Source of the DNA: Naganishia liquefaciens
Taxonomy: Eukaryota > Basidiomycota > Tremellomycetes > Filobasidiales > Filobasidiaceae
Assembly (NCBI GenBank): GCA_013423385.1
Contig: BLZA01000005.1
Span: forward strand, 124,001 to 188,000
Direction: 5' to 3'
DNA: 64,000 nucleotides
In this document: positions 1 through 64,000 of the stretch, one piece after another
Layout of the letters: every line of letters starts with the position of its first letter
How positions within the stretch are numbered: position 1 is the stretch's first letter
Position numbers and translations under genes: made by a program
The notes under the pieces: model-generated
Told to the model about the DNA's origin: nothing
Databases searched by the model: none
The model's input: the letters and a program-made list of their open reading frames with translations, nothing else

Positions 1-1259
1 CGAGAGCGCGCTCGAATCCTTCAGCGGAGTCACGAGACAAACACGTCTTTGCTGTTCGCTGGATCTGAGATATTGCCGTCTAGCGTGGGGGATACATGTA
101 TCAGAAGCCTTCTCTTGCGTTCATTGTCTTCTTCGGCACGTCCGGGATTGTCGATACACCTCAGTCGGGCACCATCTCTGATTCGGCAGGCTGCGACAAC
201 CTCTCGCGGATCGTCATGACTTGATTCCCAGTTGCTGATTTGATCTCCGCTATTCAGTCGTGGCTAAATGATGCAGGACGTCAAGCTTCTAGGACAACTG
301 TCCATCCAGTATAAGACCAGTCCTGAGAAAGGAGACAGCCATCAGTTCTCAGGTTCGGTGCGCAGGGTCCACACGCACTTAAACGCGCGGTGAAACCGGA
401 GGGATCCTGCCCACACGCGTTGCTTTCGAAGCTTATTCGTTCTGAGAGGGTTCCAGCTATCGTCATTCTCCCATGGATACGATACAATCCCATACAGTGA
501 ACTGAACATGAACTCAATGAGTGACATCTGAATGAGCGCTGGACGAGAGTATCGTCCACGTGAGACAACCTCGGACCGATCGAGGAGACGCGTTTCATCA
601 TGCCAGATATCACATAGAGGAATGCTCTTTCCACCTTGCCTGATATCTTGATTTCTGTCCCCTCGACCAAGCATACTCGCCCTCATCTGACCTCTCGGCC
701 TCTATGGGAGATGTCACCTTGGTTCCGTCTCGCATTGTGAGAGGACCGCCGACGGACAACGCGTACTGAGCTCAAGGGGGAGCGCTATGTCACTTCATTC
801 GTATCCGCAGGCGTGAGCGCCGTTGAACGGCTGACCGACAAGTACGACGGCAGGGTAACGAATCGATTGAACGCATAGGTGTAGATGTGGAGCTATTGTG
901 GACTAGACTGACCTTTCGAGCTCACCCATCTTGCAAACGCGCGGACGTTGAGCAACGAGGACCGAAGGACCTTCTGATGGAAAAACAAGGCAAAAGAGAG
1001 CGGGAAGGGATTCTATTGTTCTCTGACTATCTGATAGACTCAGAGCTGATTGCTGCGTTGCATGCATTATTATTGATGACATAACTACCATCCATTGATA
1101 ATCATCTTCATCCCTGTCGAGGCGATTGCGATTCCAAAGCCCAACGGGCCTGAGAATCCGTCTCCCAGCTGGCCTACGGGCAAGAGCAATCCGAAAACCG
1201 ACGGGCAGCATACGACAGCTCCCCTTTCTCCTCGCCATCAGCTGACATCGGAAATCAAA
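1..1259. other. no confident gene; upstream region of the first MBL gene
   Basis: Several overlapping ORFs of 60-135 codons occur on both strands, the longest on the minus strand at 281-670 and 903-1310. None has a recognisable motif, a convincing start or a consistent splice pattern. The last few hundred bases are presumably the promoter and 5' leader of the gene starting at 1260. An in-frame upstream ATG at about 1095 exists, but its extra residues have no counterpart in the paralogue at 18292-19809, so it was not used. Confidence 0.5.
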
Positions 1260-2680
1260 ATGCTCGAACTCATCGTACTCGGAAGCGGTCCCTCGGGCGG
1301 TCTCCCGCAACTAGGCTGCCTCACCCGGCCATCGGACGCCCCGTACGAACGATGTCGATGCTGTGAAAGCACGCGCGAGGAGACTGCAGATGATATCGCG
1401 GCGGGAGGGCGCAAGAATCAAAGAGGAAATACATCGTGTGTTGTGCGCAAGACGTGGGATGATGGAACGCAAAGGTGTGTTTCGTAGGAAGCACGTACTG
1501 GTGGGTGGGAATTGATGTTGATCTGGGATGATCGGTGTCGCAGTTGTGTAATGATTGACTGCGGCAAGACCTTTGCGAGAGATGCATGTGAATGGTTTCC
1601 GAAGCATGGATTGAGGCGTATCGATGGTGAGTTGCGGGATCTGCAAAAGAAGGGACGACTGATCGTGGGACGCTCGAACAGCCGTTATTCTGAGCCATGA
1701 TCACGCTGATGGTATGTCTATCCACGTATCTCTACACATTCAATTCACACTCGTTCGAGCAGCGATTCTCGGACTCGATGACCTCCGTATGTTCACGCGA
1801 CCCAAGCTGAAGGAGGGGAATGATGCCATTCAAGATCACCTCGACGTGTACTGCGAGGCCAAGACGTTGGCGGTAATAAAAGAGCGTTTCCCGTAAGTCT
1901 TGTTCAGCTGCCAGACTTCGAGCCCACTCATGGCCTATTTGCAGGTACCTCGTGTCATTTGATGCCGTTCGTGGCTTCACAAGCGTTGCCGATATGGTAT
2001 TTCATGTCATTGAACCGGGTAGGCAACATGTGATTGCGGGAATTGTGAGTGAATAGCGATGTCGACCGCAACTTTCTCTATTGATCTTATTGATCTTGAT
2101 TCTACTTCAGAAAATCCTTCCGCTCGAAGTGCAACATGGATTTAGCGTGGTGTCGGCAAGCGACTCACTCGGGGTCGACCTGAACGTTGGCCCAACCAGA
2201 ACGGAGCCATACATGACCCTCGCCTTTCTCATCGAAGACGACATCCTATGGATGACCGACGCTAGCATCATCCCAAGGAAGACCTGGGATATCTTGCATC
2301 ACGGCCTCGACAAAGAGATCAAGCATCCGCGAAGACGGCTATCGCTTGCCTTCATCGATCTATCCGAGATCTATCCTCTTCGTGCGCATCTGTCCGTTCG
2401 AACGTTCCTCGAAGTCGTTGAAAAATTGTTCGCGGTTCGTACGTACGCTATCGGGATGAATCATACGCTTTGTCATGGCGAGATCGAGGCTCTCGGCGAG
2501 GAAGTTCAGGGCATCCGACAGAAGGGCAGGGAGGACGCATTCCTGGATCAGGTATTGCGGGGTGAAGAGAAGATTGAAGATGCACCGGTTTGGAGCAGCT
2601 TGAAGCAGAAAGTGCCGTGGTTTCGACCGTGCTATGACGGGATGGCTGTTCGAGTCGAGGAACAACAACAGTCAGAGTAG
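1260..2680 (+). CDS. metallo-beta-lactamase-fold hydrolase, PhnP-like (paralogue 1)
   Basis: Six exons fit: 1260-1474, 1544-1626, 1682-1711, 1763-1892, 1945-2044 and 2111-2680, giving 375 residues with all phases consistent. The protein opens with a beta strand and glycine turn (LIVLGSGPSGG). It has a CRCC motif near residue 36, a conserved GRKNQRGN segment, then VMIDCGKTF and the metal-binding HDHAD motif, which is encoded by a 30-nt exon. NHTLCHGE near the C-terminus also matches the paralogue. The fold and motifs are those of metallo-beta-lactamase phosphodiesterases such as bacterial PhnP and its fungal relatives; the substrate is unknown. The start was chosen because MLELIVLGSGPS aligns with the N-terminus of the paralogue at 18292-19809. 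Compared with that copy it lacks a Pro/Thr-rich insert after the last intron. Confidence 0.85.
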
Positions 2681-2948
2681 AGCAGAGCGAGGGTATAAGG
2701 GATAGGTATAGATAGCCAGAATATCACGTCCGCGCTCGAGATTACGCGGGGAGCACTACGCGTTTTCCCAGCTGACGCGCCTGCAGCGACGAGGGGTATT
2801 GTCTCACCTGGCTGCCATAGCCACCGTCTTCATGTCGTCGCTGCTGCAATTCCCTGGTTTCTCGCCCGGTCTCGCGCTCGTCCTGTCCTATACACTACAC
2901 GCCGCACTCGAGCAACCCTATGAGCGATCCAGAGGCACTGTGGGACCG

Positions 2949-5900
2949 ATGACGACCACACGGCTCCGCAGAACGCGCTCTCGCGGCTTCATCGCCGGCT
3001 CCTCTGCGAAACCCTCGCCCGTGAAGATGCCGGTGGGGAGACCTCGGCGGAGGCTGGGCAAGGGGCTCGGACTTGAGCCGCCGGCGAAGCGTGCCAAGGT
3101 TGAGCCGGCGTCGGTCTCGCCGAAAAAGTTGCGGTCGCGCATGTCGAGTCGGTTACCGTCAGAGGATGAGCAGATGGATGTTGAGGAGGACGACGAGGAC
3201 GATGGAGACTATGACCGCACGGTCACCATGGACCGGGAGACACTCTCCCCACTCAAATCCAGCAATGTCGCAAATCGTGCACGAAGACTACGGAGAACGA
3301 CGCGATTGCATTCTGGGAACGACGTGAACAAGGGAAAGGGCAGGGCTCGCAAGCTGGCGACGTCCGCCGAGGTGGTAAATTTCGGGACGAGTCCGCGCAA
3401 GAGGAAGCGTACCGCAGCGGAAAGCGAGGAGGAAATGACGGGAACGATCACGAGCGAGTATGAGAGTATTGACGGGGATGAGTCGGAGACGGATTTTATT
3501 GATGAAGGTGCAAATCCGGCGTGTCCAAAGACTGTCGAGACCCTCGCTAACTTTGCATTTAGATGACGAGAACTTTTTGCACAAAGCATCTTCTGCTGCG
3601 CTGGATCGTCTCCGGAAAGCCGAGCTTGCGCGCTTGTGGAAGGTTGCCGGACTTAAGGTTGATCTCGAGTCTGACACTGAGGCTTCGGAGAATGAAGACC
3701 TCGAGAACATGATGACCAAAGAACAGCTCATCAAGGGTATCCTGGATGCGGTAAGTCAACTTCTGGCCAGAATGTTCCCCCTCTAACGCCCCTGGCAGCG
3801 TAAGGTAGATCCGAACTCCCCAAGCCATTCCGCCGGAAGACGTATAGCGAGACTGCCATCGGCAACGCGTATAATATCAGCCGCAACGTCAGCGACCCAT
3901 TCCAGTGTCTCTGCTTCTGGCGAAACGTCGTCATCCGAGCACAACCACCATTACAGGAAAGGGCGCGGAGATGAACGGAAACCCAGATTTTACGTTGAGA
4001 TTCCGACGAAAAATCAACGTTCAATGAAAGAGAGACCACGTCGTGCCTCACATCAATCGTCGGCTGCTTCATCCGTCGGCAAGACAATCAGCAAAACAAC
4101 GAGAACACGTGTTAAGGAAGACAAGCTGGAAGAGCCGCGCGCTCGGACAAGATCCTTGGATGGCCTGGAAGACGGCGATCAGGAAAGCTCCGTTGGACTC
4201 GCAGACGATGAGCGCGTGGAAGCGAGTGATGAAGAGTTAGAGACAGCTTCACGATCGCGGATGCGCACGAGGCGTTCGAGTCAAGCCATCCCGGCAACCG
4301 TGCATGCCTTGCGGTCTCGTGCGAGAGGGATGAAGGAGAGTTTCAACTCGAATCAGACGCCAATGCGTAAGGGAAAGGCTAAAGCGGCAGCACGGGGCAA
4401 AGAGGAAGAGAATGATGTGCCGATGGAAGAGACTGAGTCATCGGAGCAGGAGGATTCAGATGGCATGTCCCGTGAATTCAAAAAGAAACCCCAATCTGAC
4501 ATTTGCACAGATCCGACTCCACGCCTACGCACCAATACTGCCCCGGCACTTTCTCCGACACTGAAACAAGCCAATATGCGCACCCGCCAAACGCGTCGTC
4601 AAAGTCTGCTTTCATCGGTATCTTCGACCAAATCCTTCGAATTATCGAGCTTGCCGTCGCAGTGCGCCTCGTTGTCGGACGAGAAAGAGGGGTCACAAGC
4701 GAGCCCGGGATCGGTTTCCGCTAGTGGCCAGCGACATAGAACACGTGGACAGGCGAGGCAGCATGCCCTCGAGAATCAGCTCGAGCATATGGATATCACA
4801 GACGAAGAGGCTGCCGAGCCGGCAGACAATGTCGATCAGGAGATGCAGGATGCAGAGTTCCAGTCAGAGATGGCCCCCGAGGCAGAGTCAGGGATGCAGG
4901 ACGACGATGATGATGGAGACGATGAGGCAGAGGAGTTCGGTAAGTGGCTTGTTGCGCCTGCACTGCTCTGACTCATGCTTCAATTCAGAGCATGAATTGA
5001 CCGACGCGACTCATACCACGCTCAGTCGTCTGCGGAAAGCGCGGCTGGTGGAAATGTGTGCTGCCAGAGAATTGGATACGGAAGGGACGAAGAAGGATCT
5101 CATACAGTTCTTACTGGAATGGGTAAGTGTTGTGTAAGTAATAGAATCCCGTGCTGATCACCATAATCTTTCCGCAGCGAGACGCCACCAGTCGTGAACG
5201 CCATTCGAAATCGGTATCATCCGCGTCTACAGCCAAGCAGGACAGTCCGGAGATGACTGATATCATAGCGAGCCACAACGCTTCAAAGCTCAAGACGGTT
5301 TCCGTACCTAGACTCCTCCGGAACCACTCGACTGTTGCCGATCCCGACACGCCTCCGCTGACAACAGAGGAAAATAAGGATGCGAACGCGAACGCTATCG
5401 AGCTCGATCTGGAGGATCTCGGACTCGTCGATAAGGAAATACCAGCGTCACAGGTACAAAAAGGAGAAAGGATTGGCAGCGGAGGGTTCAAGGAGTGAGT
5501 AGCGACATCGTCTCTCCTAGCGGAATCTAATCTCGATTTCAGCGTATACATCGGCAAGCTGAGAGGCAGACACAAGGTAGCCATCTGCGAATTCCGAGAT
5601 CAGCTCAGCGAGAGTGAGTGTCAGAGTGCGTTGTAAAGAAGTCAGCTGACGTTTCTACGGTAGTGGATATCAAGGAATTGAAGCTTCTATCGGAGCTGAA
5701 TCATCCGAACATCGTTCGACTCGTATGTCTGTCCGGGAACAAAGATGAAGCTCATTCGCTGATCCCCCTGTGCTTCAGCTTGGAGTCAGCTTGCCCGACC
5801 CTTCAGCTCATGTGAAATGCATGGTCATTACTGAACTCTGTGAAAAGGGTGATTTGTTCGATTACATCGTATGTGCGGAACATTCCCCAATCAGCAATCG

Positions 5901-6636
5901 GACTAACAGTGTCTAATTGTAGCGGAGTGTCAATACTCCGCCATTTGCCAAAATCGTAAGTGCGCCGTGTCAATTCCAGGTATTCTGCTGACGTCGTTGC
6001 AGCTGGGAATGATGCTCGACATCGCTCTTGGGCTGGAATATCTGCATGAGCGGACGCCGAAAGTCATTCACCGCGATGTGAGCCTACTTCTGTGGTTGCT
6101 GCAAGGACACTCCTGACTTTCTTCCAGTGCAAATCATCCAATATCCTCATCAATAAGAAAGGCACTTGCAAAGTCGGAGACTTTGGCCTTGCACGCGTCA
6201 AAAATTCCACAAGATCAGTCATTCGGTCCTTGGTCGGCACTATCAACTGGCAAGCGCCGGAACTATGGAGCCCTAAGCCAAGATACGATTACAAGGTTGA
6301 CGTCTTCAGCTGCGCTATGGTCTATTGGGAAATGCTGAGCGGATGGGCTACGGAGAAGAAGGAGTATCCGTGGGTTGACAAGAATCAGTTTTGGATTATC
6401 GACGCTGTCGGTACGAAGAAGCTGAGGTGAGTAGCAGTCTTTGATCGGATGAATCGTGCTCAGTTCGTTTCTCCAGGCCTCCTACCTTTGCTATCCGCAA
6501 ACGTTGGGGAACCGAAGTCGTGGAACTGCTCGAGCGGATGTGGCAGCATGATCCAGCGGATCGGCCAACAATGACGGACGTCAAGGATGATCTGCAAGCG
6601 ATTCTGGCCGAGCACAAGAAGAATCCACAAGTCTGA
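2949..6636 (+). CDS. SAP-domain protein kinase with WNK-like lysine placement
   Basis: Twelve exons (2949-3507, 3563-3750, 3799-4939, 4989-5122, 5178-5494, 5543-5613, 5664-5722, 5779-5868, 5923-5955, 6003-6077, 6128-6426, 6477-6636) sum to exactly 1,041 codons plus stop. Residues 1-760 are charged, rich in Ser, Arg, Lys and Glu, and look nuclear. Two SAP/HeH-like motifs (LRKAxL...TKxxLIxxIL) lie near 195-249 and 638-674. A tyrosine-kinase-like domain spans about 768-1035: GSGGFKDVY loop, VAIC at 792-795, alpha-C Glu near 808, HRDCKSSN at 887-894, DFG at 907-909, and a WQAPE motif. The usual VAIK lysine is Cys795, while Lys779 sits in the glycine loop, the arrangement known from WNK kinases. 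SAP motifs normally bind DNA, so a chromatin-associated kinase is inferred. An internal start giving only the kinase is possible, but the continuous phases favour one protein. Confidence 0.85.
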
Positions 6637-6785
6637 TTTGCTTGGTCGGGCAAAGATACTGTATAACGAACTTGGGTGTAGCGAAAATGATCAGCATACC
6701 GTTGTATCGCTAAACGACAATGTAGCCATTGAATGAATGTATTCATGACTCGTATATTTTCGGACATGATGCGTTCACAGCAGAA

Positions 6786-7299
6786 TCATGACTGTTGGTC
6801 TTTGGCCAGAATCTCCTCAACTCGAGAGACCTTGCCCGAGTTTCCGCCCTTGCTTATCTCCTTGTCCACCCGAGTTCCGATTCGGATATCCGTCTGCACA
6901 GGGGAATTAGCCCTGAGCCTCACGGCCATTCGAGAGACTTACCGCAATCCGGGGAGTACCCATTGCGTGAACGGCCTCGTGACATGCTTTGATGGCGTCC
7001 ATGACTTGTGACCACGGGCCCTCGACGTTGGTTCCTGCAAACGGGACATCGTGAGTAGGCGTCCAGGCGGAAGCATGCCGGGACGTACCATATCCATGGA
7101 GCTGTTTGCGCAGAGACCTCATCAGCTGGTCGCCCTGGCCGTTTTGAGTCGCACTCACATGGTATTCCAGACCAGACTTCTCCAAGACTCGCTGACATTC
7201 TGCGATCTGAGGTCCGACACTCGGCGTCTCCAGTCCCATGGGGATGAGGCAGAAGTCTGCTACTGCGTAGATCTCGCCGGACGTGTTGTTTGCCGACAT
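6786..7299 (-). CDS. ECM15: thiamine-binding-fold protein, UPF0045/Ecm15 family
   Basis: Four exons (7159-7299, 7089-7101, 6943-7034, 6786-6893) join in phase to give 117 residues. The second exon is only 13 nt. The N-terminus VADFCLIPMG, the central GTNVEGPWSQVMDAI and the C-terminal TDIRIGTRVDK match the small YqgV/MTH1187/Ecm15 family, whose members form ferredoxin-like homotetramers and have been reported to bind thiamine. The length is typical for the family. The cellular role in fungi is not settled; yeast Ecm15 was linked to cell wall phenotypes. The gene is convergent with the kinase gene, with about 150 bp between stops. Confidence 0.88.
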
Positions 7300-7718
7300 T
7301 TTCGTATACTAGGGGAGAGAAGTTTTCGACGGGGATCAGAGCCGATAAGCAAGTCGGATTACGAGCGGCTCTCGAAATATGAAAGAGCCCAAGGCAATGT
7401 TCAACGCCGTGATGACGATCGCCAGGCGACGGGTTTCGGCTCAGGTTTCGGACCGCGATTACAAGCCGTGACCTCCACCTGCTTGCGACTACCTGGTGGC
7501 ATTCGCAACTACAACGTCAGTACTGAAATGAGTGCAGGCGTTGCACGCCACGAAGCGACCGTTCTGTAACTGCACAACGGAGATGTTCACATACACAGGT
7601 CAGACTTCCAGCTTGATCATAAGGGAAAAAGCAAAACAATGCCAGATAGGCTGTTCCTCGGTGACTAGCTGAGAGCGAAGCAGGGGTGTGGCTAGGTTCT
7701 ACCAGAAGCAAAAACAAA
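7300..7718. other. intergenic, no gene seen
   Basis: This stretch holds the 5' region of the Ecm15-like gene (minus strand) and the 3' flank of the tRNA. ORFs here are short and unsupported. No repeat was noticed. Confidence 0.5.
7704..7713 (-). terminator. polymerase III T-run terminator of tRNA-Val
   Basis: The plus strand has a run of five A just outside the 3' end of the tRNA, reading as TTTTT on the transcribed minus strand. This is the usual Pol III stop signal and supports the tRNA call. Confidence 0.6.
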
Positions 7719-7814
7719 TATCCTCAGGGAGTTTCGATCTCCCGACCGCATGCGTGACTTGTGTCCGAAATGGATCGATGTTAAGCATGCGCTCTTCCAC
7801 TGAGCTATGAAGAC
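7719..7814 (-). tRNA. tRNA-Val (anticodon AAC) with intron
   Basis: Read on the minus strand, a full cloverleaf can be drawn. The acceptor stem GTCTTCA pairs with TGAGGAT (7 bp, two G-U pairs). The D arm is GCTC-AGTGGAA-GAGC. The anticodon stem CATGC/GCATG encloses a loop with AAC at plus-strand 7780-7782. The T arm is GGGAG/CTCCC. About 24 nt between the anticodon loop and the 3' half of the stem form an intron starting one base after the anticodon, the canonical site. The T loop reads ATCGAAA, so the usual first T is an A. A run of five T follows on the minus strand as a polymerase III terminator. Confidence 0.88.
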
Positions 7815-8769
7815 TGTTGATGTCTGCCTGTGCAGATTAAATTCTGATCCTCTTGGTCTTTCACCAGATCCCCTAATACCTTGCGTTCGTGCTGTTCTGT
7901 TTTGATCTGTTCTTATTCTGCACGGTGACCCAAGCATGAAACGGCGAGCGATATGTAGTCAACTCTCAGATACGACATCTTGCCTCGGTATTAACAGCGC
8001 CGGTCCTTTTTATGCACGCCGGCAGACACGCAACAAGTCGGCGACACAAGATATGCAAATTCACGCTCCAGGTTGCGGGCGATCGTCAAGACGCCCAACC
8101 TTTCGCTATAAAACTTTCGCTATTGCGAAAGTACTAAGTACACGCCGCTGTGACCGTATTCCACCGCGGAGTAAGACCAGTGGTACTCGATAAGGGAAGT
8201 ATTGTCTGTTCGACACAGTTCACAAGAGCGCCTTAGCACCAACTAGATGTGGGATTCTCATCCATCAATCCAGCCGACCATGACGCGATACCGATGACGA
8301 TCGGACGGGCCCTGAAGGTTTCAGCCGCGAGGAGCGAAAAGCGACGTGAAAGCCTGTGAGAGATTTGCAGTCGATAAAGTCAACTGGTGCCTAGCGCCCT
8401 TTGTCTGCTGAAATCCTGCATCAATGCTCAGACATAAGCGGACGAAGGACGAGATCAGACTGCCAATTGTTGCATTATTGAGAGAGACTGTAATGACTAT
8501 AGGCCATGCGACGTGAAGTAAAAGTACAAACGCATTCCTTGATTGACTGACGGCTACATGCGCGGATCAGAGTTGTCGCGAACTTCGGTTTCTCGCGCCG
8601 CGCTTCGACATGAGCGCTAGCGAAAGGAGGTTGAGTCTACATACCAGTGCATGAAGAAAAGCTTGGTGAGCCCGGATTTTGCCAACAAACGAATGAGTAC
8701 TCACGGTGGCTGACAAGACTACAGGCGTAGATCTGGCTTGGTTCTAGTCTATACGACCATTTGCCGCTA
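7815..8769. other. intergenic region without supported gene
   Basis: About 950 bp between the tRNA 5' end and the stop of the Axl2-like gene. It contains a perfect inverted repeat (ACTTTCGC-TATT-GCGAAAGT) near 8110-8130, preceded by a TATAAA-like word. No ORF has convincing features, and I could not build an snRNA or snoRNA from it. Confidence 0.5.
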
Positions 8770-11220
8770 TTAATTGACTTTGAGTCCGGTCGCACTGGTC
8801 TTTCCCTCACGGCTCTGGGGCATAGCAAGCCGGCTGTCGGTCCTGACGCTATCTTTAAAGCTCTCGACACTTGACGGGAAGTGCGCTTGAGGCGGATAGA
8901 GAATGCTCGAGCGTCGCTGACACAATTCGGCGAAAAAGAGATTGGGCGGACGACCATCGGTAAATTGAAAGATACTGTCATCGTCGTAATTCATGACGAC
9001 CAGTTTCCGATTCAAGGATGCGTCCGAGCTGGTGTCCTCATTGCCTGGAGTCGTCACTAGTCGCTGGTTCCCGCGAGGCGATGGCGTATCCTCCCAGGAT
9101 ACTGAAGAGACCGATCCGCGGCGACCGTACAAGAGCGTGTCGCTCGTAAAGTTTGTGCTAGGAAGGCCGCTTACGGGTGGATCGAGGTATCTGAGGGGTG
9201 CGATACTAGCTGCCACAGAGGTTGGGCGAAAGGGCGTGGGGGAGACTGAAGGAGGAGGAGGCTGTATCGGAACCGAGCTCCAAGGCGGAGTATACCGCTC
9301 CTTTGCGGGCACTGTATGGAATGTTGACTCGAGGTAGTCCATCGGATAGGACATGAAGCTTTTCGTGTAACGCTTGGACCGATCTTTTAGATTCTGGGCG
9401 ATCCTTCTTGCTGTCTTGGTTGGCGTGATGGCGGACCCTAGTAATGTTTGGAGCTTTGACGGAGAAGCTGGTTGTGTATCGTGGGAATACGCCGGCATCG
9501 GTCGCTCAGCAGTATCATCTCTGAGACCTGTGGGCGTGTACTCTCGAGATCTTGGCACAGATCCCGGCGCGGTGACAGACTTCCGCTTGTCCTTGTCAAC
9601 TGGATCCATCAACAATACCTCGGCCCACTTCCTACTTTCCTCCTTCCGAGCCCGGCGCTGTTTAGTCACGAACGTGCTCGCCAACAGCAGCAAAGCGAGC
9701 CCAACAAGACTGGCAAAGACAAGAATGGGAATCAGAACTCGTCGCTGGATTCCGCCCCGCTGAGCATTTTCCAGAGCAGGATCAGATTCGCCGGTGGCTG
9801 TCGAAGCTGGAGCCAACAGAGTGATGTTCCATCTGGCTTTAGAGATAGCAAAGGTTTCTGGATCAGTATGTCGGAGCGTAAGCTGGATCAAGGTCTGATT
9901 GGCCACGTCCTCTGGCACAGTACCAGCAATGCCAAGAGATGACAAGTGCAGATCCATCCAGGAAGGACCTTCCTCAATGACGAGCTGTTCCGCCAATGTC
10001 GTGCTTGCTTTATGCGTCGTCGTATTCTGCTGTAAGGGAACGGCAAATTCCTGTCCGATAATCAGATTGAAATCGTCAAGCCATCCAGCAGTGGCCGAAT
10101 ATCTGAAAAAGGATGGCTGGAAGTGTAGATCTAGCGGGATTTCGAGGCGTTCTCCGGTCGTGGCGGTCAGGCTAACCAGTATCTCACGTTGCGTTCGTGA
10201 GAGGACCAGTAGACGCGGACCGACGCCTTCTGCTGGTTCCAGAGATGCCCAGTCAGCGGCGACACGGACGCTATCGATCAGCTCCTCTGTAAACGGCTCT
10301 GCGTCGAAAAATGTACCTCGCACGCCGCCAAATCCTCCAAAGGTCAAAGGCTGTTCGATCCTTGTCCCACCGGTCGTCAAGTTCAATGTCAAAGCTCCCG
10401 GTAGCATGATTGGCAGGAGGTACTCGAAAGAATGAGATGCAACGATCAAGGTGAAACTTTGCGCTGCTTGAATTGCCTCGTCAGGCGGAGGTAGCGACGC
10501 GATCATTCGAAGTCTGTATCGATCCTGGAATCCCACTGCTCCATCTCTGTCGGTGCACGGCGTAAATCCATTAAGCGTCAAGAATTCCGCACTCCATTCC
10601 ATCCATTCTGGGAGATCGGATCCGTCCTGTAAGCGTAGACTGTAAGTGATCAGAAACCTTTTATCCGCATATTGAGACTCTGCGGGAATGGAGAAGATCG
10701 GGTGAAAGCCAATGCTGAAAGACCAACATGGCGGAACACGTACGCCAGGGGCATAGTTTGACTTGGCTAGAAAGGGGAAAGCAGAAGCGATCACGGTTTT
10801 TACTTGATCTTCGACGTCGGGTACCGTTCCTTCTCTTGATGCTGACAGATCAGAGATGCTTGTGAGCTGCCATGCGAGTGGGTTGACAAGTGCCCATGTG
10901 TCTGCTGATGCTGATGGCTCCTGTCGACGTTCAATGTCTCCGGCTGATTTATAAGACGCAAGCGGGGAATCTTTCCCAACTCGAGCCTCTCGTTCTTCCA
11001 GCACAGGATCCACCGTAGATCCCTCCTCTTTCATACCCAATGATGCACTATTGCTCGGCATCTGGTCCAGCAAAAGTATATCCAAACTTGCTGATGGGAA
11101 GGACTCGCCGTTGCCGACCTTCGGGTAAGGTTGAAGGTCGCGTCGCCGGTCCAATGAAGCTGTATAATGTTGATTTGATGACGAAAAAAGAGGGATGGCC
11201 GAGGGTATTTGGCTGTACAA
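8770..11220 (-). CDS. Axl2-like cadherin-fold transmembrane polarity protein; 5' end unresolved
   Basis: A single open frame of about 816 codons ends at 8770. The extracellular part has dystroglycan-type cadherin-like segments (for example VPPCWSFSIGF followed by LPEWMEW and a SFTLIVASHSFEY strand). One hydrophobic transmembrane stretch (VLIPILVFASLVGLALLLLA) lies roughly two-thirds along, followed by a basic cytoplasmic tail rich in Ser/Pro/Thr. This layout matches yeast Axl2, a plasma-membrane landmark for axial budding and septin organisation. The 11220 boundary is only where the open frame begins (a TTG codon): a stop precedes it and no signal peptide is visible. The first in-frame ATG is near 11061. 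One or more 5' exons carrying the signal peptide are therefore expected between about 11.22 and 11.6 kb. The gene is divergent from mL59. Confidence 0.75.
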   Translation of the reverse strand: MYSQIPSAIPLFSSSNQHYTASLDRRRDLQPYPKVGNGESFPSASLDILLLDQMPSNSASLGMKEEGSTVDPVLEEREARVGKDSPLASYKSAGDIERRQEPSASADTWALVNPLAWQLTSISDLSASREGTVPDVEDQVKTVIASAFPFLAKSNYAPGVRVPPCWSFSIGFHPIFSIPAESQYADKRFLITYSLRLQDGSDLPEWMEWSAEFLTLNGFTPCTDRDGAVGFQDRYRLRMIASLPPPDEAIQAAQSFTLIVASHSFEYLLPIMLPGALTLNLTTGGTRIEQPLTFGGFGGVRGTFFDAEPFTEELIDSVRVAADWASLEPAEGVGPRLLVLSRTQREILVSLTATTGERLEIPLDLHFQPSFFRYSATAGWLDDFNLIIGQEFAVPLQQNTTTHKASTTLAEQLVIEEGPSWMDLHLSSLGIAGTVPEDVANQTLIQLTLRHTDPETFAISKARWNITLLAPASTATGESDPALENAQRGGIQRRVLIPILVFASLVGLALLLLASTFVTKQRRARKEESRKWAEVLLMDPVDKDKRKSVTAPGSVPRSREYTPTGLRDDTAERPMPAYSHDTQPASPSKLQTLLGSAITPTKTARRIAQNLKDRSKRYTKSFMSYPMDYLESTFHTVPAKERYTPPWSSVPIQPPPPSVSPTPFRPTSVAASIAPLRYLDPPVSGLPSTNFTSDTLLYGRRGSVSSVSWEDTPSPRGNQRLVTTPGNEDTSSDASLNRKLVVMNYDDDSIFQFTDGRPPNLFFAELCQRRSSILYPPQAHFPSSVESFKDSVRTDSRLAMPQSREGKTSATGLKVN

Positions 11221-11629
11221 TGCGAGTCAACACTGATGGAGGACGTGGATGCGCTATCTGCAAGGGGTTCTGCTGATCAGCTCTCCCAATTGATGCGGAT
11301 GCTTGATGCGCAAACTTACGATATGCGGGTTGGAACGCCTCCTTCGATTCTTGAGGATGATTCAGAGCAATAATGGTATCGGTTGTGTGTGCAAGAAGGC
11401 AAGAATCTGTCTGCAAGGCGCATAGTGGCGAAGATTGATGAGGTTGATCACCTGGTGTTTGGCGACCTTCTATCATCAAGGGGTCGTGTCTCAGAATTAG
11501 GTAAGCCGGTCGCGCTTTTTGATGTGCGAGGGCGTTGCTTAGGTCAGGATCGCTCCTGCATGAAGAGTCGTATAGCATCCTGTCGTCACTGCTGTCGATA
11601 TCATAGTTCAACACCCCAACACCAACAAG

Positions 11630-12368
11630 ATGAGGACATCGCGTACCTTGCTCAATACCCTCTCGGGCTTTGAAAGCGTCGCCGCTGCGGGATCCTCCAC
11701 TCCCGGAAAATTCCTGCCACCGGTATTCAACCGCATCGTGATCGACGCTGCCGTCTCCCAGCCATCTTCCACCCTCTCAGCACAACCTACATCCGAAGAT
11801 GCCTCAGCCGTCACCACCGTTCGCGCACCAAACCCTTTCATCGGACACAAGAACCCACAGACGGGTCGTCATGCTCCCGCACGCATCTCCCTTCGTTGTC
11901 AAGCAGACCTCGCCAAGGTCTATCCAAGCGACTACCTTCCGGCCGGTCCCAAGACTCAAAGGAACGCCTCAGCAAGTGAGGAAGCTACGGAGACGATACA
12001 ATATGAAGAAGATCGTCTGGCTGTCGAATGGGTCGGAACAGCGGGTCGTCAGATGAGTGCGCGTGCGCGACGTCGGTCCTCGGAGGAGTCGACAACGAAG
12101 GCGGACACGCCGATTACCTTGAGGTCGGGGCCGTATCAGGGAAGACAACATCAGCCAAAGTTGTTCAAGGGGCACAAGCATGACCGTCAGCGCATCGAGA
12201 GGAGGGAGGAGACTAAGTCTCGAATGGAGGGCATGGAGGGGAGGTTAGCGGATTGGCGAAAGGTGAGTGCTATCATTGCCCAAGAGGTGTTACGAACGAT
12301 TGACTTCCCGTGCTTTGCAGAGCAAGCTTGACGCAATCGCGACCGCAAAGCCGTCTCTGCCATTCTAG
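11630..12368 (+). CDS. MRPL25: mitochondrial large ribosomal subunit protein mL59 (MrpL25 family)
   Basis: Two exons (11630-12262, 12321-12368) in phase give 226 residues. The segment NPFIGHKNPQTGRHAPARISLR corresponds to the NPFLPNKHPVT...YSLRR region of yeast MrpL25. SDYLPAGPKT matches the acidic-FLPP segment, and LFKGHKHDRQ matches the GHKHE signature. The C-terminus ends in KPSLPF, as I recall from fungal homologues. The N-terminal 65 residues, rich in Ser/Thr/Pro with few acidic residues, are consistent with a mitochondrial presequence. The product is a mitochondria-specific protein of the 54S subunit. Confidence 0.85.
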
Positions 12369-13211
12369 GTTGTTGTAATACTATAGCGATCTGTCTGATA
12401 AAAGTCCTTATGCAGATCAAACCTGGTTTCGATGTCACAGCACGCTCTCGCTTGTTGCGACTGCTCATCATTGATCACCGAATCTGGCGTCCATGCGATG
12501 AATGTTCAGAACTCTTGGAAGCATTCCGAGAGGTCGATGCTATTTGTTAATGATGAGATACGTTATGCTAAGATACCGTGAATTCCGCTGATACAACAGG
12601 TCGCGTTGACCGAGATTCTGCGCGATGAGATACAGTGATTGTCGTGTCTGTGTCTTGCAGGAGACGCTCCGCTATACCGGAAGGCCTGCAAATTTTTCCT
12701 CTTCTAGAGGGTACTCTTCAGCGAGACATCACGGCAGGGGTGAGATGACCCACCTCTATGCGCGAAAATGGGACAGCATCAAAGCATCTGAAGCTGAGTT
12801 TCTGCCCTTGCGGGCACGCCGACGTTTCGCTCGCATGATAACTCCCACCTCTCCTGCCTCCGAATCTATAAGTCACCAAGTGACGGTATGAAGCGGTAAT
12901 CGAAGACTAGGTTGCCAAGTGAGATTAGAGCACGAACACCGTGATCGAACAATGAGCCCGTACGTTGGAAAAACTGCGGAAGCTGCCAAACGTTTGGACG
13001 TCCGTGGTCCACCCATGTAAAGTATATCGCCATTCCGGCGTATATCGGGGCTATAAGGTGACAAGAAGATGGCACGAAAGTGTAAGCGATAGGCACGTTG
13101 GCAGCGATATCCCTAAAGACGGACCGATGTATTTCATCCATATTAGTTCGACTGTGTAGTACCGCTGCAAGATGTTGATCGCCATTTTCCCATAACCTGA
13201 ACAATGTCAGA
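12369..13211. other. intergenic; one unsupported minus-strand ORF
   Basis: The convergent region between mL59 and a small membrane-protein gene. A minus-strand frame at 12866-13228 encodes about 120 codons with a hydrophobic patch, directly downstream of the next gene. It could be a missed exon or a separate small gene, but no consensus donor links it and no motif supports it. Confidence 0.4.
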
Positions 13212-13810
13212 TCAGCCTTGTTTGCCAATCATGGAAACCTCTTCAGAGAGCCACTGACGATGTCTGCCCCAACGAACAGTGGTATTCGGGTACGCAAATG
13301 CAAACAGGCGGAAGAGGGAGGTGAGGTGAGGGATATAGATCAATGCCAAAATGGCGGCTAACGCATAGAAAGGAGCATGAGTTGCCCGTAGCGACACGTT
13401 GCCTTGGGTCTTATGTACTCACGATGAAACATGAAGGCCGGGATGGTCCACGGGTATCCATATGCGCGAAAGGAGACGAATACGATCGCTGAGGCGTATC
13501 TCGATGATTCGAGCAGCATCCATAGGAAGCAAAGGATATCACTGGATCGAAAGACGTTCCGAACTGTAAGGCAGCATCCAGGAGCAAGCGCAAACGTCAG
13601 AGGGTAACGACCGCCACGGAAGACAAGTCACTTACGGAGCCACCGGTTTTCCAGCTGCCTCGAGAGGGATTCGCATGTCAGGCTTGCCAGGTATAGTGCA
13701 AAGAAGAACACAGACAGGAAAGCTGCTGGATGTATGTTGAGTAGTGGCAATAAGTCGTCAAACAAAGATTGCTGTAGATGTTGGGCCTGCGTGATCATTA
13801 ACTCGTTCAT
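13212..13810 (-). CDS. hypothetical small multi-pass membrane protein
   Basis: Three exons (13636-13810, 13423-13563, 13212-13357) with good GTAAG/GTGAG donors and TTACAG/GTTAG acceptors sum to exactly 153 codons plus stop, which supports the model. The predicted protein has three or four hydrophobic stretches (around AAFLSVFFFALYLASL, ILCFLWMLLESSRYASAIVF, and AILALIYIPHLTSLF) and a short polar tail. I do not recognise the family. The start was placed at MNELM; the same frame stays open upstream to about 14065, so a longer N-terminus is possible. A continuation into the frame at 12866-13228 is also possible. Confidence 0.5.
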
Positions 13811-14575
13811 GTCGAACCCTGGTTGATAGGGTAAATGTCGTCTGAGATTATGGGGTAACGAGCATGGCAGCACACTCGACCTGAGGAAGCGCTGTCTGCC
13901 CACAGACCTATTGAATGGGCGAAATGCTGGACTGCGCCGAGTGGTAGTTGAGAATTCAGGATCACAGATAGGGAGAGGAGGTGAGTGAAACGGTGAACAT
14001 GATGATCGACCCAATATCCGGGCGCGCCCAGAGAAGCTGTTGGGCTTTTGAATGCGATTTAGCACGATTTGATAAGCTTTATGACCAATCTAAGCCAAGT
14101 CGATTTGCTGTACAACTGCGAAGTATAATACGTTTATACAGTACCTCGTCCCATGTCCTCCCAAGTCGTGTACGGCCCACGACCAAGAAATCGTGTTATG
14201 ACAAGGTAGTGAGGCATAGTGTGTGCGACCTCAAGCGTTCTCCTTTCTCTGGGGTGCAATCCAACGATATCAAGCCGAACCAGCGCGTGAATGCAAATGT
14301 TTTGTCGAGCAGCAAGATCAGAGAAGCCCTCGAGAGCAGCTCGCAATCGGTTTGTGTTCAGTCGAGACTGATGCATCGGCCTCCTGCCCTGTCTGACGTG
14401 AGTGATCTAGACGAACCTCGCCTCTCATGCCGTAAGTATCCAGGACACAACAACGCGGAAGTCTTTCGCACAAGGAGCGGATGGTTTCTAAACGATACTG
14501 TCCTTGCACGGAACTGACGGAATACGCCTTTGGGCGGTGAAACGGGATAGCGAGCCGTCACCATGCCTGGAGCTC

Positions 14576-14893
14576 AGCAGGTTATCGATTGTACGATCCG
14601 TTACTAATCCCGTTCCGGCTGATATCACCTCCCTGAATGTGATTCGCCGGCCAACTTGCGGGGCCCTCTCTTTCTTGTCTGCCTCAGGCTGCATACGATC
14701 ACAAACCAAGTGGCGAATCTCACTCTGAGGGCACCCGCAACACCACAATGCGGAAGCCTTAGTACGAAACGCTGACGAGTTTCTTCACGCAACTTCGCCT
14801 GGGCTTTTTGGCCCACGTCTTTTGGCGTGGACACGAGACGGTCAGCCTGCGACATGCATTCTGCTTAGCATGTTATCGACCGTACGATTCGTT
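14576..14893 (+). repeat. imperfect 27-bp direct repeat pair
   Basis: The words at 14576-14602 and 14867-14893 agree at 23 of 27 positions (both contain GTTATCGA..GTACGAT.CGTT). They lie 291 bp apart in the same orientation. No target-site duplication or ORF links them. Confidence 0.4.
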
Positions 14894-16489
14894 TCCCTTC
14901 GTTATTCCAGCTATTGCGATACTTGTTAATCTCTTTTGATAGCCGACTGCTGAAACCCTCAACTTCTGTCCGGTATCCGGTCCCAGTCGATCACAACTAG
15001 ACTAGCGCTTTCCGTACTAGAGCTCATCCCACCCAAAGCACCGTTCAATGACTTCATGGCGCTTCAGTCGAGAGCCTAATCATTGTTGACAAGATGACAG
15101 ATGGGAGAGTTCTGCTCGATATGTGGCAGAAGGTGTTGCAATGTCTATGCGACATGCTTGCCTGGTGGGTATGATGTGAATCAAGAGTGGCAGTACGTGA
15201 AGAACGAAGACACTCTCCTCGGTGTGGGCGAGAGTGTAGTCAAGGCACGGAGCTCTCAGTCAAGACTTTCAGTGATACGGCAGGAATGTTTCGCCAAGTC
15301 CAACACGCTGGAAGCCTTACAAAGTCCTGGTCTCCTGGAGGATATCTTTCCGCTATTACGCTACGTCAAGGTCGATATGCTTGAAGCCTCAGGGTGTCAG
15401 GTGAAAAAGGTGAAGAGGCATCACATGAGTTCACTAAATAGCTTGAGACGACAAGCTGTGCCTGCGCTTTGACCAATTCCTCACCCGACAGGTGCATTCA
15501 TCATGCAGCGATAGATAACCATATTGATATACACTTCATGCCTCATTTCGCTTGACGGGATCTACGAGAGGCACGACTTGTCGGGATGCCAGTTCCATAA
15601 TCATAGGACTCGCTTAACAAATTTTCGGAATCGCCTAGTCCCTGTGTCAACTCGAGAAGGCTACAAGCAGACTGGAAAGATGGCATCTGCTGAAATTCCG
15701 TCTCACTTACTATGCCGCTCGCCGCGCCCGAAATCACCTTGTTTTTGCAGTCGTATATACCTTCCATCGTTTTCCTGGGGCATTATTTTGGAATGCAGCA
15801 GCTGGTGATCTGAAGTCTCATCCGACATACCCGTTACCATTCCCGATGTCACAGCGTTGCCTCTTCCGGTGAGATCACAGTCTTGGAACAAGACACAGCG
15901 AAAGGGGGAGGGAACATCTTGTGACCCAGTGACCAGAAGAAAGATGTTGCGCGAATAGCGCGACAGATTCCTTTTTGAACCTTGCTTTGAGCAGACCTCG
16001 ATGGTCTACCAGCAAATCAAGGGAAAGATCAGAACCAGAATGCAAAGACAAGTAGATTGACATACAAAATATCACGGGAAGCAGAATCTTCGTTTGGAAA
16101 GCTACGTTGCTCTGTACCTTTGAGGACAACTTGAACTGTCATTCATGATCTATAAATTTGGCCTTCTTGCCAAAAAAATATAAAGAGCCCTAAGCCTTTG
16201 TACTAGTTGGAGCTTACTTTGTCCACAGACCCAGGTTCGGTCCGGTAAGTGCTATGACCTTCCCCCATCGACTATTTTCAGCTTCAAACGTAGTGCTTCC
16301 CCAGTAGAGCTTACGAGCGCGCTTTCGTAAGCTCTGACAGGTTCGGACCGAAGGCAGGGACCATTACGCCGCGCCTGGAACTTCGGGAGTACTTTGACGC
16401 GCCTCGCTCAGGATAGGCTATCACCGCGTTTTCAGCTGGAAATCCCCTGGCCAAGGAGAAACCGCGTATCCATGAGCAATTAAAGCGGC

Positions 16490-16590
16490 CGATGTGTGGT
16501 TCGAACCCAGGGTCCGCCCGATCCCAAAGGAAAGTGGCTGTGAGAGGTTCCACACCGGTGCCAGTACTACCACTACGCTACGCCAACTTA
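16490..16590 (-). repeat. tRNA-like sequence with A and B boxes, probably degenerate
   Basis: On the minus strand TAGCGTAGTGG (plus 16570-16580) resembles a Pol III A box and GGGTTCGAACC (plus 16498-16508) a B box, at a spacing usual for tRNA genes. The acceptor stem and T stem cannot be paired properly, so this looks like a tRNA pseudogene or the head of a SINE-like sequence rather than a working tRNA. Confidence 0.35.
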
Positions 16591-17080
16591 GGGTGAGAGG
16601 ACTATAGCTGTGTTGCTTTTGATATCACGCTCACACATATCAGTTTAAGCGTTCGCGCGAATTGATCAATCGTTCTCGCACATTGTCGACCAAGTAGCCT
16701 TTCCGCCAGACTGCTCGCTGCCCCTGTTCTTCAAGCTCTAATGATTTTGCAGCTTGTGAGACCTGCTTTTGATCTGCTTCAGAAAGTGAAAGTAACTTGT
16801 ATCCCTCTCCTTGACAAGCTAGCTAATGCAGTTCCTCGACTTGAGTTGGTTGACTTGATTTGCTTCTTATCGCTTACTCCTTTCGACTAAGGTGAGTCGA
16901 CGGAGTGGAGTCAATGCTCCTCGGTACTCGGTATGATCTGCATTGACGAGCCTTCATACCAGACCTGGTGCCAGCATTTCTGACACCCCAAGAGTCGATA
17001 GCCCAAGTTGCATGAATCGGGTCTTGTCTATTTCCAGGGGTCTTCACGAAACCTTCTCTAGACCTTCCACGTGTCATCCT

Positions 17081-17111
17081 TCCTTTGTACCCTCCTTTGT
17101 ACCCTCCTTTG
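17081..17111 (+). repeat. 12-bp tandem repeat, about 2.6 copies
   Basis: The unit TCCTTTGTACCC occurs twice in perfect tandem (17081-17104), followed by a partial third copy. It lies about 200 bp upstream of the GNAT start, in a pyrimidine-rich leader. Confidence 0.7.
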
Positions 17112-17296
17112 AATTCCTTTCGCTCGTCATCGGGACTGATTTCCCAGCTGATTTCCCTCGACGGTGGAGAACTCGACAAAAGGCAGGGCAGGCGATCGCG
17201 CGGCGGCATATAAGCCAAAGCATGTCGGCGTTCCCCCCTTCCCACGATGATCTCTTGTCCCGTTGCGTTGTTTCTGCTTCTATTTTCGGGGTAGCC

Positions 17297-18126
17297 ATGC
17301 CCATCTTTTCCTCTGAGCTCAACATCCGACAAGCGAATCACAGTGACATGGATGATATCGGCATGCCACACGCATCAGCATTGTCCCGCCACCATATGTA
17401 TCAGAATCTTTTCAAAAACGTGGATCCTAACATTACACGACATTGGATTTGGAACGAGACAGCTTCAGGAGGGATGGACAAAGGTCATGACTGCGTGATT
17501 GTCCTGTAACGTGCGGATAACAAGGAGATTATCGGTGTGACCTGGCTTACCAAGTTCAGCCACGACAATCGACCCAAGTTACCAGAATACTCCCCCGATG
17601 GCTTCAACCATGTGGAAGACTTGAAGATGAACGTGCCCAGAACAGAATGGCAGAAGAAGCTTCTGGAAGAATACGGCGAATACACATGTGAGTGATACTA
17701 TCCGCATGCTAAAGACTAATTCACTCTGACTACCACATCTGCGCAGGGCTTACAGAGTTCGCCATTGCGCCGGCTCACCAGTCTCAAAGCCTCGGAAGAG
17801 TGCTCTTGCGGCATGTCATTGCGCTCGTCGAGAAAGATCGCCTAGATCTCGCTTTGACTGCCGTTGCTCGTGGGTTTTTCTAGTGCAGTGATCAGCACAG
17901 TAGGTCTGGCTGACTCTGCCCCGTGCTCATTTCGCGTAGACAAGGTCGGTTTCTACTCGGCTTGCGGGTTGGAACCCGTGGGAGAGCCACTCATGTATGG
18001 TCCCAATAAATCTTTGACGGGGGTAAGTGCTACCCTGTTGGCAAGTCGGTGAGACTTGATGATGGAATACGTCCATCACGACAGGTCGTCAAGATGCGTT
18101 GGCAATACTCCACCAGCAGATTTTAA
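17297..18126 (+). pseudogene. GNAT-family N-acetyltransferase with in-frame stop
   Basis: Four exons (17297-17687, 17747-17869, 17940-18022, 18085-18126) join perfectly in phase to 212 codons plus the final stop. The translation shows GNAT features: an N-terminal IRQANHSDM strand-helix, DNKEIIGVTWL, then LTEFAIAPAHQSQSLGRVLLRHVI, which corresponds to the acetyl-CoA-binding motif A (Q-x-x-G, with the second glycine replaced), and KVGFYSACGLEPVG as motif B. A TAA at 17507-17509 interrupts exon 1 at codon 71, upstream of the acetyl-CoA site. Everything after it is intact and correctly spliced. It is therefore either a very young pseudogene, a sequencing error, or a rare readthrough case. The acceptor substrate is unknown. 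Confidence 0.75.
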
Positions 18127-18291
18127 GTCTTGAGCGGTCGGGACTTAGCGAATGTATCTGAAACCTGCAACCCAGCTGTCGGTCAGAGTCTGACTGGATT
18201 GATAGGCTGTACATCCACGCTTATCTATATAGACATCTGCTCTCGGATTTCCGCTCAATCGCGCATATGTCATTTCGTCCGCATGCTGCAT

Positions 18292-19809
18292 CTACTCTGT
18301 CGCCGTAACAACAACTCGACTTTCACGGGTCTCGACCGTCACTTTCATACCATCAAATCCCGGTCGAAAGTGGAGCTGCTTCTCCTTGACTCCCTGGAAC
18401 AAGCCGTCACTGGCGAGGTGAGCAATCTCCCCATACAAGGCCTTTTCGATGAACGCTTCCTCCATGCCAACGGGCCTCACGCCCTGAGCTTCTTCTCCGA
18501 GGGCGACAATTTCACCATGACACAGCGTATGGTTCATGCCCATCGAGTAGACATGTTCCGCATCCAACTTGTTCACAGTCTCCACAAATCCTCGAAGGTC
18601 GAGGTGGGCGCGACCGATCATCACCATGTCTGCCAGGTCAACAAAGGCGAGCGGCAATTTTCGCTTGATCTGGTCCGGAGCGGGGCCAATGTCCATGGCC
18701 TCCAGCCCATAGTGGATGATGTTCCAAGCGCTCTCTGGGACATGATTCGTATCCGTCATCCAGAGTACTGTTTCCTCGATCACAAAGGCTAGACACATGT
18801 ATGGAACCTTGACCGATATTGTGCCTTGTGCGGGCTCGAGCGGCGTGCCGGGAGGGGAGGCGATGTTACCCTTGTTGGCGGTCACCGTCATCGGGATGGT
18901 GACGTTCGTCGTGCCGTGCTGGACTTCGAAGGGAACGAGGTCCTGAGGGCGCAACAATCAGTAGGCTCGCTCGTCATTCATCTCAATGCACCTACGATAC
19001 CAGCAATGTTGACCTTCTGATGCGCCGTGATGATTTTGAAGTCGATCGCGGGCCGTAAGCCAGTCCCGCTTCCGATACCCTGCTGAACGAGATATCTGTC
19101 AATTGAGGAGGGCCCCATCAAGGTGAGCACTCTGACATGTCCGCCTGTCAGAAAATCAACGCACGGAAATCGTTCGCTAAGAACAGAGAATGTTCTGAGG
19201 TCACAGTACACTGGCACCGAGTCTTGAATCCATTTTCGCCAGGTGAAGACCCGAAGATCATCGCAGCCAAACACAGCTGTCGGACAGCGGGAATCAGCAT
19301 GAAGTAGAGTATCGAAGCGGTGTACCGTACCGTCTGCATGGTCGTGCGTCAAGATGACGGCTGCAAAAGAACGTCGGTGAAATTGAACGCTATGCAAGGG
19401 AGACCAAGAGCTCACCATCAATCTTTCTGATTCCATTCGGCGGAAAATAATCCACGACAGCCCGATTGAACGTCTTTCCACAATCAATCAGGATGCAGCT
19501 CAAATTTGACGACTCATCAGCACGGAAGGCACCTCCCTGACCACTCCCACCTCGGACCGATACTCACCTCTGCCGTCCATCCGCCCACGTCTTCCTAACG
19601 ACCGCACTGATATTCCCCCTCCTATTCTTCACTCCTCCAGCCGCGACAGCATCTTTCCCCTGTCCGAAGACAGCGTCACAGCACCGACAAGCCGGATTGA
19701 CGGATTCGGCATCGCGGGTAAGGCATGCGAGGTTTGGGGTGGTGCAGGAGGGGCCGGAGCCGAGGATGATGATTTCGAGGGTATAGTCGGCGGTGGGTGT
19801 GGAGGACAT
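18292..19809 (-). CDS. metallo-beta-lactamase-fold hydrolase, PhnP-like (paralogue 2)
   Basis: Five exons (19568-19809, 19416-19498, 19331-19360, 18996-19276, 18292-18942) sum to 428 codons plus stop. The order of motifs matches paralogue 1: IIILGSGPSC, CRCCD, GGVKNRRGN, ILIDCGKTF, HDHADA in a 30-nt exon, and NHTLCHGE. Exons 2 and 3 have exactly the same lengths (83 and 30 nt) in both genes. The intron that paralogue 1 has after ERFP is absent here, and the frame reads straight through. This copy has an extra segment after VPFEVQHG (Thr/Pro/Gly-rich). Like its paralogue it is a predicted metal-dependent phosphoesterase of unknown substrate. Confidence 0.87.
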
Positions 19810-20638
19810 CTTGAAGTTGCTGATGGGTTGATGCTATTGAATGCTTGGTCGAAGATGGACAGCGATGGAGAGGTGATTGACCGTCCAGAATGTGTATTGA
19901 TATACGCTCGACTTACCTCGGCACGGTTAGCGAAAAAGGAGTCAAAAACCGTCATCCTTTACGCCAATCTCCTGCGATCCTTTCATATCGCTGACTACCC
20001 TGGGGAGTTCTTCGCATCAAGGGACCATCTGTTTCCTACCAGACACGCATCAGCGATGGCTCATCTCAGTCGAATCGATTGTACGGCGTTCTTGCCCACT
20101 TACCGGTGCATGCCCTCGAAAGGATCCATCACCTTATGTGTGCGAAAAATACAGATTGTTCGTTGAGTCGAAGGTGTTGCGGAGGATACAGTATCGAGAA
20201 GATTCTACAAGAATATCAAAGACTGCTTGGACGAGCTACCGAATGGCATACTCTGTGTTCATTACACTGACGCATTGTCCTTGAGCCCTTGTCGAAGCGG
20301 ATTGCCGCTGGAGAATCTTCTCCTGAGTCTTGCATGATTGGCACATGGGATGCAGGAGCCCTTATTCGAAGGCACTGGTGCAAGAAGAGTGCACAACCAG
20401 GACTATTCCTCACAGCAAGCTGTTTTGCTAGGAGCCATAATTGATGGAGTTCACAACCAACACTTGTTCCACTTGGCGAGCCGCGAATGTCTCACCCACC
20501 CGGCCGCCGCTCGCTTTGAATCCGCCATGACGTAACTTGACCCGCGCCGAGCATGATGCGCACGTCTCCTTCGACTACTTTATTCCGCTAGACTGAGCCA
20601 TTCCCCTTGCTACCTCCCCCTTCGAAGCCATCGCCATC
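19810..20638. other. divergent promoter region between MBL paralogue 2 and the Ist2-like gene
   Basis: About 830 bp between two divergent start codons. ORFs of 60-110 codons on the plus strand have no recognisable content. No TATA box or repeat stands out. Confidence 0.5.
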
Positions 20639-23600
20639 ATGGACGCCCCACGTCGATCCACCCGGCTCAATGCTACACAGCAGCCCCCCCTTCCGTCCGC
20701 GACTGTCATCCATGACGACGTGCTCGCTCCGCCCATTGCAGCGGGAACGACCACTTCGCGCTCGGCGACAGCGACGACGGCTACTCAACCCGCAAAAGCC
20801 CCAATCTCCAAGCCCGTGCAAGAGCTTCAGCAGTCTACCGAGCCTCCCAATACCTTTGGAACGCTTCTCGTCGTAGTCTACAACACGGACCTCAACGCTT
20901 TTACCAAAGGCCCTTACAAGCAAGGCCGAGCCGAAGCCGCGGGGGAAGTCAAGGAATGTTATACGCGATTGATTAATCAGTTGAGGGATGCCGGATTGAG
21001 GGTGACGGCGCGCCCGGGGATCTCCAAGGGGAAAGAGGGCAAGGAAGTGTGGCTTTTCGTCAGATTTGCAAACGAGGATAAACTTACCGAGCTCGTTCAG
21101 CGGGAAAAGTGAGTCATTCTTCTGCTTCATCAGTGCCTTTACCAATATCAATATTCGTTCAGACACGAAGATTTCCTTCACTCCGTCTCGGCCACATCCC
21201 TTGCTCCAATCTCCTCGACACCACACCACGTCACACAAGGCGACCAGATCCGCCTCCTCCACCAACTCTTCATCACCTCCACCCTTCAGGGCGGCCTCGG
21301 CATCACACCAGGCGAGGGCGAATGGAAGCGCGTGACGACGATCATTCCGCTGCAGGATGAACGTGCCAACCAGGAATGGGTCAAGACCTGGTTGACCAAG
21401 AAGTGGACTGTGGGACTCCAGGGAATTGATGCGCGAGAGCGAGATCGATTGGCGGAACACGTATGGCGCTCGCTCTCCTTTGTCCACGCGCTCTCCCTGA
21501 CTTGACATTTCCCCTAGTTCGGTCCCTCCGTCTCCCTCTACTTTTCCTTCCTCTCCTTCTACACCCGCGCTCTCGTCCCGCTTTCCATCCTCGGTGCCTT
21601 CTTCTGGCTCGGCTCCAAGGGCATCTACGCCCGTCTCGCTGAACTCGTCGGACTCGAAACCTGGGCCCGCACGGGTGGACCCCGAGAGCTCGGATACGGC
21701 TGGAGCTGGAGCTACGCCTACGCCGGGTGCGTCGCCCTCTGGGCCGTGGGATTTGTCGAAGCGTGGAGGGTACAGGAACGCAAGATTGCCGTGCAGTACG
21801 GCACGCACAAAGTTTCCCGTGTGGAGCATCTAAGGCCGCAGTACCTTGCCAGTCTGTCGGATACATCGGGCATTCCCGTGCCGGATTCTGTCAATCAAAT
21901 TGCGACGTTGAGTCCTTCCCCGCGGGATACGGAATTCCTCAAGCGAGAAGCCAAGATGGCGACGTCTGTGCCCGTTCTCGTCGCGTGTGGCACAGCGCTC
22001 GGAGCACTCTTGACCGGTATCTTTATCTTTGAAGCCTTCTTTGCGCATCTCTACGACGGTCCGGGCAAACAGCTCCTCTCCCTTGTCCCGACACTGATGT
22101 TCGTCGGTGTCGTGCCCAACATTGTCGCCATCCTGCACAAGTTGGGCAAGCAGTTGACGGTGTGGGAGAATCATCCAACAAAGAGTAGTTTCGAGAGCAG
22201 CTTGACGATCAAGACTTTGTGAGTAGGTTCGGACATGACACCAGGCAGTGAATTGATCTTCTATTCTAGCGCCATCAATGCCATCGTCGCCTACCTTGGC
22301 CTGTTCCTCTCCGCGTAAGTTCCCCACCGTCCCGAATTGATGTGACGCTGACGCCCGCCACAGCTACGTCTACGTCCCGTTCGGAGAAATGATCATGTCC
22401 TACTTCAGCGGCATTCTTGCGCACCAGCAAAACACGGTTGCCGCCACGTCCGCCGAGGGTGCCGGAATGGGCGTGCACACAGACATTGCGCATCGAACTG
22501 GTATCAAGGGTGATCGGCTTGTCAATCAGTTGTTCGCTTGTGAGTTCCCATTCCTCTATTTCAAGGTCACCATGGCTGATCCCCCGTCAAGACACTGTCA
22601 CGAACCAAGCCATCAACGCATTTACTGAGATGGGATTGCCCTACATCAAGCAATACTACGAAGAATGGCGCGGCACGCATGGGAAATCCGAAGAGGACAA
22701 GAAGCAACATGACCGTGCCGTTGAAAAGCTCAATGATTCCGCTACGCCCGAGGAGAGGCGACTTATGGAAAAGGTCGCGCACGAGCTGCACCTTCCCGAG
22801 TACTCTGCTTTCGGTGAGTCAAAGTCTTATCCCCGAGGTCGAATTTCGCTGACACAACCTCACAGGCGACTATGCGGAAATGGTCACGCAATTCGGCTAT
22901 GTCGCCGTTTGGTCCGTCGTCTGGCCGCTTGCGCCGGTGTTTGCGCTCATCAATGATTACGTCGAGCTGAGGAGCGATGCCATCAAGATCTGCAACCATG
23001 TGCAACGACCTGTCGGCGAGCGTGTGGAAAGTATTGGTCCCTGGTTGAACGCACTGGTGAGCGCGATTGGCGTCTTCAAGTATCCACGAGGTTGACACGC
23101 ATGTTCTCAGTCCCTACTCAGCTGGATTGCCTTTGTCACCAACGCCACACTTACCTACCTCTTCCGGCCGAGCTTTGAGAATTCCGTTACGCACCAGTCT
23201 ATCAACCCCAACGTCAAGACCTATTCTTTTGCCAACTATGGATCCAACTTTTTGTACAATGCTCTCAATGACGCGTCGCGCGTTGGCAACAAGACGGTCC
23301 CCGTCGAATCTACCCAGTCCGTCTTACCCGCCTGGATTGCCGACTCTCACGTCGTCAAGACGATCCTGCCCATGGCCATCCCCACTCTTTTCGTTGGCCT
23401 ACTGGCTTCGCACAGCTACCTTCTCGCCCGGTCCGTTGCCCGCTGGATTGCGGAAAAAGTCATTTGGCAGGGCAGCGAGGAGGCGCACGGCTTGCAACGC
23501 GCCGAGGAGATGATGAAGAAGCGGTACCTTGCCGCGCGGATGGAAGAGTTGAATAGGAGTACGGCCGAGGCGGCAGCGACGGAGGGGCAGCATCCGGATC

Positions 23601-23686
23601 CGGTGCGTGATTTGGGAGAGGGCGTGTTCTGGAAGGGAATTCAGGATGGGAATGATGCGGTGATGGCGGCGCTTAAGATGGAGTAG
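20639..23686 (+). CDS. IST2: Ist2/anoctamin (TMEM16) family membrane protein
   Basis: The gene has eight or nine exons; the first ends at 21108 and joins HEDFLHSVSATSL after an intron. The N-terminus is cytosolic, with a ferredoxin-like dimerisation segment. About ten hydrophobic segments follow, beginning at FGPSVSLYFSFLSFYTRALVPLSILG. The landmark TMEM16 blocks are visible: FGYVAVWSVVWPLAPVFALINDYVELRSDAIK, which carries the acidic residues of the Ca2+/lipid groove, and LTKKWTVGLQ upstream. Fungal members are Ca2+-dependent lipid scramblases or, as yeast Ist2, ER-plasma membrane tethers. The long polybasic tail of yeast Ist2 is not seen; the protein ends soon after the last helix, roughly 880-890 residues in all, so scramblase activity is as likely as tethering. 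Confidence 0.9.
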
Positions 23687-23878
23687 GCCGGTCTCTTAGA
23701 GGGAAAGGAAGGTTCCGGGACTGATCGGAAGACGATGATTGAGTCCGTAGCTTAGCAATGTAGCCAACATGAAGACAAGCAATGTAGCCGTGAAAACATA
23801 TATTATAGAATTGGTCATGCGAGCATTACAACCAAGCCTTTCGATCGCCACTAGACTGCAATACGCCCCGCCACAAAC

Positions 23879-24691
23879 CTAGTACTTGTAGCGCGTCGAG
23901 TAATCTATTCAAGCAGAATAAGACACAGGTTCGATCTCCCCAGTTCACAGCGCTCACCTTTTGGTGCAACAACGAGACCACGGCCTTTGGATGCTCCTCG
24001 ATATACCGTCTCGATGATATCAATCATCTGTCGAGCGCGTGTGATCAGCTTTTTGCCTCGCAAGATACGAATAGTGCCCACCTCTTGTTTATCGCTGATC
24101 GGCCAATTACTGGTGATAACATTCTTGTGATCAGGATGGCTTGCGTAGAGCGGTACTGAAGGATGAGACTTACATCTTGTTATTGTTACCCGTTCCCAAA
24201 TCGATCATGATATGTTTATTTCTGACATAGGGAGGCTCCTCGTCGGATCATCACGCGGAACAGATATGGTAAACTCACCTGTAGAAGAACATCAGGGTAC
24301 ATGGGTCGTACAGTTCGTACATCTACCCGAACCGCCATCAGTTACGTCCCGCGCACTCTTTTATCGAGCTCACCTTGTTGAAATCCGGAACTTTTGTGAT
24401 ATCAACTACCGTAACCAGATTTCAGCCACTCTTCAAGCGACACGACACCAACACAGCCTTACCAAGATAAATTACGGCGAAATTCTGTACCTTTGCTTGC
24501 ACCTGATATAGCGTCTCATCCATGACCATGCATTGCTCGTCCCAATCATGTCCGAAGCGGATACAAACGACACGATCTTCCTCTACCGTAATCGCCTGGT
24601 CGACATGCCAGCCTGATGGGAGACTAGAGGGGATCAGTATACGATCTGAGAAGAGGCGGGAAGAAGCTTACTGGGTCATAAAGTAGGACAT
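23879..24691 (-). CDS. DIB1: Dib1/Dim1, U4/U6.U5 tri-snRNP 15-kDa thioredoxin-fold protein
   Basis: A gene in many small pieces: the first exon is just 20 nt (24672-24691, MSYFMT), then 24463-24623, and further exons down to a last one ending at 23879. Spliced together it encodes the very conserved Dib1 sequence: LPSGWHVDQAI, VCIRFGHDWDEQCM, YELYDPCTLMFFYRNKHIMIDLGTGNNNK, INWPISDKQE, and the end DYSTRYKY. The length, about 142 residues, equals that of yeast and human homologues. The protein sits in the tri-snRNP near the 5' splice site and must leave for spliceosome activation. At least seven introns interrupt about 430 coding bases, one of the highest intron densities in the window. Confidence 0.95.
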
Positions 24692-25705
24692 GTTGGGAGA
24701 AGTCGCTGGTTTCTGGTTGGCCGGTTCGTTGGGTGAGAGTCAGAACTAATCTTTCGAGCCGATAGTGGGAGCCTCGGCGGGGCGGTTGTTGTAGAAGTAA
24801 TAGGGTCAGAAGACGATCAGAGAGATCAAGAAGAAGAGCGGGAGCACGATGAACCTTCATGAGCTACTGTATGAGCAATGCAAGCCCGTCGATCACCTTG
24901 CACGTAATTCGGTTCCGCGACTGGTCTCAGCGAATTCCTATCGAGCTTAGAATCTAGCAGCCGGTCTGTTCAGGGAGGCTTGCCGGAACAAGCATCGTGC
25001 AGGCGCCGGGACATCCTCAGCAAACGTCAACTGATGGTGCACGCAGCTGGAATAGACGCCATGGTCAAAGCGAGATCGAGGTGCTCTCGATTCTATCAGC
25101 CAAGGATCGATTGCAGAATATGGACAAGTCCTCGAAAAACTATTATCCGACTTCATGAACATCAAGCAGATACCGCACATATCATACATGTTCCCCGCCC
25201 GCCAGTTACATTCCAGAAAGTACAACCCGTAAAGAGCCGCCCAACCCGGAATGCCCCTTCGTCAAACGCCCAGATCCATCCGTAACCAACGGGATGCATC
25301 AGACTAGCGACGAAGGGAGACGCATACAGGGCGAAATCCGTCAAGAAATCCTCTTCTGAGCTGGTTCAGGAACCAAGCGTTCGTGGAGCGTGAGCCGTAG
25401 CTCGGATCAAGAACGATTAGGCAGATACAGCTGTGAGAAGAAAGGGACAAGGCCTTTCAACAAGACAGCGATTCTTGACTTGTTATATACTGCGAAGAGC
25501 AGAGCGGTCACGTGAGCAAAGCCTGCTGGCTGACATAAGCACGAGGTGAGACATTCGAAGTCGGTCTATACCAGTACTGAACCTAGTTGGGATTAACTGG
25601 TCCCTGGATTCTACCTCCTATCATTGCCATAAGGGTTCACTCGGGGAAAGACAGAACAACATGCAATTCTAGACACCATCGTTCCAGCATCCCAAAAAGC
25701 CGACC
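24692..25705. other. divergent intergenic region between DIB1 and TEL1
   Basis: About 1 kb between two divergent genes. A palindromic CACGTG word lies near 25509. A minus-strand frame at 25162-25344 encodes a hydrophobic 60-codon stretch with no ATG and no recognised motif; it might be an exon of a small membrane protein, but nothing else supports it. Confidence 0.45.
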
Positions 25706-28700
25706 ATGCCACGCGATACCGCCTTCGCAGAGGCGCTTTCCAAGATCTCCTCGGACAAGATCAAGGATCGCGCCGAGGGCATGGCCAGCCTGCGTACCAT
25801 CTTCCAGTCTAATACGAGCGTTGAAAATCTGAGCGCCGTGGCTGAGAATGCTGGCTGGCTACAGACGTTCCAGGTGTTGTTTGGAGTGGTCAAGATGGAA
25901 CGTGCGGCGAGCTTGAAAAAGGGGAAGGGTCCGGCGGGGAGCTCGAGCAGTGGTAAGTCGCGTTGAAAGCCACAGTAGATACAATCAATTGATGTAAAGC
26001 AGCCGCCGAAACGAGGCTGTCGAACGCAATGAACCTCGTCCGATGGCTCGTAGAGCGATCTCTGACACATCTAAACAAAAAAGTTATCAACGCGCTCTTC
26101 AGTCACCTCACGCAGACGATCATCACCTCGGACGGCACCTTGATCCGCAATGCGATGGACTATATCAAAGCCCTCAAGATGATCATGTCCTATCCGCCGC
26201 ATCTCGAGCATCTCGGACAGGGATCATGGGAATGTCTCATGAGCATCTGCTGGGATGCTGCGCTTGGGCAGCGGGTCGAATATAGCAAGGAGGAATGGAC
26301 GGGTGACCTGGAACCTGAATCTTCAACCGAAGCATCCGAGAGCGAAGAGGAACAGGAATTTGCGACTCCCTCTGTGGGGACCCAAAAGCGCAAATACGCA
26401 TCCACGATGATGTGCACACTGGATCGCACTAGACGGAGCGAACGCGCAGGTCCAAGGCTGACGACGGAGACGACGGAATTGATCAGCATCATTCCGATTC
26501 TTCTCTCCACACCAAACGCTCCGATCCTGCCCCCACCGCACCTGCCGGAGGAGGACCGAGAATCCGATCAGCCCTTTGCACGTGCGGGGATCCGGATTCT
26601 CAGACGCACAATCAAGTTTCTTCGCGCACAACCCGCAGAGACTGCAGCTCATCGATCCATTCTGAGTGCGCTAACCATCGTCCTCGCCGAATTGGAGGTC
26701 AACGCCGTTCAAGTCATGATCGAGTTTGCGCACAAGATCCTTGCGCTGCTTTTGCCCCTATGGCATACAAAACTCAAAGATCAAGTCATCCTTGCGCTTC
26801 GCATCATTCTGCCGTTCCTCCCCATCTCACAATTCATCTGTGATGCCGAACCAGAGGAGAAACATATCGAACGGGCTGTTTTTAGCGATCTGTTGGCGTT
26901 GAGAGATGCTATCTCGCGTTCTGCACCTGGCAAGAGATCCCATATCCTCGAGCTACCGTACCTCTCCCTCGGTTTGGTTTCGGATCCCGCAAGTTCGGCT
27001 GCGCGTCCGATGCAGACGCCCTTGATCTCTGCGACGCCAGACTTTACCGATCCGATGATTATGAGCTGGGCTACTCTCGAACTATTGGCCGACAGCCTGG
27101 TATTACTGCATAATCATCATGAAGCGACTTCCCTCCGCTCGACAACGCCAAGCGCGACCGGAAGCAATAAGCGACAGCGGATCGAAGAGCCCGTGACCGA
27201 GCTGCTACGAGTGATGTCTTCGGCGCGGTACGTCGAGCACAGGCTGTCGGCGCTTCAGACGATGTATTTCTTCATTTTGCGCCATTGGGGACAGGTGCAT
27301 GATCGTCTGCAGGTTGTTATCAGGGAAACGCTGCAGCATCTTATGGTCGATCCCGTACCGGAAGTTCAACAGTGGGCTGATATCGATTTGGCGGCAATCT
27401 GTCACGTACAAGTGATTGCAGATACGCCCATGATCCAGCCGAGGACCGCGGCGCAAGCGGGATCAGGCCGACAGGAATGGCTTGAAATATGGTATCTTGC
27501 CCTTCGGAAACTGATTGTCACTGCTGGCGCATCAAGTCGAAGCGCAGCACTTCTATTGCAAGTCATCCTCAAGAAACAGCTTTTGGAACCGGTTCTGATC
27601 ATCACTTCGATCGGAAAATTCCTCGAAGCCGTCAATGATCAAGGTCCCGCGGCGCCTTATGATGCCGTCTGCGATTTCATGGTGGATTGCCTGGATGTGG
27701 CAGAGCAAGATGCGCGGATGCATCGGAAGGGCTTCACGGTCAAGGTCTCTGAATGGTTCAGGACGGCTTGGTTGGCGCAGGAGAAAATGATGGTGGATGC
27801 CGGAGACCGGGCAAACTATGAAATTTGCTCGGCATGGCGGTTGATCTGTCGACTATCGGGACTTGCTGGATGCTACAATCTCGTCAATGGCGGTCGACCA
27901 TTGATTGCGAATTCACTCTTTACTAGGATGCAAGAAGAAGGACACGTGGTCGAAATTCGGGACTTCATTCTCCACGCGAAGCTGTGGCCCTCAGAGCCGG
28001 AAAAACATAATACGATTGGCAGAACGTCTGAGAGCACGAAAGCGCGCATCCGACCGTATAGCACATCTGACGCCAGAAGCCTTTCCAGACTGTTCGGGCT
28101 CAAACTCCAGCAGCTTGATACAACCGACGCCGACGCGACTAACGTCGCCCGGCTCCGCACCAAGATAGACGGCTGTGTCCTCGTTCTTCTGGTAGAGAGC
28201 GGTTTCATCGATTCGGATCCGGAACATTCGCAAACCAACTTTGAGTCGGCTTGCGACTTGCTGGAAAAAATGTTGCAGATCGCATTTCAGAAAAATTGGT
28301 CGCTGGCCGAACGTGCGAGGCTTTTCGCTGGCCTGGATGCAATGTTTCCGCAAGCTGGATCGGCATCCCAAGGCAAGCATCCTGAAGCCCTTCTTTGCGT
28401 CGCCGGACCTACCTCGGGAGTTTTATCGGTGATCATGAGCAATGCCGGTCAGAAGCAGTCCCAGGTCGAGCACGAAGCCGAGATGCGATTCTCTGAGTTT
28501 CATGTCAAACTCTGGCAGAAACCTAAGGTGAGCTTTTTGCGGTCGCCGAGATCAATGTCGCTCATCGCCTATTAGCTTAACGATATGTTTCGCTCCCGAG
28601 TTCGTGATTTCCAGCAAATTCTGCAAGGCGAAGAATTGCACATCAATAGCGACATACTGGAACCGAGCGTAGGAGAAGCGGATGACGGTTTCGATGCAAT

Positions 28701-31700
28701 CAAGGTCGACGAGGAGATCAGCGTCAACACCACACAGATCGACACCAATGTCACAGAAGCTGTTGTCTCTTCATGCCTCCGCTGTTGCTTCTTGCCAAAG
28801 TACTGTGCCAATGGCATGTCTGCTCCGATGAAGGACCGAGTCACAATGAATATACTGCTGGCGGCCGAGCCATCCGTTTTCCTTCAGCTTTGTCGTCCAA
28901 TACTCCAAAGTATACGCGTCGGCGTTTTGGAATTCCACGATGACGCTATGATGTCCATCTATCAAGTGTTACAAGAGTTCCTGGGCTCATATTCGTATTC
29001 GCGATCATCCAGGATGCGCCGAATCGCATTCGACTTTGTGGATACCATCTTGTCCCGTCTCGGTCCCTTGAACACAGACAGCTTCAATACCGGCTCGGGG
29101 GAGCTCGCATCTATTTTCCTGAATTGGCTTGGATCTAACCTCTTGCAAGGAAACCTTGTCTTTTGGGAGGAACGCATGTCAGTCATTCGACTGTTCGCGC
29201 GAATCATACACATGGATCCTGGCAACGAGTCATGGATCAAGCGAGAACAGGCACATGAAGAGACCGATGATCCCGTTATGTTTCTTTGCTCATTGGTCGG
29301 GGATACAGACGCTCGCGTACGATTCCGCTTGGCAAGCATGGTTGCGGGCCTTCTGCATTGCCTACCAAATCGGGATATCAATATGCTTTACCGCGACATT
29401 CAAGTTCATTTCCCTACTAGAGGATTTCAAGTCGAATACATCCTCAGTATCCTCATTTTTCAAGCGAACGTCTCGATTGTGAACGCTGAAGGAAGATTCA
29501 ACTCGCTTTTTCACGTCTATGATACCGCTTATACGCGCAAGTTCGCAAGCGGACACGTTCAGGTCTGCCTGCAAAGCGTAGTCGATGCCCTGAAGCTATC
29601 AGGTATTGCCGATTTATATCAGCAATATGCCGCTCGTCTGACATTGCTACAACTGCGGAATGATGCGAATCCCGAAGAATTACCGATGCACCTGTACGGA
29701 TTCACAGGTCGCAAACAATGGGCAGCCGCTGCGTTGGCGTCAGTCGGCGGCGTTGCTCTTCTCGAGAACAAGACATGGGTTTGGGAACATCTTAGCGCGA
29801 TGGTCGGCCTATCTAAGGAGGAGGGCCTTCAATACATCTTCTCGTTAACTGCCGGCAATTTTCTGGCTTTCGAATATGATGCAAGAACGCAGCGATCTGG
29901 TAATCAAGATCGGATCTCATTGACGCAAATTTTGGGAGATTTCGAGAGCAGATTGGCAGAACTAGGCGGCAAGGGGAAGTTACATATGGATCCGATCGAT
30001 ACCATAGCCTCTGTGGTCACCATGCCGGGAGACGCCAGCACCACAGAGGAAATCTCGGCGTTACTACGCGCACAAACAGATGGTGCAGACAAATCTCGCG
30101 TGTTCGATCACATCTTTCCCGCCGAGTCTCACCGACCGCTCGAGACAGTGTTGGTACCCGTGGCCAGCGCCAAAGCCTGCATTCGTGTGATGCAGTGGAT
30201 TTTAGCCAAGGGTCACGACACCCCCGACAAGATCATCTACAACGTTACCATGCAAATAATGGGGAAACTGCACACTAAAATTCTGGTTAACGAGAGGCTG
30301 CGGCTGGTCCGTAATCTGGCATACTTTATCGCATATCATCATAGGGTATTCGTGGATTGCCAAGTTTTGGGATTCGTGCTTCTCCGAGTCGGTTGCGTCT
30401 TGGCTCAACATGTCGACTTGGTTCCGATGGCAGCCAACTTGATCACATGGATTCTTCCACATGTGAAAACCATCAAGGAAGCAGAAGGGGAAATGGTTTC
30501 GATAATCGCAAAGCTTTCCGCAGTAGCGCTGAAATGGCAGAACTCGACCTCGATCGATGGAATGCCCGGCATACAGCAAGCTGGAGAGCGTATCTTCGCC
30601 GGCCTGGAACACTTTATCGACATGCTTTGGAAAAGCTCGTCAGGGAATAGTCGGAATCGGATCTTTCTGCCGCTTCTTCCAATATGGCCACGAGCGTTGT
30701 CCAAAGCGCCTCAACAACGTTTGCGCGAGATGACTCGAGCGGAGCTTCTCGACACTGCCCAAAACCCCGCCATCCATTCTCAAATCTTCTCCTTGACTCT
30801 TCAACTGGCAAGCAAATCTGAAGCCTTGACGATCGAGGAAATCGATACATTTTCTTCCCGTGTGTTCTGGCATCTGAAAGACTCTCTGTCTAGCGGAGTC
30901 CAGCCTAGCGCCGAGGAGCTCTCAGCCTTCCTCGAAGTCTGCTACTCCTTTGGCGGGCGGGTCCGCTTGATCGATTCTGAAGCGTACTCTACCTTGCGGA
31001 CCAGGTCCACGCTTGCGAGCGCTCACAAGGGCAAAGCCGATGCAACGGAATCTATGACCGAGATCCTCTTCGCTATGTTCGAAAGGTTGAACAGCAGCGA
31101 TTTGGGTACTCTCCATCGGGCTTACGACACATTGTGCATCATTGGAGCCAGACTGAGGAGTCGCATTTCTAGTGCCAAGTTGCCGACTTTGTTAAAGCAT
31201 GAGATGGATCTTCAAAGAGCCCATGCTCCCCTACAGAAGTCAAGCCAGAGGACACTTTTCGACGTCATGAAGCTCGACCCTGCAGCGGACATCAGTCTCG
31301 CTCTGCTTACGGACACTGACAGCTGGGCCTCGATATTTGCTTCTGCAGCTTGCGTAGAGCTTGCTCGTCGAGATGACTTGCTCATCAAGGCGGCCTCTTT
31401 ATTCGAACAAGATCGCCGTTTGTCGCGTCAGCTCTTGCCTCAACTGGTACATCTCATCCTTGACAAAGAGGCAGTCGAACAAGCAGGCCAACAAGGAGAA
31501 GTCTGCCTGGCACTCTCCGGCTACGTACATCGCGTCTTGCAGACTCCGGAAATTCCTCTCGCTACCAAAACGGTCATTCTCGAAATCATATTATATCTTC
31601 GAAAACAAAGTCGTCCTGGGTCTTACAGTCATCTGGACAACGACTATTGGCTGGATCTGGATTTCTCGCTCATAGCAAAGGCTGCTCTAGATTGCAAGAT

Positions 31701-34700
31701 GTTCGCGACCGCTCTACTTTACTGGGAGCTCTACGTTGATCTTGACAGCAAGCCGGATGCTGAAAACAAACAAGCCAATACTCTAAACGGTCACCCAGTC
31801 GGCAGAGTTCATGATGAGCAAGATTTCCAGGTATGCATAATGGTTTCAATTTGGCCTTGTCTAACACTTCTCGCATTCCACAGTTGCTTTACGATATCTA
31901 CAATAACATTGACGAACCCGATGGCTTTTATGGCATACCGTTGGAAAGCAATGTCAAACAATCCCTTCTACAACGTTTTCAACACGAGAGCAATTGGTCT
32001 CTGGCTTTCAAGTACTACGGGGCAGAGTTGGAAGCTCGGGGACAATTTCCTCAGCATCTTCCTCGACTGACGCGATCTTTACAATCCTTTGGCATGGACC
32101 GACTGGCATTGCTATTATTCCAATCTGGGGAGAACGCGAGTCAGCTTGATGAATCCCTCCGTCTCCCTTACGACCTTGCATGGCGCACGCAAAGCTGGGA
32201 TTTACCCGAATCGGCCTTCTTGCCGGACGCATCAGATCGATCAATTTATACAGCTCTTCGCACAATGCATCGATCTCGGGATCTGGCAGAACTGCAACGG
32301 GTCGTGGAGGACATCGAGCGCGAAGAAATCGATTCTGTGAAGGCCTTTCCCTTTGAAGACGTGCATGGATCAAGAAAGAAGATGCGGGAGCTCTTGTCGC
32401 TACGGGAGATCAAGCGATGGAGTTTCGATTACCTGCCCATGCTCAGTTGCATAAATGGGTCAACAACCGAGCATCAGTTGATTATGGAGATACCCGAGCG
32501 TCTTGAGTGAGCAATATGGTGTGTTGAAGTTGGTCTGTGACTGATGTAGTCGCGCTAGACCCGAAATGATCGAGCAGATACTCTCTGTGCGATTGTCCTT
32601 GATCAGATCAGCAAAATCTCACGAGGAATGGCAACTTGGGGACATGCTTGCAGAACGGGGCAGAGTCTTGCTTCAGCTTGAACGCCAGTGTCTTCGGCAA
32701 CTAGGTGACATCGCTCGACAACGGAAAAATCTCGACGCTGCTATCAGGATCCTGGCGGAACAGCAGAGTTTGACAGCTAGTGATGCTGCAGACCATGTCG
32801 GCGAGTTTGCTGAGGTCTTGTGGATGCAGGGCGACCATGCGCTGGCCATTGACCAACTCAAGGATACCCTGGGCGTTTCTCGTCAATCTCTGTCACAGGG
32901 AAAGCGATCAAGCCAGGAAGTTATCAGCCCTATCACGCAAAGTAAACTGTTATCGCGAGTGGTAAGTCTATAAGAGATCGAAATCGAATCTCCATCCCGA
33001 TCTGAAGAACTTCTTTCGCAGGGACAATGGATGACTGAGGCAAAGCAAGCTCGGCCAGAATACATTTATGACGCATACTTCATCAAAGCAAATGCATTGA
33101 CGGAAGTCCCAGCAGCAAAACCTTTCCGTGAAGATCGTGCACTCATATACACTCGATTCGCTGGCTTTGCCGATCAGGAATATTCGCGCCTCCTACAGCT
33201 ATCTGACCTCGAGCAACGTCATCTTGTCCAGGAGCATCTAGCGGTCGACTCTTCGGAAGCGGATCTACCCCCTTCTAGCTCTCGCAGGGGTTCCGCTGCC
33301 CCGTCGGCAAGGAGATCCCAATCTACTCAGCTCGGACAGCTGGAAGGGCAATTCGCTTTCACTGAGTTTGAAAAGATCAAGAGAAAGTACCTACAGTATG
33401 CCATCAACATGTACGCCCGGAGCATGCAATACAGCGACAAGTACGACGACTCCATACATCGGATGTGTGCTCTCTGGCTGGAGAATTCTTCCGACGACAC
33501 CCTCAACGATGCGATCGGACACAACCTTCGCAGGATTCCGACGTCGAAATTCGCATTTCTTGCCTCTCAGCTGACTGCTCGACTCGACGCTGAAGATGTC
33601 AAGAGCAAATTCCAGCCTACACTCGATGCGTTACTCAAGCGCCTCTGCGAAGATCATCCTTTCCACATCATGTATCAGGTTATCACATTGGCCCGACCGG
33701 TTCAGTTGAGTAACAAGGTGCTCAATTCTGCCAGACAAGGGAAGACTCCGCGTGGAGTCAACGGAAGAGAACTCGCTGCTTCCAATCTCCTCGATCAGAT
33801 TCGGAGCATTGCCAGAAGGACAGCTCAAGTGAGCGACATGGAGCGATTTGCGAGCGCCGCCGTAGAGTGGTGTAATGTCCCTGCAACCAGGAGCAAGAAA
33901 GAGTTTTCCGTACCAGCCAACGCACAACTTGCAACCATACACGATCTTTGCATCCCAGTCCCCACTCAAGAGTTGCCATTCGACAAGTCCGGCGACTACA
34001 GTCCTTTAAATCAAGGCGGTCCTGCATTCATTCAAAGTTACGAGACAAAGTTCACGCTCGCAGGAGGCTTACACGTGCCAAAGATCATGAATTGCCTGGG
34101 TCATAACGGCAAACGTTACAAGCAGTTGGTGAGTGAATTTTTATATATGCCAAACAGGGTCAAAGTTCACAATTCTTCCGACAGTTCAAGGGGCACGATG
34201 ATCTTCGCCAAGATTCTGTTATGGAACAAGTCTTTACGCTAGTGAACACTCTGTTACAGCGCGACGAGGCTACGGCCTCAAGGGAATTACGCTTCAAGAC
34301 GTATATCGTGCTTCCTCTTGCAACCGAGACAGGTATCATTGAGTTTGTGCCCGACTCGATTGGTGTCGGAGAATGGTTGAACCCAGCTCATACCCGGTAA
34401 GCTCTCAATTGATGTCTCTCGCGGCCGAGTGTATTGATCGGTAAATATAGTTACCGTCCCAATGATCTTCACCCGCAGCAGTTTCGGAATGCGATGAAGG
34501 AATTGCAGGACCCTCCGCACCCGAAGCGACCAGCGCCAGCCTCTGAGCTCATAAGGGCATTTAAGGATATGCGCAAACAGTTTAAACCCGTTATGCGACA
34601 CTTCTTCACGGACATGAGCAACGACCCTATCGGCTGGTATGCAATGCGCCTCAAGTACGCTCGCTCTGTCGCCGTCGGGAGCATGGTGGGGCATCTTGTG

Positions 34701-35367
34701 GGGCTAGGTGACAGGCATGGTTCGAACATTATGATCAACACCAAAACCGGCGAGATTCTGCACATTGATTTGGGTATCGCTTTCGATCAGGTGAGCAAGG
34801 GTCGAGGCGAGTCGAACAAAATCTGACTCGAATTCAGGGTGGCGATTTGGCGATTCCTGAGCGGGTCCCCTTCCGTCTGACAAACGATATGATTGACGGA
34901 TTGGGATCTTTTGGCGTGGAGGGTGTCTTCAAGCGATGTTGCGAGCAAACACTCAGGCTTCTTCGGGAGAAATCGGACCTTATTCTCGCAGTATTGGAGG
35001 TCTTCAAGCATGATCCGTTGCAGAAATGGTGCGTCCGCTGTTTCTCTCTGGACTGTGTTCCGACCGTTCGTCCTACGTTTCCAGGAAGGCGGACTTTGAA
35101 AAGGTCAATCAGATGCAGGGAGGCGCGGCCGCCAAAGCGCACAAGGTCAAGATGGAGGCACATGCCTCCGAGTTGGCTACGATGGCGTTGGATCGGGTTC
35201 GCACGAAACTTCTCAGCAATACGAGCGTCGAGTATACAGTCAATGAGTTGATTAGAACGGCCACGGATCCCACGAATTTGGCCACCATCTTCTATGGTAT
35301 GTTTAGTCGCCGTCAATCTAAGGGGATGCAGCTGACAAGGAATTTAGGTTGGCAACCCTGGATGTAG
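25706..35367 (+). CDS. TEL1: Tel1/ATM phosphatidylinositol 3-kinase-related protein kinase
   Basis: Eleven exons sum in phase to 3,047 codons: 25706-25952, 26003-28527, 28576-31830, 31884-32506, 32550-32961, 33022-34128, 34185-34396, 34451-34790, 34838-35028, 35085-35296, 35348-35367. The N-terminus carries a TAN motif (LSKISSDKIKDRAEGMASLRTI, residues about 10-31), needed in yeast Tel1 for telomere function. HEAT-like helices fill the first 2,000 residues, then the FAT region. The kinase domain shows LGHNGKRYKQL, FKGHDDLRQDSVMEQ, the catalytic GLGDRHGSNIM (about 2,880) and HIDLGIAFDQG. The protein ends in a FATC tail finishing IFYGWQPWM. Tel1 is recruited by the MRX/MRN complex to double-strand breaks and telomeres and phosphorylates SQ/TQ sites. 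No damage to any key motif was seen. Confidence 0.96.
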
Positions 35368-35625
35368 CGAAAAGAATACGATCCGATCGAAGTCGCCGAG
35401 GCGTCTGGATTGAGGTGTAGAGCGGGAAGGGACCTCTGAAAGTTGTATAGAAGTCGTTATTGGTTTTAAAAGGACGTTGTATCGATCCGCAATGCATGTT
35501 TCAGCTATAATTGGACCATACGGTGTGGTCACGCCTACACATTCAGTCAAGACAGATATGCGGACGTCAAGAGCAACATCCAGTGACCCACAAGCAAGGA
35601 ATGAGCCGACCGCTCACTCCAACCC

Positions 35626-36373
35626 TTATCCTTCAAAACGGAAAACTTCTTTACCCGTTGACCACCAACCAGGTCCTGTAGCCGACCCCACAGCGCCCGG
35701 GATGAAGGATGACTGCATATTATCTGTGAGCTGGAAAAAGTATGGGTAGAATCAGTTGATGATCTGACTTTTAATAATCTGACTTCAAAACGCGTCGAAG
35801 CAGCTGAACAGTACAAGCTTTCGCATGAGCAGCGATCGGACGGAGACTTGCCATCCAGCGTCCTCACACGCGACTGTTCCCTTCCTGTGTCACTCTGCTG
35901 CAGACAATACTCACCTGCCACCACCGTTGTGTCTCCGGATCCTCGCCAATCTTCGCCATGTCCCGTTTAAAATCATCCAGCGATGTGCTGTTGATGTACC
36001 GCATATGTGCAACGAGGATATGTGTCGTGCTTGGAGTTGATGCTGAAGATGTCGTTGTAGATGATGGATTCAAAGGAAGCTCGAAGTGATGAATCGAGTA
36101 GTCTTTGAGTTGACCTATCAGTGAACAGCCGACACGAGCTCCCGGAACCACTCGAAGCTTACCTACAACGCCCGCGCGGCGGAGAGCCTTCAAGACACCT
36201 TCAAACACGTCTTCATGTACCCTTTTGTACTCTTCCAGCGCTTCAGGCTTGAGACCAATCACCTGACAGACGCGAATTCCTTCGTCCGTTTTCGGCAGTG
36301 AGGGAATCGGATGTCCCTCGGAAGCGGGCAGGGTGTTGACGAACGGCGGAGCGGCATTGTTTTGAAGGGTCAT
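35626..36373 (-). CDS. L-rhamnose mutarotase-like protein (RhaM/DUF718)
   Basis: Minus-strand frame beginning at the ATG at 36373. It shows RVCQVIGLKPEALEEYKRVH, YSIHHFELPL, VAHMRY, and MAKIGEDPETQRWWQ, and after the last intron a C-terminal exon (35626-35730) reads LTDNMQSSF, GPGWW and EVFRFE. These blocks, including the conserved His of the HHFE segment and the paired Trp residues, are those of the RhaM family, which interconverts the alpha and beta anomers of L-rhamnose. The intron before the last exon is unusually long (35731-35914, 184 nt); the others are near 50. Rhamnose is released from pectin and plant glycans, which fits with the pectin methylesterases at 53-59 kb. The gene is convergent with TEL1. 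Confidence 0.87.
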
Positions 36374-37687
36374 TGTTTGATGAGCTGCAACGAGGATGCC
36401 TGTGAAGACGGATGATCGGACAGAGATTCGGCGTGGTGGACCGGCGTCGCGGATCAGAGAAACGGCTTGCCCTGTTATCGAGTCGAGCCAATGTTGTTGG
36501 TGAATAGTCGACCAAGTTGCAGGCGATTCGGCAAAGTCGGCCCGACAATTTCCCGATGTCAGGCCTTGCATGTTTACACGTCACATTTCAGCCGTTGCCA
36601 TCTTTCTCGCCTTGGAGGTAGACAGCTAGCTAGCTCCAGTCTGCCAGTGCTTCAGCTGGTAGTGTCCCGGTTGCCCGGATGAGGCTCCCCGGTCCTCGCT
36701 GTGCGGCGAGTCATCAAACAATAGCTGTCAAGGACGTGGCTGAGGATGTCATCTAGACTTCCCTCATCATAACCGTGCGAGGCCGTAGATTGCGATCATG
36801 GCGAAGGATCAAGACTCTGAGATATTGATGACAAGCTGCAAAGCCGAGACGTCAATAGACCCTCTGTATCGAAGACACTTGAGCTCAAGTCAGATGCCGA
36901 GAAGACGGTGGAAAAGGCAAGACTAGCTATCACAAAGTGGGAATCCATGAAAACAGACTCAGGGGTCAAGGCGGCCTCAAGAAAAAACTGCCGAGACATC
37001 AAAGGTATACCTATGTGGAAGCTGAATACTTGACGAATCAATATTGCATTCATCATGGTAAGATTGATGCTCATCCTCTTTCAAGAGGCACTTGCGACCG
37101 AAGACGACCCTATTGTGAGACCGAGCATCCTCGCCGCAATCACGGGGCACGTTTGAGACGCATTTGAGGAGCACAAAGATAACGACTATTGGTATGCCGT
37201 AAACCCAAAAGAAAAAAGGATGGCTCGTGTCCTCGGTGAATGTCGGTATGATGACCCGGGGTCACAAAGCGCAGTCTATGCTAAGCTGCTCCTATCGTGT
37301 AAACGAAGCCTACCGCGCTCTTCAGTAAAGCTTTCCCTTCAATCCCTTGTATGGACATCGGTGAAGATGAATGGAAGGCCTTCCACGCCTTATCCAATTG
37401 AATCACGGAAGGCATGCCGATCAGGAGCAGGTGTTCCTTTGTGAGTACTGCTCGATGAAGGCGGGAAACTCTGGGAAGGGCAAAATGCTGCCAGACAGAA
37501 GAGTCGCTCTGTCTCGATATCTGGCAGGTTACTCCCGGCGATAAAGGTATATAGATGACTCCATTTGTACCCCCTTCGATTTTTTTCGTGCCAGGACAGC
37601 GAGCATCACTCGCCACTCTAACGCATCCCTGCAGTGTCACGAGATCATCTTGTCCTTACTCATAGAGCGACATTTCCCCCCGACAAC
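36374..37687. other. intergenic region with a possible decayed gene
   Basis: Between divergent genes. On the plus strand from about 36.8 to 37.4 kb, stretches with coding character occur (for example TVEKARLAITKWESMKTDS and EEHKDNDYWYAVNPKEKRM), but they cannot be read as one intact gene and look broken. I do not recognise the family. A TATA-like word (GGTATATAG) lies near 37545, about 140 bp before the next start codon. Confidence 0.4.
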
Positions 37688-38685
37688 ATGTCAGACTTGA
37701 AAACATACCTTCTAGCCGCATGGAAATACGCGGATAGGCGCGAGAAATGGGATCAAGTCGACAAGAATGTCTGGACCCATGCGTTCCTGGTGTTGAATAC
37801 CCATGTCAATCGATTACCCTTTGGCGCGATATGTAACGAGGAAACTATCGGTCCGTTGAAACACCTCGTGGCAACAATGTCTGAGGACTTGAAGCACATG
37901 GCTTCGGATCATGGATCTGGAGGGGACGTTTCTGCTCCGGTTTGGGGCGAACATTTTCCGCGAAACATGTCGAATGAATGTAGACAGTACATGTGTCTCA
38001 TACTGTTCTATATCTTGGCTTGGGCTGCGACTGAGGCGCCCTTCAATGGCCGCGGCATCCTGGACACGATTAGCTCGCTTGAAAACCTCTTGCTAGATTG
38101 TTGGGCTGTAGGGCCTTTGTCATGGAAGCGATCACGTTCGGCCTCGCATCGAGGCATCGAAGTCGTTCCACCGACGCATAATCCCAAGTTGCTGTGGAAC
38201 CTCTTTGTCCGTTATCATTCCCACATCCACGTGAAAGTCGTCCCCGTGGAGCCAGAGGGATCTTCACAACCGGTTGTTGTCAGTCTTGGTATAAGTCTCG
38301 AACAAGTCGAGCTTGGAGACCCAACGTACGATGAAACAGACGTCGGTGAGCGTTTGCGTCATGTTCAATGTTACTTTCGCTGAGAACGGTGTTTTCTCTC
38401 TCCACAATAGCATCAACCTCGGGAACGCTCACTCCGGTTCCATCCATTTTCTCTGATCCCGGTACTCCAGCGTCTAGTATAAGCTTATTCAGAACATCAT
38501 CCACCTCTACCGTACCCAGCCTAGACGAGATCCTGCTCACACCCGGCCTCCGATCCCCCGACGCGTCGATTCTTCCGTGTCCATCTCCCGCCACAAAGGA
38601 CGTCTCGGTCGCATGTGGTACTGGATCAGATGATGGGGTTTGTTTTGACCGGATGTCGTTTTCCAGCGTCGACGTGGATTCCTGA
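37688..38685 (+). CDS. hypothetical protein, unrecognised
   Basis: Two exons (37688-38345 and 38411-38685) join in phase to 310 codons plus stop. The first exon encodes a globular-looking domain rich in Trp and His with conserved-looking patches (LLAAWKYADRREKWD, WNLFVRYHSHIHVKVV). The second encodes a low-complexity tail rich in Ser, Thr and Pro. No signal peptide or transmembrane helix was seen, and no known motif. An open frame without ATG continues a little upstream; the ATG at 37688 is the first in frame. Confidence 0.6.
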
Positions 38686-39143
38686 GTGTCGCGAGATGGA
38701 CATTAGGTCTACAAGCTATAACGGGCTGTGAGCTCGGCCACGGCGATATCAAACAACAAAGCTCGGTATAAAATGTTGTATTCATCCATGTATTTCGGGA
38801 TAAAAAGGCCCGCCCCTGCCATGTATTTCCTGTATACGGCCAACCATGGGTCCTGACGAGCTACCCGTACTCGCATGTTGCCGCTCTGATCTGCCACCGC
38901 TTATGACGTCAACGCGCACGACCCCGCTCATCAGTTGATGCAAATGGAGCAAGTGATGGCGCGCGGGGGTGATGTCTCGGATGCAAAGCGGGATGAACCA
39001 GTGGCGGGCGGGGTGCTTGCTTGGCGGCGGACGACGGATTGGGTATATCTATCGGGATGGGGTATATCGTATTCCACCCCGCCGCCTCCGCTTCCCATCG
39101 CACCACGTACCGTTCATCGACCATACAAAGTCTCTCCGCAAAC
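38686..39143. other. intergenic; start of the GC-rich tract
   Basis: About 460 bp. A minus-strand frame at 38709-38897 encodes some 60 codons with no motif. From about 38.9 kb the base composition becomes clearly richer in G+C, and this persists to about 52.4 kb. Confidence 0.45.
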
Positions 39144-40002
39144 ATGGAAAGTCCCCTACCTGCCAGCGAAAGCATCCGCGCAAATCCACTAACCCTTGCC
39201 GCGCTCGGCTCCCCTCCTCCAGCCATCCGAACGATCCATCCGAATCGGCCATGTCCCGCTCTTCACCCTCATCGTACGTCCCCTCACCAAACCGGCAACA
39301 TCTCGCGCTCTTATCACTCCCCCCTCCCATTTTTCCCACATCAGACGCTCACCTCGATCGTCTGCCTCGCAATCTCATCCTCGCTCGTCACGTACTACAA
39401 CGATAATGGGTATCCCCCGCGAGGAGCCTACAAGCCGCGAATCCGGATCTTACTGGTAGCCTCCGTATGGACGACCGTCTTTTCACGTACGTCTCCCCCC
39501 TTTATCAAGGAATAATTTTGGGCTGATTGACGAGTTGAACTGACAGTGTACCTCCTCTTTGGGTTCCTCTTCCGCGCGACGAGCATCCTCTTTGGAATCC
39601 TCGCTCACTGGATCCCACTGACAATCTCCTTTGTACGTCCCCCTGTGCCGCGGCTTTTCCACGCCCGAACCCATTTCCACAACTCACGCATACCTCGGGG
39701 CAGATCTTGTTCCTGATCGGGTCGGCATCCACCACGGCGCTCACGAATGGCACAGATTGCGGCAGCGTGACGGAAGGGTTCAAGCGATGTAACATTGTCA
39801 AGGGGCTCGTCATTGTTAGTTGGATCGATACGTGAGTTCCACCGTGGCGCGGCGGATGCGTGCGAGCTGTTTTTACCCGGACTGACGTTGCGTCCGGGTC
39901 GACAGAATCCTCGTGTTTATCGCTTGGTTGTTTATTTCGGCATTGGCGTACAAGGCTCGTGGTGTGCTCGGGTCGAGGAACAGTACGCTACTGGACGCCT
40001 AG
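39144..40002 (+). CDS. MARVEL-domain-like four-helix membrane protein; first exon uncertain
   Basis: Well-supported exons encode four hydrophobic helices: VPLFTLITLTSIVCLAISSSL across the first junction, LYLLFGFLFRATSILFGILA, an ILFLIGSASTTAL stretch followed by a Cys-containing loop (NGTDCG...KRCN), and ILVFIAWLFISALAY before a short polar tail ending at 40002. Helix spacing and the loop with two cysteines resemble fungal MARVEL-domain proteins of membrane-apposition sites. The exon before helix 1 ends at 39273, but the frame through it is closed upstream by a stop. The ATG at 39144 is not in phase with it, so the true first exon or start remains unresolved. Three of its four donors begin GTACG. 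Confidence 0.65.
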
Positions 40003-40043
40003 AACGATCGTCGAGGAAAGAGCGAAAGCGGTCTGTGTGTGCT

Positions 40044-40107
40044 ATATAGTATATAATTCGCGAGCCCCGTACGCGATATAGTATATAATTCTCGAGCCCT
40101 GTACGCG
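40044..40107 (+). repeat. tandem duplication, 2 x 32 bp
   Basis: Units 40044-40075 and 40076-40107 match at 30 of 32 positions. Each has an AT-rich half (ATATAGTATATAATT) and a GC-rich half (CGAGCCC.GTACGCG). They lie between the convergent ends of the MARVEL-like and NDUFA6 genes, where they could serve in 3'-end formation. Confidence 0.85.
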
Positions 40108-40296
40108 CATATGGCATTTGTGACGAAAGAATCCTGCACACGAGCAGCGTCAGAGCTCTCGTACGCCTCACGTCGTCAAACGGCCACACAGCAAGAATCA
40201 ACGAGGAAGCGCAACCCATGGTCATAATACAATCCATCCGCGCGTCAACCCCCGAATCTCCGTCCCAAGGCCAGAACACCCCGAGAAAGTGTTCTT

Positions 40297-41160
40297 CTAG
40301 TTGGTGGGAAGCGCCTTGGGCTCGTCTCGGCCTGCGTAAAACTGTTTGATAAACGTTAGCGACCAACCGCATAAACACGATGGACGGGAAAGCAGGAGAG
40401 AATTGTGGGGGGGGGGAGGGGGGATTTACCTTGTCCAGGAAAGTCTGCGGTGCCGCTGAGGGTAAGGAACGGCGCGTCAGTGGGTGATGGGGTGAAGCGG
40501 AGGGGGAAAGGGGGGTGGTGGTGGTAAGAGATGAACGGGGTGTACGTACGAGGGTCCTAGAAGGAAGCATGAGGCGGATTAGATCGCATGAATGGCAAGA
40601 GGGGGGTGGAATCGCTGAGGGAACTTACGTCGTATTTCTTGAACCAGTTCATGATGTGTGGCTGAACGGAGGGGCCGTCAGTGTGTTTTCGTAGACTGGA
40701 GAAGATTGGGCAAGGCGGGGCGGGACAGAGCGGATGGGCCTTTTCCACTGCGTTGACCGTGCCGGCACCTCGCAGCTCCCACCCACCCCAATTCCGCGAT
40801 CCACGCCAACTCACCTCCTGCTTCCAACAGTTCATCGTCTCCTGATATTCTTGATGCGACTTGAAGAGCAACAGATCAATCACATTCAAATCCCGGATCT
40901 CTCGGTGTTTTTCAAAGTCGGCGCGTTTCTTGGCGCGGACCATGGAGGGGGAAACGTTGAGTGCGTAAAGAGCGCAGATTTCGGGTGCCTGGCGGGGGCG
41001 TAAGGGGGGAAGGTGATCAGCAAGCGAAAGGAAGAAGGCTGGGGCGCGGACGTACGGAGCGGTACCAGTCTCGGTAGAGGGACAAGGTCCGTCGTCTCGC
41101 TTCCTCGAACGTTCCCGACGTTGTCGACATGCGGGCGAGTCGTGCTGGAATGGTCGTCAT
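40297..41160 (-). CDS. NDUFA6: NADH dehydrogenase (complex I) LYR subunit NDUFA6/B14
   Basis: Minus-strand gene starting at the ATG at 41160. Exon 1 encodes MTTIPARLARMSTTSG followed by SLYRDWYRS, the LYR motif. The next reads APEICALYALNVSPS, then REIRDLNVIDLLLFKSHQEYQETMNCWKQ, the signature of NDUFA6, followed by PHIMNWFKKYD. The reading frame then needs a 7-nt exon (40550-40556, GACCCTC) to reach APQTFLDK and the end FYAGRDEPKALPTN. The subunit sits on the matrix arm of complex I with an acyl-carrier protein bound to the LYR motif. Length is typical. The gene is divergent from TRM82, with 256 bp between start codons. Confidence 0.93.
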
Positions 41161-41416
41161 GGCGGGGGATGGTGTGGTGTGAGGCTGTGTGTCGCGGTGT
41201 CTCTGTGACGAGTCGATTCAAGAATACTGGAATGAATCGGTTTCCGTTGGCCGGGCGGGCGGGTGGAGTGACCCCTCAACGTTAGCGCGCGCCCCAAATG
41301 GCCACATGAAAGCGCGCGTCTCTGGGGGTCACTCTCGAGCGAAATCTTGGGCCAAGAGCGTCCGGTTGAGCCTGGTTCATGCCGACGAGGTCGATCCCAC
41401 TCTCACGCACCCAGCC

Positions 41417-43753
41417 ATGGCATCCCCCGCCATCCCATGTCCCGTGCTCAAGCTCGCAGCATCAGACGACATCCTCGCATTCACAAGCGGCACACAAGCA
41501 CTCGTCTTTGACATCTCCACCGGCGCCAAACTCAAGTCCTGCTCTGCCCCGGCCGAGGAAAAAGTGGCAGGGAATGCCGCACAGGTAAAGGCCAAGAGTG
41601 TACGGCTCGTTGTGGCCGGGTACGTTCCGTGCAAAGATGGTGATAGCAGCAGCGACGACGTGGAACCCGTCGTGGCGTTTGTGACCGAGGACAAGGTCCT
41701 GCGGCTCGTTCAGGCGGATACCGGTCATGTGTTTTACGAGAGGTACGTTATAGGGCGTGTGCGCGTGACATCAACATTGCACGGTCCGCTGATCCCGAGG
41801 CGCGATAGGACGTTGATCAAAAAAGCGAGTTACCTGACGATCGAAGACGACGGAACCGTCGTCGTCTCGGACAAGAACGGCGACGTCTTTGCGCAAGTCC
41901 CGCACGAAAACCCCGTCCTCCGGGGGCGCTCCTAACGCCATTCCGTTCTCTCCACAGGTACCCCTTCGTCAACGACGCCGACCCCACCACATCCTCGCGC
42001 CCGGCTAAACCGCGCCCGGACCCCGTCGCGCTCGCCGGTGACCCTTCGCTCAACCCTGATGCCGAGTTGCTCGTCGGGCATGTATCGATCGTTACCGCGC
42101 ATGCGTTTACCAAGGATAAGCGGCGGCTTATTACCGTTGATCGGGATGAACATGTCAGGGTGAATAGGTATCCCGAAACGTACGTGATTGACAAGTTTGT
42201 CTGGGGCCATAAAGAGTATGTTTGCTGCGCTCAGAGGAGAACCTTTTCCGCCTACATCTAATGATCCCTTCAGTTTTGTCTCCACAATCGCACTTTCCGC
42301 CACCGACGACCACATCATCCACACCGCCGGCGGCGACGCACACATCCTTACCACCGACTACACCACCGGCACCATCCTCAGCGCCCTGCCCATCAGCGCC
42401 GCCATCAAACCGCATCGAACCGTGCGCGCTCCCATGCGGAAATACAAGCGCCGCGTTAATGGCCAAAAAGTGCCCGTCATCCTGGCGAGCGAGGGACGCG
42501 ATGTGCGGGCCAAGGTGTGGGAGTTGCCGGTCAGGGGTACGCCCGAGGATGAGTGGCGGACGCCGCCGACGGATTGGGGGTTGCCCGATGGAGAGGGGAT
42601 TTGCGTCGGCAAGGTGCAGAATGTCGGGTCGCGCTTGGTCTTCTTTGGAGAAGGGTTCGTTGACGAGACGGCGTGTGTACGGCAAGTTTTTTCGGGCGCT
42701 GACCGTCGTTACCTTCTTTTCCCCCTAGTGCATCCGCGATACACTCCGTCTCAGCGGCCGCCCTCTCATCACAGGACACCGCCACCCCAGACGCCATCAC
42801 CACTCACGAAACGCCCTGCCCTGTCCTCGACTTTTGCGAGCTCCCCCAACCGGACGCTTCCACGCGCCGCCGCAAACTCCTCGTCTCGCTCGACCCGGCA
42901 TGGCGCTCGCGTGTTGATGGCGGCTTGGCATACTTTCCGCCGCGGGCGACGGTCGTTCCGAAATCGGTGCGGAAACGTGCCAAGCAGGCGCTCCTAGATG
43001 CGGAGACGGCCGAGACGGGGGAGGCAAAACAGGAGCAGGAGCAGCAGGAGCAACAGGAGCAGCAGGAGCAGGAGCAGGAGCAGCGGCAGGAGCAGCGGCA
43101 GGAGGAAGGTGCGGATGGGGAGACGTTTACCCCGGAGCAGGTGGCCGAGATGGAGAGGGACGTGTTTGTCGTGCTCGAGGTGGGAGAGGATGGTGCGTTT
43201 ACGGATGTGACGGCCGGGCATCGGGCGTTTGTGGGTGGGATTCAGAGCGAATTGCAAAAAGGTACGTCTGGGTGCTCATACCGCTCGGGGGGGAGAGACC
43301 AAGCTCACCCTGCCCTTCCCTCCAGTCGACATCGACCTCGCGCTCCAACTACCGGCGTACGGCAACCTCTCCTTCCTTCCTAAATGGCCGGGCTTTGAAG
43401 ACGACGAAGAACCGACCACGCCGGAATCCCTCGAGGAACTGCGCGCACGGGCGGCCGCGAGTAAAAAGGGCGCCAACGCCAAACGCCAGATCGGACGGCT
43501 CAAGGCACGAGGGATCGCGGTCGATGGACCGGCGCAGGTGGCGGCGGCGGCGGCGGCGGGGCGGAGCGAGGAGCAGCGCTTGAAGCGGGCCGAGGCGAAT
43601 CGGGAGAGGAAGAAGCGCAGGAAGGGGGGTGTGCGGGGCGGGGCCGGGGCCGGGGCCGGGGCCGGGGCCGAGGGTGCGGCGGAGACGGGAGAGACGGGAG
43701 CGACGGGAGCGACGGGAGCGCAGATGCAGGTAGATGCCGAGGCGCAGACGTAG
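41417..43753 (+). CDS. TRM82: tRNA (guanine-N7-)-methyltransferase non-catalytic subunit Trm82/WDR4
   Basis: WD40 protein in about seven exons. Diagnostic segments are LVGHVSIVTAHAF, ITVDRDEHVRVNRYPETYVI and an exon starting FVSTIALSATDDHIIHTAGGD, which match the Trm82/WDR4 signature DRDEHIRISRYP. Trm82 partners the catalytic subunit Trm8/METTL1 to form m7G46 in tRNAs. One intron appears to be of the GC-AG class: its donor is GC-AAGT after GTCTTTGC near 41892, and its acceptor precedes TACCCCTTC near 41959. The C-terminal half is long for the family: it contains an E/Q run (43029-43105) and Gly-Ala/Gly-Ala-Thr repeats (43637-43720), giving roughly 670 residues against about 440 in yeast. Confidence 0.9.
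43029..43105 (+). repeat. GAGCAG-type coding microsatellite
   Basis: Interspersed CAG, GAG and CAA codons within the Trm82 frame encode about 25 alternating Glu and Gln residues. Such runs often vary in length between strains. Confidence 0.85.
43637..43672 (+). repeat. GGGGCC-type coding repeat
   Basis: Several perfect copies of the hexamer GGGGCC within Trm82 encode a Gly-Ala run, followed by GGAGCGACG copies encoding Gly-Ala-Thr. The hexamer is G-quadruplex-prone on the plus strand. Confidence 0.8.
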
Positions 43754-44049
43754 GCGTGCTGCTGGAGTGTTGGCTACCTGGTGATACCGCGTGGCTGCCT
43801 TGTATGCATATGGTGATGGCCCGAGTTGTGTGGCTGCCTATCGAGGCCCCTGGCCATGTCCCGAGCTGAGCCCACAAGCAAGCAAGCAAGTAAGGGGGAG
43901 ACCGTGGGTGATTAGCTTCCGCACACACACAGTCGGGCGATCGAGCGAGGACAAAGGGGTCGTGTTGAATGGGCAGATGGCATATTTCATCGAGACTTGG
44001 GTGCCCCCTCCCTCTGCCCCCTTCCCCCCTGCAAACACCCGCGCCCACC

Positions 44050-45503
44050 ATGTCCCCCACGCCGTCGCCCGTCCTCCCACACGCACTCGACCTCCCCATC
44101 TTTCGCTTCCTGCGCGACAAACGCGTCGTCCTCGCCAGCGCATCCCCACGACGCAAAGAGCTCCTCGAGACGAGTGTCAGTCTGCACGTTTCAATGGGGT
44201 GTTGAAAGCCAACTGATCGGGGTGGGGCCTGCCGGTGAGATAGGGCTTAACGCCGGATATCGTGCCGTCGACGTTTGCGGAGAATCTACCGCATGGGGCG
44301 TATTCGAATGCGCTTGCAGAGTATCCGATTGCGACGGTAATGTCCCCCCCTCCCCTTTTTCCGGACGTCAGGCAGGAATGCTGATTCGATTATCGTTGTG
44401 CGTAGGCGGGAGAAAAGGTGGGGAGCATGCAAGGACGGGCCGCCCGGCTTGAAAGGTTGACGCTCGCTCGTCCAGGCCATGGAAGTCTACGAGCGGATGA
44501 TCCGAGAAGACGAACGGACCGCTCCCGAGCTTGTCATCAGCGGTCAGCCACCCTGTTCCCCAAACTCCACCTTCCGCGGGAGCTGACCCCCCCCCCCCCC
44601 GCCGGGCGATTCCTCATAGCCGACACCGTCATCATTTACCCCCCTCAATCGACCCTCGACCCCTCCTCCTCCTCCTCCTTCTCCGAGCCATCCTCCTCTT
44701 CCCGCGGCACCCGCTTGACGGGACTCAACACACACATCACCTCGGCGGAGGAATCCGAGGATTTGGGTGTCGGGGAACAGCAAGGCGAGGGAAGGCGCGA
44801 TGAGCTGAGTTGGAGTGGACGGAGGGGAGGGGTGTCCAAGATTTTGGAGAAGCCGATGGATCGGGATGATCAGGTAGGTTTCCCCTCCCTGGGGCGAAAG
44901 GGAATCCTCATTGGGCATGGTTATTGAAATGGGAATCCCATCCTGAAAAGATGAGGATGCTTTCCGAGATGAATGGCGAGACGTGTGAAGTCGTGACGGG
45001 CGTAACAATCGGTACGTCCCTTCCAGACCCAGCCCCCACCGCGCCACGCCACTCGATGCTCATCGGTCCTTTGGGTCGTCTCATCGTACAGTATACCCTA
45101 CTTTAGTCGCACCGGGCTACAAGCTACGGTAAACGTCAACCCTTGTCATCCCCCCTTCCCCCTCGGTCACGCGCGCCGCTGATTGCCTGACGCCACGCAG
45201 ATCAATCGCCGTCTCCTCTCTCGTTGAATTCAACCACAACTCGGTACGCCCCCATCTCACCTTTCAGAAAGCCTCCCTGAGCCCCCTTTTCGCAAAAAAA
45301 AAAAAAAAAGCCCGAACTCCTCAAAGCCTACACTAAGAACGGCGAAGGCCTCGACCGCGCCGGCGGGTTCGCCATCCAGGGGCTCGGCGCATTCCTCGTC
45401 AAGGGGATCCAGGGCGATTATAACAATGTCGTTGGGTTTCCGACAGCGGCGTTTTGGCGGTGGATGGAGGAGCTGTATGAGGATGGGGTTTTTGATGATT
45501 AGG
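44050..45503 (+). CDS. Maf/ASMTL-type nucleotide pyrophosphatase
   Basis: Gene in many exons; start ATG at 44050, stop at 45503. It shows RVVLASASPRRKELLE, the phosphate-binding S-x-SPRR motif of Maf proteins, then GLTPDIVPSTFAENLPHGAY, a 12-nt exon (44406-44417) coding AGEK, AMEVYERMI, and ADTVIIYP, whose Asp is the catalytic base. A Ser-rich insert follows, then ETCEVVTGVTI, and the C-terminal AGGFAIQGLGAFLVKGIQGDYNNVVGFP, which is the most conserved Maf block. The family hydrolyses dTTP, UTP and modified pyrimidine nucleotides, cleaning the pool. Intron 3' ends contain a run of 14 C (44587-44600) and one of 16 A (45294-45309). Confidence 0.9.
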
Positions 45504-46136
45504 CGCCGCGGTTCCGGGGAGCGCAGTCGGTTGTCGATATCGCATTTCGAGTGTCAAAGTACATGGGAAATGTTACACATGTCTTGGTATCATCATACAA
45601 CCTGTTTGAATGGTCGAACCCTGCTTGAACGGTCGCCGATCTCTGCGTGTCGCCGAGACAATCTTGGTGCCAGAAATCGGAATGCACCTTGACATCATGG
45701 CACTCAGCCACGGAGGAAAGCCCCGGATCGTATATTCGCTCGAGCGAGATCTTCCTAGCCGCCTTCGATCGTGGTCGAGAATTCCTGCGATATTCATGCC
45801 GCTGTGGCGTAACGTATCGGAAACGGCGAACGGTACTGGTGCCATCATTTGCTAGTGCTGCTGGATAGCCAAGATGGTCACCAATTATGGACGTCTTGAG
45901 GGCGTTCGAAGATCGTAAGCGAGCACATCCCGTTGGAGACCTCGCGTTGCGCCTTGCATAGCAGAGTAGCTTCCCCACGTAGCATGTCATGGGCTCCAAA
46001 TCGGCTGGCAGAAAACGCCAATCTATCGGCCCAATCCAAGACGCAAGCGTATCGGCAGCGAGTCACCCTGTCGCACGAAACGTCCCAACGGCGGCGGCCA
46101 CAACCATCCCCACTACCCTGGCCCCCACCACCTTCC
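45504..46136. other. intergenic, no supported gene
   Basis: The convergent region between the Maf gene and a minus-strand membrane-protein gene. ORFs of 70-165 codons are present on both strands (for example 45610-45855 + and 45499-45999 -), without known motifs or convincing splice signals. Confidence 0.45.
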
Positions 46137-46538
46137 TCACAAGACCCAATCACATACCGTCGTCAACCCCGCCGCCACGCTCACGAGCAGCACGACCCCG
46201 ATCGAGCCACCCATCATCACTTTTTCCCACCCCGTCGGCGCTTGGAATGAACCCGCACCGGATTCCTCGGGATCCGGATATTGACGTTTCGAGGGGCCCG
46301 TCGAGTGAAGGGTCGAGCGAGTGGGGTGCAGCGCTTCGAGATCTTCGTGTTCGTGTTCGCGTTCGTGTCCGCTCAGACTGGGATGGTACGCATCCCTTGC
46401 ATAGTCCCGTGATGCGCGTGCCGCGACGTCTTCGAGTTTCGGGAGGTGCGGGGTCGTTGACGGCGGGGTTGTATCCCCTGCGAGGACGGAGGAGAGCGGG
46501 TCGTCGCCGCGGTTGATCAAGGTCGAGGTTGATGACAT
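46137..46538 (-). CDS. hypothetical single-pass (tail-anchored?) membrane protein
   Basis: An uninterrupted frame of about 133 codons from the ATG at 46538. The N-terminal 100 residues are hydrophilic and rich in Ser, Thr, Pro, His and acidic residues. A single hydrophobic stretch (GGSIGVVLLVSVAAGLTTV) lies just before the stop, so a tail-anchored topology is likely. The frame stays open upstream to about 46637, so a longer N-terminus or a 5' exon is possible. I do not recognise the family. Confidence 0.5.
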   Translation of the reverse strand: MSSTSTLINRGDDPLSSVLAGDTTPPSTTPHLPKLEDVAARASRDYARDAYHPSLSGHEREHEHEDLEALHPTRSTLHSTGPSKRQYPDPEESGAGSFQAPTGWEKVMMGGSIGVVLLVSVAAGLTTVCDWVL

Positions 46539-46826
46539 GGGTAGGGGGTCAGGCTGGCTTGTCGTCGTCGTGCTCGGAGGCGCACAGAGGGATGTGAATC
46601 CACCACGATGGGTTTTGAGGGTTCGACGGGATGACACCGGGCTTACGTAAACATATTGACCGTGGCGGGGGTGGATCCCCTCCCCCCCCGAGATGCCATG
46701 CCGGACAATACGACAGATCTGGCTGAAACGGTATACATGCTATTCCAATCCACGCTATGCCATACAACACAAACGACTCTTGCTAGTACACTTCCCCGCT
46801 GATGATGGCGGCGCCCGCCCCCCCCC

Positions 46827-49025
<2,199 letters not shown>

Positions 49026-49405
49026 GACGAATGTGTGTGTGTGTGTGCGCGCCGATCCGATGCGGATGAGGGGTGTCAAGGGCGAGGGTGTGCCCCGTGC
49101 GGTCGAGATACGATGCGGCGGGATTGGAGCCGATGACGAGAGGTGAGCTTCAGTCTGCGGCTCGTCTCGGCGGTGTGTGGTGTAGGCGTCGGGGGAGAAT
49201 GGACGGGACGAGTCGTGGGTTGTGGGCTGAATGTGTCCATGGCTGGAGGGAGGGAGGATGCCCGCCGCCGACTCGCCTCGGGCATTCGGGCGCACCTTGC
49301 CCTGCCGCCCCTCAGCGTCCATGAAAACGCGACCTCGTCCTGCATCCATGCCCACTCACTTGCTTCGTCCCGTCCCGCACATCCACGCACGCTCGCACGC
49401 CCACC
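49026..49405. promoter_or_regulatory. bidirectional promoter between VPS4 and PRP40, with a (TG)n tract
   Basis: About 380 bp separate the two divergent start codons. A TG dinucleotide run (49032-49047) lies immediately upstream of the VPS4 ATG, probably in its 5' leader. No TATA box is visible. Confidence 0.6.
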
Positions 49406-52374
49406 ATGTCCGCCTCCCCCGCCAAGTCATCTGGTGAATGGGTGCGTTCGTTGTGGGGATCGACTGCCTGCCTGCCTGCGCGCATCACGGCTGACCCCTG
49501 GATGATCCCTCTCGCAGCACGAATACAAGGCCCCCGACGGACGAACGTATTGGTCGCATTCCGTGACCAAGCAGTCCCGATGGGACAAGCCCGATGACTT
49601 GAAGACGCCCTTCGAGGTACGTTGTTCTCTTTCTCGCAGCAGCGGCCTCTGAGTATGTCCGCCAACATCCCATTTTTCCCCCCCCCCCCCCCCCTTCTCT
49701 AGAGAGCGATGGCAAAGACCGCGTGGAAGCAGTATACGTCCAAGGATAGGCCATACTACGTCAACAGCGTCACAAGGGAAACCGTCGTAAGTCTGCTGTA
49801 CACCGCCCACGAATCGTCCTCGTCTCGTTCGGTTGCACATTCGCACGCGCTCACTCGTGCCTGTCCGACCGATCTAGTGGGAACTCCCAAAGGAGCTTAA
49901 AGAGCTCAAGCGGACAGTCGAGGAAGATGAAGCCGAGGCCAAGAGGCGCGCCGAGGCAGGTGAAGAGGAATCCGAGGTCGGTGACGGGTACGCCTTCTCG
50001 GTCCCACGCAGACCCGCGCCTTCTCCAACACGTTTTCCCGGCCCTTTTTACAGCTCTACGAAACGAATCACAGATCGTACAGACAACGACGACGACAACA
50101 CCCCTTCCCAAGCTCTCACGCGACACGATCCTTTCGCCGCGCACGCCCCGACAGGACGCGACCGTTCCCCCTCGCCCGCCCTCTCAAGCATCGCATCACA
50201 CGACGACGACCAAGACCTCGGCCCTGAACCGATCATTCCGCCGGGAGGAATCGCCAACACGATCGAAGCGGAAAAGGCGTTTGTCTACCTGCTCAGGAAA
50301 TTCCGCGTCGATGAGTCGTGGACGTGGGACGTGACGATTCGAAAGATTATCGTGGATCCGCTGTACAAGTCGCTCAAGACGTTGGCCGAGCGAAAGGCCG
50401 TGTGGCAAAAAGTGAGTAGTCGGTGCCCGCTTTCCAGGAATTTGGTGAGTTCGCGCTCATCAACCTCACGCTCCGTGCACAGTACATTGCCGACCTCGTC
50501 GCCAACGCCGAAGCCGCCAGGCAAGCCAAAATCGCCCGCCTGCGGCCGCACTTTACAAAATTGTTCAAGCAGCACCGGGACCGAATCAAGTATTACTCGA
50601 CGTTTCGAACGGCCGAAAAACTGTTTGAGCATGATCGAGTGTGGATGTCGCTCGAGAGGGCAGAGGATCGGAGGACGTTGTTTGAAGAGTATGTGCAGGA
50701 ACTCAAGACGGCAAAGCAGGTGCGTACCGAGGGGATTCGACCGGTATGGAATTCGCATCTCACCACCCGCCTCCCTTTTTTACCCTCGGTAGAACGCCGA
50801 AATAGCGATGCGACAGCGCAACTTGATGGTGATGAAAAACCTCATCCGGCAACTGCCCATCACCGTCTCCACCCGATGGCGCGACGCACGAAACATGATC
50901 ATCGAGTCGCCGCAATTCAAGGCCGACAAGTCCTTGCAGGCCATCGAAGACGTGGATATTCTCGACATTTACGACGACTATTCCACGCTCCTCATCCGCG
51001 AGCATTCCGAAAACATGCGCAAGTTGAAATCGGAAAAACAACGACGGGCACGCAAGGCACGGGATGCGTTTCGTGAATTACTCGCCGGCATGGAACGCGC
51101 CGGTCAGCTCACATCCGCCACGAAATGGAAAGACTTGCTCCCGCTCATTGCCAATGAACCCGCGTACGACGCCCTCCTCGGCATGCCCGGGTCCACGCCG
51201 CTCGACTTGTTCCGTGATGTCGTGGATGATATCACCGAGGCCGTCGATGAGGCCATCAGGCGGGTCCTCGGCGCGGCGGAGCAGGCCGGGCGGTCGATCG
51301 AGGTCGGAATGACGCGCGACGAGTTTGATCGGTTTGTCGAGGAGCTCAAGTTGACAAGCCTGATCGAGCCCAAGCACGTGCAGGACGTGTACGAAGTTGT
51401 GAGTCGGCATCGTCGGTATCCGTTAACCCTCGATTCGGGTTCCCTGACCTCGCTGGTACAGCTGCAATCGCGCTTGGAGCGAGAAGCCGCCGACAAGAAA
51501 CGACGGGCGGAACGCAAGAGACGGCATTTGATTGATGATCTGCGGTATGGAATGAAAAAGGCCGAGCCTCCCATCGATCTCGAGGGGACGTATGAAGCGG
51601 TAAGCTGCACGCAGACGAAAGGCGATGAATCCCAGTCATGGCTGACTGCCTCCCTTCAGGCGATTCCCGCAATGGAAAGACTGCGAGAGTTCAAGGAACT
51701 CGATGACGAGGCACGAAGGGAAGCCTTTGAAAAGTTTGTTCGACGACAAAAGGTACGCTCACGTGTGTATTCGATCCATCTCCTGTCGGAGCTCATGCGG
51801 TTGTGTGCATGATCAGGAAAAAATCCGCGACCGTGCCATCTTCCGGGACCGCGAACGCGAGCGAGATGCCGCCAACTCGGACGCCGACGGATCCGTCGCC
51901 GGAGGCTACCGATCCAAGTCCCACCGCCGCTCACCTTCACCCGCGGGCTCCGATCGACGTGGCGGCGGCGGCAGCGGCGGCGACAAGCGCTCGTCTAGGC
52001 ACGACAAGGACCGCGCCGATCGTGACCGGGACGCGACAACCGAGCACCGTTCGCGGGACAAGGACCGCGCGCGGGATAAGCGGTACCGGGATGATCGGTA
52101 CGACGATGAGCGCGAGGGCGAGCGACGGTCGAGCAAAGATGAGTCTCGGTCGCGACGACGGGGCGAAGATGATGACGAGGCGGCCGAGGGGGAAAAGCAT
52201 GTTGCCAAGGTATGTTTTGCACGTCTCGTTGTCTTCAACGCGGTCTGACACATATTTCAGAAACCTCGCTTGGAGGATGACGGTGCCAAGGTCTCTGATG
52301 CTGATACGGTCAAGGTAGCCGATGGTGAAGAGCCCGCTCAAAAGGATGAGGAAGGGGAAATTACTGCGTCGTAA
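49406..52374 (+). CDS. PRP40: Prp40, U1 snRNP-associated WW/FF-domain splicing factor
   Basis: Starts at the ATG at 49406 ([12 protein letters not shown]). Two WW domains are split over the first exons: [17 protein letters not shown]...SRWDKP and [15 protein letters not shown]...WELP. A charged linker precedes a series of FF domains (AFQEFGEF... for the second, then [25 protein letters not shown] and KWKDLLPLI with AYDALLG). The C-terminus is a long Arg/Asp/Ser-rich tail ([18 protein letters not shown]) ending GEITAS. Prp40 bridges the 5' splice site and branch point through its WW domains and contacts the RNA polymerase II tail. A run of 17 C (49678-49694) sits at the 3' end of the intron between the WW domains. 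Confidence 0.92.
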
Positions 52375-53219
52375 GCTGTGCTTGGGTATGAATGGCCCGT
52401 TCGAGCGATTGTAAGCTTTGATATGCGGTCGTCGTTGATCGACATCTTTGTCACCGAGGTATCGCATTGTCACATGACCGCATATTTATGAATGGTGCAT
52501 CGTCTTTTCCCGATTCCTCGTCTCACAGACCTCTCGTATCTGCAATCATTCGGTGGCCTCCAAGGCGCCATGCCAGGCCCGCATACAGCATGCTATTGAT
52601 TCTGCGCGATTGAGCTTTTTCCCATTCGCCTCGAGATTCCATTCTGATTCACTTCTGACCCGCAAAGGCTTGTCTCCACCGGCCCTGCCTTCTCCGGGTA
52701 TGTACCCCCGCATATCAGTCTAATTATAATGGGATCCGGGCCGTAATGGCGAAATGACCAGGACGCTCATCTCCGTTAGCGCAAGACGCTATTCGTCATC
52801 ATGCAGCGTCGAACCGTCGGCGTATTCAGTCGAAGCAAGGTAGTTTCACTTTGGTCTTGCTATGCCTCGTCTGCTGGAGGATCCCCGGCCAGGAAGCTGC
52901 CCAGGACATCTTGCCCGGTAGCTGGACCGGTTATTTTCGATATACATAGATGCTTCTAGCTTTAGTGTTCTCAAAAATGTCGAGCCGGTTGGCGGGGCGC
53001 CGCGGGCCGCAGAATGCGAGAATGCATAGTCTTCGCTCGATGAACTCATAGTCCGAGTGCATGGTTCAAGGCAGAGTATCCATGAGTTCAGCACGAGGCT
53101 TGATAGGTGGATGAGACTGCATATATGTGTGTTGCCTTGACTTTTGTCGGATTGGTTCATTTCTCTGTAAAATTGACCGATCCAAAGCTTCTTGGCTGCA
53201 TTCCCTCTGTCGCAAAAGG
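52375..53219. other. intergenic; upstream region of the first pectin methylesterase
   Basis: About 850 bp. The GC-rich texture ends here. ORFs on the minus strand (52846-53232) are unsupported. A weak TATA-like word (GCATATATG) lies near 53118, about 100 bp upstream of the start codon. Confidence 0.45.
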
Positions 53220-54917
53220 ATGCGATTCTCAACTCTCATATGGACCGTCGGTCTCGGGGCTGCCATCTTGTGCCAAGCTGCACCTACCAAGCGGAACAAT
53301 GGTGGCCAGAACAAGGGTACCACAACGTATGCCGACTGCCAGCGCCCGAAGCCGCAAGGCCAGCAACTCAGCTCGTGCCCTAATGGCACCGTCTACGTCA
53401 GTCAGACGGATCCGCAGTCGTCCTTTGGCAGTGTGCGTAGAGCGACGGGATGAAGCCTTTGCTGCGCTGACGAATTCCTTTAGATCCATGACGCTGTTCT
53501 TAGCCTTCCCGACGACGAGTGAGTAGCTAAACCAGGGAGAGGCCTCACGAGCTTTCCTGACATCTGTAAACTCGTCTCTAGCTCCCAGCAATGGATACTT
53601 GTTGGCGAGGGCAATTACCACGAAGTTGTCAACGTCACGCGACGGGGCCCTCTCACTATCATGGTGCGCTGTCCGGGCAATAGCGGGTGTTTCGAATGTT
53701 CCCGCTGACGCTTGTGGCCGCAGGGTATGACCGAAGACCCGCAGGATTACAAGAAGAACCTGGTCAAGCTCTGGTACTCTTCCTTTATCAATCAGACCAC
53801 CCAGACTTCCAGTAGGTACAAGATACGATTTGAGTGTCCGGTTTCTTGACCGACAATTTCGCACGCGTTGGCAGGCCAAGACAATGCCGATGCCGTCGTT
53901 TTGACTGTTTCCCCCAACCGCGCCGCCTCACTCATCGGCGTCGGTCCCGCTGGTGCACCCCTACAACCCGAATTTGGAAACGTCGATTTCCGACTTTACA
54001 ATGTCGATGTGGCGAACCGCGCGACCGTTAATGGCAAGGAATTCCCCGGTCAAACGGGACCCAGCGCTGCATTGCTCGTGGCATATGCCAATGCGTCTAC
54101 CTATGGAAGCACGTTTGCCAGCTACCAGGACACGCTCTTCTGTGGCCGTAATGGAAGTCTGTTCGCCTATGGTGCGTCTGGCAATGCCCGCAGTAAAGGG
54201 GTCCTCACTGATCTCTGGGGTGACGTTCAAAGGCGGTGAGGTCAAGGGTGGGACAGACTTCCTATACGGTTTCGGTACTGCTTGGTGAGTACGCTCGTTG
54301 AGCTTACCAAAGGTGGACTGTTCCTGACGCTGTCTCTCTAGGTTCGAAGGCGTAACCATGGCAAACAGAGAGTGCCGAGGAGCAATCACAGCCTGGAAAG
54401 GGTCTTCATTCCTTTGTTCGTGATTCGTCAACTTTATGGCTCAGCGCGGGCGCTGATATCGCGCTTTTATAGACGGTCCTGATACGTTTGGTGTCTATCA
54501 AAGTAACGGATGGGTCGTTCGCGCCGACGATGCCTTGCCCGACGTAGATCTCAGTAAGTCGTTTCCTTTGGCTTCAGCCCAGCCCAGTCTCACTACTACC
54601 CGGAATCTCCAGCTGGCAGCTGTGCTCTCGGTCGCCCTTGGAACAATGCCAGTCGATCAATCTACAAGAACACCTACATGTCGGAGGTCGTCTTGCCGGC
54701 CGGCTTTATTGAGTGGCAATCCACAGAGCCTCGCCTTGTGCCCAACCTCACGTTCTTTGGAGAATATGGGTCTTATGGACCAGGATACAAGCCCGATCAG
54801 AGGAATCAGACTGTCGGTGCGCTCCTTACTGAGGAAGAAGCGAATCAATATACCGTTGAAAAGGTGTTTGGCGGTATGCCTTCGTGGATCGACTTGGGAA
54901 CGGCGACTATTAAGTGA
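53220..54917 (+). CDS. secreted pectin methylesterase (CE8), copy 1
   Basis: Starts MRFSTLIWTVGLGAAILCQA, a clear signal peptide. After several introns the right-handed beta-helix sequence of pectinesterases follows: WILVGEGNYHE, INQTTQ, QTGPSAAL. The catalytic residues are all present: SYQDTLFC (Gln and acid Asp), TDFLYGFG (nucleophile Asp) and LGRPW (Arg). ECRGAITAWKG and FGVYQSNG follow, and the protein ends PSWIDLGTATIK. The enzyme removes methyl groups from homogalacturonan, preparing pectin for lyases and releasing methanol. The N-terminal segment after the signal peptide is Asn/Gly/Lys-rich and precedes the shared block YADCQRPKPQGQQL. It is a tandem paralogue of the gene at 57593-59309. 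No break was seen. Confidence 0.93.
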
Positions 54918-55357
54918 GCAGTATTGAGAAGGAAAGGGTAAGGATCGATCGGAACTCGCGGTCCGGAAATGTTGCCTACGTTGTTCGGCGAGAAGGGAAA
55001 GGAAGCAAGCAGTCAGCTATAAGATAGCTCATAATAGCGTATATGATGATACCGATACTCGATAGGATTGGGGGAGGTGGGCTGAAGACTGAGGATGGGT
55101 GGCGACGGACAGACACTTGATGTCCGCTTACGCGAGGATGCTCGCAGCGGAGGCTGTTCGGGTCTCGGATGGTCGATCATCCGGCCGGCTGGTGATTTCT
55201 GAATCAGCGAGGACTCAACCCATGTCGCATATTTGTAACTGTCACCGTGCGACCTCAAGTATCCTCGACACAAGTCATGCCGTCCCGGCCTTCGACCCTT
55301 TATCCTCCTGGATCCGTCCCGCTCGACATCGCCGTTTATCATTAGCCATCCAGAACC
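54918..55357. other. intergenic between pectin methylesterase 1 and the OYE gene
   Basis: About 440 bp. No ORF of note or repeat; it presumably holds the pectin methylesterase terminator and the OYE promoter. Confidence 0.45.
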
Positions 55358-56653
55358 ATGGGACCGAGTCCGATTTTCAATAGCTTGGTCTTGCCCAACG
55401 GCACGAGCGTGCCGAACAGAATAGCAAAAGCCGCCATGGAGGAAAACCTCGCTGATATCGATGGCCACGCTCCGAGCAAGGAGATATTCAGGCTTTACGA
55501 CGCATGGGCAAAGGGCGGAGCAGGCACCATTATCACGGGAAACGTCATGGTGGATCGACATGCATTCACGGGTCCGGGAGGCGTTGCTCTGGACGAGCAC
55601 TCAGATCTGGCGCTTTTTCGAAAGTGGGCAGATATTTCGAAAGCCCAAGGAGCGCAAGTGTGGATGCAGATTAATCACCCTGGACGGCAGATGCGGGCTG
55701 ATTTGGGACTCCCGGTTTACGCTCCAAGTGCTGTGAGTCTTCCTTTACTATTCTGTCGCAGATAACTGATTTCAGTATCGTAGACGCCACTAGATATGGG
55801 CGGACTGTCAAGTCTCTTCGGCCAACCGCAGGAAATGTCGGGAGATATGGTGGAAGATGCCATCCGCAAGTTCATCAAGACCGCTACTCTTGCCGAGGAG
55901 GCCGGATTCTCTGGCGTACAAGTACACGCAGCTCATGGGTACTTGTTGAGCCAGTTCTTGTCACCACTCGTCAACAAGAGGACCGACAGGTGGGGGGGAC
56001 CCCTCGGGAATCGGGCCGAGGCTCTCTACTCGGTCGTGCGCGGTATTAGGGCTACCGTCAAACCCACCTTCACCGTCTCGGTCAAATTAAACTCTGCGGA
56101 CTTTCAAAAGGGTGGATTCTCCCACCTTGACGCCGTCGAAGTGGTCAAAACCCTCAACACCCTCGGCGTCGACTGCGTCGAAATCTCGGGCGGCAGCTAC
56201 GAATCACCCGCAATGAGCGGTGCAAAACCGCGTGACTCGACAACGGCACGCGAAGCCTACTTTCTCGAATTTGCAAAGGAGATTGTTGCTGCCTCAACCG
56301 TACCGATCATGCTGACCGGCGGCATCTCGAGAAGGGCAGTACTCGAGGACGTCCTCGCAGCCGGAATCGATATCGCCGGGATGGCCACCGCACTGGCCTT
56401 GGTCCCTGACTTTCCGGCCAAACTACAGCGGGGCGAATCTATACCGCCCGCGAAAGTCGTCACGCCCAACTGGCCGAATAGGGCTATAGCAAGCCTTGCG
56501 ACTATGGGCGTAGTCAAGTGGAATATGGGCAAGCACAGTCGAGGGGCAAGGATTCGATGGCAGATATGGCCAGTGTTTGCGCTTATTCTCGAGCTGTTCT
56601 TGAATTGGAAGAGGGTCCGGACGTTTACTCGGGTCCGACAGAAGACGGAGTGA
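55358..56653 (+). CDS. Old Yellow Enzyme family NADH:flavin oxidoreductase
   Basis: One intron near 55732-55785 separates two exons. The FMN-binding TIM-barrel motifs are present: an N-terminal PIFNSLVLPNGTSVPNRIAKAAMEE, WMQINHPGRQ, QVHAAHGYLLSQFLSP (His/His-type catalytic segment), NKRTDRWGG, VKLNSADFQKGG and IMLTGGI. The protein ends with a hydrophobic stretch (IWPVFALILELFL) and a basic tail, which is unusual for the family and may anchor it to membranes. Such enzymes reduce activated C=C bonds or oxidise NAD(P)H; the natural substrate is unknown. It sits between two pectin methylesterase genes on the same strand, which may reflect joint regulation or simply insertion between tandem copies. 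Confidence 0.9.
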
Positions 56654-57592
56654 TGTAGATGGGAAGGCTGAGCGCAATACCTTCCAAAAGGACACCAATC
56701 GCGTAAGGTATGAGCTACGGGACCGATGTCCGTTGTGCACCTGGGGCGTAAAATCTGACAGGCAACGTCGCAAGCTGTACACATACAAGGACGCGTTCAT
56801 GTCATCCATGCGAGACCCTGACATTTCCACCGCTTGGCATTCCGTTAACGTCTGTCAAGGATCCTGACAGCAGCTATATCGATCTATCGAGCATCTTTCG
56901 GTCTCGCAGCGACTGAGCCTGCGCCAAGGGCTGCTTGTATGGAAAAATCGTATATACATACCGAGAAGACGTCTTTTACTGAGACGCACAAGAACCTGCG
57001 CGGACGGAAAGATGGCCCGGATGCATGCTGGGACAGTGTTCTAGTTTGAAGCCATGACACTAGCGCTGCGTTCCCGCTTGATACAGAAAGCTCACCAAAA
57101 AACGCGTAAAGAACTGAACGTCGATTATCACGAAATTCATTAAACACCGATCTCAACTGGAGCTTCGTCTCCCTCGAGTTGGAAGCGAGCCCACGAATAC
57201 TACCCGGTGTGTAGGATTGTCAGGCACTGCAAGCTTACTGCCAGCAGCATTCCAAGCAGAAGTACAGATAGATCGTCCTTGAACCATATCGCTTTCGCTC
57301 TGTGCCTGACTCGGAAGCTAATGCGGGGCACCGGCCCGCCAAAGTGGTTGTTGCCATCCAGTCGTACCGGATATCGTTCATGCCTTTCAGAGAGCGTCCA
57401 GAGCGAGCTCAGCGAATTTCACTGCTGGACGCTGTGTACTTGAATCAGTGAGTGAATCGGTGAAATCATCTGTTGACAACAGCCATTGTGCTGTGTATAT
57501 ATATACCCGACTTCTTTGACCTTTCCGCCCAAGATGAACAGTTTGAGCAACGCTTTGACTACGCTTATTCCGCATCGCTTCAAGACTTCGAA
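56654..57592. other. intergenic; promoter of the second pectin methylesterase
   Basis: About 940 bp without a supported gene. Minus-strand ORFs at 56257-56830 overlap the OYE 3' end and are shadows. The strongest signal is the TATA box listed separately. Confidence 0.5.
57495..57506 (+). promoter_or_regulatory. TATA box of pectin methylesterase 2
   Basis: GTATATATATAC lies about 90 bp before the ATG at 57593, a usual distance for an inducible fungal promoter. It is the cleanest TATA box I saw in the window. Confidence 0.6.
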
Positions 57593-59309
57593 ATGCTGCT
57601 CTCTCTGACCAAGCTCTCCGTTGCGGGATGTCTCCTCGCTGTCGTCTCTGCTGCTCCAACCGAGCGAGACAATGACAAGAAGCACGACAACAATGGAAAA
57701 GGCAACGACAAGGACAATCGCTCGACGACGTATTCGGAATGTCAACGACCCAAGCCGCAGGGTCAGCAGCTTCAGGGATGCCCCGAGGGTACGCTGTATG
57801 TGAGCCAGACGGACCCGCAAGCAGAGTACGGCAGTGTAAGGCAGCATGAGCGTTTCTAAGGTCGTCTCCTGACTGACGTGGGGGATGCTTTCACGTACAG
57901 ATATCGGCCGCGATCCGAAGTCTGCCCGACGACAAGTGAGTCGGTTTCCCCTGCAAGTAACCGAAGATCGTTACCTTATCCTTCTCGTAGCTCCTCTCAC
58001 CACATCCTTGTGGGAACTGGATCTTATCACGAAACTCTGAATATAACCCGCCAAGGACCTCTAACGCTGCTCGTGAGTAATGGAAACAATCCTTCTGAGC
58101 GGCTCTTAACGATGTTCGGCTCCTAGGGCATCACCGCTTACCCGCTGGATTGGTCAAAGAATGGCGTTTACGTCTGGAATTCGTCATTCATCAACCAGAC
58201 AACCCAAGCTGGCAGTACGTCTCTTTCTATCCTCTTGATTGCGTTACGCTAACGTCTCAGCGGCAGCGGGACTTCACAACTCGGATGCGGCGGTCCTGAC
58301 CGTCTCCCCACCAGCCGGCGTCAAGTTCGGCTGCAGCGACTTTCGTGCCTACAATATGGGTTTTGCCAATCGTGCTCAAGTTGATGGTGTAGAGATTATC
58401 GGTCAGCAGACGGGTCCAAGCGCTGCGTTCTTTAGTACCGCGGCAAATTCCTCGCTGTACGGCTGCACATTCGATTCGTACCAAGTAAGCATCTCGCAAG
58501 TCTGGCTACGTCTTGAGCGCTGAGCATTGATCCCAATTTTCCCAGGATACGTGGTATACTGGCAAAAACGCCTCCTCCTTCGTCTACAGTAAGTTTTCCC
58601 CATTTCTCATCTCTCAAATCGATTACAAATTACACACAAACCTACCAGGCGGACAGATCAAAGGCTTTACCGACTATCTGTACGGCTATGGAACTGCATG
58701 GTAAGTCATATCACGCGCCCAAGGTCCAAGTCTAAACTATTGACAACAGGTTCGAGGGCGTGACTATGGCGAATAGGGGATGCGGTGGCGGAATCACCGC
58801 TTGGAAAGGCGAAGGCACCCCTGGTATGCATCAACAATCCAGCGCAATGAACTTTGAGCTCATAGTCTGTATGCCCAGATCAAAACAAGTTTGGTGTCTA
58901 TCAAGCCAACGGCCGAATCGTGGGCGCTGACGATGCCGTTCCCGACTTGAGTGAGTAAGATTCCTACTTGCGGATTTCGCCTTCTAACGCATCGGGTCAT
59001 ATAGCGAGAAACTGCCCGCTAGGCCGACCGTGGAACAACGCCAGCAGGTCCATCTACAAGAACACATACATGTCCAATATCGTCCTCCCGCAAGGCTTCG
59101 TCGCATGGTCCGACAACGACCCACGAGTTGTACCCAACTTGACCATCTTTGGCGAATATGGCAGCTACGGCCCTGGATTCGACGCCAAGGCGCGAAACCT
59201 TTCGGTCGAAGCGCTGTTGACCAAGGAGCAGGCGGATGAGTATACGGTGGAGAAGGTGTTTGGTGGGTTGCCATCGTGGATCGACTTGGGAACGGCGGTG
59301 ATCGCATAG
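57593..59309 (+). CDS. secreted pectin methylesterase (CE8), copy 2
   Basis: Starts MLLSLTKLSVAGCLLAVVSA, a signal peptide cut likely after SAA. The mature N-terminus is very rich in Asp, Lys and Asn, then YSECQRPKPQGQQL, almost the same as in copy 1. The catalytic set is complete: SYQDTWYT, FTDYLYGYG and LGRPW. It also shares FGVYQANG, SIYKNTYMS, the FGEYGSYGPG segment and the end PSWIDLGTAVIA. Introns fall at similar places in the two copies, pointing to duplication of an intron-bearing gene. The enzyme demethylates pectin outside the cell. Confidence 0.93.
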
Positions 59310-60125
59310 GCTGTGATATCACAGGGCGTTCTTTTGGAAAATTCAATAAATGAAAGGCTCCTCCTGTAAGCAGAGGGACACGAGCACATTGAAATACATC
59401 GCGGACGTAGTAGTTCTTCTCTTGAGCTCGCCTAAAACGCATCGTCGAGGCTAGTCACTTTCTCACTCCGCAAAATATTGGTCCTTGAACAGCTATAAAC
59501 GATAACGGCCAAATGCTAATCCTACTTTACAACGTCTGTGCGCCGTGGAAGATGATATGCAGACGCGAATCTGTCAGTATTTACGACATTCAAGTGCCTT
59601 TCCTCCGCGGCAAAGACCCTGGGAGATCTTTGCCTCCGTCACACATCGTCTCCATCAGCAAATATCGAACGACTCCATGCGAAATTCTCATGCCTGCATT
59701 CAGGTCTCCCTTTCCAGCAGTTGACGGCCTTTTGCCGATCAAGGCTAACGGACAACAGCGATGGACGCTTAAGCGGCCTGCCGGTGATGCATGATCGGGA
59801 AACGGAACGGAACATATGTGGTCGATGGCTGTCTCCCTTTTGCATTCCTAGCGGATTTCCTCGTCCCTAGCGATAAAGGCGAAGAACGTTGTGACTTTCC
59901 AACCCTTTGTCCGACCCATTGGGACATTCTTTATCAAGCGGACGCTGTCCACATTCATGACAAGCTGTCATAATCCCTACAGCAGCTCCCACCGCGCGCG
60001 GCTTCGGACCGGGAAGAAGCAATTCGGGCGCATATCGATCGCACGCTGAATGCCGCAAGCCGACATATTTCGAGTTTGCCTATCTGCTGTCCTTTGACTC
60101 AACCACAAGATACCTCATCTTCATC
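59310..60125. other. intergenic, no supported gene
   Basis: About 820 bp between the pectin methylesterase 2 stop and the Pho13-like start. Plus-strand ORFs at 59513-59794 and 59791-59973 have no known motif. No repeat noticed. Confidence 0.45.
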
Positions 60126-61483
60126 ATGACACGCACATCTCAACACCTGACCTCCGAAGAGCAATACGCCCAGCTCCTTGACAGATATGACACATTCCTC
60201 TTTGACTGCGATGGAGTCATCTGGACGGGTCCGAAGCTCGTTCCGGGAATTACCAAAGTCCTTGATCTGCTTCGATCTCGAGGTCCGTCACTTTGCGTCT
60301 CGCCCTTGATGAGTTCTGACATCAGTCCATTCACAGGCAAGAATATCCTGTTCGTGACGAATAATGCCAAGAAGAGTCGAGAGATGTACAAGAAAGCTTT
60401 CGATGGCTTTGGTATCCAGGCATCCGTCGTACGTCGTTTTGATCAGCCCATAATCGTGAAAGGCTCACCTTGTTCGCAGGAAGAGATCTTCGGCTCGGCT
60501 TATGCATCAGCTGTCTACCTTGCCAAAATCCTGAACTTTCCCAAGGATAAGCGGGTATACGTCATTGGTGAGGAAGGGATCGAGCATGAGTTGAAGAGTT
60601 TGGGCGTTCAATTCGCTGGAGGAACGGTGAGTGCTCTTCCCATCTTGCCAATAGACGCCTCTGAGGCAAGGATTGGCAGCTGCAAGGATTGCACGCTACC
60701 AGGCGCGGGCGGTTCGCATGTCGCTCGTTGACCTCTACTGAGACTTTCACCTCACTCAGGATCCGGAAGACCGCGTCTTCGTTCCGTCGGGCGACTACTC
60801 GAGCATCAACCCAGATCCTTCCATCGGCGCCGTCTTGTGCGGCTTCGATGCCTACGTCAGTACGTAAACCTTGTCCTGGTATGACTGTGTCCATCTGAAG
60901 AATCCTGCTCTAGACTACAAGAAGTACGCCAAAGCTCACACCTATATTATGAACAACCCTGGATGCGAGTTCATTCTTACCAACGCCGATGCTACATACC
61001 CGGCCGGCGGCGCATTCTATCCAGGTGAGCAGCTTCTTTTTACGATAGAGATATCAATGCTCACATGTCGTAGGATCCGGATCCATGTCCGCCCCATTGC
61101 GGTACTCGACGAAGAAGACTCCAACAATCATTGGCAAGCCGCACAAGCACATGATGGATACCATCATGGCAGCGTATGTACGGTGCTATCTGAAACGTCG
61201 TCCGCACTGACTCTTTCCGCAGACACCACTTTGACCCCACTCGTACAATCATGATCGGGGACAATCTCGAGACGGACATCCTTTTCGGAATCAATTCCAA
61301 CATTGCCACGCTGCTGGTCATGACTGGTAAGGGTGCCCTGATCTGATCGTCAAACAGAGAGCTGATATCACTCAAGGTGTCACGAATGAGAGTCATCTTT
61401 CCGGCGAGAACAAGAGCGATACCGTGCCGGACTACATTGTGGCAAGCATGGGCGACTTTGCTATCCTCAATGACAAGGAATAG
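60126..61483 (+). CDS. PHO13: Pho13/PGP-type HAD phosphatase (4-nitrophenylphosphatase)
   Basis: HAD-superfamily protein with a C2 cap in about eight exons. Motif I is FDCDGVIW (catalytic Asp-x-Asp), motif II ILFVTNNAKKSR, motif III Lys within IIGKPHKHMMD, and motif IV MIGDNLETDILFG. The cap holds VYVIGEEGIEHEL and GAVLCGFDAYV. The length, about 310 residues, is usual. Yeast Pho13 and human PGP remove toxic glycolytic side products such as 2-phospholactate and 4-phosphoerythronate, and act on phosphoglycolate. The start is the ATG just before the TRTSQHLTSEEQ segment. No defect was seen. Confidence 0.92.
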
Positions 61484-61679
61484 GCGAGGAAAATTTGTAG
61501 CGCAGCGCACAAAACAAGTGACGAATCGCACATTCCCTATTGAAGATGGAGAAAACAGTGCGGTGTGCATACGGAGACTCGTGCATGACCGGTCAACAAT
61601 GGTGAATGCGTGTCTCTTTTGGGTATTCACGTGCTACAAGTAGATCCTGCTATGGATACAAAGTCTCTTCCTCCGCCGA

Positions 61680-63998
61680 CTACCGTCGTGAATCATAATG
61701 CCCCGGTATCTGCTGCCGATACTGATAAGGATCAGAATTCAGCGACGGAGGCTGCGGCGATGGAGTCCGTGTCGCGCCGCCTTGTCGCGCTTGGTGCGCT
61801 CGCGGATCGTACTGCACATTGGTCGAGGCTGAAATCGAGCGACTTCCCCCGGTCTGACCAGAAGGCGAGTACTCCTGGTAGTAGGCGTCCCCACTGGAAG
61901 CCGTACGCCTCCCACTCGGATCGTCGCCGCCCGCTGTGGGACCGCCCATCGTGTACGACTGGGCGCCACGGTCCTGGCTTGATCGTCGTGGATTTATCGC
62001 ACCCGGCGGAAGTCGAGCTTCGGCTTGTTCATACTGCTGCGGATGATAATAGGAATTGTACTGTGGATGCTGAAACACTTGTCCCGGTTGAATGCCGCCA
62101 GGCGATGCGCTCCCCGAGGAAAAGACCTGTCCCGGTTTAACATTAAGCATGTTGCTCGGATATTGGAAGACTTGTCCAGGTTGCGGACCAGAATGTTGAG
62201 GGTATTGCCTGGGTCGCGGGGACTCCCGGCGTTCGGGTTGTGTCGGATACTGAGGGGGCGGGGATCGCGAATGTTCGGTTGCCGGTGCTGGTCTACGACC
62301 ATTCTCCATCAGCGGAGGAGCATTCGAAGATGTTCGTCTTGGTTTCTCGACCAAAGGCCCTCTCGGTTCGTCGTACGCGAGCTGGTGACTGCGTGGGGAT
62401 GACGGAGTTTGTTGTACAGGGCCAACATTGGTATTGATGGGGTTTGGTTGGGCTGCACGACGGTTAATCGAAGGCTGCACCTGGGGCACATGTTGGGGTG
62501 CAGGAGCGGGAGCCGGCGACGGCGGTGTCCTGGAGCTCCCCGAATTCCTGCTGCCATACTCTTGATCCATTTGCATGGTCTGCATGCCATACTGTGGCGA
62601 ACGGATGGGAGTCTCGGCAGACCGAGGTCTACTTTGTCCACGCTGCTCCGGTTTAGTGAGCGAAGTTCGTTTAGCTGTCTCTGGTGCCGGCACAGGCGTT
62701 GCGGGCTTGGCGACAGCAACGGGAGCGGTAGGTGTGGTATTCCTTGACATGCCCGGACGGGACGCCGGCGTCTTCTCAACTTCAGCCGGAGTCGAAGGTT
62801 CCTTTTGCGCAGGAGGCTGCGGCGACGGTGGAGCCGCGGGCTTGTTGATGATGCTGAGATACCAGAACATCAAGTTGGAAATGAGGACCTGCTCGTATAA
62901 CGGTCGTCTCGGATTTGCCAACTTGATATGGCTTAGTCGGTATACAGCGCGCTCCACGTGAATGGGATACCTGGCGTATGGGGCGAATCCAGGGGAAGTA
63001 GGTGAAGCTCCATTCATGGGAATCAGACCGAGACTTTTGGCCGATTTCGAAGTTCCCAGGAGCGCGGCTGCCGTGGCCTTCCCCTCCTGGGAAAATTTCG
63101 ATGGGGCGGAGTCTTCCTGCTTTTTCTTGCTGCCAAACAATGAGCCAAGAAATCCTTTTTCCTCCTTTTTGTCCGACTTTTTGCTCTTATCCTTGTCCTT
63201 ATTTTTGGAAAACAGGCCGCCCTTTTTCTCGCTCTTGACCTTGAGTTTCTCGGTGGACTGCTTGGGTTTCAGTAGTTTCGAGGGCGGCGGCGCAAGATCG
63301 ATCTTGAAAACTGGTTTTGATACCGCGGGCGCTGTTGGTTGCGCCCTAGGAGGCTGCTGCGGTGAAGCGGGTTTCTCGCTCGCAGAATGCGACTGCGACT
63401 TGACGGTCTCCGGCGGCGAAGGCGGGGCATAAGGACCCTGCCGCTGAGCAGCTTCGTCTCCGACGATGCGAAATCTGGCGAAATCTTCGCTAACTTGGCT
63501 CGTCGGTGTTCGCTCTCCCTCGCTTTCCCACTGCTCGGCTTCGTGACCGGAGTATCCATGTTCGTGCCTTTCGGCTTGACGATGCTTTGCATCCAGGTAG
63601 TCGAGACCCAGCTTGGCTGACGATGCGCCCTCCCTTCCGCTTGCCGCACGGTAAAGATCCTCTGTACTGGAATCCAGACCGCCGTAAGATGTCGATGAAG
63701 TTGAGCTTTCGACGGACGTATCGCCTTGAGTGTCTGTCGATGTATAGGCGTCATAGATGGAGGATTCCTCCGTGGAAGCGTCTGAAGGCCGCCTATCATC
63801 AAAAGTGTGTGAAGCAGTCCCGGGGGCGGTGCTGCTTTCCGCAGAGTACATTTCATCGCTCGTTTCGGAGCCACTACTCGGTCGTCGATCAATAGATGTA
63901 AATTCAGTCTGGTCGATAGCCGGGGATGCAGGTGGTGCAAGCGATACCGCTTCATTCGCCTGACGATTGAACTGTGAGCTTGACGGCGAAGTCGGCAC
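61680..63998 (-). CDS. Zds1-like protein, Zds C-terminal domain; N-terminus outside the window
   Basis: An open frame of 772 codons runs off the window end; the true start may lie beyond it. The first 300 residues are Ser/Thr/Pro-rich with a Lys-rich stretch (KKGGLFSKNKDKDKSKK). The segment YPIHVERAVYRLSHIKLANP, continuing RRPLYEQVLISNLMFWYLSI, is the Zds_C signature. In yeast it binds PP2A-Cdc55 to control mitotic entry and Cdc14 release, and it also affects polarity and mRNA export. The 330 residues after the domain are Pro/Gln/Tyr-rich with repeated PGQVFQ/PGQVFS motifs, four in close succession. That is not usual for the yeast proteins, where Zds_C is nearly C-terminal. Confidence 0.85.
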   Translation of the reverse strand: MPTSPSSSQFNRQANEAVSLAPPASPAIDQTEFTSIDRRPSSGSETSDEMYSAESSTAPGTASHTFDDRRPSDASTEESSIYDAYTSTDTQGDTSVESSTSSTSYGGLDSSTEDLYRAASGREGASSAKLGLDYLDAKHRQAERHEHGYSGHEAEQWESEGERTPTSQVSEDFARFRIVGDEAAQRQGPYAPPSPPETVKSQSHSASEKPASPQQPPRAQPTAPAVSKPVFKIDLAPPPSKLLKPKQSTEKLKVKSEKKGGLFSKNKDKDKSKKSDKKEEKGFLGSLFGSKKKQEDSAPSKFSQEGKATAAALLGTSKSAKSLGLIPMNGASPTSPGFAPYARYPIHVERAVYRLSHIKLANPRRPLYEQVLISNLMFWYLSIINKPAAPPSPQPPAQKEPSTPAEVEKTPASRPGMSRNTTPTAPVAVAKPATPVPAPETAKRTSLTKPEQRGQSRPRSAETPIRSPQYGMQTMQMDQEYGSRNSGSSRTPPSPAPAPAPQHVPQVQPSINRRAAQPNPINTNVGPVQQTPSSPRSHQLAYDEPRGPLVEKPRRTSSNAPPLMENGRRPAPATEHSRSPPPQYPTQPERRESPRPRQYPQHSGPQPGQVFQYPSNMLNVKPGQVFSSGSASPGGIQPGQVFQHPQYNSYYHPQQYEQAEARLPPGAINPRRSSQDRGAQSYTMGGPTAGGDDPSGRRTASSGDAYYQEYSPSGQTGGSRSISASTNVQYDPRAHQARQGGATRTPSPQPPSLNSDPYQYRQQIPGHYDSRR

Positions 63999-64000
63999 CA

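Follow-up and report, generated by a model that had tools for sequence, protein, structure and literature searches.

A basidiomycete SAP-kinase family with a predicted WNK-like relocation of the ATP-binding lysine

Results

The window analysed here, a stretch of 64,000 nucleotides from Naganishia liquefaciens (contig BLZA01000005.1, positions 124,001 to 188,000), carries a predicted gene for a kinase with SAP-like motifs, which we refer to as SAP-kinase. Its coding span runs from 2949 to 6636 on the + strand, as do all features described below. Joining 12 predicted exons at GT..AG sites (2949-3507, 3563-3750, 3799-4939, 4989-5122, 5178-5494, 5543-5613, 5664-5722, 5779-5868, 5923-5955, 6003-6077, 6128-6426 and 6477-6636) gave a single frame of 1041 amino acids, interrupted by 11 introns of 47-56 nt each. 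This gene structure is a prediction; nonetheless, the columns of the glycine-rich loop and of β3 align in all 156 homologues. A search of the organism's own genome found no second copy of the gene, and a protein of Naganishia vaughanmartiniae (P0001) was 90% identical to the window protein over residues 755-1041.

The N-terminal part of the protein contains a basic motif resembling a nuclear import signal, PAKRAKVE (residues 45-52, 3081..3104), and a basic cluster, RKRKR (residues 150-154, 3396..3410), whose putative functions are read from the sequence. The sequence-only reading had proposed two SAP-like DNA-binding motifs, and the two fared differently. The second (SAP2, residues 638-676, 5012..5183, split by an intron) is supported by Pfam and PDB profile matches and by the P0001 model. 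In the full-length window protein the SAP profile PF02037 matched residues 641-669 with 17.8 bits, short of its 23.9-bit cut-off, while the SAP2 segment on its own reached the cut-off exactly (23.9 bits). Matches to PF02037 were seen in 17 of 18 SAP2 segments at E <=1, and 24 of 42 full-length members matched SAP at E <=0.1. A SAP2 profile compared with the PDB recovered the SAP-type chain Hcc-1 (9.4e-05) and THO1 (0.031), and the blocks covering residues 651-690 had a pLDDT of 95-97 in the P0001 model. The first motif (SAP1, residues 193-254, 3580..3813, also split by an intron) is SAP-like at most. It shows a recurrent pattern in the family, L..LRK.EL.RL...AG...TK..L...I..AR, and its modelled helices reach a pLDDT >90 in part in P0001, but its profile found no SAP structure in the PDB, where its two matches, to a thermosome subunit (0.11) and a ubiquitin-hydrolase fusion (0.85), were both weak. 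The SAP motif, together with the basic motifs, could recruit the kinase to nuclear DNA or to RNA-protein complexes. SAP-kinase is thus probably a nuclear protein, and it is predicted to act on chromatin via its SAP motif.

Between SAP2 and the kinase domain lies a conserved linker motif, PRLLRNHSTVADPDTP (residues 718-733, 5307..5354), in which P718, L720, T732 and P733 are kept in 152, 150, 151 and 147, respectively, of the 156 family proteins. It is possibly a site of proline-directed phosphorylation, a role suggested by its sequence.

The kinase domain occupies residues 768-1028 (5457..6594) and matches both PF07714 (9.9e-44) and PF00069 (1.4e-43). The glycine-rich loop, GSGGFKDVY (residues 774-782, 5475..5549), has an intron inside codon 780 and carries Lys779 (5490..5492) at the place of the third glycine; β3 reads VAIC (residues 792-795, 5577..5588), with Cys795 (codon 5586-5588) at the place of the lysine by which nearly all kinases bind ATP. 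An invariant basic residue, Arg798 (5595..5597), follows directly after β3, and the α-C glutamate is Glu808 (5675..5677). Further along the domain are the catalytic loop HRDCKSSN (residues 887-894, 6069..6142, split by an intron; HRDCK is 887-891), DFG (residues 907-909, 6179..6187), two activation-loop serines, Ser919 and Ser923 (6215..6229), and APE (residues 932-934). The spliced translation reproduced the residue numbers given earlier for Lys779 and Cys795.

We then examined whether these features are shared by the homologues, which were taken from the best 120 of 2465 matches in one search and 120 of 158 in another. The resulting 156 proteins comprise 10 from Pucciniomycotina, 20 of Ustilaginomycotina type and 126 others. 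The loop lysine is present in 156/156, as are G774, G776, D780 and V781, and the β3 residue is never lysine; it is serine in 76, alanine in 71 and cysteine in 9. The suggestion that the loss of the β3 lysine is paired with a lysine in the loop, as in WNK kinases, is therefore borne out in every member examined, although cysteine itself, on which the comparison of VAIC with WNK had been built, is a minority state (9/156). Among the 156, drawn from the matches listed, there was no homologue with a β3 lysine and without the loop lysine. The remaining catalytic residues are also kept: Glu808 is found in 153/153 readable proteins (with 3 gaps), and His887, Arg888, the HRD aspartate Asp889, Lys891, Asn894 and the DFG aspartate are each found in 156/156, in line with the earlier statement that the other motifs are intact. 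From the start of the domain to α-C, the basic residues invariant in all 156 proteins are Lys769, Lys779 and Arg798 alone. The lysine swap is a trait of the family, fixed in all members examined and spread over three basidiomycete subphyla, as the sequence-only reading had thought possible.

A lysine at the third-glycine place is otherwise confined to WNKs in our comparison. Of 102 non-family rows, 75 were readable, and the lysine was found in 0/63 non-WNK kinases as against 12/12 WNKs. We used this tally alone, since the corresponding β3 count (55 lysines of 63) is unreliable: P0142, P0179, P0192 and P0193 were misread, their actual letters being ..AIK, ..AVK or ..ALK. In the alignment, the Lys779 column is the column of the WNK loop lysine. 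The β3 residue of WNK1 is Cys250. Its catalytic lysine is the loop residue Lys233 (PMC4718504). Pairwise alignment to a WNK1 also placed Ser919 and Ser923, each kept in 155/155 readable proteins, against the activation-loop serine pair with the same spacing. One of these serines in WNK1 is Ser378. The other is Ser382 (PMC5346417).

Structural models were consulted for the likely orientation of Lys779. In the AlphaFold model of the homologue P0008, the loop lysine (Lys339) opens β2 (339-346), Ser354 lies within β3 (349-356) and Glu367 within α-C (362-373); the block 331-340 has a mean pLDDT of 80. In the Naganishia model (P0001) the pLDDT of the loop tip is <50. Since Lys779 and residue 795 both flank the invariant pair Val781/Ala793, they would be neighbours across the two strands, on the side of the N-lobe sheet that faces ATP, so that a lysine shifted from one strand to the other could reach the same phosphates and Glu808. 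Strand order in the two models, together with this cross-strand register, favours an orientation of Lys779 toward the ATP cleft. A small residue at the β3 place (Ser, Ala or Cys) would give the loop lysine room, and we predict that this lysine likely assumes the contacts with the ATP phosphates and the α-C glutamate, as in WNK.

The relationship to WNK was addressed with kinase trees, in which WNKs were separate from the family in all four cases, including an initial tree of 78 rows. In three further samplings the family grouped with tyrosine kinases (TK), TKL and receptor-like kinases, with WNKs on the opposite side of the split (support 93/90, 96/96 and 100/97). For the first of these, 16 outgroup rows of the 78 were left out and both families were thinned, giving 44 rows; the letters of the trait columns were replaced by X in 38/44 rows, the other 6 being unreadable by the pattern, and the later trees were masked with the same type of pattern. 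The approximately unbiased (AU) test of a joint clade of SAP-kinase and WNK gave p 0.119 in the first sampling, p 0.028 in a sampling made after that value had been seen (10 own-genome kinases added, 6 rows removed) and p 0.133 in a third, from which 13 outgroup rows and 2 own-genome rows were left out; the joint clade was thus rejected in one of three samplings. A clade of the family with CTR1, EGFR, TYK2, P0191 and P0217 had p 0.211 in the first sampling.

The closest PDB sequences were CTR1, an EGFR construct, TNNI3K, DLK, B-Raf and ITK, and no WNK appeared in the best 60 of 2602 PDB sequences. Fold comparisons matched B-Raf, ITK, BTK, Abl, Src and others; the best 50 of each held no WNK row, which is uninformative by itself. 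One WNK did rank fifth among the non-family rows by pairwise score. The family carries W(X)6RP (residues 1011-1019, 6541..6567), the core of a motif reported as common to TK and TKL kinases (PMC3937382), with W1011 and R1018 each in 155/156 and P1019 in 154/156; in the longer form CW(X)6RPXF, the preceding Cys and following Phe are mostly Met in the family. W930 of W-x-APE is kept in 154/156, whereas the aligned WNK1 has neither the W nor the RP and reads FMAPE in place of W-x-APE. PF12202, a domain found C-terminally in the WNK rows, was absent from the 42 members scanned with Pfam and from the window protein, in which the kinase domain ends at residue 1028 of 1041. The description of the domain as tyrosine-kinase-like rather than WNK holds, and an origin of the swap independent of the one in WNK is the most likely. 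The topology speaks for the earlier proposal of convergence, but the AU test was significant in a single sampling; convergence is therefore favoured, not proven.

The chloride pocket of WNKs is described as involving Leu369 and Leu371 of the DLG region (PMC5346417). In SAP-kinase, the counterpart of Leu371, Leu910, is kept in 156/156 proteins, while DFG, also in 156/156, places Phe908 where WNKs have leucine, so that no chloride inhibition is predicted. Chloride control of the WNK type is hence unlikely.

Discussion

The lysine swap is already known from WNK kinases and, in an active site that has changed far more, from POMK. SAP-kinase shares with WNK the absent β3 lysine, the lysine at the third glycine (F-K-x-V-Y), a small β3 residue, the retained α-C glutamate and HRD, and the activation-loop serine pair. 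It differs in its TK/TKL motifs and place in the trees, in DFG, in having mostly Ser or Ala at β3, in its SAP motifs and long disordered N-terminus, and in that PF12202 was not found. In POMK (SgK196), the missing β3 lysine is reported to be supplied from β2 or the glycine-rich loop (PMC10211241, PMC5142810, PMC12599244). POMK is a sugar kinase without the α-C glutamate and the HRD and DFG aspartates, whereas SAP-kinase keeps all three residues. In POMK, the double substitution corresponding to K779G+C795K is reported to have improved the enzyme (PMC10211241).

By its best matches in sequence and in fold, and by the motifs W(X)6RP and W-x-APE, the family is linked to TKL kinases such as CTR1, RAF, TNNI3K and DLK. 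However, the alignment letters of CTR1 show a canonical β3 lysine and third glycine. RAF, TNNI3K and DLK have them as well. Family members from Coprinopsis and Lyophyllum, among the matches listed, bear the class name TKL-ccin, which is uninformative on the lysine. We set aside as evidence two proteins that are candidate orthologs only: a protein from Laccaria that best matches a Coprinopsis TKL-ccin kinase, and a Lentinula TKL-ccin kinase. The former, TKL-ccin-like, was recovered in yeast by a trap for transcriptional activators and is grouped with 'unconventional activators' with nuclear localization, in a screen whose authors expected false positives (PMC5604158); the latter is reported to be phosphorylated at Ser818 (PMC7751435). 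The fungi-specific FslK kinases are, like SAP-kinase, a fungal lineage near TK/TKL, described as close to tyrosine kinases in a source whose available sections do not mention lysine relocation (PMC3937382). The reported distributions differ: FslK is reported absent from both Cryptococcus species surveyed, Ustilaginomycotina and Pucciniomycotina (PMC3937382), where SAP-kinase is present.

SAP-kinase reads as a probably active TKL kinase in which the active-site swap of WNK most likely evolved independently. We consider it likely that this is a basidiomycete family in which the loop lysine substitutes for the β3 lysine in the manner of WNK, the kinase probably being active, with a predicted role at chromatin and an independent origin of the swap. 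Phosphorylation of Ser919 and Ser923 may turn it on. By the usual criterion, a missing VAIK lysine, the protein would instead be classed as a pseudokinase, and pseudokinases of the TKL group are described as predominating in plants and fungi (PMC10211241); phosphotransfer would then be dead, the protein would serve as a scaffold in the nucleus or as a switch gated by nucleotide, and the loop lysine would be kept for other reasons. However, a dead kinase would be expected to decay, whereas Glu808, the HRD aspartate, Lys891, Asn894 and the DFG aspartate are invariant; moreover, the activation-loop serines are kept, and the lost lysine is matched by one at the place used by WNK and POMK. We regard a pseudokinase as unlikely.

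Descent of the swap from a common ancestor with WNKs, the TKL look being secondary, could account for the alteration of the same two columns, the identical Cys state of some members, the similar spacing of the activation-loop serines and the fifth rank of a WNK in pairwise score, and two of the three AU tests did not reject a joint clade. Such kinship is nevertheless very unlikely given the split in the trees, W(X)6RP and W-x-APE, DFG rather than DLG, the lack of PF12202 in the scanned members and the lack of any WNK among the best 60 of 2602 PDB sequences. A substitute other than Lys779 was also considered: Arg798, equally invariant, could bind the phosphates or Glu808 while Lys779 merely stiffens the loop, and arginines have been modelled in the cleft of some bacterial pseudokinase families (PMC12599244). 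Yet strict alternation along β3 puts residue 798 on the face opposite to 795, its counterpart sits just past β3 in the P0008 model, Lys779 is no less conserved, and the loop is the place used by WNK and POMK; a role of this kind for Arg798 seems highly improbable.

Our literature search, which covered open-licence papers, found no earlier description of this kinase family, consistent with the sequence-only reading, which knew of none; within the open-licence papers no function was found described for this kinase, which is predicted to be nuclear and occurs in mushrooms and basidiomycete yeasts. The family appears to be an independent further case of the swap, which is fixed in all members examined from the three subphyla, while the rest of the catalytic machinery is intact. 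If it is independent, replacing the β3 lysine by one at the third glycine would be a repeatable evolutionary move between cross-strand neighbours. A bolder and unlikely extension is that a WNK active site was rebuilt from a TKL kinase early in Basidiomycota and that, as in WNK, the shift of the lysine to β2 opened a back pocket. This pocket would hold an ion or a small molecule with a regulatory role (other than chloride at the DLG site), and the protein would be a sensor kinase bound to chromatin in mushrooms, smuts and yeasts. The family cautions kinome pipelines not to file such proteins as pseudokinases, and SAP-kinase offers a test system, free of the chloride motif, for the effect of the swap on regulation.

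Conservation of the lysine swap in the SAP-kinase family

The SAP-kinase gene (2949–6636, + strand; region read 2000–7600) comprises 12 exons with GT..AG splicing and is predicted to encode 1041 aa. Spliced translation of this strand placed every kinase motif at the residues assigned by the sequence-only reading, namely the glycine-rich loop GSGGFKDVY (774–782), VAIC (792–795), the alpha-C Glu808, HRDCK (887–891), DFG (907–909) and APE (932–934; 6254–6262). The top homologue, from Naganishia vaughanmartiniae (Agaricomycotina, Tremellomycetes), showed 90% identity over residues 755–1041. A kinase-query search of the window's own genome returned the exons of this gene and pieces of other kinases at 25–56% identity, and no second SAP-kinase copy was found.

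Three homologue searches listed the best 120 of 2465 matches (protein length about 573–1822 aa), 26 of 26 matches (from about 1313 aa; 4 new family members) and 120 of 158 (from about 1165 aa; 32 new members), giving 156 family proteins among the matches listed; counts apply to the listed matches in these length ranges. The weakest family row, P0124, had an E-value of 1e-80 in search 2. Rows below the family showed ∼30% identity (3e-16 in search 2), and those in search 3 were plant proteins (2e-58, 32% identity).

MAFFT alignment of all 156 proteins (0 dropped; rows not mutually independent) showed Lys at position 779 in every row, and Ser in 76, Ala in 71, Cys in 9 and Lys in none at position 795. 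Homologues with a beta-3 Lys and no loop Lys were sought, and none occurred among the 156, so that the earlier guess of a family trait held. The likeness to WNK kinases extends to the loop lysine, but cysteine is not the family state: it was seen in two Naganishia-type rows and 7 of 10 Pucciniomycotina rows. Taxon groups were assigned by genus for named rows and by similarity for the remainder, with three representatives looked up. The loop Lys was present in all 10 Pucciniomycotina rows (Cys 7, Ser 2, Ala 1 at 795), all 20 Ustilaginomycotina-type rows (13 by name; Ala 20) and all 126 others (Ser 74, Ala 50, Cys 2), whose named genera we take to be Agaricomycotina. Since the window protein's kinase domain is 57% identical to those of both a smut protein (P0123) and a Rhodosporidiobolus protein (P0164), the swap is a conserved trait of an old kinase family.

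Also invariant were Gly774, Ser775, Gly776, Gly777, Asp780, Val781, Ala793, Arg798, His887, Arg888, Asp889, Lys891, Asn894, Asp907, Phe908 and Gly909. Glu808 was Glu in 153 of 156 rows and gapped in P0032–P0034, three Cryptococcus deuterogattii gene models without the stretch bearing it, perhaps through annotation errors. The APE Pro varied (Val in 18, Ala in 2 of 156). Models P0121, P0124 and P0172 include unrelated oxidoreductase-type, AMP-ligase-type and fructose-bisphosphatase domains, and are perhaps merged neighbouring genes.

Among 102 non-family kinases in the matches, the loop and beta-3 strand were pattern-readable in 75. The 12 WNKs among these 75 all carried Lys/Cys at the third-glycine and beta-3 places; the 63 readable non-WNK kinases carried Gly (57), Ser (4) or Ala (2) at the third-glycine place, and never Lys.

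Proposed geometry of the ATP site

In PKA, beta-2 Val57 and beta-3 Ala70 jointly cover the adenine, and therefore the third Gly (Val minus 2) and the catalytic Lys (Ala plus 2) are cross-strand neighbours facing the nucleotide. Lys779 is likewise Val781 minus 2 and residue 795 is Ala793 plus 2. AlphaFold modelling of P0008, a short orthologue, places Lys339 at the start of beta-2 (339–346), Ser354 within beta-3 (349–356) and Glu367 within alpha-C (362–373); pLDDT averages 80 over block 331–340. The model of the N. vaughanmartiniae protein has the same strand order, with the loop Lys directly before beta-2 and a pLDDT of <50 at the loop tip. If pairing is regular, residue parity would place the side chains of Lys779 and residue 795 on one face; Lys779 could thus reach Glu808 as well as the ATP phosphates, and would have the space to do so where residue 795 is small.

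A lysine from this loop/beta-2 place is reported to work in WNK1 (PMC4718504) and POMK (PMC10211241, PMC5142810). POMK is described as having neither the HRD and DFG aspartates nor the alpha-C Glu (PMC10211241), whereas the SAP-kinase family keeps all. Some orthologues already bear the names TKL or TKL-ccin, and the family is therefore already known as a kinase. The literature searched yielded no description of the lysine relocation or the SAP-kinase architecture. 'SAP domain' and 'lysine' are absent from one fungal kinome paper (PMC2838846) and 'SAP' from another (PMC5052723), and PMC3937382 deals with a different lineage. This would thus be a third family, apparently of independent origin, with its ATP lysine at loop/beta-2, after WNK and POMK.

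Predicted regulation and SAP motifs

WNK1 activation is reported to involve phosphorylation of activation-loop Ser382; chloride bound at Leu369/Leu371 of DLG blocks autophosphorylation, and altering the Leu369 counterpart in WNK4 gives constitutive activity (PMC5346417). The Leu369 position is instead Phe908 in all 156 family rows, and Ser919 and Ser923, four apart before G-T, occur in 155 of 155 readable rows. We predict activation by phosphorylation and an absence of chloride inhibition in the family.

Of the two SAP-like motifs proposed earlier, SAP2 (residues 638–676) was recognised by Pfam in 17 of 18 segments (E up to 1), and its profile matched nuclear protein Hcc-1 in the PDB (9.4e-05); for SAP1 (193–254), the likeness is confined to sequence pattern and predicted helices. 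SAP was matched in 24 of 42 full-length members (E up to 0.1), and the full-length window protein scored under the Pfam cut-off. Taken with the SAP match, two basic motifs (PAKRAKVE and RKRKR) suggest that the kinase is nuclear and associates with nucleic acids. Upstream of the kinase domain, the linker that follows SAP2 (5307–5354, + strand) contains a nearly invariant motif (P718, L720, T732, P733). A phosphosite is reported at Ser818 of a Lentinula TKL-ccin kinase (PMC7751435); by comparison with the numbering of homologue P0057, it may lie near this motif if that protein is the orthologue.

Other open frames in the window

Two adjacent open frames of 860 and 1164 aa (25993–32070, + strand) are possibly a single Tel1 gene; the first opens with a match to the TAN domain (Pfam 3.4e-20), which is found in Tel1/ATM kinases, and the second had no Pfam match. 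A 339-aa frame (50793–51812, + strand) matched the FF domain (Pfam 9.1e-18) and may encode a Prp40/TCERG1-like factor acting in splicing or transcription. An 818-aa frame (8770–11226, − strand), with a weak He_PIG Ig-like Pfam match under the cut-off (1.5e-4) and a transmembrane stretch seen by eye, is perhaps an Axl2-type protein.
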